Assembly: GCF_000968055.1 (NCBI RefSeq) | Contig: NC_022538.1 | Coordinates: 124,001-188,000, forward strand | Origin: Alteracholeplasma palmae J233 | GTDB lineage: Bacteria; Bacillota_I; Bacilli_A; Acholeplasmatales; Acholeplasmataceae | Reading direction: 5' to 3' | DNA length: 64,000 nucleotides | In this document: positions 1-64,000 of the stretch, piece after piece | Layout: every line of letters begins with the position of its first letter | Numbering within the stretch: position 1 is the stretch's first letter | The notes under the pieces: model-generated | What the model saw: the letters and a program-made list of their open reading frames with translations, nothing else | Told to the model about the DNA's origin: nothing | Database searches by the model: none | Program-made: the position numbers and the translations under genes

Positions 1-257
1 ATGATGGTGCAGTCATTGTGCGTGGAGATAAAATTATTTGTGCAGGGGCCTATTTTACCTTATCAGCTAATGAGAATTTTGAAAAAACAACAGGTTCAAG
101 ACATAGAGCAGGTTTAGGTATTAGTGAAAACTCTGATAGTATGACAATTATCGTATCTGAAGAAACAGGTAGTATATCTATTGCAATAGAAGGTATCATG
201 CTAAAAATTAATGATAGAGTTAAACTTCAAGAATATTTAAATATGTTTATGAAGTAG
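1..257 (+). CDS. cdaA: Diadenylate cyclase CdaA, C-terminal fragment (5' end outside window)
   Basis: The reading frame is open from position 3 to the stop at 257, so only the last 84 residues are present. The fragment starts exactly at the DGA motif of the DAC domain and carries the RHR motif (residues 33-35 of the fragment, followed by AGLGISE) and a VSEETGSISIA segment. These are the conserved catalytic and ATP-binding elements of c-di-AMP synthases. CdaA is normally membrane-bound by three N-terminal helices, which lie upstream of this window. The usual CdaA partner CdaR (YbbR) is not downstream; a small membrane protein and a PAS/GGDEF-like protein follow instead. Family assignment is firm. 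CdaA rather than DisA/CdaS is inferred from the short tail and the context. Confidence 0.93.
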   Translation, partial: DGAVIVRGDKIICAGAYFTLSANENFEKTTGSRHRAGLGISENSDSMTIIVSEETGSISIAIEGIMLKINDRVKLQEYLNMFMK

Positions 258-269
258 GAGGAAAGAAAA

Positions 270-440
270 ATGAAAATGATCTTATCACTTATTTTTCACC
301 CCTTCCAGTTTATTGGAAGAAGTAACTTATTTACTAAAATTACTGAATTTTTTAATAAAAAAGAATGGGCAATGTACTTATTAACAACCCTACTAACGAT
401 AGTGGCTTTATTTTTCATATTTATATTTCCTAATTTATAA
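270..440 (+). CDS. Small single-pass membrane protein (56 aa)
   Basis: An AGGAGG-type ribosome binding site (257-262) precedes an ATG at 270. The 56-residue product has a polar, lysine-containing middle and one strong hydrophobic helix near residues 36-54, ending shortly before the stop. It sits 12 bp after the cdaA stop and 15 bp before the next gene, so it is almost certainly cotranscribed with them. I do not recognise a family. Its position between the c-di-AMP synthase and a sensor-like membrane protein suggests a small membrane partner of one of them, but that is only inference from context. The good ribosome binding site and tight spacing argue that it is real. Confidence 0.6.
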   Translation: MKMILSLIFHPFQFIGRSNLFTKITEFFNKKEWAMYLLTTLLTIVALFFIFIFPNL

Positions 441-455
441 AGGCAAGGTGAATTT

Positions 456-2033
456 ATGTTATATCCACAACATCCAGTATTTGTTTTAGCTATTTCTATT
501 ATTCTAGTTATAATGGTTATACTCAACAGTATCCAAAAAGAAAAAATACAAAAAAATGGACTAGCATTAAGTTTATTTAATATTGCGGTAATTGTCTTAG
601 TGTTTATTTCATTTGAAGCAATTAAAAAAGACGATATTCTAACTCAAATTTATTTTTATTATACGGTTTTACTTTATATTATATTTTTATTTGCTATATA
701 TATCACTCTTAAAAATAATATAGTAAGAACCAATCAATATCAATTATTTGTAAAGTCTATTAAAAATAGTAGATGGAATGCTTATTATGCAGTGGATAAG
801 AAAGAACGTATCAAAGATATCTCATCTAGCTTACTTCAAGAATTAGGATTAGAAAAAGAAGATGTTATTGGTAAAAAACTATTTCAAATATTTAACAAAT
901 CAATTAGATTTACTAAACTAAATGATACTGAAATTAATAATAGAACATTAGAAACATATTATAAAGAATATAAAAAAAGAGCAACTAAAGAAGATGAAGA
1001 ATTACAAGAATTGTATTTTCTTAATTATAACGGAGAAGCAGTCGTTTTAAAAATGGTAATGCAACCCATCTTTTTAATGAACACTTATAAAGGAAGAATT
1101 TGTGTTGGTGAAAAGAAAACAGACTTTGATCTTTTTACAGTAGAAAAAGAATTAAACCAAAGTACAGCTGAATTAGAAAGTATCCAACAAAAGTTTATCG
1201 CAACCCTTGAATTAAGTGAAGAAGGACTTTTCTATCTTGACTTAAACGATAAGTCTATGTGGTTAAATGATACTTTAAAAGAAGTTTTAAAACTGACAAC
1301 TAATACCATCTCATTAGATGATTATAGAAAAAGAATTGAACCAGAAGACTTGAAAAAATATTTAATGGTTTTAAGTGAGTTAACACCTAATAAAGATAGT
1401 TATAAACTGACTTATAGATATTTAGTTGAAGGAAGATATATTTGGATTCAAGAAAAAGGAAAAAGACTTTTTGAAGACTTAAAAACATCAACTGTTATGG
1501 GAATTGTTAATCCAATAAGAACAACTCATTTTAGAAAAACAAATATAGATATATTAGATGAAATTAAAGATGAACATGACCTTTTAGTTGATATGAATCA
1601 ACTCATTCAAAAAGGAAAAGTTTTCCAATTAGCAATATTTAAACTTCAAAATATCCCTAATATCAATGATAAATATAGCAGAGAAATAGGAAACATGATG
1701 ATTGGTAGTTACTTACAAAAACTCAGCCAAACATTTATTACAGAAAGTTCAGGGCTTTATAGAATATCAGGGCTTGAGTTTGCATTAACAATTACTGATC
1801 CAAGAAAGATGGACACACTTTATAGAGGAATTAACGAACGTGAAAGATTCTTAAACTTAACTATGGAATATGGTTCAGTCAAAGAAGAGTTAGAAGTCTT
1901 TGTTGGAGTAAGTATTTATCAAACAGATGCTCATACTGAAAATGAAATGGCTCAATATGCTTATGAAGCATTAAAGGTTGCTACTAACCCACAATTTAAT
2001 AGTAATGGATGTTATTATAAAGATGTTAAGTAA
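456..2033 (+). CDS. Membrane PAS-PAS protein with degenerate GGDEF domain
   Basis: This 525-residue protein has three predicted membrane helices (about 8-26, 34-55 and 62-86), then two PAS-like regions (about 105-228 and 248-355) and a C-terminal GGDEF-like fold (about 365-520). The signature loop reads YRISGLEFAL (from residue 435), so GGDEF has become SGLEF and the metal-binding Asp is lost. Diguanylate cyclase activity is therefore unlikely. The arrangement of helices, PAS and degenerate GGDEF recalls the first part of the c-di-AMP phosphodiesterase GdpP, but no DHH/DHHA1 phosphodiesterase domain follows. It lies where cdaR would be expected behind cdaA. A sensory or regulatory role near c-di-AMP is inference; the domain reading is fairly secure. 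Confidence 0.75.
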   Translation: MLYPQHPVFVLAISIILVIMVILNSIQKEKIQKNGLALSLFNIAVIVLVFISFEAIKKDDILTQIYFYYTVLLYIIFLFAIYITLKNNIVRTNQYQLFVKSIKNSRWNAYYAVDKKERIKDISSSLLQELGLEKEDVIGKKLFQIFNKSIRFTKLNDTEINNRTLETYYKEYKKRATKEDEELQELYFLNYNGEAVVLKMVMQPIFLMNTYKGRICVGEKKTDFDLFTVEKELNQSTAELESIQQKFIATLELSEEGLFYLDLNDKSMWLNDTLKEVLKLTTNTISLDDYRKRIEPEDLKKYLMVLSELTPNKDSYKLTYRYLVEGRYIWIQEKGKRLFEDLKTSTVMGIVNPIRTTHFRKTNIDILDEIKDEHDLLVDMNQLIQKGKVFQLAIFKLQNIPNINDKYSREIGNMMIGSYLQKLSQTFITESSGLYRISGLEFALTITDPRKMDTLYRGINERERFLNLTMEYGSVKEELEVFVGVSIYQTDAHTENEMAQYAYEALKVATNPQFNSNGCYYKDVK

Positions 2034-2547
2034 AGATAATATAAGAAAAGAACTTTTAGAATACAGAAAAACCTTAAATGAAGACATTAAAAATAAATCT
2101 GCTAAAAAAGTAATAGATAGTATTACTAATGATAGTAATTTTAAATCTTCTAATTATGTAGGATTGTATATGCCTATTGCAGGTGAAATAGATTTAACCT
2201 CATTAATAGAAATGTATCCTGAAAAAATATATGCATTTCCTAAGATGGTAAATAAAAAAATAGTATACTATAAGTATAATGAAAAAACTGATTTTGAACT
2301 AAGCAACTTTAATGTTCCAGAAATAAAAGCAGGAGAAAATATAACAGATAAGCTAGATTATATTTTGGTTCCAGCAATTGCTTTAAACAAAGAAGGTTAT
2401 AGAGTTGGTTTTGGTAAAGGCTACTTTGATATGTTTTTTAAAGAACATACTAAATGTATTAGAGTTGGTATTACATATGAGTTTTCAATAAAAGAATTTA
2501 TACCAGAATCACACGATATAAAAATGAATTATTATTTTATAGGATAG
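2023..2547 (+). CDS. 5-formyltetrahydrofolate cyclo-ligase
   Basis: It converts 5-formyl-THF to 5,10-methenyl-THF using ATP in cytosolic folate metabolism. The diagnostic C-terminal segment VGFGKGYFDMFF follows VPAIALNKEGYR, matching the ATP/folate-binding signature of the family. The frame can be opened as far back as 1978, but that would overlap the previous gene by 56 bp. The ATG at 2023 (MLSKDNIRKELL) gives 174 residues, close to the family's 180-190, and an 11-bp overlap. No strong ribosome binding site is visible, so translational coupling is likely. The next gene follows after 10 bp. Confidence 0.9.
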   Translation: MLSKDNIRKELLEYRKTLNEDIKNKSAKKVIDSITNDSNFKSSNYVGLYMPIAGEIDLTSLIEMYPEKIYAFPKMVNKKIVYYKYNEKTDFELSNFNVPEIKAGENITDKLDYILVPAIALNKEGYRVGFGKGYFDMFFKEHTKCIRVGITYEFSIKEFIPESHDIKMNYYFIG

Positions 2548-2557
2548 GAATGATAAA

Positions 2558-2887
2558 ATGATTGTAGAAACAAAAGTAGGAAATTTTGAATTAATAAAAG
2601 ATCATAAAGAAGCATTCAATCTAGAACAGTTTGAAGAAAAATACGTAGATGTAGCATTCGATAGGTATGTTTATCTAGTTGGAGATGTTGCTGCAGGTAT
2701 ATTAAGAATAAAAGGATTCAGCCAAGACCCTAAAGGAACGAATGGTTATAAAAAAATACCAGACTATTTAAACGAATCATGTAATAGAAATTGTGCTTAT
2801 TTTATTTTAAAAAGAACCAAAGAGAATTTAAAACAAAACGAAGAATTAAGTGATATAATAGAGCAAGGAAGTGAAAAAAATGAATGA
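2558..2887 (+). CDS. yutD: YutD-like protein (DUF1027)
   Basis: This 109-residue cytosolic protein has the YutD pattern: an N-terminal strand pair, a central YVYLVGDVAAGILRIKGF block, a DYLNESCNRNCAYFIL block with two conserved cysteines, and a charged tail. In Bacillus yutD is a conserved small gene of unknown biochemical role. A AGGAATGAT ribosome binding site precedes the ATG. The 3' end overlaps the following NifU-type gene by 8 bp, so the two are translationally coupled. The function is not known and I do not assign one. Confidence 0.8.
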   Translation: MIVETKVGNFELIKDHKEAFNLEQFEEKYVDVAFDRYVYLVGDVAAGILRIKGFSQDPKGTNGYKKIPDYLNESCNRNCAYFILKRTKENLKQNEELSDIIEQGSEKNE

Positions 2888-3119
2888 AGAACAACAAGCA
2901 ATGGAAGAACAAGTTAAAGTTCTTATAGATAAAGTTAGACCATACTTACAAAGAGATGGTGGAGATATTGAAATTATGAATATAGAAGATGGTATCGTAT
3001 ATGTTCAAATGCTTGGGGCATGTGATGGATGTATGGCAATTGATATTACCTTAAAACAAGGTATTGAAACTATGCTTCTAGAAAATGTTCCAGGAGTTAT
3101 AGCAGTTGTAACAGTATGA
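2880..3119 (+). CDS. NifU C-terminal-type Fe-S cluster scaffold protein
   Basis: This 79-residue protein matches the stand-alone NifU C-terminal (Nfu) domain. It has the start LRDGGDIE-like motif (LQRDGGDIEIM) and the cluster-binding Cys pair in GACDGC (C48, C51). Nfu proteins carry a 4Fe-4S cluster to apo-proteins such as lipoate synthase or radical SAM enzymes. A GTG at 2871 opens the same frame, but the AAGGAAG ribosome binding site at 2865-2871 is correctly spaced only for the ATG at 2880, which I chose. The stop overlaps the next start (ATGA). Confidence 0.9.
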   Translation: MNEEQQAMEEQVKVLIDKVRPYLQRDGGDIEIMNIEDGIVYVQMLGACDGCMAIDITLKQGIETMLLENVPGVIAVVTV

Positions 3120-3559
3120 CAGACGCTATTAAAATTATTATCATCTCATTATCTGCTATGGTTATAGCACAAGTATTAAAATTTTTTATATCAGCCAGCC
3201 AAACCAAGAAGTTAGATGAAACTATTCTTTTTTCAACAGGTGGAATGCCTTCATCTCACTCTGCACTTGTGACTGCCTTATTTGTCAGTATTGGTTTTTA
3301 TAGAGGTGTTACAATAGAATTTGCAATTGCATTAGTTTTAGCGATGATAGTTGTTCACGATTCTATGGGAATTAGATTTCAAGCATCTAAGCATGCTCAA
3401 GATTTAAATAAAATAAAAGAAAAATTAAATCTGATTGATGATCAAAAACAAGAAGTAGACAGACTAAAAGAATCTTTAGGTCATAAACCAAAAGAAGTTT
3501 TCTTTGGAATACTTTTAGGAGTGGTTGTTTCTCTTTTTGGATGGTTATTCTTAGGATAG
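3116..3559 (+). CDS. yuiD: Divergent PAP2 family membrane protein (DUF212, YuiD-like)
   Basis: This 147-residue protein has three to four membrane helices and the DUF212 signature GGMPSSHSALVTAL near residue 42, followed by HDSMGIR. The GxxxSSHS and HD elements resemble the phosphatase motifs of acid phosphatase/PAP2 enzymes, but the family's substrate is not established. Its start overlaps the NifU stop by 4 bp. A Rho-independent terminator follows, so this is the last gene of the first transcription unit. Confidence 0.85.
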   Translation: MTDAIKIIIISLSAMVIAQVLKFFISASQTKKLDETILFSTGGMPSSHSALVTALFVSIGFYRGVTIEFAIALVLAMIVVHDSMGIRFQASKHAQDLNKIKEKLNLIDDQKQEVDRLKESLGHKPKEVFFGILLGVVVSLFGWLFLG

Positions 3560-3560
3560 T

Positions 3561-3592
3561 AAAAAGAGATAAACTTTTGTTTATCTTTTACT
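3561..3592 (+). terminator. Rho-independent terminator after yuiD
   Basis: A perfect 8-bp stem AGATAAAC/GTTTATCT (3567-3574 and 3579-3586) encloses a TTTT loop and is extended by flanking A/T pairs. The descending arm ends in a T-rich tract. Confidence 0.75.
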
Positions 3593-3614
3593 TTATACAA
3601 GGAGAAAAAACAAG

Positions 3615-4292
3615 ATGAATGATGAACTAAGAGTTAGAAAGTTAAACACATATAAAGTATTAGATGAATTAGATATTCCCTATGATAAGGATTTAAATTA
3701 TCCAATGAAATTAGAAAGTGAAGTTAATAAAAGAGATAAAGAAGAAATCGCTAGAAGAGCGATTGCCTCTCTTATGGCAATTCAAGTAGCTTGTGATATT
3801 TTAAATGAAAGTGATTTAGAACAATCTAGAAAAACATTTGTAGGACTTACAGAAAAAACATATCAAGTAAAAAATGATTTAACAAAAGATGAAAAAGAAG
3901 TACTTTATGGTAACCCAACTAATGAGCTAGCAGCCTCAACTTCATGGAAATACGAAGCTTACTGGACTCTTTTATGGGCACTAGAATTAGTTCCTACCTT
4001 AGAGTACCCGAGTGATATTTGTGACTGTATGCATGCAATAGACATTGTTAGATCACAAGAAAATTTAAAAGATTTCATTATGACATCTGGATTAAGATCT
4101 ATAAAAGAAATCCTAAATGAACAAGATATTAATTATAGATATTATCTCTTATGCGAAGAAGCAAGAAATAATGGTGAAGAAGATCCTGAATACTTAGATT
4201 TTAGAATTATAAAAGAAAGACATTTAGCATTTAAGTGGTTATTAGGAAAAAACACAGAAGATGATAATTGGGATTTAATCAAAGTAGAGTAA
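3615..4292 (+). CDS. DUF4272 domain protein
   Basis: This 225-residue soluble protein fits the DUF4272 pattern: an RRAIASLMAIQ helix near residue 47, then SWKYEAYWTLLWALELVP near residue 116, and a C-terminal RHLAFKWLLG. The family is widespread and of unknown function. A GGAGAAAAA ribosome binding site precedes the ATG. It is a short distance downstream of a terminator and 24 bp upstream of degV, so the two may share a transcript. No catalytic motif is evident. Confidence 0.8.
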   Translation: MNDELRVRKLNTYKVLDELDIPYDKDLNYPMKLESEVNKRDKEEIARRAIASLMAIQVACDILNESDLEQSRKTFVGLTEKTYQVKNDLTKDEKEVLYGNPTNELAASTSWKYEAYWTLLWALELVPTLEYPSDICDCMHAIDIVRSQENLKDFIMTSGLRSIKEILNEQDINYRYYLLCEEARNNGEEDPEYLDFRIIKERHLAFKWLLGKNTEDDNWDLIKVE

Positions 4293-4316
4293 TAAAACTC
4301 AAAGGAGGTTTTTTAT

Positions 4317-5180
4317 ATGGAAAAAAGAAAAGTAGGTATTGTAGTAGATTCAACATGCGGTGCACAATTTAAAGATAAGATATTTAAAGATGCTTCAATT
4401 GTTCCATTGACTGTTTTAGTAGATGATGTCCCACATACAGATGGTACATTAGATAATGTGAAACTATTAAAATATATGCATGAAAACAAGAAAGTGACAA
4501 CTAGCCAACCTTCACCAGACTTATTTTTAAAAGCATATCAAGAACAGTTTGATTTAGGTTATGAATCTATCGTTTGTTTTGTTTTATCAAGTGGCTTAAG
4601 TGGTACTTATAATAGTGCTAATTTAGCCAAGACTATCATAGAAAATGAAAACATTATAATTGTTGATACTAAAACAGTAGGACCTGGTGTCACATATCTT
4701 TTAGAAAGACTAAATGAGATAATAAAAAATTCAAACCTTCCTATAAAAGAGATAGTAGAAGAACTGATGACTAAAGAGGCAGAAACAGGATCTTTATTTT
4801 TCTCTGTTGATCACCTTGCCACATTAGTTAAAGGTGGAAGGTTAACAAGACTTCAAGCAATGGTTGGTAACTTGCTCAAGATAAAGCCTATCTTAAGATT
4901 TAAAAATAGTGTTTTGAGTATAGAAAAAAAAGCTCGAGGCAAACAAGCAGTTTATGACTTTTTTGTAAATGAAGCTAAAACCTATTTAACTAGTCTTACC
5001 AAAACTATTATTAAAATTGTTTATGTTGATGATGCTAGTGTTGCAAAAGAATTAGAACATGAACTTAATATGATCAAAAATGAAAATCTAGTGACTGAAA
5101 TTTATGGACCAATAAGTCCTGTAGTAGCAACCCATCTAGGATATAGAGGTATTGGAATATATATTAATCATGAAGTATAA
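4317..5180 (+). CDS. degV: DegV family fatty-acid-binding protein
   Basis: The 287-residue product has the two-domain DegV layout: an N-terminal VGIVVDSTCG strand, a TSQPSPDLF motif near residue 62, a SSGLSGTYNSA motif near residue 91, and a C-terminal DHLATLVKGGRL region. Members (FakB in Staphylococcus) bind a fatty acid and present it to the kinase FakA, making acyl-phosphate for phospholipid synthesis; that role is family knowledge, not shown here. A strong AAAGGAGG ribosome binding site lies upstream. No fakA is seen in this window. Confidence 0.92.
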   Translation: MEKRKVGIVVDSTCGAQFKDKIFKDASIVPLTVLVDDVPHTDGTLDNVKLLKYMHENKKVTTSQPSPDLFLKAYQEQFDLGYESIVCFVLSSGLSGTYNSANLAKTIIENENIIIVDTKTVGPGVTYLLERLNEIIKNSNLPIKEIVEELMTKEAETGSLFFSVDHLATLVKGGRLTRLQAMVGNLLKIKPILRFKNSVLSIEKKARGKQAVYDFFVNEAKTYLTSLTKTIIKIVYVDDASVAKELEHELNMIKNENLVTEIYGPISPVVATHLGYRGIGIYINHEV

Positions 5181-5205
5181 GTTGATCTTAAATCGCTAAG
5201 TAATG

Positions 5206-5275
5206 AAAGTTTTTCCATTATAGACTTAAAAACTTGAAAAAAATTAAAGTTTTTCGGTTATAGAGGTAAAAACTT
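5206..5275 (+). repeat. Tandem 30-bp direct repeat with internal inverted ends
   Basis: Copies at 5206-5235 and 5246-5275 agree at 26 of 30 positions and are 40 bp apart. Each starts with AAAGTTTTTC and ends with TAAAAACTT, so each can fold into a hairpin. The first lies 25 bp after the degV stop and might terminate that transcript, but neither has a clean T-tract directly behind the stem. Confidence 0.7.
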
Positions 5276-5382
5276 TTTTAAATAAGTAATAAAAAAGTTA
5301 AATTATATTTTAATGCTACTAAATGTATTTAACTAAATAAAATTAAAGGATACAAATGATATAGAATTGTTGAAATATTAGT

Positions 5383-5462
5383 ATAAACAACCAAAAATGG
5401 TTGTTTATATTTAAGACAACCAAAAATGATTGTTTTTATCAAAGACAATCAAAAATGGTTGC
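5383..5462 (+). repeat. Three phased palindromes (putative operator array)
   Basis: Core palindromes of the form ACAACCA-AAAA-TGGTTGT occur at 5383-5408 (perfect 11-bp arms), 5416-5433 (one arm mismatch) and 5445-5462 (two mismatched positions). Their centres lie at 5395.5, 5424.5 and 5453.5, so they are exactly 29 bp apart. The third covers the -35 element of the satD promoter. Confidence 0.85.
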
Positions 5463-5504
5463 TAATTCAAATGACAATGATATAATATTTTCGGGAGTGG
5501 TTTT

Positions 5505-6404
5505 ATGAAAAATTATTATGTTTTGATTATTGATGTTGTTAAATCAAGAAGGTTAAATGATGAAGATAGGCTAGATGTTCAGAAAAAATTGAATGAGGCA
5601 ATCAATATAGTGGATAGAATTTTTAATGATAAGATAGTTAAATCTTTGAGTTTTTCTGCTGGAGATTCAATTCAAGGGCTATTTGATACAATTGAAACTG
5701 CATATAAAGCATATTTAGTTGTAAAAAATGCTGTTTTTCCTTACATGATAAGAGCAGGAATTGGATATGGAAATGTAAATCAGAGCATAATAAGTGAATT
5801 TTCATATAAAAATTCAAATGTATTTGATGGTGAAGCTTATCATTTAGCAAGGTTTGCTATAGATCAGGCAAAAGAATTAAAAGTTAATTTATATATTAAA
5901 TCAAATTTAGAGTATGATAAAATGATCAATCCAATAATTGATGATGAAAAAATAATTTTTATGACATCCGCTAGAAAAGCAATTTATTCAATTATTAACT
6001 TAGTAGATCCTATTATCGATAATAGATATCAACTAGATGATGTATATTTTGAGATAATTTCCCCATTAGTCACTAGAATAGTAAATTATTATAGATCAAA
6101 AAGTAGAGTTAAAGGATATTTTCATGATGAATACGAAAATAGAAATCAAACTAAGGGACTGAAAGAATTAACTAAAGAAGAAACAATTAATTATTTAAAA
6201 GAATACAAAGATCAATATTCTTTTTATAATGATAAACGTAATTTAATGACCATTAATACGCCAATGAGGTTACTGTTGGTTAATTTAATAGGTTCTAAAG
6301 AACAAAATATAAACTCTTTAATTAGATTATCAAATATGGATTACTTAAGAACTAGAGAGAGTGCAAAAATTAGTATTTTAAATCAACTTTATGGAAGGGA
6401 ATAA
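5505..6404 (+). CDS. satD: SatD family protein with cyclase-like N-terminus
   Basis: This 299-residue cytosolic protein matches the SatD family. The N-terminal domain carries IIDVVKSRR (D10), SAGDSIQGLF (D54), RAGIGYG (R83) and a DGEAYHLARFA segment near residue 109. A helical middle follows, and residues about 240-295 look like a winged or helix-turn-helix DNA-binding region. The D...GD...RxGIGxG spacing resembles the metal and nucleotide site of class III nucleotidyl cyclases; this is my reading, and no activity is known to me. SatD was named from the Streptococcus mutans acid-tolerance sat locus. A DUF3307 membrane protein gene follows after 2 bp, the usual partnership. The upstream palindromes could be its own operators. 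Confidence 0.8.
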   Translation: MKNYYVLIIDVVKSRRLNDEDRLDVQKKLNEAINIVDRIFNDKIVKSLSFSAGDSIQGLFDTIETAYKAYLVVKNAVFPYMIRAGIGYGNVNQSIISEFSYKNSNVFDGEAYHLARFAIDQAKELKVNLYIKSNLEYDKMINPIIDDEKIIFMTSARKAIYSIINLVDPIIDNRYQLDDVYFEIISPLVTRIVNYYRSKSRVKGYFHDEYENRNQTKGLKELTKEETINYLKEYKDQYSFYNDKRNLMTINTPMRLLLVNLIGSKEQNINSLIRLSNMDYLRTRESAKISILNQLYGRE

Positions 6405-6406
6405 GT

Positions 6407-7144
6407 ATGCTATTTTTAAAACTATTGTTAATTTTTCATATTTTAGGGTATTTTTATTTTCAAAAAGATAGAACAAGCTTAGTGAAAAAAGAAAAAAAAT
6501 TACTTTTAACATTGAGTATTCTAATGTATGCCATTGCATTTATTCCTTTATTTTGGATTAGTAATAATATTGTTTTGGTAATAGTTACTATACTTAGCCT
6601 TTCGTTTGTATATTACATCTTTGATTTAATTGGTTCTAAAATAAATAATCTTGAAAAAGAAAAAAGGATATTTTTCATTAATCAAATAGTTCATATTTTA
6701 TTTGTAGTTGCATTTTGGTTGATGTTAAAAGATACATTTACCGGAATGGATGCAGTTAATAGTTTTTTCCTCCAAAATGATATACAAATATCAGTAGAAA
6801 AGATTATAAGTATTATCCTTATACTACTAATTATTATAAAACCAGCGGCATTAATTGTGGAAAAATGTCTTCCAAAACAGTCTTCTGATGAAACAGAAAG
6901 TACAAGTGAAAAAGAAAAAAGTGAATCAAATGTAAACTATGGTGGAATTATTGGTGTTCTAGAACGAGTTACTATTGCCTTGCTTGCTATTTTGAATTTA
7001 TGGTCATCGATAGCATTAGTTTTAACAGCTAAATCAATAGCTAGATTTAAACAGTTAGAGGATAAAAATTTTGCACAAAAGTATCTAATTGGTACATTAT
7101 TAAGTTTGATTATTACATTATTAACAATATTATTATTTTTGTGA
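6407..7144 (+). CDS. DUF3307 family polytopic membrane protein
   Basis: The 245-residue product has about seven hydrophobic segments separated by a charged linker (about residues 155-175, rich in Ser, Glu and Lys). It shows the DUF3307 landmarks: an N-terminal HILGYFYFQ segment followed by lysines, and a C-terminal GGIIGVLER motif followed by LTAKSIARF. It begins 2 bp after satD and ends at a terminator, so the pair is a two-gene operon. The biochemical function is unknown; a membrane response partner of SatD is inference from conserved pairing. Confidence 0.8.
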   Translation: MLFLKLLLIFHILGYFYFQKDRTSLVKKEKKLLLTLSILMYAIAFIPLFWISNNIVLVIVTILSLSFVYYIFDLIGSKINNLEKEKRIFFINQIVHILFVVAFWLMLKDTFTGMDAVNSFFLQNDIQISVEKIISIILILLIIIKPAALIVEKCLPKQSSDETESTSEKEKSESNVNYGGIIGVLERVTIALLAILNLWSSIALVLTAKSIARFKQLEDKNFAQKYLIGTLLSLIITLLTILLFL

Positions 7145-7198
7145 TTTATTAGGTATGTATAGATTTTAATAGTATACTTAAAAAAATTTCTTAAATAG

Positions 7199-7246
7199 AA
7201 ACTCTACTAAAAGAAATATAAACTAAAAAAGTAGAGTTTTTTTTAT
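7199..7246 (+). terminator. Rho-independent terminator after the satD operon
   Basis: A perfect 9-bp stem AAACTCTAC/GTAGAGTTT (7199-7207 and 7231-7239) is followed directly by a T-tract. Confidence 0.9.
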
Positions 7247-7324
7247 TGTAAAAAGAAAACATCAAATAGTTAATCGCACAATAGCATTTAAGATAGGGAT
7301 TAAATAAGTGATTTCCTTTACAAT

Positions 7325-7377
7325 GTTTCGTAAATTAGCAGTACGAAACAGAAAAAGCACCTAATTTATGATATAAT
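7325..7377 (+). promoter_or_regulatory. Promoter region with inverted repeat upstream of the S1-domain gene
   Basis: A -10 box TATAAT lies at 7372-7377. A perfect inverted repeat GTTTCGTA (7325-7332) / TACGAAAC (7342-7349) with a 9-bp spacer ends where the -35 region should be; no good -35 match is visible. This looks like a protein-binding site, possibly an activator site. Confidence 0.55.
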
Positions 7378-7401
7378 TAATTGAAAAAGAAGGTGTGAAA
7401 T

Positions 7402-7731
7402 ATGAAAGAAAAAACCAAAGTTTGTTGCACTGTCACAGGAATTCAAAACTATGGTGTTTTTGTAAGCTGTGGGGAATACCAAGGTCTTATTCATATTTCT
7501 GAAATTTCTGATAAATATGTGGCTAATATTAATAGTTTGTTTGAAATAGGTGAAAGCATCCAAGCATGTATTTTAGAAAGTGATGAAATAAATAAGAAGT
7601 TGACTCTTAGTTATAAAAAAGCACATATTATTAACCCCAAGGTGTTAAACCAAGTAGATATTAAGATTGGATTCAAGTCATTAGAAAATAAATTACCTGA
7701 ATGGATTGAAGATAAAAAGGAGAAAAAATAA
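7402..7731 (+). CDS. S1 domain RNA-binding protein (YugI/CvfD type)
   Basis: This 109-residue protein is essentially one S1 OB-fold. Residues 1-70 contain [20 protein letters not shown] and [10 protein letters not shown], the S1 RNA-binding surface, followed by a charged tail. Stand-alone S1 proteins of this size (YugI/GSP13 in Bacillus, CvfD in Streptococcus) associate with ribosomes or act in post-transcriptional control. Its stop overlaps the pgi start by one base (TAATG), as in Bacillus-type yugI-pgi gene order. A GAAGGTG ribosome binding site precedes the ATG. Confidence 0.9.
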
Positions 7732-9032
7732 TGGGATTAGAGTTAGATTTAACTAATGTAGAAAAGTTCTTAAAAATAGATTATAAAAAATATGATAAAA
7801 AGATAAAAGAAATACATCAAATGATTCATAATAAAACAGGATTAGGTAATGATTATCTTGGTTGGATAGATCTTCCATATCACTATGATAAAGAAGAACT
7901 TAAAAGAATTGAATCACTAAAAGAAAAGAATAAAGACTTAGAAGTCTTAGTGGTTATTGGTATTGGTGGATCATATCTTGGTTCTAAAGCAGGATTAGAA
8001 TTTGTAAAAAAACCTTTTACTAAAGAAAAAACAGAAATTATTTTTGCAGGTCATCAATTATCAGGAGAATATTTATATCATTTAGTTGAATATTTAAAAG
8101 ATAAGAATTATGCAATCAATGTTATTTCAAAATCAGGAACAACCACAGAACCAGCAGTAGCATTTAGAATTCTTAAAAAAGAAATTGAAGAAAAATATGG
8201 TAAAGCTGAAGCTAAAAATAGAATTTTTGTGACAACAGATAAGAAACGTGGAGCTTTATTTACTCAGGCAACTAATGAAGGATATGAAAAATTTATTATT
8301 CCAGATTCAGTAGGTGGAAGATATAGCGTTTTAACAGCTGTTGGATTATTACCATTTGTTTTTGCAGGATTAGATGTTAAGTCTATGTTAGAAGGCGCTC
8401 AAAAAGCGTTTGATGATGCGAATAGTGATGATATTAAAAACAATCTAGCTTATCAATATGCTTTAACAAGATACTTACTTAATCAAGAAAATAATAAGAA
8501 AATTGAAATGCTAATTAATTATGAACCTAAATTAAATTTCTTTTCTGAATGGTGGAAACAATTATTCGGAGAATCAGAAGGAAAAGAAAATAAAGGATTA
8601 TTTGTAGCATCCGCATCCTTTACAACTGATTTACACTCTCTTGGACAATATATTCAAGAAGGACAAAGAACTTTGTTTGAAACAGTTTTAAAAGTTAAAA
8701 ATAACGATAAAGATTTAAGCATCCCAAAAGACAAAGATGACTTAGATGAATTAAACTATATTTCAAATAAATCACTTTCATATGTTAATAATAAAGCACT
8801 TCTTGGCACGATGATTGCCCATGTTTCAGGAAATGTACCCAATATATTATTAACAATAGATAAACTAGATACGTATCATTTTGGATACTTAGTTTACTTT
8901 TTTGAAATAGCTTGCGCAATGTCTGCTTACTTACTAGAAATAAATCCTTTTAATCAACCTGGGGTTGAAGCATATAAAAAAAATATGTTCGCTCTTCTAG
9001 GTAAAAAAGGATATGAAAACATATTAAAATAA
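7731..9032 (+). CDS. pgi: Glucose-6-phosphate isomerase
   Basis: It interconverts glucose-6-phosphate and fructose-6-phosphate in glycolysis. The 433-residue length fits the short bacterial form. Visible signatures are [15 protein letters not shown] near residue 75, [10 protein letters not shown] for phosphate binding near residue 136, and [16 protein letters not shown] near residue 194. The C-terminal [10 protein letters not shown] holds the catalytic lysine. An AAAAGGAG ribosome binding site lies within the end of the preceding gene. The tsaE gene follows after 14 bp, suggesting one operon through tsaD. Confidence 0.97.
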
Positions 9033-9046
9033 AGAAGGAATAAAAA

Positions 9047-9493
9047 ATGATTAAAATCACTCATGATTTTAACGAAACCATTGAATTTGGAAAATGGCTA
9101 GGAGAAATTCTAAAAAATAGAAAAACAGTTGTTTTATTAGAAGGCGATTTAGGGGCTGGAAAAACTACGTTTACTAAAGGCCTTGCAAAAGCACTAGGTA
9201 TTACTAGAAATATTAGTAGTCCAACTTTTACCATTATGAAAAGTTATGAGTTCAATCATGATAAAATCATGCACCATCTAGACTTATATAGACTAACTGA
9301 AAATACTGAAGATTACGATTTATTAGAATACATTGAAGAAGGTGACTTGGTTGTGATTGAATGGCCTAAACAAGCACCACAATTACTTCCAAAAAACTAT
9401 ATAGAAATATTTATTAAATATATTGATGATAATACAAGAGAATTTGAAATCAACTTATTTGGCGACACAACAGATTTGGAGATGCTAAAATGA
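9047..9493 (+). CDS. tsaE: tRNA t6A biosynthesis ATPase TsaE
   Basis: The 148-residue P-loop protein carries EGDLGAGKTTFTKGLA (Walker A), the ISSPTFTIM segment, a HLDLYRL motif and VIEWP near residue 103, all typical of TsaE (YdiB). TsaE works with TsaB and TsaD to transfer threonylcarbamoyl to A37 of ANN-decoding tRNAs. Its stop overlaps tsaB by 4 bp, and tsaE-tsaB-rimI-tsaD is the classic Firmicute order. Confidence 0.96.
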   Translation: MIKITHDFNETIEFGKWLGEILKNRKTVVLLEGDLGAGKTTFTKGLAKALGITRNISSPTFTIMKSYEFNHDKIMHHLDLYRLTENTEDYDLLEYIEEGDLVVIEWPKQAPQLLPKNYIEIFIKYIDDNTREFEINLFGDTTDLEMLK

Positions 9494-10080
9494 AAAAACA
9501 ATTAATCTTTGATGTGGCAACAGACACCCAAATAGTCATATACGCAGTCGATTCTAAAATAATTACCAAAGAAATAAGAGTAGGTAAAAAAGATCATGCT
9601 GCATATATGATTCCTTTAATTGATAAAGTTTTAAAAGAAAACAATTTAACAATTAAACAGATAGACCAAATCATTGTTGGAAGTGGTCCTGGCTCATATA
9701 CAGGAATTAGGGTTGCTGTAATGACTGCTAAAATGCTTTCCTACACGAATCAAATAGATTTATATGAAATAAGCAGCTTAAACCTTTTAACAAGTGGATA
9801 TGAAGGTATTAAAACACCGATGATTGATGCTAGAAATAACAATTATTTTAGTGCTAGTTATGATGATGAAAAAGTCATTTTAAAAGAAGCATTGTATGCT
9901 ATAGATGATTTAAGCAAATATCAAAATCATATTGTTATTAATAGTGATACAATTAAAGTTAATTTAGAAAACGCACAAAAGTTTTATCAGAAAGTATTAG
10001 ATGTCCATGCATTTACTCCAAAGTATCTAAGAGTAACGGAGGCAGAAAGAAATCATGATACAACCACTAACAATAAATGA
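9490..10080 (+). CDS. tsaB: tRNA t6A biosynthesis protein TsaB
   Basis: The 196-residue product is an ASKHA-fold paralogue of TsaD. It has an N-terminal FDVATDTQ strand, a GSGPGSYTGIRVAV motif near residue 59 and a PMIDARNNNYF segment near residue 110. It scaffolds TsaD and TsaE in the t6A complex. At 196 residues it is a little shorter than the roughly 230 usual in Bacillus. Its end overlaps the rimI start by 26 bp, an unusually long overlap but with a good ribosome binding site (GGAGG, 10038-10042) for rimI inside tsaB. Confidence 0.93.
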   Translation: MKKQLIFDVATDTQIVIYAVDSKIITKEIRVGKKDHAAYMIPLIDKVLKENNLTIKQIDQIIVGSGPGSYTGIRVAVMTAKMLSYTNQIDLYEISSLNLLTSGYEGIKTPMIDARNNNYFSASYDDEKVILKEALYAIDDLSKYQNHIVINSDTIKVNLENAQKFYQKVLDVHAFTPKYLRVTEAERNHDTTTNNK

Positions 10081-10492
10081 TTTAGATAAAATAGTTATTT
10101 TAGAAAACAATCAACTTAAAAGTAGTTTAGGTTATGATTTTCTCAAACAAGAGTTAGAAGAAAACCCCTATGCATATCATTTAGTCATAAAAGATAAAGA
10201 TGAAGTTATCGGCTATTTAAGTTCAAGAATTTTTGAAGATACCTCAGAACTATTAAATATTGTAGTAGATAAAAAATATCAAAATCAAAAGTATGGTTCT
10301 AAATTATTAGAACACTTAATCAATGAATTAAAAAAAAGAAAAATAAAGACCCTTATCTTAGAAGTTAGACCAAGTAATATAGGCGCACAACGCTTATATC
10401 ATAAATATAACTTCAAGCATATCTTAAGTAGAAAAAACTACTATAAAGATGAAGACGCCTATGTTTTCTTATGGGAGAATGAAAGTTTATGA
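10055..10492 (+). CDS. rimI: Ribosomal protein-alanine N-acetyltransferase RimI
   Basis: This 145-residue GNAT acetyltransferase contains the acetyl-CoA loop region ([19 protein letters not shown]), the [19 protein letters not shown] motif and a C-terminal [10 protein letters not shown]. These are the RimI hallmarks. RimI acetylates the N-terminal alanine of ribosomal protein S18 in E. coli; substrates here are unproven. It is encoded between tsaB and tsaD, overlapping tsaB by 26 bp and tsaD by 4 bp. Confidence 0.93.
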
Positions 10493-11490
10493 TAATATTA
10501 TCAGTAGAATCCAGTTGTGATGAAACAAGCGTTGCCATCACAAAAGATGGAAAAGAAGTTTTATCCAATATAGTTTTATCACAAATAGATATACACAAAG
10601 TATTTGGTGGAGTAGTGCCCGAAGTAGCCTCAAGACAACACGTTGAACATATGACACAAGTGTTTTCAGAAGCTATCTTGAAAGCTAATATTACCATAGA
10701 AGAAATTGACTTTGTTGCGGTTACACAAGGTCCAGGATTAATAGGAGCTTTACTTGTAGGAATTAATGCCGCTGTAGCCTTTGCATATAGTCATGATAAA
10801 CCTATTATGGGAGTAAACCATTTATTTGGGCATATCTATGCTTCACAAATTGAAAATGAAATGAAATTTCCAGCAGTAGCCTTACTTGTTTCAGGAGGAC
10901 ATACTGAACTTTTATATATTAAAGATCATTATCAAATAGAACAATTAGGCTCTACCTTAGATGATGCGGTAGGAGAAGCTTATGATAAGGTTGCTCGTAG
11001 TTTGGGGCTTCCATACCCTGGTGGACCAGTTGTTGATAAACTTGCTCATACAGGAAAAGATACTTATAAGCTACCAAGACCTTATTTAAACAAAGAAGAA
11101 TTTAATTTTAGTTTCTCAGGACTTAAAAGCGCAGTCATTAATTTAGTTCATAATGCAGAACAAAGAAATGAAAAAATTGATGTTGCTAATATGTGTGCCT
11201 CATTTCAAGAAAGTGTCACAGATGTTTTAGTAGATAAAACAAAAAGATGCGCAGCTAAATATAACGTTAAACAAATTATTGTTGCTGGTGGGGTTGCTGC
11301 TAATAAAGGATTAAGAGAAAAGTTAGCAGAACAAATAAAAGATATTGAAATTATTATTCCAAGTATTAAATATTGTACAGATCAAGCCGCAATGATTGGT
11401 ATTGCAGCATACTATCAAAATAAAATAGAACCAGCTAAAAAAGATTACTTTATCAAAGGTGATTCTACTTTAGACATTAATCAATCATAA
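10489..11490 (+). CDS. tsaD: tRNA N6-threonylcarbamoyladenosine synthase TsaD
   Basis: The 333-residue catalytic subunit of the t6A complex starts with [13 protein letters not shown]. The metal-binding histidines are in [10 protein letters not shown] (H111 and H115). [10 protein letters not shown] phosphate loop and an [14 protein letters not shown] motif near residue 263 complete the ASKHA signature. It transfers the threonylcarbamoyl group from threonylcarbamoyl-AMP to tRNA A37. It is the last gene of the tsa cluster; the next gene begins 51 bp downstream behind its own GGGAGG ribosome binding site. Confidence 0.97.
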
Positions 11491-11541
11491 AAATATAAAA
11501 TATGATAAAATAAAGCATATTTAAAATTTGGGAGGTAGAAA

Positions 11542-13245
11542 ATGTTTTTAATTAAATTTACTTGGAAATTAATCAAATGGATCATTATTATTGCCTTTAT
11601 TATTGCTTTAATCCCTATTATTTTCTTAGGAATTATGTATAAAAATGAAGAACCAAATATCAATGATTACCAAGATCCTGAAACACTCAATTTTACAGAA
11701 ACACTCTCTGAGTCATTAAATACATTCTTAATCTCAGAAAATAATGACGATCTTACATTTAGTCTCAATCAAAAATCAATCAACCAGACAGTAAAAGATT
11801 TGATTGTTAAACAAGCAGAAAAAGACAACTCATTTAATAAAGACTATATGAATAAAGATGCTTCTAAAGAAGATAGAAAGTATGCGATTAAAAATGACAA
11901 TGGTATCTTTGTAGGAGTTAAAGGATTATGGGTTAACTTTAGCGAAGACGGCATGTCAATTATTACAAGTGCTGATGTCAAATATGGCTTTATTACATAT
12001 AAAACAAGCATTAGAATTAAATTAACATTAGAAGAAACAGAACAAGCCTTTATCATAAAGGTAGATAGTGTGAAAGCAGGTCATTTACCAGTTGTTTGGA
12101 TGTATAATCTAACTAAGTGGGGCATGCTTGAATTTGGTAAAGAAGATCTTGGAGAAACTATCAAAAAAGCACTTCCAATCGGAACATTTGATGCTGATGC
12201 ACGTACACTTACAATTCAAAAAGAAGAATATACTAAATTATTAGATTCAGCTCTTGATACAGATGCAAATCCTATGGCAAAAAACTTAGTTAACTTGATT
12301 CAAGCATTAGACTTATTTAAATTTTCTTTATTAGATAGCAAACTAAACTTTGATGTTAAACTGAAAAAATTAGAACAAACGCTGAATATTGATGATAGTA
12401 AATATACTAAAATTACCACAGAACAACAATTAAAATCAATTATTACTACACAGCTTAACAGTGTGTTATTCTCAGCTCTTGATACGACAGATACTACATT
12501 AAACCTGGATATTAATGAAGTTCAATTAAACCAAATCATGAATTACTATCTTTCTGATAAAGTAATTTTTTCTAAAGAAATTGAAATTGGTGGTAAAACT
12601 TTCATTATTGAAACTAAACCAATTGTTTCATTACTAAGAGAAAACAATACAATTATTAGTATTAGAATATCTATTAAAAATAAAGATGTAGCAAATAGCG
12701 AATTTATTGCTGAATTAGCAATCAACACCTTACCTTCTATCGGAGAAAATGGAAAAGATTTACACTTTAAGATTAATGATATTAAAATTGGAGAAGTAAA
12801 CTTTGAAGTAGGCAATGAAACAAGAACTAAACTGATGACAACAATAGAAACATTACTTTCAGAAAGTGAAGATGTTACTTTCTTAAATGAAACAATCATT
12901 TTAAAAGACTTTACAGAAAAATTTGTTCAAGCAGGAATTAAAGTAAAACAAATAGAAAGTTTAGATGAAAAATTAAGATTTAAGATAGAACCTCAAAATC
13001 CAGAAGTAACAAAAGTTATAGAAGAAGTTAAAAAAGAAATTGCTTCAACATTAGAAACAATCAAAAATACCAAAGATGAATTTAAAGATATTCCATCAGA
13101 ATTAACAGCAGAAACTGTTAGCCAATATGTTAATAGCTTAGAACAAGTAGAACAAGAAAAATTATATGGATTATTAACAGAAGAATTACAAAAGAATCCA
13201 GAAATTAACTTAGATGAAATATTTGCAATTATCAACCAAAATTAA
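11542..13245 (+). CDS. Large membrane-anchored protein of unknown function
   Basis: This 567-residue protein has one N-terminal hydrophobic helix (about residues 10-33) preceded by lysines. A long, mostly beta-type region follows, then a charged helical tail (about 480-567) rich in Glu and Lys. There is no lipobox cysteine, so it is probably a signal-anchored protein with its bulk outside the cell. Two stretches (about 70-240 and 300-450) look like repeated folded domains with LNINEVQLNQIM-type segments, but I recognise no family. A GGGAGG ribosome binding site precedes the ATG, and a terminator begins inside the stop codon. It is probably Acholeplasma-specific or narrow in distribution. Confidence 0.7.
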   Translation: MFLIKFTWKLIKWIIIIAFIIALIPIIFLGIMYKNEEPNINDYQDPETLNFTETLSESLNTFLISENNDDLTFSLNQKSINQTVKDLIVKQAEKDNSFNKDYMNKDASKEDRKYAIKNDNGIFVGVKGLWVNFSEDGMSIITSADVKYGFITYKTSIRIKLTLEETEQAFIIKVDSVKAGHLPVVWMYNLTKWGMLEFGKEDLGETIKKALPIGTFDADARTLTIQKEEYTKLLDSALDTDANPMAKNLVNLIQALDLFKFSLLDSKLNFDVKLKKLEQTLNIDDSKYTKITTEQQLKSIITTQLNSVLFSALDTTDTTLNLDINEVQLNQIMNYYLSDKVIFSKEIEIGGKTFIIETKPIVSLLRENNTIISIRISIKNKDVANSEFIAELAINTLPSIGENGKDLHFKINDIKIGEVNFEVGNETRTKLMTTIETLLSESEDVTFLNETIILKDFTEKFVQAGIKVKQIESLDEKLRFKIEPQNPEVTKVIEEVKKEIASTLETIKNTKDEFKDIPSELTAETVSQYVNSLEQVEQEKLYGLLTEELQKNPEINLDEIFAIINQN

Positions 13246-13265
13246 GGGCCTTTAGCCCTTTTTTG
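13244..13265 (+). terminator. Rho-independent terminator
   Basis: The stem AAGGGC/GCCCTT (13244-13249 and 13255-13260) includes the last bases of the preceding stop codon and is followed by T5-6. The remaining 145 bp to 13410 hold only an A-rich stretch and a TATGAT box at 13371-13376. Confidence 0.88.
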
Positions 13266-13410
13266 TTAAATAAGTTAATTGTATAAACAATATAAAAAGC
13301 CAAAAAAATAAAGATTAAAAACATAGGGTTAAAAATATAAGACTCACTACACAAAAATCTTAAAATATGGTATGATAAATAGACGGTTAAATGGAAATGG
13401 GTGATTAAGA

Positions 13411-15207
13411 ATGGTCATAGTTTTTATAATAGATAACTACAAAAGCCTAACCAACGGAACTACAATGACAGCACATCGCTTTGCCCTAAAATTAAGAGAG
13501 CAAGGTCATGAAGTTCGAATAGTAACAAACGATATGATAGGGCAAGATATATATACACTAAAAACTAATTATATTCCTATCGTAAGTAGAGTTGCGGCTA
13601 AACAAAATATATCATTTGCGAAAGCAGATAAAAAGATAATTAAACAGGCATTAGAAGGTGCTGATGTTGTTCATGCCTTAATGCCTTTTAAAGCATCCAG
13701 AGTAGCGATTAAAATAGCTAAAAAAATGGGAATACCTACAACAAGTGCATTCCACGTTCAGCCAGAAAATATAGTGTATGGTGCTGGATTGAAGAAGTTT
13801 AGCAGTTTTTTCTCTAAAATAATTTATAAAAAATTTAAAAGGTTTTTTAAAAAAACACAACATGTTCACTGCCCTTCTAATTTTATTGCACAGGAGCTAA
13901 AGAAGAATAAATATCCTAATCAGTTTCATGTTATTTCAAATGGTATTGATGATAGTTTTATTTATAAAGAGAAAAGTATTGTAAGTGATAAATATGAACT
14001 TTTAATGATTGGGAGATTCGCACCTGAAAAAAGACAGGACATTATCTTAAAAGCGATTAGTCTTAGCAAGTATAAAGATAGAATTCATCTAACTTTAGCA
14101 GGTTCTGGACCGACTAAAAATAAATTAGAAAAATTAGCTAAGAAACTAAATATTGATGTAACATTTGGATTTTATTCGAAAGAAGATTTAATTAAGACAA
14201 TCCAAAACCAAGATTTATATATTCATGCGGCTGATGTTGAAATAGAAGCTATCTCATGTATAGAGGCAATCGCTTGTGGTAAAGTTCCAGTGATTGCTGA
14301 TTCAAAAAAATCCGCAACCCCACAATTTGCACTAGATGAAAGAAGTCTGTTTAAGCAGCGTAATCCAAAAGATTTAAAAGATAAAATAGAATACTGGTTA
14401 GAAAACGAAGAAGAGCGTAAAAACATGGAAGTGTTATATGCGTTATCTAGTAAAAAATATACCTTGACAGAATCTGTTACTAAATTTGAATCTATGTTAG
14501 AAAGTGCTATTTTTGATCATAAAAGTAATAAACTAGCTAAAACTAAATTAGGTAAAAGAATTAAAAAAACAGTTACTAAAGGCAAAGTATTTAAACTTTG
14601 TATACTTATATTTTATTACACAGTCTTTCCAATTTTGATGCTTTATAATAAATTTTGTTTAAAAACAAAAATTAAAAATAAGCGTAACCTTAAGAAAGTA
14701 AAAGGTGGTGCGGTCCTCATCTCTAATCACGTACATACATTAGATTCTGTAATGTCAGGATTAGTAGCTTTCCCTAGAAAAGTTTTATTTACTGGGATGA
14801 AGTACAATTTAACAAGACCAATCATAGGACCTATCGTAAGACTATTTGGAACAGTACCCACCCCACAAAGTATTTTAGAAAATAGAATTTTCTTTAATGA
14901 AATCTCTAAAAAGGCTAGACAAGGCAAATATGTACATTTCTTTCCTGAAGGAGAACTCGTTAAAAAAGATGAAAAGTTAAGAGAATTTAAAAGAGGAGCA
15001 TTTAAGGTTGCTGTAGATTCATCAGTGCCAATTATTCCTATTAGAATTAATTTCCAAGATAAAAAAGCCTTATTTGGAAATAAAATAAAAAAACAAATTA
15101 CCTTGAATGTAGGTAAACCAATGTTTCCAGATTATAGTTTAAATGCTAAGGAAGCCTTAGAAAAGCTTAAATTAGAATCTGAAGAAGCAATGAATGATTT
15201 AATTTAA
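13411..15207 (+). CDS. Fusion: GT4 glycosyltransferase + PlsC-type acyltransferase
   Basis: Residues about 1-385 form a GT4 glycosyltransferase. It has an N-terminal FIIDNYKSLTNG and LREQGHEVRIVT Rossmann segment, HCPSNFIAQELKK, VISNGID, MIGRFAPEKRQD and the donor-binding IEAISCIEAIACGKVPV. This resembles 1,2-diacylglycerol glucosyltransferases. Residues about 385-425 are basic and hydrophobic. Residues about 425-598 form a 1-acylglycerol-3-phosphate acyltransferase domain, with the catalytic NHVHTLD (N439, H440, D445), FFPEGEL (from residue 510) and VPIIPIRI. No frameshift separates the parts. The protein would join glycolipid and phospholipid synthesis at the membrane. Substrates are not provable from sequence. 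Confidence 0.88.
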   Translation: MVIVFIIDNYKSLTNGTTMTAHRFALKLREQGHEVRIVTNDMIGQDIYTLKTNYIPIVSRVAAKQNISFAKADKKIIKQALEGADVVHALMPFKASRVAIKIAKKMGIPTTSAFHVQPENIVYGAGLKKFSSFFSKIIYKKFKRFFKKTQHVHCPSNFIAQELKKNKYPNQFHVISNGIDDSFIYKEKSIVSDKYELLMIGRFAPEKRQDIILKAISLSKYKDRIHLTLAGSGPTKNKLEKLAKKLNIDVTFGFYSKEDLIKTIQNQDLYIHAADVEIEAISCIEAIACGKVPVIADSKKSATPQFALDERSLFKQRNPKDLKDKIEYWLENEEERKNMEVLYALSSKKYTLTESVTKFESMLESAIFDHKSNKLAKTKLGKRIKKTVTKGKVFKLCILIFYYTVFPILMLYNKFCLKTKIKNKRNLKKVKGGAVLISNHVHTLDSVMSGLVAFPRKVLFTGMKYNLTRPIIGPIVRLFGTVPTPQSILENRIFFNEISKKARQGKYVHFFPEGELVKKDEKLREFKRGAFKVAVDSSVPIIPIRINFQDKKALFGNKIKKQITLNVGKPMFPDYSLNAKEALEKLKLESEEAMNDLI

Positions 15208-15222
15208 AAGTAGGTGCTAGAA

Positions 15223-16851
15223 ATGGAAAATCAATCAAATTTTATTAAGACAATTATGGAAGACGATATTAATAGTAAAAAACATGATGGTATTATCACA
15301 AGATTCCCACCAGAACCAAATGGTTTTTTACATATAGGTCATGCTCGTGCAATCATTACCAATTTTGAGTTAGCTAAGGTATTTAACGGAAAAACAAATC
15401 TTCGCTATGATGACACAAACCCAAGTAAAGAAGATGATGTTTATGTTAAATCAATTTTAGAAGATGTAAGATGGTTAGGTTATGAACCTAATAATATATA
15501 TTTTGCTTCTTCATATTTTCAAGAAATGTTTGATAGAGCAATTCTTTTAATTAAAAAAGGATTAGCATTTGTTGATGACTTAACAGCTGAACAAATGGCA
15601 GAATATCGTGGGAACTTACTAGAACCAGGAAAAGAATCACCTTATAGAAATAGAAGTGTTGAAGAAAACTTAGAATTATTTATGAATATGGCAAATGGTA
15701 AATATAAAGAAGGAGAAAAAGTTCTTAGAGCTAAAATTGATATGAAAAGCCCTAACATGAACTTAAGGGATCCTGCAATTTATCGTATTTCATATGCACA
15801 TCACCATAATACAAAAGACAAATGGTGTGTTTATCCTATGTATGATTATGCTCATCCAATAGAAGATGCTATAGAAGGTATTACACATTCATTATGTTCG
15901 TTAGAGTTTGAAGATCATAGACCTTTATACGATTGGGTAGTAAAAGAGACTGAAATGCCAAAGATACCAAGACAAATAGAATTTGGTAGATTAGGGATTG
16001 AAAATACAGTGATGAGTAAACGATACTTAAAATTCTTAGTTGACCAAAGATTAGTGACAGGATGGGATGATCCTAGAATGCCTACATTATCTGGTGTAAG
16101 AAGAAGAGGGTATACACCAAATGCTTTAAGAAACTTTATTTTATCAACAGGATTATCAAAAGTAAACTCAACAGTTAGTAAAGATATGTTAGAAGCTGCT
16201 ATTAGAGATGATTTACAAAATAACGCTAAACGTGCAATGGCTATTATTGATCCTTTAAAAGTAACGATTACTAATTATCCTGAAGGACAAATAGAATATT
16301 TAACAGTTCCTTATCATAGTGAAAAACCAGAATTAGGCGAAAGAGAAATTGCATTTGGTAGAACAATCTATATTGAAAAAGAAGACTTCTTAGAAGAAAA
16401 ACCTAATAAGAAATTTAAAAGATTATCATTAAATGATGAAGTTAGATTATTTCATGCATACTTTATTAAAGCTTATGATGTTGTTAAGGACCAAGAAGGT
16501 AACATTATAGAAGTGCTTGCAACATATGATAAAGAAACAAAAAGTGGTAGTGGATTTGATGCAAGAAAACCTAATGGAACGATTCACTTTGTAGAACAAA
16601 CAACAGCACTAGAAGCCACATTCAATTTCTTTGATGAGATGTTAGATAATGATGAAACAAAGAAATTAGAAGACAGATTCAACAGTGATTCATGGCACAT
16701 AGTAAATGGCTTTGTAGAGTCAAGCTTAAAAGATGTTTTAGACTTAGAAAAATTCCAATTTTTAAGAAAAGGATACTTTAGTGTGGATCAAAAAGAAGGT
16801 AAAAAACTTAATTTTAATGAAGTAGTTCCACTTAAAAGTTCATATAAATAA
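15223..16851 (+). CDS. glnS: Glutaminyl-tRNA synthetase
   Basis: The 542-residue class I synthetase charges tRNA-Gln. It shows [14 protein letters not shown] (HIGH at 37-40), a [10 protein letters not shown] motif, [19 protein letters not shown] (KMSKS-like loop near 263-267) and a C-terminal anticodon-binding barrel. RFPPEPNG together with NP-containing YDDTNP is the GlnRS rather than GluRS pattern. An upstream GTG (15214) is in frame, but the AGGTG ribosome binding site fits the ATG at 15223. Many Firmicutes instead make Gln-tRNA by the GatCAB amidotransferase, so a dedicated GlnRS is notable. It starts 15 bp after the preceding gene and ends at a hairpin. Confidence 0.95.
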
Positions 16852-16895
16852 TGAAAGGTGATAATTTCTTTTAAAAGAGATTATCATTTTCATTC
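16849..16895 (+). terminator. Hairpin terminator after glnS
   Basis: AATGAAAGGTGATAAT pairs with ATTATCATTTTCATT across a short U/A-rich loop (about 16850-16895). The stem is long but the trailing T-tract is weak. Confidence 0.6.
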
Positions 16896-16951
16896 TGTAA
16901 TAACTAAAATAATTGATTAAAAATCTATCTAAAAGAAAGTAGGGCTTACAT

Positions 16952-19069
16952 ATGCATGAAGAACCATGGCTTCTTGAACTGAATGATAAACAAAAACAAG
17001 CAGTCACCTTTACAGGTGGAGCACTTTATGTTGTTGCTGGTGCTGGAACAGGAAAAACAAAAACTTTGACTGCTAGAATTGCTTATTTAATTAAGTATAT
17101 AGGGGTTCCCAGTCATAAAATACTAGCAGTTACTTTTACCAATAAAGCAGCTCGTGAAATGAAAGAAAGAATTGTTGATATGGTAGGACCTTATGCACAA
17201 GGGACTTGGCTATATACGTTTCATGCTTTTGGGCTACAAGTCTTAAGACAATTTATAGAAGAATTACCTTACGGTTATAATACAAGATTTAGTATTTTAG
17301 ATGATGATGACTCTAAAAAAATCATTAAAGATGTCACTAAAGCACTTAACTTAGATAGCAAAGTCTATCCTGTAAGAAGTATGAGAAATAAAATATCTAC
17401 ATATAAGACAGAAAAATCTGATGTTTTTGAAGATGAGAATGAAAAAAGAATCTTTAAAAAATATCAAGAAAGTCTACGTAGTGGTAATGTTTTAGACTTT
17501 GATGATTTATTGATTTATACATATGAATTACTAATGTATCATGATCATGTAAGAGAGTATTTACAAAATAAATTTGATTATATTTTAGTAGATGAGTTTC
17601 AAGATACAGATAAGATGCAATATTCTATTTTAAGCATACTTGCTGATAAACATAGAAATCTATTTTTAGTAGGGGATCCTGATCAAAGTATTTATTCATT
17701 TAGAGGGGCAGACTATAATAACACTAAGAAATTTTTAACTGATTTTGGTAGTGAAAGATATATTTTAGATCAAAACTACCGTTCAACTAACAATATATTA
17801 GAAAAAGCAAATATGCTGATTAAAAATAATAGTAATAGACCATTTAATAAAGAATTAGAAAGTAATCTTGGAACAGGTGAAAGAGTTATATTCTCTAAAG
17901 CAGATAGTGATTACCAAGAAGCAACAATTGTCTCAAGAGAAATTCAAAGACTCATTCGTAGTGAAAACTATAAGTATGAAGATATTGCTATTCTTTATAG
18001 AAATAATTCATTAAGCCGCTTATTTGAAGATTCATTTATTCAAATGGGTATTCCATATGTTGTCTATGGTGGTATTTCTTTTTATGAAAGAAAAGAAATA
18101 AAAGATATTCTAGCATATATTAGAGTGATTGTAGATCCACATCAAGATTTTTATTTAAAAAGAATTATTAATGAACCTAAAAGACAATTAGGACAAATGA
18201 CTGTTGCTAAGATAGAAGAATATGCCCAAGCAGTAGGTTTATCTATTTTTAATGCTATTGATACTGTAGCTGTTAATAAGCCAACCCAAGAAAGATTAAA
18301 GGTATTTAAAGCACTTATATTAGAAATGAGACATGAAATTGAAAATGTAGGTGAGTTAAAAGATATTGTTAATTATGTAGGTAATGCATCAGGTTATATT
18401 GATATGTTAAAAGCTGAAAAAGATGATATTAGTCAAGATAGAATAGATAATATCAACGAATTGAAATCAGTTTTTTCACAAGCAGACTCAATTTATGAAG
18501 GAAATAATATTGAAAAATTGATTCAATTATTAGATCAAATCTCATTATATACTGATCTTGATAAAAAAGATGCCTCTGATGATGTGGTTAAGTTATCCAC
18601 TTTCCATCAAGTAAAAGGATTAGAATTTAAAGTTGTTTTTATGGTTGCTCAAGAAGAAGGTATCTTCCCTAGTCAACGATCTTTATTTGAAGCAGATGGA
18701 TTAGAAGAAGAAAGAAGAATTGCTTATGTTGGTGTAACAAGGGCCAAGGAAAGATTATATTTAACCTATGCTCAACAAAGAATGATGTATGGTCAAATAG
18801 GCATGTCAACGGCATCAAGATTTATAAAAGAAATGCAGTTAGCAGAAGAAAACCAAAGACCTTATTATAATGAAGTAAATACACCTTTAAAAACAAGCCA
18901 GGTTACAAACAATAGATTTAATCCTGGAGAAAAGGTGTCTCATATAGTGTTTGGTGAAGGGGTTGTGATTAGAATAGATGATGATATCGCAACAATCGCA
19001 TTTTCTATGCCACATGGTATTAAAAAATTATTACAAACACATCCTTCTATTAAAAAAATAGAAAAATAA
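16952..19069 (+). CDS. pcrA: ATP-dependent DNA helicase PcrA
   Basis: The 705-residue superfamily 1A helicase carries all UvrD/PcrA motifs: NDKQKQAV (Q motif), VVAGAGTGKTKTL (motif I), AVTFTNKAAREMKER (Ia), YILVDEFQDTDKMQ (II), VGDPDQSIYSFRGAD (III), DQNYRST (IV), STFHQVKGLEFKVVF (V) and RRIAYVGVTRAKERL (VI). The C-terminal 60 residues form the FNPGEKVSHIVFGEG RNA polymerase-binding Tudor-like domain of PcrA. It unwinds DNA in repair and conflict resolution. It lies in Firmicute-like order with ligA, though other genes intervene here. Confidence 0.96.
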   Translation: MHEEPWLLELNDKQKQAVTFTGGALYVVAGAGTGKTKTLTARIAYLIKYIGVPSHKILAVTFTNKAAREMKERIVDMVGPYAQGTWLYTFHAFGLQVLRQFIEELPYGYNTRFSILDDDDSKKIIKDVTKALNLDSKVYPVRSMRNKISTYKTEKSDVFEDENEKRIFKKYQESLRSGNVLDFDDLLIYTYELLMYHDHVREYLQNKFDYILVDEFQDTDKMQYSILSILADKHRNLFLVGDPDQSIYSFRGADYNNTKKFLTDFGSERYILDQNYRSTNNILEKANMLIKNNSNRPFNKELESNLGTGERVIFSKADSDYQEATIVSREIQRLIRSENYKYEDIAILYRNNSLSRLFEDSFIQMGIPYVVYGGISFYERKEIKDILAYIRVIVDPHQDFYLKRIINEPKRQLGQMTVAKIEEYAQAVGLSIFNAIDTVAVNKPTQERLKVFKALILEMRHEIENVGELKDIVNYVGNASGYIDMLKAEKDDISQDRIDNINELKSVFSQADSIYEGNNIEKLIQLLDQISLYTDLDKKDASDDVVKLSTFHQVKGLEFKVVFMVAQEEGIFPSQRSLFEADGLEEERRIAYVGVTRAKERLYLTYAQQRMMYGQIGMSTASRFIKEMQLAEENQRPYYNEVNTPLKTSQVTNNRFNPGEKVSHIVFGEGVVIRIDDDIATIAFSMPHGIKKLLQTHPSIKKIEK

Positions 19070-19070
19070 A

Positions 19071-19104
19071 AATAAGCCATATTCTTTTTAGGATATGGCT
19101 TTAT
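19071..19104. terminator. Bidirectional terminator between pcrA and the minus-strand HAAS gene
   Basis: AATAAGCCATAT...ATATGGCTTTATT forms a stem around 19072-19104, with A/T tracts on both sides. It lies between convergent genes and can serve both. Confidence 0.8.
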
Positions 19105-19108
19105 TGTG

Positions 19109-20446
19109 CTATTTATTCAAAAAATTTAATTTAATAGAACCAGAAGAAACTTTGGCATTAATTTCATCTTTACTAGTAGTATTGCTTGTGTGTATATTAG
19201 CTACTTTTTCACGATTAATTTTAATAGAGCCGGAAGTATATTTTGTCTTTAGTATATAATCATTTGAAGAACCTTTAATATTGTCTAATGTTAGATAACC
19301 ACTTTTCGCATTAAGTAAAGCAGATTTAAAGCTGATATCATTATAATAAGTAACACCGCTACTTAGATTAACAGATATATTATTTTCAATCATAAGGCCA
19401 TTACCTTTTAAACTACCACTAGAACATTTTAAAGACATATCATAGGACTTTATATTGTCTAATAAAAGTGAACCAGAAGAAACTTTAGCTGAAATTGTTT
19501 GTGCATTTAGCCCATAAATTTTAGTTGAACCACTAGAAGTAATTGTATTAAGTAATTCAGATTTAAATTTTAATTCTTGATTAGGGTTGCCAAAACGAAT
19601 ATGACCGCTGGAATTTTTTAAATAGATGTAATGGGCAAAGCTATCATTGATTTTACAAGTAGCACTGTAAGCATTAATATTAAAGGTTGTTGCATAAATA
19701 GATGATAATTCAGCTTTCCCACTGCGTTGTATCATATAAAGTTGATTTAATGATTTAGCTTTGGGTAGCTTCACTAGTATTTTTTTATTTTTACTGTTTT
19801 TATAATAATGATTAGAAAAAATAATGCCATGAACAACAAGTGTTAAAAATAAAATTAAGGCATGCCACCAACCGTTTTGGCTGACTTGATTTTTAAATAT
19901 AAAATAGAAACCTATATATAATCCAGCAAAGACAATCATTTGAATGAAACCAAGCACCCAAATTCTATGAATGCGTTCGATAACTGAAATTTGATTTTCA
20001 TGGATGAAAACTTCTATCGGGTTTGAAAAACTTTTTTTATATTCAATGTCTATAGTATTACTATCAGAAGGTATGATTTCAATATTTCTTTCCCACAATT
20101 TAGTATTTAAACAGTATTCTTTATCTATATTGATATGATAAGATTTAACCTTTTTAAGAGAGGAACTAGAGGTTATTTTATCACCTAGAATAGTATTTGC
20201 CACAGGTCTTGCTTGAATATAATTTGAAAAAGTGAAATTGTTATTAGAACCGTTTTCTGAATCCTTTAACTCTAAAATGATATCACTTATTTTAGAAAGA
20301 GATTGTATAGCTTCTTGTTCAGTGATACCTTTTTCTATTTGACCTTCGATTAAGTCAGTGTAATAATCTAATACTTCATTAGGATCACTTATTTTATTTT
20401 CGTATAGTGCCTGTTTTAATTGATTTAAAAAATCTTGTTTATTCAT
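19109..20446 (-). CDS. HAAS (DUF1700)-DUF4097 membrane protein
   Basis: The 445-residue protein starts with a HAAS domain (residues 1-65; FLNQLKQALYEN and VLDYYTDLIEGQ). A linker and two membrane helices follow (about 160-205). Then comes a C-terminal DUF4097 repeat-type beta-helix (about 225-445) with repeated SSGS motifs such as SSGSLLLDNIKSYD. Proteins of this type act downstream of PadR regulators in membrane stress responses; the exact role is unknown. It overlaps the padR gene by 8 bp and is translated from its end. The separate HAAS and DUF4097 genes at 37140-38593 are its split counterpart. Confidence 0.82.
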   Translation of the reverse strand: MNKQDFLNQLKQALYENKISDPNEVLDYYTDLIEGQIEKGITEQEAIQSLSKISDIILELKDSENGSNNNFTFSNYIQARPVANTILGDKITSSSSLKKVKSYHINIDKEYCLNTKLWERNIEIIPSDSNTIDIEYKKSFSNPIEVFIHENQISVIERIHRIWVLGFIQMIVFAGLYIGFYFIFKNQVSQNGWWHALILFLTLVVHGIIFSNHYYKNSKNKKILVKLPKAKSLNQLYMIQRSGKAELSSIYATTFNINAYSATCKINDSFAHYIYLKNSSGHIRFGNPNQELKFKSELLNTITSSGSTKIYGLNAQTISAKVSSGSLLLDNIKSYDMSLKCSSGSLKGNGLMIENNISVNLSSGVTYYNDISFKSALLNAKSGYLTLDNIKGSSNDYILKTKYTSGSIKINREKVANIHTSNTTSKDEINAKVSSGSIKLNFLNK

Positions 20447-20759
20447 TTTTAAGACCTCCTATAATGATTTTATTAATAACTTTGTTTAAATCTTGTAATT
20501 CTGAAATCGCGTTTTTTAATTGAACTTTTCCTAATTCTGTAATTTGATAGTATTTTCTCAGTCTTCCATTATGTTCTTCTTGGTAAGTAGAAACATAATT
20601 TTCTTTTTCTAACCTTCTAAAAATAGGATAAAGCGTACTTTCAGAAATAGTGAAGTCTTGGATAACTCTTGCATAAAGCTCATAACCATAAGTAGGGCCA
20701 TCTAATAAAACGTGTAAAACATAAGTATCTAATAATCCTTTTTTTAATTGAATATCCAT
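20439..20759 (-). CDS. PadR family transcriptional regulator
   Basis: The 106-residue protein has the PadR winged helix: KGLLDTYVLHVL, YGYELYARV, ISESTLYPIFRRLEKE and YQEEHNGRLRKYYQIT. A strong AAGGAGG ribosome binding site is on the minus strand just upstream. It precedes and overlaps the HAAS-DUF4097 gene, so it probably regulates its own operon. The upstream 70 bp contain a possible operator with CATAC/GTATG arms. Confidence 0.93.
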   Translation of the reverse strand: MDIQLKKGLLDTYVLHVLLDGPTYGYELYARVIQDFTISESTLYPIFRRLEKENYVSTYQEEHNGRLRKYYQITELGKVQLKNAISELQDLNKVINKIIIGGLKNE

Positions 20760-20812
20760 AGCAACCTCCTTTTATATAATATAGCATATCATACATTGTA
20801 TAGTATGTAAAT
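20760..20812 (-). promoter_or_regulatory. padR promoter and putative operator
   Basis: Read on the minus strand, CATAC-8 nt-GTATG arms lie at about 20790-20808, upstream of TATATTATA-like -10 sequence (about 20774-20783) and the GGAGG ribosome binding site. PadR proteins usually bind such ATAC/GTAT-type inverted repeats; binding here is inference. Confidence 0.5.
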
Positions 20813-20840
20813 AAAAAAATATTTACTAAAATTAGTAAAT
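20813..20840 (-). terminator. Terminator of pheA (minus strand)
   Basis: On the minus strand, ATTTACTAA/TTAGTAAAT (20832-20840 and 20821-20829) pairs and is followed by T7. The stem overlaps the pheA stop codon. Confidence 0.8.
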
Positions 20841-21623
20841 ACCTAAAAGTTTATAATGAAATCTTTCTTTTAATTTTTCTAATTCACAAAAAAGAGATTC
20901 TAACTTATCTTTTTCTAATAAGAAGTCTAGAAAGAAAGTATAACTTCCTATCTTTTCTTTAGTAGGTCTAGACATAATAGAAGAGAGATTTATTTTTTCT
21001 TTTGAGAATAAGAATAGAATATCTGATAATAAGCCAGGCTTATCATCAAACGGAATAATGCACATGGATACTTTATATAATAAAGAAGTAGTTTCTAAAT
21101 TTAAATTATTTTCAATTAAAATGAATCTTGTTTCATTGTTTTTATAATCTTCAACAGCATTAACAACATAATTTGATGATGCCAAAAGATGTGATGGAAT
21201 AATTGCGGCTGAATTAAAATCAAGTAGATGCTTATCTAAAGATTCCGTATTACTTTCAGTAATGATTAATTTTTTACCTAATGTATTAAGGATATCTAAA
21301 CATTGATTTTGGGCTTTAAACTGAACATAGATAGAAGTAACTTCATCTAATGGGATATTGCTAATCAGTTTAAAACTAATAGGAAGAGTTAAATCATGGG
21401 TGATATATGCATTAGAAAGAGCTAAAAGATCTAATGTTCGTTGAATAAAACCGTCACTGCTATTTTCAATAGGGACAACTAAATAGTCAAAGACTGTAGA
21501 AAAACAGGCATCAATGCTATGTTTAAATTCTAATGAGACATCTAAGTTTAAGTTTTTAATAAATGTATTTGAGGCAATCTCAGAGTAGGTCCCTTTGGGT
21601 CCTAAAGTCATCATTTTTTTCAT
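20832..21623 (-). CDS. pheA: Prephenate dehydratase
   Basis: The 263-residue enzyme converts prephenate to phenylpyruvate, the last ring-forming step to phenylalanine. It begins TLGPKGTYSE. PIENSSDGFIQRTLDLL near residue 51 and the catalytic NNETRF (T165, R166, F167) follow. A C-terminal ACT domain (about 180-250; PFDDKPGLLSDIL, SRPT) would bind phenylalanine for feedback control. An upstream in-frame ATG (21650) exists, but AAGGAGT (minus strand) is spaced for the ATG at 21623. No other aromatic pathway gene is nearby, unusual for a Mollicute-like genome. Confidence 0.93.
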   Translation of the reverse strand: MKKMMTLGPKGTYSEIASNTFIKNLNLDVSLEFKHSIDACFSTVFDYLVVPIENSSDGFIQRTLDLLALSNAYITHDLTLPISFKLISNIPLDEVTSIYVQFKAQNQCLDILNTLGKKLIITESNTESLDKHLLDFNSAAIIPSHLLASSNYVVNAVEDYKNNETRFILIENNLNLETTSLLYKVSMCIIPFDDKPGLLSDILFLFSKEKINLSSIMSRPTKEKIGSYTFFLDFLLEKDKLESLFCELEKLKERFHYKLLGIY

Positions 21624-21683
21624 GTTTGTTAAACTCCTTTTTAATATCATATCATAAAATGTATGATTTTAGAGCAGCTTTAG

Positions 21684-21712
21684 TTGTATAAAGTTTCTAA
21701 AAAAGGTAAAAT
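21684..21712 (+). promoter_or_regulatory. Promoter for the membrane protein gene at 21769
   Basis: TTGTAT (21684-21689), 17-bp spacer, TAAAAT (21707-21712). It lies in the divergent gap between pheA and the + strand gene. Confidence 0.65.
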
Positions 21713-21768
21713 GAAGGCATAGATGAAGAATAGACAAGGCGATACTTTTGGAATAGGGAAAAGATAAT

Positions 21769-22485
21769 ATGAAAGAAAAGATGAAAAAATCTTATCTTGC
21801 GCTGCTAATAGTTTATTTGTCGATGATTATAGTGGGATATTTGATTATTTATAATAGCTTTGCAAAAGACCTAAGCTTATTAACAACGGGTATCGTTGTA
21901 GGATTGCTTAGTGTTGTTTCGGTTGCCTTTTTAATTATAGAAGAAGAATTTTTTAAGGTAGATTTAAAAATTTTATTAGGGTTCTTTGCGATAAATATTA
22001 TTGGACCTGTTATTTTTTTAACATTGACTGATTATAGAATTCATTATTATTTTGATGTAACTATTCTAATAGTTATCTTTTTTACCTATCTCATTCATAA
22101 AAAATATATTGAGTTAGATAAAAGGGAAGTAAGTATTAAACAAGAAAACTTATTTTATTATATTAGTTATACTGCATTACTATTGGTAAGTATAAGTACA
22201 TTAATTATTAAAGATGAATATTTATTTATTAGTTTATTTTCATTTTTATATTTAACCTTTATATCTTATCAAAGACATAAAAACTCTCTTATAAAAACAA
22301 CTTTTAACTTAGCTGTTATTGGTGTAATGTTGGCATTAGTTTATTTTGGAATAGACTTAAAATATATAAAAGAAACTATTTACTTTAAAATAAATTTTCA
22401 TTTGGTGATAGTTGCGATTAGTTTGCTTATTTTTCTAATTATTTTTAACCAATTAATAAGAGTAAAAGAAAATGAAAGAGACTAA
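21769..22485 (+). CDS. Polytopic membrane protein of unknown function
   Basis: The 238-residue protein is almost wholly hydrophobic, with about seven to eight predicted helices (for example 9-27, 34-56, 65-87, 92-109, 124-141, 145-162, 175-195 and 207-229), alternating with short lysine-rich loops. No signature motif is recognised. It is preceded by GGGAAAAGATA, a modest ribosome binding site. It ends 20 bp before a GTG-started helicase gene, so the two may be cotranscribed. No function is proposed. Confidence 0.65.
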   Translation: MKEKMKKSYLALLIVYLSMIIVGYLIIYNSFAKDLSLLTTGIVVGLLSVVSVAFLIIEEEFFKVDLKILLGFFAINIIGPVIFLTLTDYRIHYYFDVTILIVIFFTYLIHKKYIELDKREVSIKQENLFYYISYTALLLVSISTLIIKDEYLFISLFSFLYLTFISYQRHKNSLIKTTFNLAVIGVMLALVYFGIDLKYIKETIYFKINFHLVIVAISLLIFLIIFNQLIRVKENERD

Positions 22486-22505
22486 TATATAATTGGTGAT
22501 AGTGT

Positions 22506-23615
22506 GTGTTAAACAAAAAACAAGAAGAGGCGGTCACTTCAAGTGATCGTTTTATTTTTTTATTAGCAGGAGCAGGTACTGGTAAAACACGAGTGATTGT
22601 AGAAAGAATTAAATATTTATTAGAAAACAAGATAACAGTAGAAGAAAAAATTCTTTCTATCAGTTTTACTCAAAAAAGTGCGAAGGAACTGAAAAAAAGA
22701 ATAGGAAAAGAGAATATTAAATCACAAACGTTTCATAGTTTTTGTTTATCTTATTTAGACTTTAAAAATGTTTTAGAGCCTAAAGTTTTTAACTCAGAAG
22801 AATTACTTTTGATTTCTAATTATAAAAATAGCTTATTTCGTAAAAAGATGCCTAAGCATTATAAAGAGTACGAGGCTTATTTAAAAAATCAAGCAGGGAT
22901 TGATTATGATGATATTTTAATTAACTTTTTAAAATTAAAAAATATACCTAAATATGATTATATTTTCATAGATGAGTTTCAGGATACTAATCCTTTACAG
23001 TATCAAGTTTTAAAGAAATTAGTTCATTCTATGACTAATGTATTTTCAGTAGGGGATCCTGATCAAAGTATTTATGCTTTTAGAGGAAGTGATATTAAAA
23101 TCATAGATAAGTATATCAAGGACTATAAAGCGAAAATATATCTTTTAGATGAAAACTATCGGTGTAACAAAAAAGTCTTGTTAACTGCTAATAAACTGAT
23201 TAGTAAAAATAAAAAACGTTTTAATAAGGCTCTTTATCCTATTAAAACAAAGGATGGATTAGTTGAAATTGTTTATACAAAGGATAGATTTAAAACAATC
23301 AAGACAATCATAAAAAGAGAAAACTTTTTAACTATTTTAGTAAGAAGTTATCATAGTCATCGTAATTTGGAAAGTTATTTAGAAGAAAACTATGTCTTTA
23401 ACTATCAACTTTTAACAATCCATCAAGCAAAGGGATTAGAGTTTGACGCTGTTTTGATACTTGGAACAAGTGAAATGGTTAGAACAAATACCCAAAAAGA
23501 ACTTGAAGAAGAAAGAAGAATTTTATTTGTAGCACTTACAAGAGCGAAAGAAAAAGTATATCTTTTAGAAAAACATCCCAATAGATTTTTAAAAGAAATG
23601 AAAACAAAAGAATAA
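22506..23615 (+). CDS. Half-size UvrD/Rep-type helicase
   Basis: This 369-residue SF1A helicase is about half the normal size yet keeps every core motif: NKKQEEAV (Q), LAGAGTGKTR (I), SFTQKSAKELKKR (Ia), YIFIDEFQDTNPLQ (II), VGDPDQSIYAFRGSD (III), LDENYRC (IV), LTIHQAKGLEFDAV (V) and RRILFVALTRAKEKV (VI). The 1B insertion is short and the 2B domain, normally between motifs IV and V, is almost absent, as is the PcrA C-terminal domain. The start is GTG at 22506 with GGTGATA upstream. The frame is intact, so this looks like a functional minimal helicase or translocase rather than a decay product. It sits just before ligA. Confidence 0.88.
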   Translation: MLNKKQEEAVTSSDRFIFLLAGAGTGKTRVIVERIKYLLENKITVEEKILSISFTQKSAKELKKRIGKENIKSQTFHSFCLSYLDFKNVLEPKVFNSEELLLISNYKNSLFRKKMPKHYKEYEAYLKNQAGIDYDDILINFLKLKNIPKYDYIFIDEFQDTNPLQYQVLKKLVHSMTNVFSVGDPDQSIYAFRGSDIKIIDKYIKDYKAKIYLLDENYRCNKKVLLTANKLISKNKKRFNKALYPIKTKDGLVEIVYTKDRFKTIKTIIKRENFLTILVRSYHSHRNLESYLEENYVFNYQLLTIHQAKGLEFDAVLILGTSEMVRTNTQKELEEERRILFVALTRAKEKVYLLEKHPNRFLKEMKTKE

Positions 23616-23654
23616 TAGTTTTTAACCCCGTATAATTAGCGTGGTATGTTATAA

Positions 23655-28473
<4,819 letters not shown>

Positions 28474-28490
28474 GAGGAGGGGAGTCTTTT

Positions 28491-28997
28491 ATGAAAAATG
28501 ATGATGACGAGAAAAAAGAATTAACACAAGAAGAAATAGAAGAATTACTTAATACACTAAAGGATAAGAATGCAAATAATACAGGCACTATTTTGAATTT
28601 TGGTTTACTATTACACCCTAAGATGACTGTACACTTGATTGTGACATGGATTATTAATTTATTAGTCTTTGCCGTTGTAAGTGGTATCTTAAATCAAATT
28701 TCACCAACGATTTATTTCAATTTAACTTCTTATTTATTAGGTGTAAGCCTATTTACTCTAATAGAATTTGTTTTTAAGATTATCTTTTTAAAGTTTTTCT
28801 TAAGAATTGTTTTAATGAGTTTTGGTATGATATTATATGTTATACAAGTTGCATGTTTCTACTTAGTAGATTTAGTAGTTCCAAACTTTGATTTTTATAC
28901 AATAGAAGGTGTCTTTATATTTACTATATGCTTTTCTATTGTTAGATTAATTATCAGTCGCTATATTAGAAAATACAGAATCTTAAATCGTTTTTAG
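28491..28997 (+). CDS. Four-helix membrane protein of unknown function
   Basis: The 168-residue protein opens with a strongly acidic and basic stretch (residues 1-28, many D, E and K) and then has four hydrophobic helices (about 48-68, 79-100, 103-125 and 132-155) and a basic tail. GAGGAGGGG upstream is a strong ribosome binding site. It lies between uvrA and hprK with 17 and 15 bp gaps, thus in an operon. Small membrane proteins (YvlD/PspC types) often sit next to hprK in Firmicutes, but no specific similarity is clear. Confidence 0.65.
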   Translation: MKNDDDEKKELTQEEIEELLNTLKDKNANNTGTILNFGLLLHPKMTVHLIVTWIINLLVFAVVSGILNQISPTIYFNLTSYLLGVSLFTLIEFVFKIIFLKFFLRIVLMSFGMILYVIQVACFYLVDLVVPNFDFYTIEGVFIFTICFSIVRLIISRYIRKYRILNRF

Positions 28998-29012
28998 AAA
29001 GAAGGAATTCTA

Positions 29013-29954
29013 ATGGAAAATTCAATTTCAATTAAAAAACTTGCCTCTGATTTAGAATTAGAAGTAATTGCTGGAAGCACAGGACTTAAAAGAAGAGTAA
29101 AAGCTGAAATGCTTAATCGACCTGGAGTAGAATTAGCAGGTTTTTATGATTTCTATGATCAAGAAAGAATCTTATTAATAGGGAGTAAAGAAGCTTCTTT
29201 CTTAAAACTATTTTCACCACATATCCAAAAAGAAAGAGTTGATAGAATTGTCTCAGAACAACCACCAGCAATTGTTTTTTCCACAAATGTTGAGATCACT
29301 CAAGATTTTATTGACGCAGCTAATTTGTATGAAGTCCCCATTTTAAAAAGTAGTTTAAGAACTACGCCTTTAAATAGTAGACTATACAGTTATTTACATA
29401 GTGGATTAGCACCACGTATGAGTGTCCATGGTGTTTTAGTTGATATTCATGGACTAGGAACTTTAATCATTGGTAAATCAGGCATTGGTAAGAGTGAAAC
29501 AGCCTTAGAGTTGATTAAAAGAGGACACATTTTAATTAGTGATGACAGAGTTGATATCTTTGAAACTTCACCTGGGGTTATTATTGGTAACGCTCCTAAA
29601 ATATTAGAAAGATATATTGAAATTAGAGGTATTGGGATTGTTGATATTGTTTCTATGTTTGGTGCAGGATCTTATAGAGAAAACAAAAAGATTAGACTGG
29701 TTGTAGAACTTGAACATTGGAAAAAAGATAAAGTATATGATAGATTAGGTATTGAGACTGAAACAACTAAGTTCTTTAATACTGAAATTCCTAAAATTAT
29801 TATTCCAATTCTACCAGGTAGAAATACAGCTACATTAGTTGAAAGTGCCGCAATGAATCAAAAATTAAAATATTTAGGACATAATGCAGCATTAGAATTA
29901 ACAGAAGCAGTTGCCAAAGCAGCTATGCAAAAGGAGGAAGATGATGAAGAATAA
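29013..29954 (+). CDS. hprK: HPr kinase/phosphorylase
   Basis: The 313-residue bifunctional enzyme phosphorylates and dephosphorylates Ser46 of the PTS protein HPr, linking glycolytic state to carbon control. It has the P-loop GKSGIGKSE (154-162), then ISDDRVDI, and the HprK signature EIRGIGIVDI near residue 204. The N-terminal sensory domain is complete. It begins the Firmicute order hprK-lgt-ppaX-trxB-whiA. Its last codons overlap the start of the next gene. Confidence 0.97.
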   Translation: MENSISIKKLASDLELEVIAGSTGLKRRVKAEMLNRPGVELAGFYDFYDQERILLIGSKEASFLKLFSPHIQKERVDRIVSEQPPAIVFSTNVEITQDFIDAANLYEVPILKSSLRTTPLNSRLYSYLHSGLAPRMSVHGVLVDIHGLGTLIIGKSGIGKSETALELIKRGHILISDDRVDIFETSPGVIIGNAPKILERYIEIRGIGIVDIVSMFGAGSYRENKKIRLVVELEHWKKDKVYDRLGIETETTKFFNTEIPKIIIPILPGRNTATLVESAAMNQKLKYLGHNAALELTEAVAKAAMQKEEDDEE

Positions 29955-31524
29955 AAAAGAAAGCTTTCTTAAAGTTTATGAAAATCATCAGTCGTTATTT
30001 GTCATTGGAGGGTTTATTCTCTATTTTCTATTATTAGTACTACTAGCAACTGTTGGGCAAACAGCACCCTATAGAAGTTATGTTGTAAAATTTAGTTTAC
30101 CTGCAATTGGTAATGTTGAAATTACATGGTATGCCGTCTTTATCTTATCAGGAATTGTCTTAGCAGCAATCGCAGCTTTAAGAGAATTTAAAAAAGCTGG
30201 AATCAATCCTAATATTTTATATGATGGATTATTATACTGTGTGCCTTTAGCAATTATAGGAGCTAGATTATGGTTTGTCTTATTTAATCCAGGTACTAAC
30301 TTCTTTGCCTTTACAGATGGTGGATTAGGTATTCATGGTGCGATTATTGTTACATTCGTATTCTTAATTTTTTATACTAAATGGAAAAAAGTATCTTATT
30401 GGTTTGTTCTAGATGTGGTTGCCCCTGGATTTTTAATTGGTCAAGTTATGGGACGTTGGGGAAACTTTATGAACCAAGAATTATATGGACCTAAAGTAAG
30501 CCATCTTAATTATTTACCTAAATTTATTAGTGAGCAAATGTATATTCATGGCAGTTTTAGACAACCTACATTTTTATATGAAAGCATTTGGAATCTATTT
30601 GGTCTTGTTCTAATACTTATTTTAAGAAAGAAAAAAATATTTAAATTAGGAGACATCTTAGCATTCTATTTAGGATGGTACGGTATTGGAAGAATTTTTA
30701 TAGAAGTCCTACGTATTCAATCAGGTTCTGGAGAGCCATTAGGAATTGGTGGAGCTGGAATCACAGATATTTCACAATGGTATTTATCTACGAGCATTCT
30801 AACTTCTATAGGTCTAATTTTGGCAGGTATTGCAATATTCATACTAAAAAGATATTTTGTTAAAGGTCTACCTTACTATTCTGAATATGGAAGAAAAGCT
30901 ATCTTATTTGATTTAGATGGAACACTTATTGATACAGAAAAAATTATTATCGCATCTTTTGAATATGTATTTAAAAAATGGTTACCTAATGTTAAACTAA
31001 CAGCAGAAGATAAAAAAAGTTTTGTAGGACCTACCCTTCATCAAACATTTAGTAGATATTCCAGTGATGAAAAAGAAATTGAAAAGCTCATTACAGAATA
31101 TAGAAAATATAATAAAACCCTTCATGACAAAGGGGTTAAAGCTTATCCAAATGCTAAAGAAACTCTAGATTTTCTAAAGGTTAGAGGTATTAGATTAGGC
31201 ATTGTTAGTTCTAAAGCAAGAGTAATGGTTGAAGAAGGACTAAAACAAAATGATTTATTACAATATTTTGAGGTATTGGTTTGTTCTGATGATGTTGAGA
31301 ACCATAAACCACATCCAGAACCACTTTTAAAAGCAATTAAAGCTTTAAATGCTCCAATTGATACAACAATATATGTAGGAGATCATAGTAATGATGTGCT
31401 TGCCGCAAAACGAGCTGGAATGATTTCTTGTCTAGTAGAATATAGTACACATTTAAAAGAAGCATTACAAAATAACCCAGACTATGTCATTGAGGGATTA
31501 GAACAACTGAAATATTTAATATAG
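29944..31524 (+). CDS. lgt: Fusion: prolipoprotein diacylglyceryl transferase (Lgt) + PpaX-like HAD phosphatase
   Basis: Residues 1-about 316 are Lgt: six to seven membrane helices with GLGIHGAIIVTFV, MGRWGNFMNQELYGP and a C-terminal GRIFIEVLRIQSG. Lgt transfers diacylglycerol to the lipobox cysteine of prolipoproteins. From residue about 318 the frame continues into a HAD hydrolase: DLDGTLIDTE (motif I), VSSKARV (II), NHKPHPEPLLKA (III) and VGDHSNDVLAAKRAG (IV). This matches PpaX-type pyrophosphatase. In Bacillus these are separate adjacent genes. No stop or frameshift lies at the joint. Both ATGs at 29941 and 29944 are possible; AAGGAGG (29931-29937) favours 29944. The HAD domain follows the last helix, so it should be cytosolic. 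Confidence 0.9.
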   Translation: MKNKKESFLKVYENHQSLFVIGGFILYFLLLVLLATVGQTAPYRSYVVKFSLPAIGNVEITWYAVFILSGIVLAAIAALREFKKAGINPNILYDGLLYCVPLAIIGARLWFVLFNPGTNFFAFTDGGLGIHGAIIVTFVFLIFYTKWKKVSYWFVLDVVAPGFLIGQVMGRWGNFMNQELYGPKVSHLNYLPKFISEQMYIHGSFRQPTFLYESIWNLFGLVLILILRKKKIFKLGDILAFYLGWYGIGRIFIEVLRIQSGSGEPLGIGGAGITDISQWYLSTSILTSIGLILAGIAIFILKRYFVKGLPYYSEYGRKAILFDLDGTLIDTEKIIIASFEYVFKKWLPNVKLTAEDKKSFVGPTLHQTFSRYSSDEKEIEKLITEYRKYNKTLHDKGVKAYPNAKETLDFLKVRGIRLGIVSSKARVMVEEGLKQNDLLQYFEVLVCSDDVENHKPHPEPLLKAIKALNAPIDTTIYVGDHSNDVLAAKRAGMISCLVEYSTHLKEALQNNPDYVIEGLEQLKYLI

Positions 31525-31535
31525 AAAGAGGGATT

Positions 31536-32450
31536 ATGATGTATGATTGTTTAATTATAGGTGCAGGACCTGCTGGAATGACAGCTGGCATCTATGCTAA
31601 AAGAGCAAACTTAAAAGTAGCAGTATTTGAAAAGATGGCACCAGGTGGTCAAATTGTTAATACTGCTGAAATTGAAAACTATACAGGTTATACAAAAATG
31701 AGTGGGGCAGATTTAGCTTTAAAAATGTTTAATCATACCCAAGAAATTGGCGTAGAAACTATTTTTGAAGAAGTGATTGAAGTCATAGACAATGGTAAAA
31801 CTAAAACAGTTGTCACAAGTGATAATCGATATGAAACAAAAACAATACTGATTGCGACTGGAACAGTTCCTCGTATGCTAGGTGTTACTAATGAAGAAAG
31901 TTTTGCTAATATGGGTATTAGTTGGTGTGCTATTTGTGATGGTCCATTATATAAAGAAAAAAATATCGCAGTAATAGGTGGGGGAAATAGTGCAGTTGAA
32001 GAAGCTTACTATTTATCAACTCTTGCTAACCATGTCACTGTTATTCAAAATTTAGCTACATTAACTGCTGATAAAAAAGCAATTGATATTCTAGCAAAAG
32101 CTAAAAATGTTACATATAAATATAATTCTAAAGTGATAGAATTTGTTGGTAGTTTAGGACAATTAGAAGGTATTTTAATTGAAAATGAAAACAAAGAACA
32201 AGAATTAATTAAAGTTGATGGTGTATTTGAGTATATTGGATTAATTCCTGTAACAAAAATGTTTAAATCATTAGGAATATTAGATGAATATGGTTATGTT
32301 TTAGCTAATGAAAAAATGCAAACAAATGTACTTGGTGTTTTTTCAGCAGGTGATGTCAATAAAAAACAAATTAGACAAGTCGTGACTGCTACAGCAGATG
32401 GTGCGATTGCAGTTCAAAATATATTAAAGTATTTAGAAGAGTGGGAATAA
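31536..32450 (+). CDS. trxB: Thioredoxin reductase
   Basis: The 304-residue FAD flavoprotein reduces thioredoxin with NADPH. It has GAGPAGMTAG near residue 8, the redox pair CAIC (C131, C134 in SWCAICDG), a second GGGNSAVEEA dinucleotide motif and a C-terminal GVFSAGDV FAD motif. Length and motif order are canonical. It lies 11 bp after the lgt fusion and is followed after 1 bp by whiA, in the same operon. Confidence 0.96.
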   Translation: MMYDCLIIGAGPAGMTAGIYAKRANLKVAVFEKMAPGGQIVNTAEIENYTGYTKMSGADLALKMFNHTQEIGVETIFEEVIEVIDNGKTKTVVTSDNRYETKTILIATGTVPRMLGVTNEESFANMGISWCAICDGPLYKEKNIAVIGGGNSAVEEAYYLSTLANHVTVIQNLATLTADKKAIDILAKAKNVTYKYNSKVIEFVGSLGQLEGILIENENKEQELIKVDGVFEYIGLIPVTKMFKSLGILDEYGYVLANEKMQTNVLGVFSAGDVNKKQIRQVVTATADGAIAVQNILKYLEEWE

Positions 32451-32451
32451 A

Positions 32452-33390
32452 ATGTCTTTTGCTAAAATGGTTAAAGAAGAACTAGCAACTATTAATAAAA
32501 TGCAAGATGAGCAGCTTTCAGAATTAGCTGCTTTTATGCATTTGAATGTGGAGTTGGAAATTAAAAATCATGAAAAAATGTTATGGTTTAAAACAACTAA
32601 CCCGACAGTTGCAAGAAGATTTTTAACTTTAGTAAAAACACTTTATAAAACAGATGCAACCTTAATGACAAGTCAAGAACATAATTTTAAGAAGAAAAAC
32701 AGTATTCATATTGGTATAAAAGAAAATGTTGATCAAATCTTATCAGAACATGACTTGTTTTATGAACAAGAGAATTTAGAACTATTAACTCAGACTGTTG
32801 AAACAAAAACAGCCTATCTTAGAGGATGCTTCCTATCATCAGGATCAGTCAACCATCCTAAAACAGGGGAATATCACTTAGAAATATATAGTGATAATCC
32901 GACTAAAATGGTCTTTATTCAAAGACTAATGAATGAATTTAATCTAAATGCTAAAATTACTCAAAGAAGAAACGGCTATATTGCCTATTTAAAAGAAGCT
33001 GAATGTATCGCAGACTTTCTAAGATATATTGGCGCTGTTGAAACAGTTTTTTTATATGATGATATTAGGATTAAAAGAGATTTTAATAATTCAATCAATA
33101 GAGTGATTAACATGGAATTAGCTAATGAAAAAAAGGTCATTCAAGCAGCATCAGAACAAATAGAAGATATTGAAATAATTGAAAAAAAAATAGATTTAAA
33201 CACGCTAAGTGATAAAATCATTAAAGCAATGAATCTAAGAAAAAAATACCCTGATACAAGTTTAAGTGAACTAACAACCTTATATCTTAAAGAATATCAA
33301 GAAACCATTAGTAAATCAGGGCTTAATCATCGTTATATGAAAATAAAAGAGTTAGCAAATCAAGTTAGGAATGATGAAAATGGACGTTAA
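32452..33390 (+). CDS. whiA: DNA-binding protein WhiA
   Basis: The 312-residue protein starts with FAKMVKEELA, has the LAGLIDADG-like region (TAYLRGCFLSSGSVNHP near residue 121, KMVFIQRLMNEFNL) and a C-terminal helix-turn-helix (LRKKYPDTSLSELTTLY near residue 263). WhiA is a DNA-binding factor influencing cell division and chromosome organisation in Gram-positives; its exact role without a cell wall is open. It overlaps acpS by 11 bp. Confidence 0.95.
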   Translation: MSFAKMVKEELATINKMQDEQLSELAAFMHLNVELEIKNHEKMLWFKTTNPTVARRFLTLVKTLYKTDATLMTSQEHNFKKKNSIHIGIKENVDQILSEHDLFYEQENLELLTQTVETKTAYLRGCFLSSGSVNHPKTGEYHLEIYSDNPTKMVFIQRLMNEFNLNAKITQRRNGYIAYLKEAECIADFLRYIGAVETVFLYDDIRIKRDFNNSINRVINMELANEKKVIQAASEQIEDIEIIEKKIDLNTLSDKIIKAMNLRKKYPDTSLSELTTLYLKEYQETISKSGLNHRYMKIKELANQVRNDENGR

Positions 33391-33736
33391 AGGCATTGGC
33401 ATTGATTTAGTTGAAATTCAAAAAATAAGAGAAATAGGATTAGAAAAATTTAAAAATCGTATTTTATCTGAAAAAGAAATCCTAGAGTATAATCTTATTC
33501 TAAATGAGAACAGAAAAGAAACGTATTTAGCAGGAAGATTTGCCGCTAAAGAAGCGCTATTTAAAGCCTTTAAAAAAGGTGATTTAACTGCTAACTATAA
33601 AGACTTTTCTATTTTAAACGATGAGTCTAACGCCCCATATGTTGAATCTAAATGGACTAAGGATGTAAAAGTACTCATTTCTATTAGTCACACAAAGGAA
33701 TACGCAACAGCCTTTATCATAATAAATACGAGATAA
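33380..33736 (+). CDS. acpS: Holo-[acyl-carrier-protein] synthase
   Basis: The 118-residue enzyme moves 4'-phosphopantetheine from CoA to acyl carrier protein. GIGIDLVEI opens the protein; the Mg/CoA site RFAAKEALFKAF lies near residue 56, and the C-terminal SISHTKEYATAF matches the family. Starts at 33371 and 33374 are in frame, but AGGA at 33367-33370 is best spaced for 33380 and gives the usual length. Its presence implies fatty acid or lipid synthesis with ACP. It overlaps the end of whiA. Confidence 0.93.
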   Translation: MDVKGIGIDLVEIQKIREIGLEKFKNRILSEKEILEYNLILNENRKETYLAGRFAAKEALFKAFKKGDLTANYKDFSILNDESNAPYVESKWTKDVKVLISISHTKEYATAFIIINTR

Positions 33737-33738
33737 AC

Positions 33739-33767
33739 TTGTAATTATAGCCTTATTTAGATATAAT
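33739..33767 (+). promoter_or_regulatory. Promoter for the membrane-anchored protein gene at 33796
   Basis: TTGTAA (33739-33744), 17-bp spacer, TATAAT (33762-33767), only 3 bp after the acpS stop. The two boxes and the spacing fit a sigma-A promoter. Confidence 0.75.
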
Positions 33768-33795
33768 AATTCATGAAAGAATAGGAAGTGGAAAA

Positions 33796-34476
33796 ATGGC
33801 TAGAGTTAATACTAACACTAAGAAAAATAAAAAATCTTCAAATAATAAAAAAGAAGTACGACGTTCTAATGTTGTTACTCAAGAAGAAAGTCCAAAAGGC
33901 GAAGCCTTCTTTAAAATTGTTTTATGGCTAATGTTCGCAGCATTTTTAGCGGCAGCGACTTGGTTAATTGTTCAAACAATTATCAATAATAATGATAAAG
34001 AAACAAAACCATTTGAATCTGAGATGTATGTTACATTAGATGAAGTAAAAGCACTTGATGCAAGTGAAAATTTTAAAGAAACAACAAATGAAAATCTTAA
34101 AAAAGCTTTTTCTACAACTAAATTAGATGTTTATGTTTACTTTTATAACAGCAGTTTAACTGATGGAAAAGAAGTTTACCAAACTGAAGATAGTAAATTA
34201 ATTAAAGAATTATGGGAAAATGCAAAAAAAGAAACATATAAGAATGAAGCAGACGAAGAAGTTAATTTTTATAGCTTTGAAGGAAACTTTACAGTATTCT
34301 TCTTTGACTTTGCAAACCAAGATTATACTTTAAAAAACTTTACAAATACTGGAACAAGTGAAGCATTCCCTTATTTAGGAAAAATCAGTGCAGTTGAAGA
34401 TACTCGTGAAGTAGCTAAAGGTAAAAATGTTTCAGCTCAACTAAAAGACTTAATACAAAAATCAAAAAGCAAATAA
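33796..34476 (+). CDS. Single-pass membrane protein of unknown function
   Basis: This 226-residue protein has a very basic first 30 residues (many K, R and N), one membrane helix (about 42-64) and an extracytoplasmic domain of about 160 residues with several FYSFEGNFTVFFFDF-like beta strands. The N-in, C-out topology follows from the positive-inside rule. No family is recognised. It has its own promoter and ends at a terminator, so it may be monocistronic, but tex starts just 40 bp later. Confidence 0.65.
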   Translation: MARVNTNTKKNKKSSNNKKEVRRSNVVTQEESPKGEAFFKIVLWLMFAAFLAAATWLIVQTIINNNDKETKPFESEMYVTLDEVKALDASENFKETTNENLKKAFSTTKLDVYVYFYNSSLTDGKEVYQTEDSKLIKELWENAKKETYKNEADEEVNFYSFEGNFTVFFFDFANQDYTLKNFTNTGTSEAFPYLGKISAVEDTREVAKGKNVSAQLKDLIQKSKSK

Positions 34477-34495
34477 AGGGTGATCCCCTTTTTTG
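34475..34495 (+). terminator. Short terminator before tex
   Basis: AAAGGG (34475-34480), 5-nt loop, CCCTTT (34486-34491), then T-rich sequence. The small stem suggests partial termination before tex, whose ribosome binding site follows at 34501. Confidence 0.7.
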
Positions 34496-34515
34496 TATTT
34501 AAAGGTGGTATGAAA

Positions 34516-36678
34516 ATGAACGAACAAATTATAAATGAAATGATAAGTAGTTTAAAAATATCTAGAAAGCAAATAGAAACAGTTCTCTTACTATTACAAG
34601 AGGGAAATACAATTCCATTTATTGCTAGATATCGTAAAGAAGCAACCGGTGGATTAGATGAAGAGCAAATTAATGCCATTCATAAAGAATGGGATTATGC
34701 TAATAATTTATTCAACCGAAAAGAAGATGTGATTAGACTGATTGATGAAAAAGGTTTATTAACACCTGAATTAAAACAACAAATTTTAGCTTCTACTAAA
34801 TTAGTAGAAGTAGAAGATTTATATCGTCCATTTAAAGAAAAGAAAAAAACTAAGGCAACAGAAGCGATTGCTAAAGGTTTAGAACCTCTTGCAAAATGGT
34901 TATTAACTTTTCCAAATGAAGATGTCTTAAAAGAAGCATCTAAATACATAACAGAAGAAGTTAAAACAGAAAAAGAAGCAATTGAAGGAGCCTTATTTAT
35001 TATTGCAGAAATCATTAGTGATAATGCAGAATATAGAAAATATATAAGAAATGCTTTATATTTCCAAGGTACTTTAGTAACTAGTGTTAAAAAAGATGCT
35101 GTAGATGAAAAAAAGGTTTATGAAATGTATTATGATTACAGTGAACCTATAAAAGCAGTTAAACCTCACCGTGTCTTAGCATTAAATAGAGCCGAAAAAG
35201 AAAAAGTTGTCTCAGTTAAATTAGATATTGATAAAGAAATATTAACTAATTATTTAGAAAAACAAGTCATTCTTAAAGACTCTAAGGCAACACAATACTT
35301 AAAAGATGCAATTGCAGATTCATTAAAACGACTTATCTTTCCTAGTGTTGAACGTGAAATTAGAAGTGAATTAACAGAAAAAGCAGACGATCAAGCCATT
35401 GAAGTCTTCTCTGAAAATTTACAAAAATTACTATTACAAGCACCATTAAAAGGTAAGATGGTACTAGGGGTTGACCCAGCATTTAGAACAGGATGTAAAT
35501 TCTCTGTTGTAGATCAAAGAGGACAAGTCTTAGAAAAAGGTGTTATTTACCCGCATGAAAAATCTATTGGACAAACAGTAACCCAAGAACAAATAGAAAA
35601 ATCAGAAAAAATATTAGTACCAATTATTAATAAATATAAAATAGAACTTATCGCAATCGGTAACGGAACTGCTTCTAGAGAAACAGAAAAGTTTATTGCA
35701 GACTTAATTAAGAAATTTAATTTAAGTGCTAAATACGTCATTGTCAATGAAGCAGGAGCTTCAGTTTATTCTGCAAGTGAATTAGCTCGTGAAGAATTCC
35801 CAGATTTTTCTGTAGAAGAAAGAAGTGCCGCTTCAATTGCTAGACGACTTCAAGACCCTCTATCAGAATTAGTGAAGATTGATCCTAAATCTATTGGTGT
35901 TGGACAATATCAACACGATGTTGCCCCTAAAAAATTAAACGAGTCTTTAAACTTTGTAGTAACACAAGCAGTTAACCAAGTTGGTGTGAATGTGAATACT
36001 GCATCTAAAGCACTTTTAATGTATGTTTCAGGACTTAATAAGTCTGCTGCTGAAAACATTGTTAATTACAGAAATAAAATAGGTGGTTATAAAAATAGAG
36101 CAGAATTAACCAAAGTTCCTAGATTAGGGTCAAAATCATATGAACAAGCAGTAGGGTTCTTAAGAATACCAGAAGGTGATGAAGTACTTGATATGACCGC
36201 AATCCACCCTGAAAGTTATGGTATTGCCAAAGAAATTATGAAAAAATATGCATTAACAGGTTCAATGTTTGGTAAAGATGAAATTAAGCCAATTATAGAT
36301 GGTATCAATAAAACAGAGTTATCAAAAGAACTTAATGTAGATAAATATACCTTAGATGATATTCTAGACTCATTTAAAGCACCATTAAGAGATCCTAGAG
36401 ATCAGTTCTCACAACCTATTCTAAAAAGTGATATTTTAAAACTGGAAGATTTAGCTGTTGGGATGGAACTTGAAGGAACAGTTAGAAATGTTATTGACTT
36501 TGGAGCGTTTATTGATATTGGTTTAAAAAATGATGGATTATTACATATTTCTAAGATTTCTAAATCATATATTAAACATCCAAAAGATGTATTAAGTGTT
36601 GGAGATATTGTAAAAGTATATGTATTAAATATTGATAGTGTTAAACAAAAAGTTGGTTTAACAATGTTAAAAGACTAA
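34516..36678 (+). CDS. tex: Transcription accessory protein Tex
   Basis: The 720-residue RNA-binding protein shows the Tex layout: an N-terminal helical part with IPFIARYRKEATGGLDE near residue 35, a YqgF-like RNase H fold around VLGVDPAFRTGCK, helix-hairpin-helix DNA-binding repeats, and a C-terminal S1 domain (about 645-715; GTVRNVIDFGAFIDIG). Upstream in-frame starts exist at 34480 and 34510, but AAAGGTGG (34501-34508) is spaced 7 nt from the ATG at 34516. A strong terminator follows. Confidence 0.95.
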   Translation: MNEQIINEMISSLKISRKQIETVLLLLQEGNTIPFIARYRKEATGGLDEEQINAIHKEWDYANNLFNRKEDVIRLIDEKGLLTPELKQQILASTKLVEVEDLYRPFKEKKKTKATEAIAKGLEPLAKWLLTFPNEDVLKEASKYITEEVKTEKEAIEGALFIIAEIISDNAEYRKYIRNALYFQGTLVTSVKKDAVDEKKVYEMYYDYSEPIKAVKPHRVLALNRAEKEKVVSVKLDIDKEILTNYLEKQVILKDSKATQYLKDAIADSLKRLIFPSVEREIRSELTEKADDQAIEVFSENLQKLLLQAPLKGKMVLGVDPAFRTGCKFSVVDQRGQVLEKGVIYPHEKSIGQTVTQEQIEKSEKILVPIINKYKIELIAIGNGTASRETEKFIADLIKKFNLSAKYVIVNEAGASVYSASELAREEFPDFSVEERSAASIARRLQDPLSELVKIDPKSIGVGQYQHDVAPKKLNESLNFVVTQAVNQVGVNVNTASKALLMYVSGLNKSAAENIVNYRNKIGGYKNRAELTKVPRLGSKSYEQAVGFLRIPEGDEVLDMTAIHPESYGIAKEIMKKYALTGSMFGKDEIKPIIDGINKTELSKELNVDKYTLDDILDSFKAPLRDPRDQFSQPILKSDILKLEDLAVGMELEGTVRNVIDFGAFIDIGLKNDGLLHISKISKSYIKHPKDVLSVGDIVKVYVLNIDSVKQKVGLTMLKD

Positions 36679-36683
36679 AATAA

Positions 36684-36728
36684 GAAGATATATTATCTAG
36701 GGTAGGCCCTAAATAGTATATCTTTTTT
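36684..36728 (+). terminator. Rho-independent terminator after tex
   Basis: AAGATATATTATCTAGGG pairs with CCCTAAATAGTATATCTT with few mismatches and is followed by T7 (36722-36729). Confidence 0.9.
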
Positions 36729-36758
36729 TGTTTTATAATATTATTTTTAATAAAATAC

Positions 36759-36805
36759 TTTTATTTTTATACTATGTGTTGTATAATATTACGTGTTAGA
36801 AAGTA
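36759..36805 (+). promoter_or_regulatory. Promoter region of the second PadR module
   Basis: TATAAT at 36782-36787 has a poor TTTTAT -35 match 17 bp upstream. The flanks include ATGTGTT and ACGTGTT half-sites (36774-36780 and 36791-36797) 17 bp apart, around the -10 box, consistent with PadR autoregulation but not proven. Confidence 0.5.
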
Positions 36806-36817
36806 TAAGGTGATGTC

Positions 36818-37138
36818 ATGGAAACACAACTTAAAAGAGGCGTAATTGAAATATACGTTTTAGCTCAACTAAGAAAAAAAGAATCTTATGGTTATGAAAT
36901 TGTCTCAACATTATCAAAGTATATAGAAATATCAGAATCTACACTCTATCCTATACTAAGAAGATTGGAAGTTGCAGATGAGTTAGAAACATATAGTGTT
37001 ATACATAATGGTAGAAATAGAAAATACTATAAAATAACAAAAAAAGGAATTAAGCATATAGAAGAGTTTCTAGATGCATGGCAAGATATCATACAAACAT
37101 ATGATCAGATATCTAATGATTATGAAGAGGTGAAATAA
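36818..37138 (+). CDS. PadR family transcriptional regulator
   Basis: The 106-residue winged-helix protein shows QLKRGVIEIYVLAQL, YGYEIVSTLSKY, ISESTLYPILRRLE and VIHNGRNRKYYKIT. It is clearly paralogous to the regulator at 20439-20759, with the same length and the same IQLKKG/TQLKRG start. The next gene follows after 1 bp, giving a padR-HAAS-DUF4097 operon. It likely represses its own operon, a family habit. Confidence 0.93.
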   Translation: METQLKRGVIEIYVLAQLRKKESYGYEIVSTLSKYIEISESTLYPILRRLEVADELETYSVIHNGRNRKYYKITKKGIKHIEEFLDAWQDIIQTYDQISNDYEEVK

Positions 37139-37139
37139 A

Positions 37140-37709
37140 ATGAAAAATATACTAAGAAAAATAGAAAATAATCTAAACGGAATGACTAAAGAACAAAAAA
37201 CAGAAATCCTAGAGTACTATGAAGAAATGATTAATGATCGCTTAGAACACGGCGAAACTCTTATAAATATAGAAAAATCTATTGATTACAATGAAATCAG
37301 AAAAAATTATTTGCCTAAAGCAATTTATCAAAGTAAAAATAAAAATGTAAAAGAAAGCTTTAAAGTATCAGCTAAATTATTTTTATATTTAATCTCTAGC
37401 CCATTTTGGATACCACTTGCGATCATTTACTTTGTCATTATATTTGTCATGTGGGTATTTATATTTTCTATGGGACTTATTACACTCTTAGTTCCAATCA
37501 GTATCTTTGTATGGATGTTTAGAATTATTTTTGATACATATTCTGCATCAAGTACATTATTAACAATAGGATATGGATTTATCTTAATTGGATTAATTAT
37601 CCCTTTAGGATATTTTATGATAAAACTATTTAAACATATCAATGATACTTTAATTAGAGTTTTTAGTAAATTAGTTGGTGGCAATAAAAAAGAGGTAATT
37701 ATAAAATGA
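37140..37709 (+). CDS. HAAS (DUF1700) membrane protein
   Basis: The 189-residue protein has an N-terminal HAAS domain (about 1-55; ILRKIENNLNGM, ILEYYEEMINDRLEHGE) and three hydrophobic helices (about 85-105, 110-130 and 138-160), followed by a basic tail. It is the split counterpart of the first half of the protein at 19109-20446. It overlaps the next gene by 4 bp. The family is linked to PadR regulators but has no proven biochemical role. Confidence 0.82.
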   Translation: MKNILRKIENNLNGMTKEQKTEILEYYEEMINDRLEHGETLINIEKSIDYNEIRKNYLPKAIYQSKNKNVKESFKVSAKLFLYLISSPFWIPLAIIYFVIIFVMWVFIFSMGLITLLVPISIFVWMFRIIFDTYSASSTLLTIGYGFILIGLIIPLGYFMIKLFKHINDTLIRVFSKLVGGNKKEVIIK

Positions 37710-38593
37710 AAAAGAAACTATTAATGATCACGATATTATTTCTTGCTATAGGAGCATTTTTTACGACTTTCGCTTTTGTTATAGGGGCTAAGCCAGACGA
37801 TATTGTAAAGGTAATTATTATTGATGATAAATATACGCAACAAGAAGAATATGTTATTTCTAATGAAATCAAAAACCTTAATCTAGATACAACCGACAGA
37901 TCATATGTTATTGAAAAGAGTAATAAAAACTATAGTTATATTGAATACTTCTTATATGAAAGCGAAGAAAATACTGTTATCAAAAAAGATGATAATGGTG
38001 AATTAAACTTTGAAATAAAAAATAAAGCCTTTTTACTATTTACTACAGGGTTTGCTACTAAAAAAGTACGCACAGTAAAGGTTTATTTATTAGATGATGC
38101 AATAAACAATTTGGATGTAGAAACCTCAAGTGGTTCTATAGAAATAAAAAACATAGTAGGAATTAAAAACTTGGATGTATCAGTAGATTCTGGTAGCACA
38201 AAGCTTAACAATATGACAGTAAACGAACTAACAATAGATTCAACAAGTGGTTCAATAAACCTAGAAAATATCCGTGCTAATAAAATACAGACCAAAGTTG
38301 ATTCTGGCAGTACAAAAATGACTCATGTAAAATCAGAAGATCTTAAAACAACTTCAACAAGTGGTAGTGTTTATCTTACTTCAAATGAAATAATGAATCA
38401 TGAAATTGTCGTTATAAGCGGAAGTGTTAAGATTAAAGAAGCAAGAACTGATGTTGGTTTTGATATTAAAACGACTTCAGGAAGCATCCGAATTTACGGA
38501 GAAAAACGTAAAGAAGTAAAAGATAAATTAGAAATTTATCCTATAAAATATCAAATCAAAGTAACAAGCGGTAGCGTTAAAGTAGAAAAATAA
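37706..38593 (+). CDS. DUF4097 beta-repeat membrane protein
   Basis: The 295-residue protein has one N-terminal membrane helix (about 6-28), then a DUF4097 region of about 200 residues. It contains repeated beta-turn motifs (SSGSIEIKNI, DSGSTKLNN, TSGSINLENI, TSGSVYLTS, TSGSIRIYG, TSGSVKVEK) roughly every 20-25 residues, a beta-helix-like stack. The repeat continues to the stop. It ends the padR-HAAS-DUF4097 operon, and a perfect 12-bp terminator follows. Confidence 0.85.
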   Translation: MKKKLLMITILFLAIGAFFTTFAFVIGAKPDDIVKVIIIDDKYTQQEEYVISNEIKNLNLDTTDRSYVIEKSNKNYSYIEYFLYESEENTVIKKDDNGELNFEIKNKAFLLFTTGFATKKVRTVKVYLLDDAINNLDVETSSGSIEIKNIVGIKNLDVSVDSGSTKLNNMTVNELTIDSTSGSINLENIRANKIQTKVDSGSTKMTHVKSEDLKTTSTSGSVYLTSNEIMNHEIVVISGSVKIKEARTDVGFDIKTTSGSIRIYGEKRKEVKDKLEIYPIKYQIKVTSGSVKVEK

Positions 38594-38600
38594 AGCTATT

Positions 38601-38636
38601 AGAAGAGAAAAAAACAGTTTTTCTCTTCTTTCTTTT
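38601..38636 (+). terminator. Rho-independent terminator after DUF4097
   Basis: Perfect 12-bp stem AGAAGAGAAAAA/TTTTTCTCTTCT (38601-38612 and 38618-38629) with a 5-nt loop, followed by T-rich sequence. Confidence 0.85.
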
Positions 38637-38675
38637 AAAAAAAGTATATTTTTCAATAATTGCGTAAAAAAATGA

Positions 38676-38704
38676 TTGACTTTACATCTAAAATAAGATA
38701 TCCT
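38676..38704 (+). promoter_or_regulatory. Promoter of the tRNA pair
   Basis: TTGACT (38676-38681), 17-bp spacer, TATCCT (38699-38704), 21 bp upstream of tRNA-Ser. Confidence 0.7.
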
Positions 38705-38725
38705 ATAAAGGCGCAATAACCAATA

Positions 38726-38816
38726 GGAGTAGTACTCAAGTGGCTGAAGAGGCGCCCCTGCTAAGGGTGTAGGTCGGGAAACCGGCGCGAGGGTTCAAAT
38801 CCCTCCTGCTCCGCCA
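38726..38816 (+). tRNA. tRNA-Ser (anticodon GCT)
   Basis: The 91-nt sequence folds as a class II tRNA: acceptor GGAGTAG/CTGCTCC with one G-U pair, anticodon arm CCCCTGCTAAGGG with anticodon GCT, a long variable arm, T-arm GAGGGTTCAAATCCCTC and encoded CCA. It decodes AGC and AGU. Confidence 0.95.
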
Positions 38817-38825
38817 CCCCATTAT

Positions 38826-38901
38826 GGCCCGTTGGAGAAACGGTTAACTCACATGCCTTTCACGCATGCATTCACGGGTTCGAATCCCGTACGGGTCACC
38901 A
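38826..38901 (+). tRNA. tRNA-Glu (anticodon TTC)
   Basis: The 76-nt sequence has acceptor GGCCCGT/ACGGGTC, anticodon arm CATGCCTTTCACGCATG with anticodon TTC, T-arm CGGGTTCGAATCCCG and encoded CCA. It lies 9 bp after tRNA-Ser, in the same transcript. Confidence 0.95.
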
Positions 38902-38914
38902 TAAATGAGAATTC

Positions 38915-38945
38915 AAAAGGATAAATGATATCCTTTTTTGTTTTT
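38915..38945 (+). terminator. Terminator after the tRNA pair
   Basis: AAGGATA/TATCCTT (38917-38923 and 38929-38935) with a 5-nt loop, followed by T-rich sequence. Confidence 0.88.
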
Positions 38946-39027
38946 TATAAGTCCCCATTAACTAACTATTAAATTAAGACCTGATATATGATAAAATATA
39001 AACTATAACATATATGGAGGAATAATC

Positions 39028-39522
39028 ATGCACAACTATATATACACAATCGCAATCATACAATATAAAGACGAAATACTTTTACAAAATAGAATCAAAT
39101 CACCTTGGAATGGCATGTGGAATGCTATTGGTGGTAAGAAAGAAAAAAATGAAAGCAGTCTTGACTGCATCGTAAGAGAGATCAACGAAGAAACAACTCT
39201 TGTTATTCCAAAAGAGATGATGATTGATAAAGGTATTGTGACATGGGGTACTGAAAAAGATGAACTCCGTTCAGGTATGCACCTTTACTATACAAAATTA
39301 GATGATAAAAACAAGATAGATATTATAAAGAATAATGAAGGTATTTATACTTGGAAAAGATTAGAGTGGATTTTAGAAAAGGATAATTTAGGGGTTGCTC
39401 CTAATTTAAAATATATTTTAAGAAATATTTATAAGAATAATAAAAGATATGAATATCACTGTATATTTGAAACAAAAGGGTTAGTAGATGTTATTTTTAA
39501 GGAATTAGGTGATAATAAGTGA
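39028..39522 (+). CDS. Nudix hydrolase (MutT/8-oxo-dGTPase type)
   Basis: The 164-residue protein has the Nudix box GGKKEKNESSLDCIVREI followed by NEE, with an N-terminal ILLQNRIKSPWNGMW typical of MutT-like 8-oxo-dGTP diphosphatases. The WNAIGGK element precedes the box. The natural substrate cannot be fixed from sequence. A GGAGGAATA ribosome binding site precedes it, with TAAAAT at 38992-38997 as likely -10. It overlaps the next gene by 4 bp (GTGA), so the two are coupled. Confidence 0.87.
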   Translation: MHNYIYTIAIIQYKDEILLQNRIKSPWNGMWNAIGGKKEKNESSLDCIVREINEETTLVIPKEMMIDKGIVTWGTEKDELRSGMHLYYTKLDDKNKIDIIKNNEGIYTWKRLEWILEKDNLGVAPNLKYILRNIYKNNKRYEYHCIFETKGLVDVIFKELGDNK

Positions 39523-40418
39523 ATCTAGCTTTATATAAGGAATTTGATGAATATAAGGATATCAAAGAAATTAACAAAGGATGGAGTAACGATTTTAAGT
39601 ATATTGCTACTTTTTCTAATAAAAAAGTGATTATTAGAATATCTGATATCAAATATTATGAAAAAAGAAAACAACAATACGAATATTTAAAGATATTAAA
39701 TAATAAAAATTTAAACATCCCAAGAACAATAGCCTTTGGTATACTAGATAATCAGTATGTATATACAATACTTACATATCTAGAAGGTGAAGATGCGAAT
39801 GATATAATCACTAGTTATAGTGAAGAAAAGCAATATCAGCTTGGCATACAAGCAGGTAATATTTTAAAAGAAATTAATAACACTAAAATTACTAGAAATA
39901 AAAAGACATGGTACCAAAGATACCAAACTAAAATAGCTAATAAAATAGAAAAGTCAAAAGAATATCAATCAATCATTCCTGAATATCATAGAATTATTAA
40001 TTATATTTATCAAAATATGGCATTAGTTAAATATCGAAGAGATTTTCTTTGTCACACAGATTTCCATTTAGGAAACATGGTTATTTATAATGAACAGATT
40101 TATGTTATTGATTTTGATAAAATGGGTTTAGAAGATAATTATGGTGAGTTTAAACCATTTATTTGGAACGTCATGAAAAGTATTCCTTTTCAAAACGGCT
40201 TAATCAATAGTTATTTTAATAATAAAGTGCCTGACCAATTTTTTAAAGTATTAGCATTATACGCAGCTGAATCTATTATTTCTCACATTCCATGGGCACA
40301 TGGATTTAACGAAAAAGAAGTTTTAGTAGCGTTAGAAGTGGCCAATCAAACTTTAAGTTATTTTGATAATTTTAATCAATATATACCTACATGGTACAAG
40401 GACTATCAATATGAATAA
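39519..40418 (+). CDS. Aminoglycoside phosphotransferase (APH)-like kinase
   Basis: The 299-residue protein has the kinase-like core: catalytic HTDFHLGNMVI near residue 179 (D181, N186) and DFDKMGLED (metal-binding Asp), plus an N-terminal GWSNDFKY phosphate-loop equivalent. APH-like kinases phosphorylate small molecules (choline, amino sugars, antibiotics); the substrate here is unknown. The start is GTG overlapping the Nudix stop. Its end overlaps the next coding sequence by 8 bp. Antibiotic resistance should not be assumed. Confidence 0.83.
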   Translation: MNLALYKEFDEYKDIKEINKGWSNDFKYIATFSNKKVIIRISDIKYYEKRKQQYEYLKILNNKNLNIPRTIAFGILDNQYVYTILTYLEGEDANDIITSYSEEKQYQLGIQAGNILKEINNTKITRNKKTWYQRYQTKIANKIEKSKEYQSIIPEYHRIINYIYQNMALVKYRRDFLCHTDFHLGNMVIYNEQIYVIDFDKMGLEDNYGEFKPFIWNVMKSIPFQNGLINSYFNNKVPDQFFKVLALYAAESIISHIPWAHGFNEKEVLVALEVANQTLSYFDNFNQYIPTWYKDYQYE

Positions 40419-41031
40419 AATAATTGATCTAACAATGGAATTAACAACTGAAACACAAAGCTATCCAGGAGATTCTAAAATTGAGATTCTAAGAAATAAA
40501 ACATATCAAAAAGATGGGTATACTCTTTTTGATGTAAAAATGAATATGCATGTAGGAACCCACATAGAAACAATGATGCATCTATCAGAAGATTTACGAT
40601 ATATTAAGGATATTCAATTAGAATATTTTTATGGGTCAGCAACCTTAATCAGTCAACCTAACGAAAAAGTAATTACTTGGGATGAAAAATACAATACAAT
40701 GAATATTGAAAAAATAGTATTAATTCATACAGGATTTGATGTTTATCAAAATACCGATACCTACTTTTTAGAACATCCTATATTAAGTGAATCATTTATA
40801 GATAAACTGATTGAAAAAGGAATAAAAGTGATTGGAATAGATTTTCCAAGTCCTGATTATTTTCCTTATTTAATCCATAAAAAACTATTTGAAAATGAAA
40901 TATTTATTATAGAAAACTTAACTAACTTAAAATCATTAATTAAATATGAATCATTTATATTTAGTGCCTTACCACTTAAGATACAAACAGAAGCTTCACC
41001 AGTAAGAGCAGTAGCAATCATTAAAAAATAA
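40411..41031 (+). CDS. Cyclase family protein (kynurenine formamidase-like hydrolase)
   Basis: The 206-residue protein carries the metal-binding motif HVGTHIETMMH near residue 48 (HxGTHxDxPxH type, with E for the Asp and MM for the usual loop), then VIGIDFPSPD near residue 135 and LKIQTEASPVRAV at the end. Members hydrolyse formyl-kynurenine or related amides with zinc or manganese. The D-to-E change makes the substrate uncertain. An upstream in-frame ATG exists at 40363, but 40411 (MNKIIDLTME) with AAGGACT upstream fits the family. It forms an operon with the Nudix and APH genes. Confidence 0.82.
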   Translation: MNKIIDLTMELTTETQSYPGDSKIEILRNKTYQKDGYTLFDVKMNMHVGTHIETMMHLSEDLRYIKDIQLEYFYGSATLISQPNEKVITWDEKYNTMNIEKIVLIHTGFDVYQNTDTYFLEHPILSESFIDKLIEKGIKVIGIDFPSPDYFPYLIHKKLFENEIFIIENLTNLKSLIKYESFIFSALPLKIQTEASPVRAVAIIKK

Positions 41032-41038
41032 AATATGA

Positions 41039-41065
41039 TTGTAATTTGCAAAAACGTGTTATAAT
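41039..41065 (+). promoter_or_regulatory. Promoter of the speA-speB operon
   Basis: TATAAT (41060-41065) with TTGTAA (41039-41044) 15 bp upstream; spacing is shorter than ideal, so the -35 is tentative. Confidence 0.5.
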
Positions 41066-41103
41066 TTTTTCATGAAAATTTTAAAAAAGAAAAGGGATGT
41101 TTA

Positions 41104-42585
41104 ATGAAGAAGTTGAACCAATTAGAAACACCATTTTTTACTAAATTAAAAGAATATGCAGAAAGTGATACAGTTCCATTGGATGTACCTGGGCATAAAC
41201 TTAGAAATATAGAAGATGATTTTTTAAAGTATATAGGAAATAATGCTTTAAGACTAGATAGTAATGCACCTAGAGGACTTGATAATTTAAGTAAACCTAA
41301 AGGAGTTATTAAAGAAGCAGAAGCTTTAATGGCTGATGCTTTTAAAGCAACCCATGCACACTTTCTAGTTAATGGGACAACACAAGGTATTTTAGCAATG
41401 ATCATGGCAACATGTAGGGCAAAAGAAAAGATTATTTTACCCAGAAATGTTCATAAATCAGTAATTAATGCTTTAATATTATCTGGAGCGATACCTATTT
41501 TTATTTTACCAGAATTAGATGAAGATTTAGGAATAGCAAATCAAATCAGTTTTTCTGCTTTAGAAAAGACAATTCTAGAACACCCGGATGCTAAAGCAGT
41601 CTTTATTATTAACCCTACATATTTCGGAGTTACCGCAGATTTAGAAAAAATAGTCAACTTAGCACATGAAAATGATATGTTAGTGCTAGTAGATGAAGCA
41701 CATGGCGCTCATTTTAGTTTTAATGATAAATTGCCATTAAGCGCAATGGAAGCTAATGCAGATATTGCATCATGCTCCTTACATAAAACAGTTGGTTCAC
41801 TTACGCAAAGTTCTATTTTATTAACCAAAGGAGATAGAATAGATCAAGAAAGACTAAAGTCTACTTTGAATATGATTCAAACAACCTCACCTAGTTCACT
41901 TTTGATGGCTAGTTTAGATGTTAGTAGAAAAACAATATATCAACATGGACAAAAATCATTTGATCATTTACTTTCCATGCTAGATAAAACAAGAGAAAAC
42001 TTAAATCAAATCCCCAATGTTAAAGCTTTTGCTAAAGATTACTTTATAGATAGAGGCTATAAAGACTATGATCAAACTAAACTCATTATAAAAGTATCTG
42101 AGATGGGATTAACAGGATTTGAAGTTTATCAGATTCTAAGTGACGTATATCACATACAACTAGAGCTTGCAGAAACACACTTAGTTTTAGCAGTTTTAAG
42201 TATGGGCACTAGACAAGAAGACTTAGATAGATTAACGTATGCGTTAAAAGAACTATCAGATCAGCACAAAGGAAAAGAAGCGTTAGAATTTGAAATCATC
42301 AAACGATTACCTGAAACATATATCAGACCAAGAGATGCATATCATGCCCCTAAAAAACTAGTTTTATTAGAAGAAGCAATTGGTGAAGTTTCAGCTGAAT
42401 CTTTGATGATTTATCCACCAGGCATACCACTTGTTATTCCAGGAGAAATCATAGATAAACAAGTTATAGAAGATTTGAATTTTTATGAAAAACAAGGCTC
42501 TGTTATCTTAAGTGATACCAAGGCAGGTTATATTAAAGTAGTAGATAAAGAAGAATGGGAAAAATGGAGTGAAAAAGACATATGA
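41104..42585 (+). CDS. speA: Arginine decarboxylase (Orn/Lys/Arg decarboxylase family)
   Basis: The 493-residue PLP enzyme is of the Bacillus SpeA/YaaO size. It shows VPGHKL near residue 28, GTTQGILAMI, VLVDEAHGAHF and the PLP lysine K228 in SLHKTVGSLTQSSIL. A C-terminal domain with YPPGIPLVIPGE follows. The family includes arginine, lysine and ornithine decarboxylases. The directly adjacent agmatinase gene (4-bp overlap) strongly favours arginine decarboxylase making agmatine; this is inferred from context. AAAAGGGATG lies upstream. Confidence 0.87.
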   Translation: MKKLNQLETPFFTKLKEYAESDTVPLDVPGHKLRNIEDDFLKYIGNNALRLDSNAPRGLDNLSKPKGVIKEAEALMADAFKATHAHFLVNGTTQGILAMIMATCRAKEKIILPRNVHKSVINALILSGAIPIFILPELDEDLGIANQISFSALEKTILEHPDAKAVFIINPTYFGVTADLEKIVNLAHENDMLVLVDEAHGAHFSFNDKLPLSAMEANADIASCSLHKTVGSLTQSSILLTKGDRIDQERLKSTLNMIQTTSPSSLLMASLDVSRKTIYQHGQKSFDHLLSMLDKTRENLNQIPNVKAFAKDYFIDRGYKDYDQTKLIIKVSEMGLTGFEVYQILSDVYHIQLELAETHLVLAVLSMGTRQEDLDRLTYALKELSDQHKGKEALEFEIIKRLPETYIRPRDAYHAPKKLVLLEEAIGEVSAESLMIYPPGIPLVIPGEIIDKQVIEDLNFYEKQGSVILSDTKAGYIKVVDKEEWEKWSEKDI

Positions 42586-43460
42586 AATTTAATAAAGTAG
42601 ATTTATCTTTTCAAAGTTGTGTCAGTAATTATGAAGAAGCAGATGTAGTGATTTATAGTGTACCAATGGATGCTACTACATCATTTAGACCAGGAACTAG
42701 ATTTGCAGGTAATGCAATTAGAGTAGATTCATTTGGTGTGGAATGGTATTCTCCTTATAGAGACCGTGATTTAAAGAATTATAAGACAGTGGATACTGGT
42801 GATTTAGATTTACCAATAGGGGCAGTAGAAGATGCTTTAAATATCGTTTATGATGCAACTAAGACAATCTTAGAAGATAATAAAGTACCTATGATGATTG
42901 GTGGAGAACATTTAGTAACATATCCAGTTTTAAAAGCAGTTAAAGAAAAATATGATAACTTACATGTCATTCATTTAGATGCACATACTGATTTAAGAGA
43001 AGAATTTTTTGGAAGAGAACTCTCACATGCAACATTTATGAGACAAGCCCATAAATTTTTAGGAGATCATAAGATTTTCCAATTTGGTATTAGAAGTGGT
43101 GATAAACATGAGTTTGAATGGGCTAAAAAACATATTCACCAACAAAAATTTGATTTTACAGGATTAGATAAAGTGGTTGAACAATTAAAAGATGTCCCTG
43201 TTTATATTACAATTGACTTAGATGTTTTAGATCCAGCTGTATTTCCTGGAACAGGAACACCTGAAGCAGGTGGAATGCAATATAAAGAACTTTTATGGGC
43301 GATTGATCAATTTGAAAAACTAAACCATATTGTTGGAGCAGATATTGTTGAATTAGCACCAATGTTAGATCCATCAGGAGCTTCAACTGCGGTTGCTTGT
43401 AAAACACTAAGAGAAATGGTTTTATTGTTACATAAAAATATAGAAAAAAAGAATAAGTAA
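42582..43460 (+). CDS. speB: Agmatinase
   Basis: The 292-residue ureohydrolase has the binuclear manganese motifs GGEHLVTYPV near residue 108, LDAHTDLREE near residue 131 and TIDLDVLDPAVFPGTGTPE near residue 210. GTGTPEAGG is the agmatinase rather than arginase pattern. It converts agmatine to putrescine and urea, completing a two-step route from arginine with the preceding gene. No spermidine synthase or urease lies nearby. A terminator follows. Confidence 0.92.
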   Translation: MKFNKVDLSFQSCVSNYEEADVVIYSVPMDATTSFRPGTRFAGNAIRVDSFGVEWYSPYRDRDLKNYKTVDTGDLDLPIGAVEDALNIVYDATKTILEDNKVPMMIGGEHLVTYPVLKAVKEKYDNLHVIHLDAHTDLREEFFGRELSHATFMRQAHKFLGDHKIFQFGIRSGDKHEFEWAKKHIHQQKFDFTGLDKVVEQLKDVPVYITIDLDVLDPAVFPGTGTPEAGGMQYKELLWAIDQFEKLNHIVGADIVELAPMLDPSGASTAVACKTLREMVLLLHKNIEKKNK

Positions 43461-43474
43461 TTTTAAGATAAAAG

Positions 43475-43505
43475 ACTAATATCATAGATATATTAGTTTT
43501 TTTGT
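43475..43505 (+). terminator. Rho-independent terminator after speB
   Basis: ACTAATATC...ATATATTAGT forms the stem (43475-43497) and is followed by T7. The rest of the gap to 43642 shows nothing specific. Confidence 0.85.
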
Positions 43506-43642
43506 TAGGAAAACTAGTTTATAGAATAAATATAGGTTATGACTAACAAAAATCTAGAAGATACTATAAAAAATAAAGCACATCACAACATAAAAACAAC
43601 AAAGAGGTATAGAATAAAAAAGGATTATGAGGAAGAGGAAAA

Positions 43643-44143
43643 ATGGAATTTAAATATTGCCCAACGTGTGGAGAAAAGTTAATAAAAAAAGAGATTGGTG
43701 ATGAAGGTTTTGTTAGTTATTGTAATCATTGCCAAAGACCTTGGTTTAATGTTTCATACTCAACAATTATTGCCTTAGTAGTTAATGAAAAAGATGAAGT
43801 CTTATTATTGAAGCAAGACTATGTCATAAAAGATAGCTGTGTTTTAGTTGCAGGGTATTATAAAGAAAAAGAAACTTTAGAACAGACAGCTAAAAGAGAA
43901 GTCTATGAAGAAACAGGACAAGAAGTTATTGATCTACAGTATGTTCAAAGTTACTACCATGATAAAAATGATTTAATTATTTCTGGATATATTGCAAAAG
44001 TGCAAGCAAAGCCACTTTTAAAAAGTATAGAAGTAGATGAATTAAAGTGGGTTAAAAGCACAGAGGCACAACAATATTTAAAATTTGGAAGTATTGCTCA
44101 TAAACTCCTTATAAGTTACCTTGAAAAGCGAGGTGAAATATGA
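43643..44143 (+). CDS. Nudix hydrolase with N-terminal zinc ribbon (NudC-like)
   Basis: Residues 1-35 form a Cys4 zinc ribbon (CPTCGEKL...YCNHCQRPWF), as in NADH pyrophosphatases. Residues about 40-160 are a Nudix domain with a box of GYYKEKETLEQTAKREV followed by YEETGQE. NudC-type enzymes cleave NAD(H) and NAD-capped RNA in other bacteria, but this protein is shorter than NudC and lacks the SQPWPFP-like motif, so the substrate is open. AGGAAGAGGAAA upstream gives a strong ribosome binding site. It overlaps pcp by 4 bp. Confidence 0.85.
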   Translation: MEFKYCPTCGEKLIKKEIGDEGFVSYCNHCQRPWFNVSYSTIIALVVNEKDEVLLLKQDYVIKDSCVLVAGYYKEKETLEQTAKREVYEETGQEVIDLQYVQSYYHDKNDLIISGYIAKVQAKPLLKSIEVDELKWVKSTEAQQYLKFGSIAHKLLISYLEKRGEI

Positions 44144-44718
44144 AAAAAGTATTGGTCACAGCATTCGCACCTTTTAATATGAGAAATGAAAATGAATCTG
44201 AAGAAGTTTTAAAGCAAATAGATTCAAAGTTTAATGAAGGTATAGTGATTAAAAAGTTTCTTCCAACTGCTTTTTATAATTCTTTTGAAGAAGTAAAAAA
44301 AGTGATTGATAAAGAAAAAATAGATGTTATTATTCTTTTAGGAGAAGCATCTAAAAGAAGCATGATATCTATTGAAAAGATTGCATATAATGAAATCAAG
44401 ACAGATATTCCTGATAATAATGGTAAAGTACTGAATCAGAAAATTTTTGAAGATGGTGAAGATAAATATTATGCAAATTTTTCTCCAATGAAAATAAAAG
44501 AACTTTTTGACACTAAAAAGATACCTTCATATGTATCAGAAGATGCAGGTAGATATGTATGTAATAGTTTACTCTATAGTGTGATGCATTATCAAATTCA
44601 AAAAGATGATATTGCGCCAACAACATTCATACACCTTCCGATTTCTAAAAATGAAGAAGAAAGAAATAAACTAGTTTTCGCAATAAACTACTTAATAAGT
44701 AGATTATTTAACGAATAA
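44140..44718 (+). CDS. pcp: Pyrrolidone-carboxylate peptidase
   Basis: The 192-residue cysteine peptidase (family C15) removes N-terminal pyroglutamate from peptides. All three catalytic residues are visible: E79 in SIEKIAYNE, C141 in GRYVCNSLLY and H165 in FIHLPIS. The start VLVTAFAPF matches the family's GF-P strand, with length slightly below the usual 200-215. The glycine-rich GQAGGR segment reads GEASKR, a divergence near the active site. It is encoded with the preceding Nudix gene. Confidence 0.88.
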   Translation: MKKVLVTAFAPFNMRNENESEEVLKQIDSKFNEGIVIKKFLPTAFYNSFEEVKKVIDKEKIDVIILLGEASKRSMISIEKIAYNEIKTDIPDNNGKVLNQKIFEDGEDKYYANFSPMKIKELFDTKKIPSYVSEDAGRYVCNSLLYSVMHYQIQKDDIAPTTFIHLPISKNEEERNKLVFAINYLISRLFNE

Positions 44719-44781
44719 TGTGAAAAAATAAACACCGGACAACAAAAAAGACAAACACAGTAAGTTTAAAAAGCCTTTCCT

Positions 44782-44810
44782 TTGAAAAAAAGGTATAAAT
44801 TAGGTATAAT
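44782..44810 (+). promoter_or_regulatory. Promoter of the pdh operon
   Basis: TTGAAA (44782-44787), 17-bp spacer, TATAAT (44805-44810), then AGGAGG (44834-44839) before the pdhA ATG. It is one of the strongest promoter matches in the window. Confidence 0.85.
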
Positions 44811-44845
44811 AAACACATAATACGAGAGTGTATAGGAGGCAGGAC

Positions 44846-45937
44846 ATGTTAATCAAAACATATGATCCACAAAAAGGAAAAAGATTACAAATTTTGGATC
44901 CACAAGGTAAAGTGGTAGATGCAAAATTAGAACCTAAATTATCTAAAGAACAACTACTTAAAATGTATAGAACTATGGTATTAGAACGTGTAGCTGATAT
45001 TAAAGCGTTACAATTCCAACGTCAAGGTAGAATGTTGACTTATGCATTAAATAAAGGACAAGAAGCTGCGCAAGTTGGTGCAGCTGCTGCTATGGAAAAA
45101 CAAGACTGGGTATCACCAGCATTCCGTGAAGTAGGTATCTATCTTTACAAAGGTGTACCTCTTGAAAATATATACCTATACTGGTATGGAAATGAAAACG
45201 GAAGTAAAATGGATCCAGAAGCAAGAATCCTTCCAGTAAATATTATCATTGGTTCACAAATTAACTTAGGCGCAGGGCTTGCTATGGCAAGTAAAATCCA
45301 AGGTAAAAATGAAGTAACACTAGCAACTATTGGTGATGCTGGTTCATCACATGGTGAATTCTATGAAGGATTAAACTATGCTGCAAGTTTTAAAGCACCA
45401 TATGTTGTAATGATTCAAAATAACCAATATGGTATTTCAACACCAAGAAGAAAAGCAACTGCAGCTGAAACATTAGCTCAAAAAGCAGTAGCATTTGGTA
45501 TTCCTGGTATTCAAGTTGATGGTAATGACGTACTTGCTGTTTATGCAGCAACTAAAGAAGCATTCGACCGTGCTAGAAACGGAGAAGGTCCAACTTTAAT
45601 TGAAGCATATACATATAGAATGGGTGCACATACTACAAATGATGACCCAACATTATACCGTTCTCGTGAAGAAGAAGCAGAATGGGATTTAAAAGACCCA
45701 ATTGCTCGTTTTAAAGCATACTTAATTGACAAAGGTCATTTAACAGAAGAAGAAAATACTAAATTAGAAGAAGAAATCAACGAAGAAGTTATCGAAACAT
45801 TCAAGAAAGTTGAAAGTTATGGTACAAATGTTGATTTACTTGAAGTGTTTGAACATACATATGCAGAAATGACACCTCAATTAAAAGAACAATACGAAGA
45901 ACATAAAGCATTCTTAGCAGAGAAGGAAGGTAAATAA
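44846..45937 (+). CDS. pdhA: Pyruvate dehydrogenase E1 component, alpha subunit
   Basis: The 363-residue subunit binds thiamine diphosphate; the TPP motif begins TIGDAGSSHGEFYEGLNYA near residue 167 and ends at IQNNQYG. GSQINLGAGLAMASK and the YRMGAHTTNDDPTLYR phosphorylation-loop equivalent also match E1 alpha. It decarboxylates pyruvate together with PdhB. The ORF could begin at 44828, but AGGAGG fits the ATG at 44846. Four genes pdhABCD follow one another, spaced 1-16 bp. Confidence 0.97.
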   Translation: MLIKTYDPQKGKRLQILDPQGKVVDAKLEPKLSKEQLLKMYRTMVLERVADIKALQFQRQGRMLTYALNKGQEAAQVGAAAAMEKQDWVSPAFREVGIYLYKGVPLENIYLYWYGNENGSKMDPEARILPVNIIIGSQINLGAGLAMASKIQGKNEVTLATIGDAGSSHGEFYEGLNYAASFKAPYVVMIQNNQYGISTPRRKATAAETLAQKAVAFGIPGIQVDGNDVLAVYAATKEAFDRARNGEGPTLIEAYTYRMGAHTTNDDPTLYRSREEEAEWDLKDPIARFKAYLIDKGHLTEEENTKLEEEINEEVIETFKKVESYGTNVDLLEVFEHTYAEMTPQLKEQYEEHKAFLAEKEGK

Positions 45938-45938
45938 A

Positions 45939-46916
45939 ATGCCAGTTATTAATTTACTTCAAGCTATTAACCAAGCATTAGATAGCAAATTAGAAAAAGA
46001 CCCTAAAGTAGTAGTATTTGGTGAAGACGTTGCCGTATTAGGTGGGGTATTCCGTGTTACTGCTGGTTTACAAAAAAAATATGGAGAATTAAGAGTATTT
46101 GATACACCAATCGCTGAATCTGCAATCGTAGGTAGTGCAATCGGTATGGCAATGAATGGTTTAAAACCAGTTGCTGAAATTCAATTTGACGGCTTTATTT
46201 ATCCAGGTTATACAGACTTAGTTACTCATGCTGCACGTATGAGAAACAGATCAAGAGGAACTCGTACAGTTCCTATGGTTTTACGTGTTCCAGTAGGTGG
46301 AGGAATCAAAGCCTTAGAACACCACTCAGAAAGTTTAGAAGTTATCCTTGGATCAATTCCAGGATTAAAAGTAGTTATTCCTTCAACACCATATGATGCT
46401 AAAGGATTACTATTAGCAGCAATCAACGATCCAGATCCAGTTGTATTTATGGAACCAAAAAGAATTTATAGAGCTGGTAAACAAGAAGTGCCAGCTGAAG
46501 ACTATGAAATTCCAATCGGAAAAGCTAAAGTTGTTAAACAAGGAACTGATGTTACAGTAGTTGCTTGGGGAGCTATCGTACGTGAAGTAGAAGCTGCTAT
46601 TAAATTATTAGAAAAAGATAACATTTCAGTTGAACTAATTGACTTAAGAACAATTTCTCCAATTGACAGAGAAACAATTATCAACTCAGTTAAGAAAACA
46701 GGACGTTTCGTAGTAGTTCATGAAGCTACTAAGTCATATGGACCAGCAGGTGAATTAATGGCTATTGTAAACGAAAATGCATTCTTACATTTAGAAGCTG
46801 CTCCAGCGAGAGTTACAGGAAATGACATTACTATGCCACTTGCTCGTGGGGAACATTATCAATTTATTGATCCAGCCAAAGTAGCACGTGAAATCAAACG
46901 TGTAGCTAAATTTTAA
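45939..46916 (+). CDS. pdhB: Pyruvate dehydrogenase E1 component, beta subunit
   Basis: The 325-residue subunit shows VVFGEDVAVLGGVFRVTAGL, DTPIAESAIVGSAIGMAMNG, a HHSESLE motif near residue 129 and a C-terminal transketolase domain with VHEATKSYGPAGEL. It pairs with PdhA in the E1 heterotetramer. It begins 1 bp after pdhA and is highly conserved; codon use is visibly richer in preferred codons than in the accessory genes, consistent with high expression. Confidence 0.97.
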   Translation: MPVINLLQAINQALDSKLEKDPKVVVFGEDVAVLGGVFRVTAGLQKKYGELRVFDTPIAESAIVGSAIGMAMNGLKPVAEIQFDGFIYPGYTDLVTHAARMRNRSRGTRTVPMVLRVPVGGGIKALEHHSESLEVILGSIPGLKVVIPSTPYDAKGLLLAAINDPDPVVFMEPKRIYRAGKQEVPAEDYEIPIGKAKVVKQGTDVTVVAWGAIVREVEAAIKLLEKDNISVELIDLRTISPIDRETIINSVKKTGRFVVVHEATKSYGPAGELMAIVNENAFLHLEAAPARVTGNDITMPLARGEHYQFIDPAKVAREIKRVAKF

Positions 46917-46932
46917 TTAGGAGAAAAAAACT

Positions 46933-48546
46933 ATGTATGATTTTAAGTTTGCCGATATCGGTGAAGGTATTCATGAAGGAACAATTTTAAAATGGAATTT
47001 TAAAGTTGGAGACAAAGTTAATGAAGGTGACGTTTTAGTTGTTGTAGAAACAGATAAAGTAAACGCAGAATTACCAGCTCCAGCAACAGGAACAATTGTA
47101 AAAATGGGACCAGCTGAAGGAGAAACAATCCATGTTGGAGAAACTGTAGTAGTTATTGATGATGGTAAAGGTGGAGATATTCCAGCAGCACCAGCACAAA
47201 CTCAAAACGAAGCTCCAAAAACAGAAGCAGCTGCACCAGTTAGTGCACCATCAAATGCATATGATTTCAAATTTGCAGATATTGGTGAAGGTATTCATGA
47301 AGGAACAATCCTAAAATGGAACTTCAAACTTGGAGACAAGGTTAATGAAGGTGATGTTTTAGTAGTTGTAGAAACAGATAAAGTAAACGCAGAATTACCA
47401 GCTCCACAAACAGGAACTATTCTAAAAATGGGACCAGCTGAAGGAGAAACAATTCATGTTGGTGATACAGTAGTTATTATTGGTGAAGAAGGCGCAAGCA
47501 TTTCAGCTGCAGCAGCACCAAAAGCAGAAAAAGAAGAAGGCGGAGCAGGCGTTGTTGGTGATATCGAAGTATCAAGCGATGTAATTGCTTCATCTGAAGA
47601 ACATGCAGTTGAAACACAACCAGCAGGAACTAAAGTTCTTGCAACACCAGTAGCACGTGAATTAGCTAAGGCTTTAGGAGTAGATATTACTACAATTAAA
47701 GGAACAGGCGCTAATGGACGTGTAATGAAAGAAGATATTACAGCAGTAGCAAATGGAGCTAAACCAGCACCAGCAGCTACACAACAAGCTCAAGCAGTTG
47801 CTCCTCAAGCAGCAGTAGTTGCACCAGCTGTTACAGTTCCACAAGGAGCTGATGTTGAAGTTGTTAAGATTTCAAGATTAAGAAAAGCAATCGCTAAACA
47901 AATGGTTGTTGCTAAAACAGTTATCCCTCATACAGTATTAATGGATGAAATTAATGTTAATGCATTAGTAGATTTCAGATCAGCTTCTAAAGCATTAGCT
48001 GAATCTAAAGGTGTTAAATTAACTTATATGGCATTTATTATGAAAGCTGTTGTTATCGCATTAAAAGAATTCCCATTATTTAATGCAAGTTTCAATGACC
48101 AAACTGATGAAGTATACATTAAAAAATTCATCAACTTAGGTATGGCTGTTGATACACCAGACGGATTAATTGTTCCAAATATTAAAAATGCTGATCGTCT
48201 AAGTATTTTTGAATTAGGTACTGAAGTAAGTACTTTAGCTAAAGATACTGTAGAAAGAAAAGTACAAATGGACAAATTACAAAATGGTACATTTACTATT
48301 ACAAACTTCGGTTCAGTAGGTATTTCTTATGGTACTCCAGTAATTAATCACCCAGAATTAGCAATCTTAGGTGTTGGTAAAATTAGCCAAAAACCAGTTG
48401 TTGAAAATGGAGAAATTATTATTGCTTCAGTATTACCATTATCACTAGCAGTTGACCATAGAATTATTGATGGTGCAGACGGCGGAAGATTCTTAACAAG
48501 AATTAAGGAATTATTAAGTAATCCAACATTATTGTTGTTAAGCTAA
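46933..48546 (+). CDS. pdhC: Dihydrolipoamide acetyltransferase E2 with two lipoyl domains
   Basis: The 537-residue core of the PDH complex has two almost identical lipoyl domains (about 2-82 and 110-190), each with ETDKVNAEL carrying the lipoyl lysine (K42 and K150). Ala/Pro-rich linkers follow, then an E1/E3-binding domain (about 236-272; ATPVARELAKALGVD) and the acetyltransferase domain (about 300-537) with the active-site DHRIIDGADGG. GGAGAAAAA precedes the ATG. The lipoyl lysines are presumably loaded by the LplA encoded at 56253-57179. Confidence 0.97.
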   Translation: MYDFKFADIGEGIHEGTILKWNFKVGDKVNEGDVLVVVETDKVNAELPAPATGTIVKMGPAEGETIHVGETVVVIDDGKGGDIPAAPAQTQNEAPKTEAAAPVSAPSNAYDFKFADIGEGIHEGTILKWNFKLGDKVNEGDVLVVVETDKVNAELPAPQTGTILKMGPAEGETIHVGDTVVIIGEEGASISAAAAPKAEKEEGGAGVVGDIEVSSDVIASSEEHAVETQPAGTKVLATPVARELAKALGVDITTIKGTGANGRVMKEDITAVANGAKPAPAATQQAQAVAPQAAVVAPAVTVPQGADVEVVKISRLRKAIAKQMVVAKTVIPHTVLMDEINVNALVDFRSASKALAESKGVKLTYMAFIMKAVVIALKEFPLFNASFNDQTDEVYIKKFINLGMAVDTPDGLIVPNIKNADRLSIFELGTEVSTLAKDTVERKVQMDKLQNGTFTITNFGSVGISYGTPVINHPELAILGVGKISQKPVVENGEIIIASVLPLSLAVDHRIIDGADGGRFLTRIKELLSNPTLLLLS

Positions 48547-48559
48547 TTAGGAGAATACT

Positions 48560-49933
48560 ATGAAAACTTATGATATTTTAGTTCTTGGTGGTGGGCCAGG
48601 TGGATATGTGGCTGCTATCAAGGCTGCTCAATTAGGAGCAAAAGTCGCTTTAGTAGAAAAAGAAGTAGTAGGGGGAATCTGTTTAAATCACGGATGTATT
48701 CCTACAAAAACTTTCTTAAAAAGTGCAAAAACTTTTAAAACTTTACAACATTCAGAAGACTACGGTATTACTAAATCAGGAGAAGTTAACTTTGACTGGA
48801 CTAAAATCGTGGCAAGAAAAGATGGCGTTGTTAAACAATTAACAGGCGGTGTTGCATTCTTACTTAAGAAAAATGGCGTAGATGTTTATAACGGATACGG
48901 TGAAGTTTTAAGCCCAACACAAGTAAAAGTTGGTAATGAAACATTAGAAGCTAAAAACTTAGTATTAGCAACTGGTGCTTCAGCAATCGTTCCACCAATT
49001 CCAGGTGTAAAAGAAGCTTATGAAAAAGGAACAGTTGTTACAAGTAGAGAATTATTAAACGTTAAAACTGCACCAAAAACATTAGTAATTGTTGGTGGTG
49101 GAGTTATTGGTGTTGAATTTGCTACTGTGTTTAATTCATTTGGATCAAAAGTAGTTATTGTTGAAAAAATGGATGGCATTTTACCTACAATGGATGATGA
49201 TGTTAGAACTGCATATACTAAACGTTTAAAAGCTGATGGTATTGAAGTATTAACAGGAGCTGAAGTTAAATCAGTAGATGGTAAGAAATTAACTTATAAT
49301 CTAAATGGTAAAGATGTAACTATTGACTCAGATTTAATCTTGATGGCAGTAGGAACTCGTGCTAACTCACAAGGATTTGAAAAATTAAACTTAACTATGG
49401 ATCGTGCAAATGTTGTAACTAACGAATATTTACAAACAAATGTACCTAATGTTTATGCAATTGGGGACTTAAATGGTAAATTCATGTTAGCTCACGTTGC
49501 ATCACACGAAGGAATCATCGCAGTTGAACATGCCCTTAAAAAAGGACATACAAAAATGCGTTATGACAGAATTCCATCATGTATCTACGGTTCTCCAGAA
49601 ATCGCAGCAATCGGTTTAACTGAAAAAGAAGCTAAAGAAAAAGGTCTTGATTATAAAGTATCTAAAGTTCCTTTAGCAGCTGTAGGTAAAGCATTAGCTG
49701 ATGGAGAAAAAGAAGGATTTGTTAAATTAATCGTTGATAAGAAATATTTAGAAGTTATTGGAGCACATATCTATGCTTACAATGCAACTGAACTTATCAG
49801 TGAATATGCAACAGCAATGGAGTTAGAAGGAACTGCATACGAAATCGCTCATGCAATCCATCCACATCCAACTTTAAGTGAATTAACTATGGAAGCTGCA
49901 CTAGGTGCAATCGATAAACCAATTCATATCTAA
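48560..49933 (+). CDS. pdhD: Dihydrolipoamide dehydrogenase E3
   Basis: The 457-residue flavoprotein reoxidises dihydrolipoamide with NAD. It has the N-terminal GGGPGGYVAA, the redox disulfide C41/C46 in GGICLNHGCIPTK, a second dinucleotide motif GGGVIGVEFA, YAIGDLNG, and the C-terminal HAIHPHPTLSE with the catalytic His. Unlike some Mollicute E3 proteins, it has no N-terminal lipoyl domain. It completes the PDH operon and ends at a terminator. Confidence 0.97.
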   Translation: MKTYDILVLGGGPGGYVAAIKAAQLGAKVALVEKEVVGGICLNHGCIPTKTFLKSAKTFKTLQHSEDYGITKSGEVNFDWTKIVARKDGVVKQLTGGVAFLLKKNGVDVYNGYGEVLSPTQVKVGNETLEAKNLVLATGASAIVPPIPGVKEAYEKGTVVTSRELLNVKTAPKTLVIVGGGVIGVEFATVFNSFGSKVVIVEKMDGILPTMDDDVRTAYTKRLKADGIEVLTGAEVKSVDGKKLTYNLNGKDVTIDSDLILMAVGTRANSQGFEKLNLTMDRANVVTNEYLQTNVPNVYAIGDLNGKFMLAHVASHEGIIAVEHALKKGHTKMRYDRIPSCIYGSPEIAAIGLTEKEAKEKGLDYKVSKVPLAAVGKALADGEKEGFVKLIVDKKYLEVIGAHIYAYNATELISEYATAMELEGTAYEIAHAIHPHPTLSELTMEAALGAIDKPIHI

Positions 49934-49943
49934 TAACAAATAA

Positions 49944-49975
49944 TGGAGATATCTTAGGATGTCTCCTTTTTTTAT
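49944..49975 (+). terminator. Rho-independent terminator of the pdh operon
   Basis: GGAGATATC/GATGTCTCC (49945-49953 and 49958-49966), 4-nt loop, then T7. Confidence 0.9.
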
Positions 49976-49992
49976 TTATTAGAAGCATATGA

Positions 49993-50021
49993 TTGTTTGT
50001 TACTGCCTTATTTGATACAAT
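49993..50021 (+). promoter_or_regulatory. Promoter ahead of the ABC ATPase remnant
   Basis: TTGTTT (49993-49998), 17-bp spacer, TACAAT (50016-50021), then AAGGGATAAGGATG ribosome-binding-like sequence. It implies the remnant was once an expressed gene. Confidence 0.6.
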
Positions 50022-50055
50022 AAGAGTAACCAAAAAGGGATAAGGATGACTGAAT

Positions 50056-50202
50056 TTGATAAAAATTAATGAACTAACAAAAATATACTATAATGAGAAA
50101 AAACAACCAGTTAAAGCATTAGATAATATTAATCTTTGCTTACTTATTACCACTTCTAAACTCAATAAAAAAGATATTATTACTATGTTGAAAGATTTAT
50201 AA
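50056..50202 (+). pseudogene. Remnant of an ABC transporter ATPase gene
   Basis: A TTG-started 48-codon frame encodes IKINELTKIYYNEKKQP followed by VKALDNINL, the typical first strand set of a MacB/LolD-type ABC ATPase. It then breaks off before any Walker A motif and continues as LITTSKLNKKDIITMLKDL to a stop. About 170 residues of the expected protein are missing, so an internal deletion joined the start to an unrelated or C-terminal piece. A permease-like gene at 51418-53049 may be its former partner. Confidence 0.65.
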
Positions 50203-50274
50203 AAGGTAGTGACAGGGCTATTTATAATACAAATAATCATTAAAGATCATTTAAAAGGATAAACTAAGGGAGAT

Positions 50275-50634
50275 ATGGTGAGCAAAGTAGAATATTTGGA
50301 TAAAAAAGAAACTAATGACATTAAAGTTAAATATGTAAAAAAGTTTTATGAAATAAATGGTGATGATATTAAAACAATAAAAGATTTTTTTGATTGCGTA
50401 TATGATTTATTTGGATTTCTCAAATATAATGTATATAGTTACGATGCTTTTTTGGATTGGATGCGAGATGATTATTTCAAGTGGGATCCAATAATTATTA
50501 TTGTTAATCAATCTAAGAATTTCTTAGAAAACTTTATGACTGAGAAAAAAGTCATGCTTGATATTTTTAATGAAGATATTATTCCATTTTGGGAAAAAAA
50601 GGGAATTGGGTTTAGATTAATTTTTGAAGTTTAA
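50275..50634 (+). CDS. Barstar-like protein (putative RNase-toxin immunity protein)
   Basis: This 119-residue soluble protein fits the barstar fold pattern: KKFYEINGDDIKTIKDFFD (first strand and helix), then FLKYNVYSYDAFLDWMRDD, corresponding to barstar's G-N-x-D-A-L-x-D-x-L toxin-binding segment. IIIIVNQSKNFLEN and a final strand GFRLIFEV complete it. Barstar proteins inhibit barnase-type RNases. No RNase toxin gene is beside it, so it would be an orphan immunity protein. GGGAG sits close to the ATG (50275); the in-frame GTG at 50278 is better spaced and could be the true start. Confidence in the fold is moderate. Confidence 0.65.
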   Translation: MVSKVEYLDKKETNDIKVKYVKKFYEINGDDIKTIKDFFDCVYDLFGFLKYNVYSYDAFLDWMRDDYFKWDPIIIIVNQSKNFLENFMTEKKVMLDIFNEDIIPFWEKKGIGFRLIFEV

Positions 50635-50882
50635 AAAAAGAATTATTTTTCATAGTAGTATATAAAGGAATTGAAAAATAAGTAATAATAATTTAAAAAT
50701 ACCAAAGGATTTCCTTTCTATCAATACAAGGACAGAAATCAAATCTTTTTTAATACTATAATAGAGAGATAAAGTCTGTTTATATACTAAGGTTAAGAAT
50801 AAACCAGAAATTTAGATTATATTGCCTTTTGGCACAAAGTATTGTAAAATATAAGTAAAGCTATCGTTAAGGAGAATACATA

Positions 50883-51359
50883 ATGTATATTAAGGATTTG
50901 AGAGAAAAAATTGGACATGATCCAATACTTTCAGTTTCTTGTGGAGCAATCATAGAAAACGAAAAAGAAGAAATACTATTACAATTAAGAAAAGATACTA
51001 AAAACTTTGGTGTGCCAGGTGGAAGTATTGAGTTAAAAGAAACTTTAATGGAATCATTAAAAAGAGAAGTACTTGAGGAAACAGGTATTGCAATTGATGA
51101 AACTAAAACAAGGTTATATGGTGTTTATTCAGGAGAAAAATGTCGTACTATATATCCTAATGGAGATATAGTATATTATGTATGTTTTATTTTTCATGTT
51201 AGTGTTGATTCAAAAGTTAAGTTAATGAATCAAGAAGATGAAGGGGAATTTATCAAATTCTATTCTAGAGAAAATTTACCACTAGAAAACTTAAAAGAAA
51301 GCGATTCTATCTGGATTAATAAATGGAAGAACAAAGACAACAAGTTAGATATTTTATAG
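50883..51359 (+). CDS. Nudix hydrolase
   Basis: The 158-residue protein contains the Nudix box GGSIELKETLMESLKREV followed by LEETGI near residue 48, preceded by LLQLRKDTKNFGVPGG. It resembles ADP-ribose/MutT-type Nudix enzymes with a C-terminal NLKESDSIWINKWK helix. The substrate is unknown. AAGGAGAATA is a good ribosome binding site, and TTGGCA (50829-50834) with TATAAG (50850-50855) is a possible promoter. It is the third Nudix gene in the window. Confidence 0.88.
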   Translation: MYIKDLREKIGHDPILSVSCGAIIENEKEEILLQLRKDTKNFGVPGGSIELKETLMESLKREVLEETGIAIDETKTRLYGVYSGEKCRTIYPNGDIVYYVCFIFHVSVDSKVKLMNQEDEGEFIKFYSRENLPLENLKESDSIWINKWKNKDNKLDIL

Positions 51360-51417
51360 TATGAACCAATATAAGGGAAAGGATCATTATAATATTTTGT
51401 AATGATGGAATGTGAAA

Positions 51418-53049
51418 ATGGAAAGTAAAAGTATAAAAAAAATAAATAAAGTATCAGTTCTATTATTTAGTATTCTTTACGCAACTATTATGCTTGCATT
51501 GGTTGCCCCAAAAGATACCTTTAGTAATAATAGTGAGATATTTGGTAACCTTGCAAGGCTAATTATATTTATTATTGTTAGTGTAAGTATCATTCTTTAT
51601 TATGCAAGTAAAAAACAAATTATGTATTTCTCACATATAGATGGAAAATATTCTAAAAACGAAACATTTTTAATGGGTATAAAAGAAAGTTTAAGAATAG
51701 GGTTTAGATATCAAGTTATTCCAAATGAAAAAAATGTTTATTTAACTGATTTAGATTTAGGTCAAAAAACTATTAATAAGATCACTTTAATTGATTTTAT
51801 AAAGTTTTATCTTATCACATTTGTTTCATCAAATGTAATAGCTTACTTATTTATAGTACCATCTAACTTAAATATGAATGATGAAGCTTTTGTGTATATA
51901 ACACCTATGGCTTATTTAATATCATTTGGAATATTTATAGGATTTCTTTTGGTATTGTTTGGTATTACTAGCCTGTATTCTCTAATTAACTATTCTGATT
52001 CTACTAGTAAGTCATCTTATAATCATTTTAAAAAATATGTTAGATATGTTTTAGTATTTATTATTGGCATATTTGTTGTTATAAATACACATATTTTCAT
52101 GATAGTTTCTATGACTTCAAGAGTAGATAGATTAAAGAAAATAACAGAGGATAAAAATTATAATCTTATTAGGATTAACAAGAAAGAAGTATTTTCATTC
52201 TTAAATAAAGATGAAGTTGATACAATCGAAAAAGGCATGAAAGATATAAGCTTTACCAAAAACTATTATATTTATGTATCTCTTCCAGTCAATGCTCAAT
52301 TTATTAGTGACAATTTGGAACTTGAAAAAGGTACTAAAGCAATTAATGAGGATGATATATATATCACAAGAAATTATGCTAACCGATTAAAACAAGCAGA
52401 AGGTATAAAAGAAGAAGATATTATTGGACACACAATTGAAATCAAACGAGGCTCAACAGTATTCTCATTTAAAATCACAGGAGTTACAAAGGATCAAGAT
52501 AATATATATAATGACTCTTTAATATTCTTTAATAGTAATAAAGAAGATTTCTTAGACAGATATAGCGAAGGTGTTGAATTGTTTACAAAGCTAGATGATA
52601 AAGCATTTAAAGAACTGACTAAGAAAGAAGTATTAAATGAATATAGTGTATCAATAGACAGATTATACTTAAATGGTATATCTGATAAAATTGATAGAAC
52701 AATCAATGATTGGCACTTTACACTCATATTTAGTTTCATTGGATTTGTATGTATTCTTTATTTAATATATAAACAAGTTAAAGAAACAAATAATAATGAA
52801 AAGTCTGTGAAAAAAATAATTTATATAACTATTTTTGTAATAGCGATAAGTTTAGTCGGTATTTTAATTTCATTACCAATCTCTAACAGCTTATTAAGAT
52901 ATTATCAAAAAATTAATAAGTTAGATAATATTGTATTTCTTTATAACTATTCAATATTATCTGTTGGGATGACTTTGGTATTGATTTTAGTATATAGTAG
53001 TCTAATATACTTTATGATAAGACAACTTAATAAAAAACATATTGAATAG
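51418..53049 (+). CDS. Large multi-pass membrane protein, permease-like
   Basis: The protein (543 residues from the ATG at 51418) has about eight helices: two near residues 13-33 and 42-62, then four at about 125-225. A roughly 200-residue extracytoplasmic part follows (about 226-425), and finally three helices at about 435-540. Four-plus-three helices around a large outer domain are reminiscent of MacB/FtsX-type ABC permeases, but I see no certain family motif. It lies 1.2 kb after the ABC ATPase remnant and may be its orphaned partner. A terminator follows (53095-53118). Confidence 0.6.
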   Translation: MESKSIKKINKVSVLLFSILYATIMLALVAPKDTFSNNSEIFGNLARLIIFIIVSVSIILYYASKKQIMYFSHIDGKYSKNETFLMGIKESLRIGFRYQVIPNEKNVYLTDLDLGQKTINKITLIDFIKFYLITFVSSNVIAYLFIVPSNLNMNDEAFVYITPMAYLISFGIFIGFLLVLFGITSLYSLINYSDSTSKSSYNHFKKYVRYVLVFIIGIFVVINTHIFMIVSMTSRVDRLKKITEDKNYNLIRINKKEVFSFLNKDEVDTIEKGMKDISFTKNYYIYVSLPVNAQFISDNLELEKGTKAINEDDIYITRNYANRLKQAEGIKEEDIIGHTIEIKRGSTVFSFKITGVTKDQDNIYNDSLIFFNSNKEDFLDRYSEGVELFTKLDDKAFKELTKKEVLNEYSVSIDRLYLNGISDKIDRTINDWHFTLIFSFIGFVCILYLIYKQVKETNNNEKSVKKIIYITIFVIAISLVGILISLPISNSLLRYYQKINKLDNIVFLYNYSILSVGMTLVLILVYSSLIYFMIRQLNKKHIE

Positions 53050-53094
53050 AGTTTATAAATATAATTAATTAAACTAAATAACCTAAATGATTTC

Positions 53095-53118
53095 TTGCTA
53101 AAAGAGATCATTTTTTTA
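53095..53118 (+). terminator. Rho-independent terminator
   Basis: AATGATTTCTT and AAGAGATCATT pair around a GCTA loop and are followed by T6-7. Confidence 0.8.
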
Positions 53119-53159
53119 TTGCTATTTATGCATAATACTTAACTACTTAGTAACAAGTA

Positions 53160-53202
53160 TTGATTCCAATCGAAAAGAAGAGTAAAATAAGTGCACGAGC
53201 AC
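53160..53202 (+). promoter_or_regulatory. Promoter and putative operator of the LacI-family gene
   Basis: TTGATT (53160-53165), 17-bp spacer, TAAAAT (53183-53188). A palindrome GTGC-ACGA-GCAC (53191-53202) lies directly behind the -10 box over the start point, where a LacI-type repressor could bind to control its own operon. Confidence 0.7.
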
Positions 53203-53223
53203 ATTTTATGAAGGAGTGATATT

Positions 53224-54228
53224 TTGGCAATCACAATTAAAGAAATAGCTAAGTTAGCGAATACTTCAAGGGGAACAGTTGATAGGGTCATTAATCACAG
53301 AGGTGGTGTGAGTAAAGAAGTAGAAGAAAAAGTATTACAAATCATTAAAGAAAATAATTATCAATATAATCAGTACGCTAGAGCTTTAGTAAATAGTAAG
53401 AAGATGTATAAGGTAGGTGTGGTACTAACTGCTTATAATAGTGATTTTTATACAAGAGTATTAAAAGGTGTTAGACACTCAAGTCAAAAAGAAAAAAATA
53501 AGCAGTTAGAATTATTAACTAAAGTAACTAACTATGCAGTTAAGAGTCAATTAAATGCTATTAATGAATTATATGATGAAGGAATTCAAGCACTTATTAT
53601 TAATCCGATTTATGATAATGAAATTAAAACTAGGTTAGAAGAGATTAACATACCCATTGTGATGATAGGTAATAAAATAGAAATAAGTAATTTAGTAAGT
53701 TTTGTTGGGTGCGATTACTATAACAATGGTACACTTGCTGGAGATGTTGCTGGAATTATTAGTAATCATCAGAAAATATTAATTATAACTGGACAAACTC
53801 ATCCTTTAGCTTATGAAAAAAGAGTAAAAGGATTTAAAGATCAACTCTCAGAAAATCAATTAATTGATTATTTGAAAACAAATGATTCAGATAAAGATAC
53901 CTATGAGAAAGTAAAACAATACTTTAAACAAAACAGTGCTAATCTTATCTATTTTTCAACTGGAAATGGTATTGGTGGCGGTATTAAGGCAATTACTGAT
54001 TTGAAATTAGATACTAAAGTGATTGCTACTGACGAACATCCAGATGTTATCACAGGTTTAAAAAATGGTCAAGTTGTTATAACTATCACCCAGCAGCCAG
54101 AAAAACAGGGCATTTCATCTGTTGATATTATTAGAAAGTATTTAATTTTAAATGAAGTTGCGAAAAAAGAACATATTATTGGAAATAAAATAAAACTAAA
54201 ACACTCTAACTTTAATGAGATCTTATGA
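53224..54228 (+). CDS. LacI family transcriptional regulator
   Basis: The 334-residue protein has an N-terminal LacI helix-turn-helix (TIKEIAKLANTSRGTVDRVI, residues 4-23), hinge, and a sugar-binding core of periplasmic-binding-protein type 4 (VVLTAYNSDFYTRVLKGV, GGIKAITDL). It starts with TTG, placed 7 nt behind AAGGAG (53211-53216). The core differs from classic LacI in lacking a clear PurR-type segment and looks like the ABC-sugar-binding subtype. Its stop overlaps the following gene's upstream ATG, so it likely controls that gene and itself. Confidence 0.9.
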   Translation: MAITIKEIAKLANTSRGTVDRVINHRGGVSKEVEEKVLQIIKENNYQYNQYARALVNSKKMYKVGVVLTAYNSDFYTRVLKGVRHSSQKEKNKQLELLTKVTNYAVKSQLNAINELYDEGIQALIINPIYDNEIKTRLEEINIPIVMIGNKIEISNLVSFVGCDYYNNGTLAGDVAGIISNHQKILIITGQTHPLAYEKRVKGFKDQLSENQLIDYLKTNDSDKDTYEKVKQYFKQNSANLIYFSTGNGIGGGIKAITDLKLDTKVIATDEHPDVITGLKNGQVVITITQQPEKQGISSVDIIRKYLILNEVAKKEHIIGNKIKLKHSNFNEIL

Positions 54229-54239
54229 AAGGTAAAACA

Positions 54240-56204
54240 ATGAAAAAAGTATATCATGAAACATTTGAAGATTTTCCACTAGGAGAATTTCCATATGACA
54301 AAGCACACTCAGCATTAGGAGAATACCATCATCTAATGCCAGAAGGATATATGGGAAACTTCTATGATCCTATTAATAACCACCAATGGAGAAGTATGGA
54401 AGGCAGCTGGCTAGTTGTTAATTATGATGGCAAAAACTATATGGAACAAAATAGAGGCTATAATGTTAAGGGACATTTTAGTGATGTGACATCTATGTTA
54501 GTTCTAAATAGTGATGATTTTAAAAATTATATACTAGAAACAAAAGTCATGTTATATTCTAAAGATTATGAAACTGGAATTGCATTTGACTATATTCATA
54601 ATAGAAAGTACATGGCAGTAGTTATAGGTACTGACTATGTGGAACTCTATAAAAAAGATCAAGTTACTAGAACAAGTATTAAAAAAGTAGCATATAAAGT
54701 TGAATCTTTGATAGATTATAAGATACGTATTGTTAAAAATAATAAAGTGATTAAAGTTTATTTAAATGAAGAACTTATTTTAGAGACATTATATGAGATA
54801 ACATTAGGTAAAGTTGCTTTAATGAGCCAAAATGCATGTAGATATAGTTACTTAGATATTCTTATAGACGATCAAGAAGAATCAAGAATCACAGAGTTCA
54901 AAACTAATGAGACTAAAAATATAGAATCTAAACAAGCTAATTATGGAAAGATAGAAGTTATTCATAAAATAGACTTAAAAGGAATGGGCTCAGGACGCCA
55001 AATGAGAACTGCCATCGTAGATGGAAAACCTATCTTTGTCTTTGCACAACATCAAAAAAGGATGTATAGAGACTCATTTGCGCATATTAGTTGTATTTCA
55101 GTATTCGATTTTAATGGTACTTTGTTATGGCAAGAAGGTAAACCTATAAATGATATGGATAATGGGCCTATTAGTTGTGATTTGCCATTTCAAATAAGTG
55201 ATATTAATAATGATGGTAAATTAGAATTGATTTATATTAGAAATTTTGAAATTTATATTGTTGAATTATTAACAGGAAAGATACTTAAAAAACATAAAAC
55301 ACCATATATTAAAAATATAGAAACAATAGAACCTAACTATCCTTATGATTATTTGAACGCTGATGGCATGAGAGTAGCTGATTTTACTCATAAAGGCTAT
55401 CAAGGAGACTTGATGGTTAAAGATAGGTATAGAAACGTATTTGGATTAGATGAGAATTTTAACATTCTATTTAAATATCATCATAAAAATACAGGACATT
55501 TTCCATATGTATATGACTTTGATGAAGATGGTAATGATGAACTATTTATAGGATATGATATGACTAAAAATGGTGAAGTGATATGGTCTCTACCATATAA
55601 TTCTGATCATACTGATGAAATTATTTTTGAAGCGCTAGATTGTGAAAGTGAAAAAGTATTTATTCTAGCATCAGGAAATGAAGGATTTAATATAGTTTCT
55701 AAAGAAGGCGAGATTCTACATTCTATTCCAGTAGGGCATGCTCAAAGAATCAGCTTAGCTAAATATGTCAAAGAATTAGATGGCTATCAAGTTTGTGTGA
55801 CATCTTTTTGGGGTGCTAATGGAATTATCTATACATTTGATAAAGATATGAATAGATTAAGTGAAAAAGAGTTTATTGGAAATGGTAATGTTATAACACC
55901 TATTAACTATGATAATGATTTACAAAATCTTATCTTAATGAATACATCCCCTAAATATGGTGGTTTATATAATGGTTATTTAGAAAAAATGGTAGAATTC
56001 CCAGATGATGGTCATCCAACACTGGCAAGTGAAGCGTTTGATATAGATGGTGATGGATTAGATGAGATTTTAACTTGGGATATGAATAGTTTATGGATTT
56101 ATAAAACAACTATTATAAAGGATAAAAAACATGAATATAGAAGATATCCAGAAAATGCATTTAGTAATTACAGGGGAGAATATTTAATACCTAAAAAGAA
56201 ATAG
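54240..56204 (+). CDS. Concanavalin-like + FG-GAP beta-propeller protein, possible polysaccharide-active enzyme
   Basis: The 654-residue protein has an N-terminal lectin-like beta sandwich (about 1-215; DUF1080/LamG-like, with TGIAFDYIHN and YKIRIVKNNKVIKVYLNEE). A C-terminal propeller-like region follows (about 240-640), whose repeats carry calcium-type loops such as DINNDGKLEL, DFDEDGNDEL and DIDGDGLDEIL. This architecture recalls rhamnogalacturonan lyase families and other carbohydrate-active proteins. No signal peptide is present, so it would stay in the cytosol, which is odd for that role. The ATG at 54240 is preferred (AAAGG 5 nt upstream) over 54225. It is co-transcribed with the LacI gene. 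Confidence 0.72.
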   Translation: MKKVYHETFEDFPLGEFPYDKAHSALGEYHHLMPEGYMGNFYDPINNHQWRSMEGSWLVVNYDGKNYMEQNRGYNVKGHFSDVTSMLVLNSDDFKNYILETKVMLYSKDYETGIAFDYIHNRKYMAVVIGTDYVELYKKDQVTRTSIKKVAYKVESLIDYKIRIVKNNKVIKVYLNEELILETLYEITLGKVALMSQNACRYSYLDILIDDQEESRITEFKTNETKNIESKQANYGKIEVIHKIDLKGMGSGRQMRTAIVDGKPIFVFAQHQKRMYRDSFAHISCISVFDFNGTLLWQEGKPINDMDNGPISCDLPFQISDINNDGKLELIYIRNFEIYIVELLTGKILKKHKTPYIKNIETIEPNYPYDYLNADGMRVADFTHKGYQGDLMVKDRYRNVFGLDENFNILFKYHHKNTGHFPYVYDFDEDGNDELFIGYDMTKNGEVIWSLPYNSDHTDEIIFEALDCESEKVFILASGNEGFNIVSKEGEILHSIPVGHAQRISLAKYVKELDGYQVCVTSFWGANGIIYTFDKDMNRLSEKEFIGNGNVITPINYDNDLQNLILMNTSPKYGGLYNGYLEKMVEFPDDGHPTLASEAFDIDGDGLDEILTWDMNSLWIYKTTIIKDKKHEYRRYPENAFSNYRGEYLIPKKK

Positions 56205-56214
56205 AAGTATAAAA

Positions 56215-56242
56215 AAAGAAAACTAGTCAAATAGTTTTCTTT
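56215..56242. terminator. Bidirectional terminator
   Basis: AAAGAAAACTA (56215-56225) and TAGTTTTCTTT (56232-56242) form a perfect 11-bp stem between convergent genes, with A and T tracts on both sides. Confidence 0.88.
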
Positions 56243-56252
56243 TATATTATTA

Positions 56253-57179
56253 TTAGCTAAATAAGCAATCATATACTTCAAGATGATTTTTTAAAATAGA
56301 TTTTAATTCTCCTGGAATAAACTTTTTATTTAAAAGTAGTCTTTCTAATTCAGTATCTTCTATTTCGTTATTAAAGACTTTAACTTCAGTCATGATGCCA
56401 TGCTCTATTTTGATTTCTGTTCTGTATGTATCATGTATTTTTTTTAAGACACAACGTGGAGATTCTGCATAGTTCCATTCCCAAGTTAAATACTTATCAT
56501 TTTTTAGTAAGTTAATTTGTTCTATGACTGTATCAGATAAATGAAGCATTTTATTTTTATAATCAGAACCTAGAATAAATTCATATAAATAATTTTTAAG
56601 CTCAGTTAATGAAAATTCTGTATAATCACTAATATTAGTAACAGAAGAACGGTTAGACTTAACACTTACTGAATCAACGTCTTCCTTTTTTGGTCTTAAT
56701 AAGCCATTTAGTAAAGAAAGGTCTGTCTTATATAAAAGAGTTCCATGATGTAACAAAAGATCTTTATAAACAAATTGAGCATTACCTGAAATTTTCAATT
56801 GATTAATTTTCAAGTCACTTTTACCTACAAGTTCAACTGGAATATTAATATTATTGAAAGCTTTAATAATATTTTTAGTCATAAGTTCATAATTATTAAT
56901 ATTGCCCTTGCTCTTTGTAATATAAGTATAATTTAGGTTTCCTAAATCATGATAAACAGTTCCACCACCAGAGATTCTTCTGATAAATGGAATCCCTTTT
57001 GAAATTGCTAAGTTAAGATTAATTTCTTCAAAAATATTTTGGTTTCTTCCTACAATTAAAGAAGGTTCATTTTGCCATAATAAAAAAATATCATCATTTA
57101 AATCTAAATTTTTTAATATATATTCTTCCAATGCTAAATTGAAATATGGATCTGTACTATTATTTTCTATAGTTATCAT
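56253..57179 (-). CDS. lplA: Lipoate-protein ligase A
   Basis: The 308-residue enzyme attaches lipoate to E2 lysines via lipoyl-AMP. It has WQNEPSLIVGRNQN near residue 35, RRISGGGTVYHDLGNLNYT near residue 67 and GNAQF, and a C-terminal accessory domain as in E. coli LplA. Its substrates here are presumably the two PdhC lipoyl domains encoded 8 kb away. It lies alone on the minus strand, with a divergent lipid kinase gene upstream. Confidence 0.95.
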   Translation of the reverse strand: MITIENNSTDPYFNLALEEYILKNLDLNDDIFLLWQNEPSLIVGRNQNIFEEINLNLAISKGIPFIRRISGGGTVYHDLGNLNYTYITKSKGNINNYELMTKNIIKAFNNINIPVELVGKSDLKINQLKISGNAQFVYKDLLLHHGTLLYKTDLSLLNGLLRPKKEDVDSVSVKSNRSSVTNISDYTEFSLTELKNYLYEFILGSDYKNKMLHLSDTVIEQINLLKNDKYLTWEWNYAESPRCVLKKIHDTYRTEIKIEHGIMTEVKVFNNEIEDTELERLLLNKKFIPGELKSILKNHLEVYDCLFS

Positions 57180-57217
57180 TTTATCACCAGTAATAGTTTA
57201 ATATAAGATAGTAAAAA

Positions 57218-57246
57218 TTGCAATTATTAAGGTTAATTGATATAAT
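57218..57246 (+). promoter_or_regulatory. Promoter of the lipid kinase gene
   Basis: TTGCAA (57218-57223), 17-bp spacer, TATAAT (57241-57246). Confidence 0.85.
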
Positions 57247-57281
57247 AAAAATAGCATAACTGTGCTAAAAGGGGAAATTTT

Positions 57282-58196
57282 ATGAAAGCATTATTGATAT
57301 ATAATCCAGTAAGCGGAAAAGGTAATTCTGCTAAGAGATTAGATCATATTAAAAAATACTTTGAAAATGAAAAATGGACACTAGATATTCACGCCTCTAA
57401 GAGCGCAGAAGATATTATTGAAGTTTCTTATAATCATGCAAACATATATGAACTTTATTTAGTTTTAGGTGGCGATGGAACCATTAGTAATGTTGTCAAT
57501 GGAATGATGAAAAGTGATATCAGACCTAAACTTCTAGTCTTACCAACAGGAACAGCAAATGATTTTGCCAGTATCTTGGGCATTAAAAAGAGTAAAATTG
57601 ATGAAACACTTAACTTAATCAAAGAAGATTCCTATAGGAAAATGGATATCTATAAAGCTAATGATAAGTTTTTTACATATGCCGCAGCAATCGGTAAGTT
57701 CACTGATGTAAGTTATGATATAAAAAGAAGAACAGTTAAAAGATTTGGTCATTTTGCATATGTGTTAAAAGGATTAAGTGATATTTTAACTAAAGCAAAG
57801 TTTAATGTCAAAATTACTTTAGACGATAATACTACTTATGAAACAACAAGTTTCTTATTATTTGTTTTATCAGCTAGAAGAGTGGCAGGTTTTAATTTTA
57901 AAAAATTTGGAGATCATATCAAATTAAACGATGGTAAGCTAGAAATTGTAGTATTTAAAAGAAGACATTTTTTAAGTTGGATTAAGTTTACATTTGTTTA
58001 CTTAAGAAAAGGAAAGATTTCTAAAAAGGATATTAGATTAAGCGTATCAAGTGCTAATGTAAATATAACACCCATCAATTATAAATGGAATTTAGATGGA
58101 GAATATGGGTTTGATGGATGTGCAAAACTATTAGTAGTAAATGAAGCGATTGAAGTTTATGCTACACCAAAAGCAATTAAAAAGTATTTTATTTAG
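57282..58196 (+). CDS. Diacylglycerol kinase-type lipid kinase (YegS/DagK)
   Basis: The 304-residue soluble kinase shows LIYNPVSGKGNSA near residue 5, the nucleotide loop GGDGTISNVVNGMM near residue 63 and PTGTANDFAS near residue 87, followed by a C-terminal beta-sandwich. DagK/YegS enzymes phosphorylate diacylglycerol or related lipids. In a cell with diacylglycerol glycolipids this would recycle lipid backbones. A GGGGAAA ribosome binding site precedes the ATG; a terminator begins at the stop codon. Confidence 0.9.
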   Translation: MKALLIYNPVSGKGNSAKRLDHIKKYFENEKWTLDIHASKSAEDIIEVSYNHANIYELYLVLGGDGTISNVVNGMMKSDIRPKLLVLPTGTANDFASILGIKKSKIDETLNLIKEDSYRKMDIYKANDKFFTYAAAIGKFTDVSYDIKRRTVKRFGHFAYVLKGLSDILTKAKFNVKITLDDNTTYETTSFLLFVLSARRVAGFNFKKFGDHIKLNDGKLEIVVFKRRHFLSWIKFTFVYLRKGKISKKDIRLSVSSANVNITPINYKWNLDGEYGFDGCAKLLVVNEAIEVYATPKAIKKYFI

Positions 58197-58226
58197 AATG
58201 CATATGAACTATGCATTTTATTTTTT
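58197..58226 (+). terminator. Rho-independent terminator
   Basis: AATGCATA/TATGCATT (58197-58204 and 58210-58217), 5-nt loop, followed by T-rich sequence. Confidence 0.88.
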
Positions 58227-58244
58227 TATAAAAACTACTTTACT

Positions 58245-58282
58245 TGTCGTAGTAGTTGTGGTAAACTTTAACTACTACGACA
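58245..58282 (+). promoter_or_regulatory. Perfect 13-bp inverted repeat upstream of padR (putative operator)
   Basis: TGTCGTAGTAGTT (58245-58257) and AACTACTACGACA (58270-58282) are perfect inverted repeats with a 12-bp spacer, 27 bp before the PadR start codon. Such a long perfect repeat in a promoter region is typical of a dimeric repressor site. Confidence 0.75.
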
Positions 58283-58308
58283 GACAAGGTAGATTGGAAG
58301 TGAAAAAA

Positions 58309-58641
58309 ATGATAAGTAGTGATAATATTCGTGGATATAACGATTTAATGATTTTATCACTTTTGGAGAAAGAAGATTCATATGCCTATTTACTTTCTAA
58401 GAAAATTAAAGAGATAACGAATGAAAAATATATTATCAAAGAAACAACCCTTTATTCAGCAATGACAAGATTAGAGAAAAATGAATTTATTAGTTCTTAT
58501 TATCTAGATGTTCAAACAGGTGGATCTAAAAGGTCTTACTATAAAATTACTGCAGCAGGAAAAGAATACTTGAAAGAAAAAAAAGAAGAGTGGAAACTCG
58601 TTAAATATGTAGTGGACAAATTTACTTTGGAGGAAGAATGA
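58309..58641 (+). CDS. PadR family transcriptional regulator
   Basis: The 110-residue winged-helix protein shows GYNDLMILSLL, DSYAYLLSKKI, KETTLYSAMTRLEKN and GGSKRSYYKIT. The frame is open further upstream to 58141, but that would overlap the previous gene and cover a terminator and operator; GGAAG (58296-58300) fits the ATG at 58309. It overlaps the HAAS gene by 4 bp and heads a PadR-HAAS-ABC exporter operon, so it probably represses the exporter. Confidence 0.92.
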   Translation: MISSDNIRGYNDLMILSLLEKEDSYAYLLSKKIKEITNEKYIIKETTLYSAMTRLEKNEFISSYYLDVQTGGSKRSYYKITAAGKEYLKEKKEEWKLVKYVVDKFTLEEE

Positions 58642-59585
58642 TGAATCAAACATTAAAAAGTTTTATTGATAATTTATTTATAGGTATTGATAGTGATGAA
58701 GTTTTAAAAATAAAAGAAGGCTTATACCAGTCTACAGAAGAAAAATATGAAGACTTATTAAGCGAAGGGCTTACTGAAAATGAAGCAATTGGAAAAGTGA
58801 TTGCAGAATTTGGTGATTTAAAAGAAATACTTACAGAATTAAACATAGATAATAAGGTTTTAAATGATAAAGAAACTAAAGTAATTATAAAAACTGAATT
58901 TGAAAGAAAATATAAATCTATAAAAATAGCAGCACTTCTAATTGGCATAGCAACATTTTTAATCTTAACGGTTGTTGGAGTAGTAGCAACTATTAGTGAA
59001 TTAAAAGAATTTTCATTAAAAGATTTAACTCAAATTTTAGTTTTAATTATAGGAATTATCCCATCTATCGGAATGTATATTTATGCAGGAATTAAACTGG
59101 AATCAGAAAAAAAACAAAAAAATGTTTTATATGTTCTAGCTGAAAATACCAAAGAAATAGTAAAAAAAGAAGTTTTAGATCATAAAAAGAAATTTGTTAT
59201 GGCAATTATTTCAGGTGTATCATTATGTCTTATAGGAGTTGTACTATTTATATTAGGATCTGGTGAATTAGAAAATATATTTGCTGAACGTTCTATTTTC
59301 TATTTACTTGGCTTTATGTTGATTGGATTAGCTGTATTCTTATTTATTTACTTTGGAACGGTCAAAGAATTTTTAGATGACATAGAAAATCCAAGTAAAA
59401 TAAAAGGGGATAAAAAAGATTCAATGGCAGAAAAAGTAAGTGGAGCAATCTTTATTTTCGCAACGATCATTTATTTAATGAGTGGGTTTATCTATAAAGC
59501 TTGGGGAACAATGTGGATAGTATATCCGATTTCCGGGCTTATTGTAGGAATTATTCATATATTCTTAGGAGAAGAAAAGGAGTAA
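58638..59585 (+). CDS. HAAS-domain polytopic membrane protein
   Basis: The 315-residue protein opens with a HAAS/DUF1700-like domain (about 1-70; LKIKEGLYQSTEEKYEDLL and NEAIGKVIAEFGDL), followed by about six membrane helices (96-119, 130-150, 183-205, 217-239, 267-287 and 292-312). It differs from the other two HAAS proteins in having no DUF4097 part and more helices. It is placed between its PadR regulator and an ABC transporter, 2 bp before the ATPase start. No catalytic motif is evident. Confidence 0.8.
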   Translation: MMNQTLKSFIDNLFIGIDSDEVLKIKEGLYQSTEEKYEDLLSEGLTENEAIGKVIAEFGDLKEILTELNIDNKVLNDKETKVIIKTEFERKYKSIKIAALLIGIATFLILTVVGVVATISELKEFSLKDLTQILVLIIGIIPSIGMYIYAGIKLESEKKQKNVLYVLAENTKEIVKKEVLDHKKKFVMAIISGVSLCLIGVVLFILGSGELENIFAERSIFYLLGFMLIGLAVFLFIYFGTVKEFLDDIENPSKIKGDKKDSMAEKVSGAIFIFATIIYLMSGFIYKAWGTMWIVYPISGLIVGIIHIFLGEEKE

Positions 59586-59587
59586 AA

Positions 59588-60493
59588 ATGAGACAAACAA
59601 TTCTAGAGGTAAAAGATTTAACTAAAACGTATAAAGATGTTAAAGCAGTTGATAATATTAGTTTTACAGTGAAAAAAGGTAGTTTATTTGCATTTTTAGG
59701 ACCTAATGGTGCTGGTAAATCTACAACTATTAAAATGATTACGACTTTATTAAAACCAGATAGTGGAATGTTTTTACTAAATGGTATTTCAGATGAAAAT
59801 GAGATAAGAAATAAAATTGGTGTAGTGTTTCAAGAAAATGTTTTAGATGACTTTTTAACAGTGAAAGAAAATTTACTTGCTAGAGGGGCATTATATATTA
59901 AAGATAAAAAACAAGTTTTAGAAAGATATATGAACTTAAAAGAAAAATTTGAGTTAGAAGAAATTGAAAACAGAAGATTTAAAAATTTATCAGGTGGACA
60001 AAAAAGAAGAGTTGAAATTGCTCGTGCTTTATTCTCTAACCCCGAGATTCTTTTATTAGATGAACCAACAACTGGACTTGATCCTGAAACTAGACAACAA
60101 GTATGGAAAACATTAGATAAATTAAAAAATGATGAAGGCATCACAATCTTTCTAACTACTCACTATATGGAAGAAGCACAAGATGCTGATTATATAGTAA
60201 TTATCAATAAAGGAACAATAGAGGTTTCTGGTACTCCATCTGAACTTAAAAGTAAGTATAGTCATGATAGAATTAAAATCGTTCCAAAAGATAAAGCCAG
60301 TTTAGAACAATATTTAAAAAGCATAGATACTGATTATAAGAAAATAGCAGATCAGTATATTATAAAAGTTAAGGATACAGAACAAGCACTTAACTATGTT
60401 ACTGATATGAAAGAAAACATTAGTCAAATAGAAATTGTTAAAGGAACATTAGATGATGTCTTTGTTAATGTTATTGGTGAGCTAAATGTATAA
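59588..60493 (+). CDS. ABC transporter ATP-binding protein
   Basis: The 301-residue ATPase has Walker A GPNGAGKST near residue 40, Q-loop VVFQEN, signature LSGGQKRRVEIA, Walker B ILLLDEPTTGLDPE and the H-loop TTHYMEEA. The long C-terminal tail (about 220-301) is typical of DrrA/NatA-type exporter ATPases. AAGGAG upstream supports the ATG at 59588 rather than 59501. It overlaps the permease gene by 8 bp. Confidence 0.95.
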   Translation: MRQTILEVKDLTKTYKDVKAVDNISFTVKKGSLFAFLGPNGAGKSTTIKMITTLLKPDSGMFLLNGISDENEIRNKIGVVFQENVLDDFLTVKENLLARGALYIKDKKQVLERYMNLKEKFELEEIENRRFKNLSGGQKRRVEIARALFSNPEILLLDEPTTGLDPETRQQVWKTLDKLKNDEGITIFLTTHYMEEAQDADYIVIINKGTIEVSGTPSELKSKYSHDRIKIVPKDKASLEQYLKSIDTDYKKIADQYIIKVKDTEQALNYVTDMKENISQIEIVKGTLDDVFVNVIGELNV

Positions 60494-61364
60494 TATTTTT
60501 GAATTAACTAAAAGAAATATAAAAATATATTTAAGAGATAAAACGGCTGTATTCTTCTCGTTTTTATCAGTTATTATCATGTTATTGCTATATTTCTTAT
60601 TTTTAAACAATATGTATACTCAAGGATTTGACGCTTTTGATATAACAGATAAACAAAAAACATTTTTAGCAACAAGCCAAATGATGGCTGGAATCTTAGT
60701 TATTAATACATTGACTTTATCATTAGGAATCATGGGAAATATGGTAAGTGATTTAGAACACCACAAAATAGATTCATTTTTAGTTACTCCAGTAAAAAGA
60801 TATAAGATATTTTTAAGTTATTATTTATCTGCTGTAATTGTTACATTTGTTTTAACCTTAATTATGTGGATTCTAACGATTTTATATTTATTGGTGTCAA
60901 CAGGCTATATTTATGATTTTTCTACTATTTTAGAAATTACGCTATTATTATTAGTTTATACATTCATATCTTCATCTATTATGGTTCTTTTAGTAAGTTT
61001 TATTAAAAGTGCAAATGCTTTTGGGGCAGTTTCTGGAGTCCTAGGAACGTTTGTTGGTTTTGTTTCAGGTATCTATATGCCTTTAGCAATCTTGCCAAAA
61101 GCAGTTAGTTATATATCCAGCCTGATTCCGTTTACGCATATGACAACATTGCTCAAACAAAAAATGTTAGAAAAACCATTTAGTTTGATTATAGATAAGA
61201 TGAATCCTGAAGCAGTTTCTGAAATGAAAAATGCGTACGGAGTAAATGATATCGGTATTTTTGGACTTAATATTAGTTCTAGTGTATTAATTATTTGTTC
61301 AATTGGACTTTCTGTTATATTGTTTGGATTAACCATATATAGACTTTCAAAGAAGGATAAATAA
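60486..61364 (+). CDS. ABC-2 type transporter permease
   Basis: The 292-residue permease has six membrane helices (about 20-42, 65-87, 105-135, 150-170, 178-200 and 265-287) and the ABC-2 signature around SGIYMPLAILP near residue 197. With the preceding ATPase it forms a two-subunit exporter of the drug, lipid or peptide type; the substrate is unknown. Encoded in the PadR operon, it is likely induced by whatever inactivates PadR. Confidence 0.9.
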   Translation: MYNIFELTKRNIKIYLRDKTAVFFSFLSVIIMLLLYFLFLNNMYTQGFDAFDITDKQKTFLATSQMMAGILVINTLTLSLGIMGNMVSDLEHHKIDSFLVTPVKRYKIFLSYYLSAVIVTFVLTLIMWILTILYLLVSTGYIYDFSTILEITLLLLVYTFISSSIMVLLVSFIKSANAFGAVSGVLGTFVGFVSGIYMPLAILPKAVSYISSLIPFTHMTTLLKQKMLEKPFSLIIDKMNPEAVSEMKNAYGVNDIGIFGLNISSSVLIICSIGLSVILFGLTIYRLSKKDK

Positions 61365-61367
61365 CGT

Positions 61368-61395
61368 TTTACCAAAACTTTACAAACAATTGACT
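61368..61395 (+). promoter_or_regulatory. Pho-box-like triple repeat upstream of pstS
   Basis: Three hexamers TTTACC (61368-61373), TTTACA (61379-61384) and TTGACT (61390-61395) lie exactly 11 bp apart. In Bacillus, PhoP binds TT(A/C/T)A(A/C)A hexamers separated by 5 bp upstream of pst. A TATAAT box follows at 61428-61433. Confidence 0.65.
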
Positions 61396-61465
61396 TAAAT
61401 ATGATAGTTGCTAAGAACATAAATCTTTATAATAGGGATGTAATATGAAACCTAAGGAGAATTTT

Positions 61466-62407
61466 ATGAAAAAAATCTTAGCAGCTTTTCTTTTATTATT
61501 AGGAATAATCACATTGACTGCTTGTACAGTTGAAGAACCATCAAATGGTGGTGGAGATAATGAAACACCTCCAACACAAACAGATTCAGAAATTCAAGGT
61601 TACACAAGAGATAGTTCATCAGGGACAAGAGAAGCGTTCTTTGATATTATAGGACTTCCAAAAACTCATTCAGAAACGACTGTAGCGAAAGTTCAAGAAT
61701 CATCTTCAAATGGAGATATGATTAACAAGGTTAAAAATGATGTTAATGGTATTGGATATATTTCACTTTCATCATTAGATGGTAGTGGACTTAAAGGATT
61801 AAAATTCCAAGGCGTTGAAGCAACAGAAGATAATGTATTAAACAATACATATGAATTGAAAAGACCATTTAACTATATTACAAAAGTATCAGATGAATCA
61901 ACAGAATCAAAATTAGTAGAAGCATTTATCGCATTTATCAACACACAAGAAGGTAAGAAAACAATCCAAGATAATGGTGGGATTGTAGAAATTAAGGCAA
62001 GTGATAAAAAATGGAGCGACATAAAGTCGGAATACACTATCACAACACAAGATAATTCAGCAATTACTATTAAGTTTGGTGGATCAACATCAGTTGAAAA
62101 AATAGCTAAAGCACTAAGTGGACAATTTAAAGCACTAGCAGGAAACTTCCAAGTAGAACATAATCATACTGGATCAGGAGATGCTTATAAGAGAACACAA
62201 GGATCAGAAAAAGATGGAGCTAATGCAGTTCATATCGGATTCTTATCAAGAAACTTTGGTTCAAGTGAAGCAAATAGAGCAGAAAATACATCAGGTATCT
62301 TAGCCTGGGATGCAGTAGTAGCTGTTGTTCATACTAATAATAAATTAACTAATATTAGTGCTTCAAACTTAAAAGCTATTTTCTCAGGAATTAGAAAGAA
62401 TTGGTAA
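61466..62407 (+). CDS. pstS: Phosphate ABC transporter substrate-binding lipoprotein PstS, circularly permuted
   Basis: This 313-residue lipoprotein has an N-terminal signal with the lipobox LTAC, followed by an acidic Gly-rich linker. The order of its halves is reversed. First come the elements that normally form the second half of PstS: RDSSSGTREAF (48-58, normally near residue 140), a SNGDMINKV and GIGYISLSSL region, and RPFNYIT. After residue about 200 come the elements that normally form the first half: IKFGGSTSVEKIAKAL (about 203-218), a HTGSG loop, IGFLSR and, at the very end, NLKAIFSGIRKNW. The protein stops right after NW, where normal PstS continues to the RD-SSGTR motif. AAGGAG precedes the ATG. 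Confidence 0.87.
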   Translation: MKKILAAFLLLLGIITLTACTVEEPSNGGGDNETPPTQTDSEIQGYTRDSSSGTREAFFDIIGLPKTHSETTVAKVQESSSNGDMINKVKNDVNGIGYISLSSLDGSGLKGLKFQGVEATEDNVLNNTYELKRPFNYITKVSDESTESKLVEAFIAFINTQEGKKTIQDNGGIVEIKASDKKWSDIKSEYTITTQDNSAITIKFGGSTSVEKIAKALSGQFKALAGNFQVEHNHTGSGDAYKRTQGSEKDGANAVHIGFLSRNFGSSEANRAENTSGILAWDAVVAVVHTNNKLTNISASNLKAIFSGIRKNW

Positions 62408-62419
62408 AGGTATATAATT

Positions 62420-63367
62420 ATGCAAGAAGAACGATTGGCATTATTTAAGAAAAAAAAGAAAATTACGGATATCGTTGTTAGAAGTATTTTACTTCTAGCA
62501 ACGATTATTTCCGCTTCTATAGTTATCTTAATTGTTATTCAAATTGCAAGCCGCGGACTACGTCCGTTTTTTGCGTTTTATGATTTTGATGGGCCTACAG
62601 GACTTATAAAAGTTAAGTTGAATTTCTTTGAATTTATTTCAGGCACACAGTATATACAACCAGTATATCAAATAGGGTTTATTATTATTAACACCATATT
62701 TACAGTAGCAATTGCAGTATTATTAGCAATACCAATAGCAGTACTAACATCGCTTTATATAGCTAAAATAGCACCTAAGTGGGCTTCTGTTTTACTTACA
62801 ACAGTTGTTGAAATGCTAGCAGCTGTTCCATCTATTATTTATGGGATGTTTGGATCGGGTTTTATCGCCAAAGGCGTACAATCTTTTGCAAGACTATTTG
62901 GTCGAGAAATTGGGTTAAACTCACTTTTAACAACTATTTTAGTATTAATGATTATGGTTTTACCTACAATTACAATGATGAGCACTTTAGCTATTAAAAG
63001 TGTAAGTAAAGAAACAGAGCAAGGTTCACTTGCCTTAGGTGTGACTCCTACTAAGACATATTTTAAAGTTACAATTAAAGCTGCAAAATCAGGTATATTT
63101 GCAGGTATCATTTTAGCAATCGGAAGAGCATTAGGTGAGGCAACAGCAGTTTCTTTAGTATCTGGTAATACTGGAAAAGGACCTAATTTTGATTTATTTG
63201 GTCCAACTAGAACACTGACATCAACAATCTTAAGTGGATTAAAGGAAACTTCAGGATTTGATTATGATGTTAGATTTTCAATTGGACTAGTATTGATTGT
63301 GATCATTTTAGTTTCTAATATAGCGTTAAATTCAGTTAAAAAAAGGATGAGTAGATATGAAAAATAG
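62420..63367 (+). CDS. pstC: Phosphate ABC transporter permease PstC
   Basis: The 315-residue permease has six membrane helices (about 22-45, 90-112, 120-148, 165-185, 213-235 and 285-305). The coupling-loop motif ALGVTPTKTYFKVTIKAA near residue 203 and GRALGEATAVSLVSG near residue 236 are PstC/PstA signatures. With PstA it forms the membrane channel for phosphate import driven by PstB. It starts 12 bp after pstS and overlaps pstA by 11 bp. Confidence 0.95.
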   Translation: MQEERLALFKKKKKITDIVVRSILLLATIISASIVILIVIQIASRGLRPFFAFYDFDGPTGLIKVKLNFFEFISGTQYIQPVYQIGFIIINTIFTVAIAVLLAIPIAVLTSLYIAKIAPKWASVLLTTVVEMLAAVPSIIYGMFGSGFIAKGVQSFARLFGREIGLNSLLTTILVLMIMVLPTITMMSTLAIKSVSKETEQGSLALGVTPTKTYFKVTIKAAKSGIFAGIILAIGRALGEATAVSLVSGNTGKGPNFDLFGPTRTLTSTILSGLKETSGFDYDVRFSIGLVLIVIILVSNIALNSVKKRMSRYEK

Positions 63368-64000
63368 AAAATTATATGATTACTTTGGTAAAACATTAGT
63401 CTATGGAGCATCATTAATATCTGTTGTTGTATTAACACTTATTCTATATTTTGTTTTTAGTAATGGATTACCACTGCTTAATTTTAAGATTATTACAGGA
63501 GATAATGAAGATGTTATTACTAGTTTAAAAACAGAAAAGTTAGATAAAGACTTACTAAAGGACATTGATTATGAGGGAGTTGGATCTAAGAGATATGGCA
63601 TAGCCTTTAAAGAAGAAAATGGTATATTAAGAGTTACTTACATATCTAAAGAGTCACCTTTAAAAAATGTTAATATAGGAGACTATTTAATTGAAGGAAA
63701 TTATGAACTTATAAATGATAAAAAGGAAATGATTCAATATAGTTTAGATATGGGAATTGAAGCTTTTATAGCCATTCTTGATAAGACTGTAGAAATTAAA
63801 AGTTTACCTGTAAATATATTAGGACAAAATAGTGTTGTAAAAACAAACTCTATTTTTAAAACATTTGATATAGAATCTAAAGGGTTTGTGTCTAAAAGAT
63901 ATGGGGTCTCTTTGATAGATGGAAAGAACTTAGAAGGTAGTAATATTATTTTAGTTGAAAAGATCCATCCGGATTCACCTTTTAAAACAACTTCTTTATA
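63357..64000 (+). CDS. pstA: Phosphate ABC transporter permease PstA, N-terminal part with inserted domain (3' end outside window)
   Basis: The frame is open from an ATG at 63357, overlapping pstC by 11 bp, to the window edge (214 codons). It begins with a basic leader and a single membrane helix (about 15-36), then SNGLPLLNFKIITG, which matches the start of PstA before its GG-aIvGT segment. Instead of that segment, at least 165 hydrophilic residues follow. Two similar stretches (about 78-120 and 180-214) carry KRYGIAF/KRYGVSL followed by YISKESPLKNVNIGD or KIHPDSPF, resembling PDZ domains. The remaining permease part should lie beyond the window. The assignment rests on position and the N-terminal motif. 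Confidence 0.75.
   Translation, partial: MKNRKLYDYFGKTLVYGASLISVVVLTLILYFVFSNGLPLLNFKIITGDNEDVITSLKTEKLDKDLLKDIDYEGVGSKRYGIAFKEENGILRVTYISKESPLKNVNIGDYLIEGNYELINDKKEMIQYSLDMGIEAFIAILDKTVEIKSLPVNILGQNSVVKTNSIFKTFDIESKGFVSKRYGVSLIDGKNLEGSNIILVEKIHPDSPFKTTSL

Follow-up and report, generated by a model that had tools for sequence, protein, structure and literature searches.

A duplication model of circular permutation and its predicted intermediates have been described (PMC3320104), and in a plant inhibitor family tandem repeats are read in two ways (PMC2259423). The DNA methyltransferases and saposin/swaposin (PMC3320104), as well as the potato type II inhibitors (PMC2259423), provide examples of duplicated units in tandem, of intermediates and of permuted products. 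As a rule, circular permutation is deduced from end products that lie far apart. Here we describe PstS genes of related bacteria that occupy the same operon position and include the parent order, the permuted order, double and triple tandem genes, a second permutant and what appears to be a reversal. They allow direct tests of the duplication model and of how well a two-lobed binding protein tolerates new termini. PstS is unlike the above families in being a two-lobed transport protein in an operon of its own, and in that a single bacterial order contains two different permutants as well as an apparent reversal. The permutation itself is old, widespread and precedented; the series of tandem, re-cut and reverted genes is the notable part.

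Ordinary PstS proteins, such as those of Clostridium perfringens (4GD5/4Q8R), E. coli (2ABH) and Streptococcus pneumoniae (PstS1, 4EXL), have the same fold, binding motifs and operon partners as the protein studied here. In contrast, their halves are in the opposite order, and only half the chain of proteins such as 4GD5/4Q8R aligns with it sequentially. PstS2 of S. pneumoniae (SP_2084, 4H1X) resembles it in both the permuted order and the full-length fold. Pneumococcal Pst1 and Pst2 have been discussed without mention of permutation (PMC4913102). We found no report of a permuted PstS, 4H1X included, in the open-access literature; a report elsewhere is possible.

The halves of PstS are in swapped order

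The window (the whole stretch of DNA analysed, 64,000 nucleotides), from a small bacterium without a cell wall, contains a pstS gene near its end (Table 1). The ATG at 61466 is preceded by a Shine-Dalgarno-like AAGGAG just upstream, and the stop codon ends at 62407. A second in-frame ATG at 61445 gives a reading of 320 instead of 313 aa, and residue numbers below refer to this 320-aa reading. We call the ordinary C-terminal half A and the ordinary N-terminal half, from GGSTSV to NW, B. Segment A is split into A1, from RD-SSGTR up to LKRPF-NYI, and A2, which comprises the helices after it.

Table 1. Features of the pstS locus in the window.
Feature	Position	Strand	Length or evidence
pstS, circularly permuted, most likely phosphate-binding lipoprotein	61466..62407	+	313 aa plus stop
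Lipoprotein signal peptide, ends at lipobox cysteine (LTAC)	61466..61525	+	sequence; motif kept in relatives
Segment A, ordinary C-terminal half, placed first	61589..61990	+	TIGR02136; PDB 4q8r residues 117-238
A1, subdivision of segment A	about 61589-61879	+	
A2, subdivision of segment A	about 61892-61990	+	
RDSSSGTR, putative phosphate-binding loop, now the N-terminal end of the fold	61607..61630	+	near-invariant in 56 relatives
Linker from old C-terminus to old N-terminus, includes KKWSDIKSEYTITTQDNS	61991..62059	+	junction comparison
Segment B, ordinary N-terminal half (GGSTSV ... NW), placed last	62060..62404	+	PF12849
GGSTSV, putative phosphate-binding motif	62078..62095	+	sequence; conservation in relatives
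pstC, permease	62420..63367	+	TIGR02138, 203 bits, over cut-off
pstA start, with a long additional domain before the permease part	63357..64000	+	TIGR00974 over cut-off; full ORF in L196

The initial annotation had read the phosphate-binding motifs in swapped order behind a lipoprotein signal, with the chain ending at NW. The landmarks agree with this reading: the lipobox LTAC, with its cysteine at 27, precedes segment A, TRDSSSGTR occupies residues 54-62, GGSTSV follows at 212-217, and W320 is the last residue.

When the protein was compared with the PstS family model TIGR02136, it matched in two stretches (E 4.3e-33), the best of which aligned residues 46-178 with model positions 160-291 of 295. 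PF12849 aligned residues 203-320 with model positions 6-123 of 267 (59.2 bits; cut-off 27). The positions of these stretches place the halves in swapped order, which bears out the motif order of the initial annotation. The TIGR02136 score (114.8) was below the curated whole-protein cut-off (206.6) because the protein is permuted and the model is linear; the permutation thus explains why PstS family models under-score such proteins.

Ordinary PstS chains in the PDB matched the protein as two blocks with their order exchanged. Linear local alignment with three ordinary PstS of the same phylum and 4Q8R gave scores of 169-194 and was confined to residues 47-178, whereas alignment with the self-concatenated sequences gave 266-272 over residues 47-320; shuffled controls averaged 37-45 and reached at most 88. 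An end-to-end linear alignment failed for ordinary PstS and was obtained only with the permuted 4H1X. The family match spans most of the model, and the protein aligns in full with concatenated PstS and by half with linear PstS, as a circular permutant does. Since the ordinary B-A order is absent, the protein encoded at 61466-62407 is a permuted relative of PstS. We concluded that it is a circular permutant with the order A1-A2-B instead of B-A1-A2.

The predicted fold is that of PstS with changed connectivity

An AlphaFold model computed from 56 aligned relatives had a mean pLDDT of 94.7 and a pTM of 0.89. The best Foldseek match of this model was 4h1x (E 4.6e-25, TM 0.81/0.87), and VIA-align superposed the two end to end (Z 29.2, 247 residues). 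In contrast, the ordinary PstS structures 4gd5, 4q8r and 1twy were aligned over 129-131 residues (Z 10.3-10.6), all within model residues 1-138. The prediction agrees with the permutation, in that 4h1x matches over the whole length and ordinary PstS over one half, and it indicates that the protein keeps the parental three-dimensional fold with swapped connectivity.

Phmmer also matched the protein linearly with 4H1X (E 1.5e-23). Since 4H1X aligns linearly with a permuted PstS, this solved structure is itself a permutant, and we point it out as such. The two proteins are about 30% identical, and the linker between A and B differs. In trees 4H1X is placed among ordinary PstS together with a small set of permuted ones, and this grouping therefore neither shows nor excludes an origin common to the two proteins.

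The permuted gene heads a complete pst operon

The operon is complete, with the order pstS-pstC-pstA-pstB-phoU followed by a PhoB/PhoR-like pair, and the profiles TIGR02138, TIGR00974, TIGR00972 and TIGR02135 (pstC, pstA, pstB and phoU, respectively) all exceeded their cut-offs. PstS is the sole PBP_like_2 match in the genome (1,554,229 bp, one contig). The binding loops GGST, GSG, SR and RD-SSGTR are kept, and nearly all of their positions are invariant in 56 permuted relatives. After E. coli PstS, we take these loops to be the ligand contacts. From the near-invariant loops and the complete operon it follows naturally that the protein most likely binds phosphate and serves PstCAB. The two lobes would close on phosphate between the four loops and deliver it to PstCAB. 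That the ligand is instead a different oxyanion, or that the protein functions as a sensor alone, is highly unlikely: the TIGR02136 score below the curated cut-off could be read in this way, but such a score is expected for a linear model on a permutant, and both the near-invariance of the loops and the pstCAB-phoU context argue against it.

The covalent path of the chain is changed. The lipid anchor enters the fold before the RD-SSGTR strand, and a linker of about 20 residues bridges the old termini. Judging from E. coli PstS, the new N-terminus presumably lies in the lobe that does not hold the ordinary N-terminus, and the lipid anchor should therefore hold the other lobe.

Two further features of the locus were observed, which L196 follows beyond the window in the same genome. 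The pstA gene encodes 504 aa and runs past the end of the window (L196:4358-5872), and more than 200 residues precede its permease part; this extra region contains a weak PDZ_2 match, and an enlarged pstA is also found in relatives. The gene for a PhoB/PnpR-like response regulator after phoU (L196:7281-7989; contig about 190.3-191.0 kb) seems to be frame-shifted near its start, with MIVYFLEDDVSIHYIIEK in one frame and the remaining receiver in another, as a result of either a sequencing error or a real lesion.

Permuted PstS in related genomes

Matches were found in 72 of the 160 genomes of the order, and 57 of the 160 carried genes with a single permuted unit. The other matching genomes comprised seven with a tandem gene (broken in G018), one with another cut, three with the ordinary order and four with fragments or degraded copies. 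These counts were tallied from the match listing, and the architectures were read in fetched loci. Among the matches listed, the permuted group included Acholeplasma laidlawii, A. granularum, Paracholeplasma vituli, Peloplasma aerotolerans and an Anaeroplasma sp. The linker of the window's gene is typical of this Acholeplasma-type clade, as judged by comparison of the junctions. In the wider class, searched like the phylum within the window's own phylum (contig scan of the best 80 loci), permuted and ordinary PstS are both present, and they occur together in one genome (G215). The permutation is thus not unique to this gene, being the usual order in the bacterial order and having a solved precedent in 4H1X.

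The initial annotation had named an alternative, in which an assembly or frame error fused two genes into the ORF. The chance of this is negligible, because the locus consists of one ORF in a complete operon of a single-contig genome, and dozens of independent genomes have the same order. The swapped order shared by independent genomes refutes such an error or gene fusion as the source of this gene.

Three other loci showed further arrangements. A second, very divergent permuted paralogue (L239, in G027) accompanies the Acholeplasma-type one in the same genome, and L183 (G086) contains two adjacent, separate permuted pstS genes that are unfused. The long-branched permuted PstS of L187 (G347) groups with ordinary ones in the tree and possibly represents another independent permutation.

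Tandem genes and a second permutation

Six genes encode two permuted PstS units behind one lipobox. Their lengths from stop to stop are 593 (G004), 622 (G005), 651 (G009), 678 (G030), 643 (G450) and 664 aa (G451). The G004 gene lies in a single-contig genome, and its copies are 83% identical in DNA. A further tandem gene, in G018, is frame-broken. In an Acholeplasmataceae MAG (L050), three units are encoded in 905 aa and are directly followed by pstC and pstA. In the tree, the copies from one tandem gene group most closely with each other, which means either repeated recent duplication or gene conversion; both agree with these data. In several tandem genes the copies differ by 10-19%, which argues against assembly artefacts.

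The pstS gene of L024 (G017) encodes, in this order, a signal peptide, a lipobox, A2, B and A1; it ends with LKRPFMFVTRY and a stop codon, and pstC begins about 20 bases after this stop. Junction comparison showed that L024 keeps the A2-B linker of the permuted clade. It is sister to the A1-A2-B gene of A. granularum (100/97 on PstS; 100/100 on PstC+PstA), and the two adjoin the window's own operon and the G004 tandem gene in the trees. The A2-B-A1 cut is taken as derived, since it was seen in a single genome whereas dozens have A1-A2-B.

Ordinary-order genes within the permuted clade

In L223 (G448), L224 (G449) and L225 (G431), which come from Anaeroplasma-type relatives, PstS has the order B-A1-A2 and is followed by pstC. 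When these three were scored against the half profiles of the permuted clade, they reached 141-155 bits for B and 126-132 bits for A1, compared with about 42-63 and 46-74 for ordinary PstS of the same phylum. They are nested in the permuted clade on PstS (99/94; 16-row set) and on PstC+PstA (100/100; 10-row set). Further, all three have a C-terminal tail that is similar to the linker between A2 and B in permuted relatives. The motif FDTSK, which permuted relatives have at the mature N-terminus, lies within the B-A1 junction of two of the three and also in the internal junctions of the triple gene L050.

The PstS data by themselves did not reject a placement of L223-L225 outside the permuted clade or at its base (AU p 0.45 and 0.46). 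Because PstS alone did not prove a reversal, we brought in PstC+PstA, on which operons forced outside the clade were rejected (AU p 0.0002, delta lnL 70). The history of PstC+PstA could in principle differ from that of PstS. These results suggest that L223-L225 apparently regained the ordinary order by way of a gene with permuted units in tandem, with the test on PstS alone as the main reservation. That they are instead ancestral relics or transferred ordinary pstS genes is unlikely: it agrees with the unrejected basal position on PstS, whereas the half-profile scores, the nesting in the PstS tree, the rejection of a basal operon on PstC+PstA and the linker-like tail all speak against it.

Route of the permutation

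It is highly likely that permuted PstS works like ordinary PstS, and that its order arose by tandem duplication with loss of the outer parts in a process that continues. We infer phosphate binding, transport and the duplication route as the best explanation of the observed order, fold, operon, tandem genes, other orders and trees. An ordinary pstS would have been duplicated in frame and lost its outer parts to give A1-A2-B, once or a few times. Within a tandem A1-A2-B-A1-A2-B lie the stretches A2-B-A1 and B-A1-A2, so that one kind of intermediate yields both the second permutant and the reversal. Within the bacterial order, the same process would have gone on to produce the double and triple genes, the A2-B-A1 permutant and one apparent reversal. 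Tandem duplication with loss of the outer halves had been proposed in the initial annotation. Within the family this route is well supported by the tandem genes, the second cut and the apparent reversal, whereas for the first, ancient permutation, from the ordinary order to A1-A2-B, we infer it.

Next to duplication, fission and re-fusion is the standard model of circular permutation (PMC3320104), and it would give the same end product. A pstS that was split into two genes and re-fused in the other order is quite unlikely here, since the loci that were read contained no recognisable split pstS, double or triple genes are present in seven genomes (one of them broken) and one further locus, and L024 and L223-L225 lie in clades that also contain tandem genes. 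With tandem duplication as the preferred route, PstS of the Acholeplasmatales and their kin probably undergoes an ongoing, reversible permutation, with double or triple tandem genes as intermediates and at least two further switches, one to A2-B-A1 and one that restored the ordinary order.

A common origin of all permuted PstS was not rejected (AU p 0.37 on PstS and 0.33 on PstC+PstA), and the tests do not distinguish one origin of the permuted order from several (AU p 0.33-0.43). In the sampling within the window's phylum, no tandem gene of ordinary-order units was found. The nearest thing to an ordinary-form duplicate is L164 (G065), which carries two adjacent, separate ordinary pstS genes.
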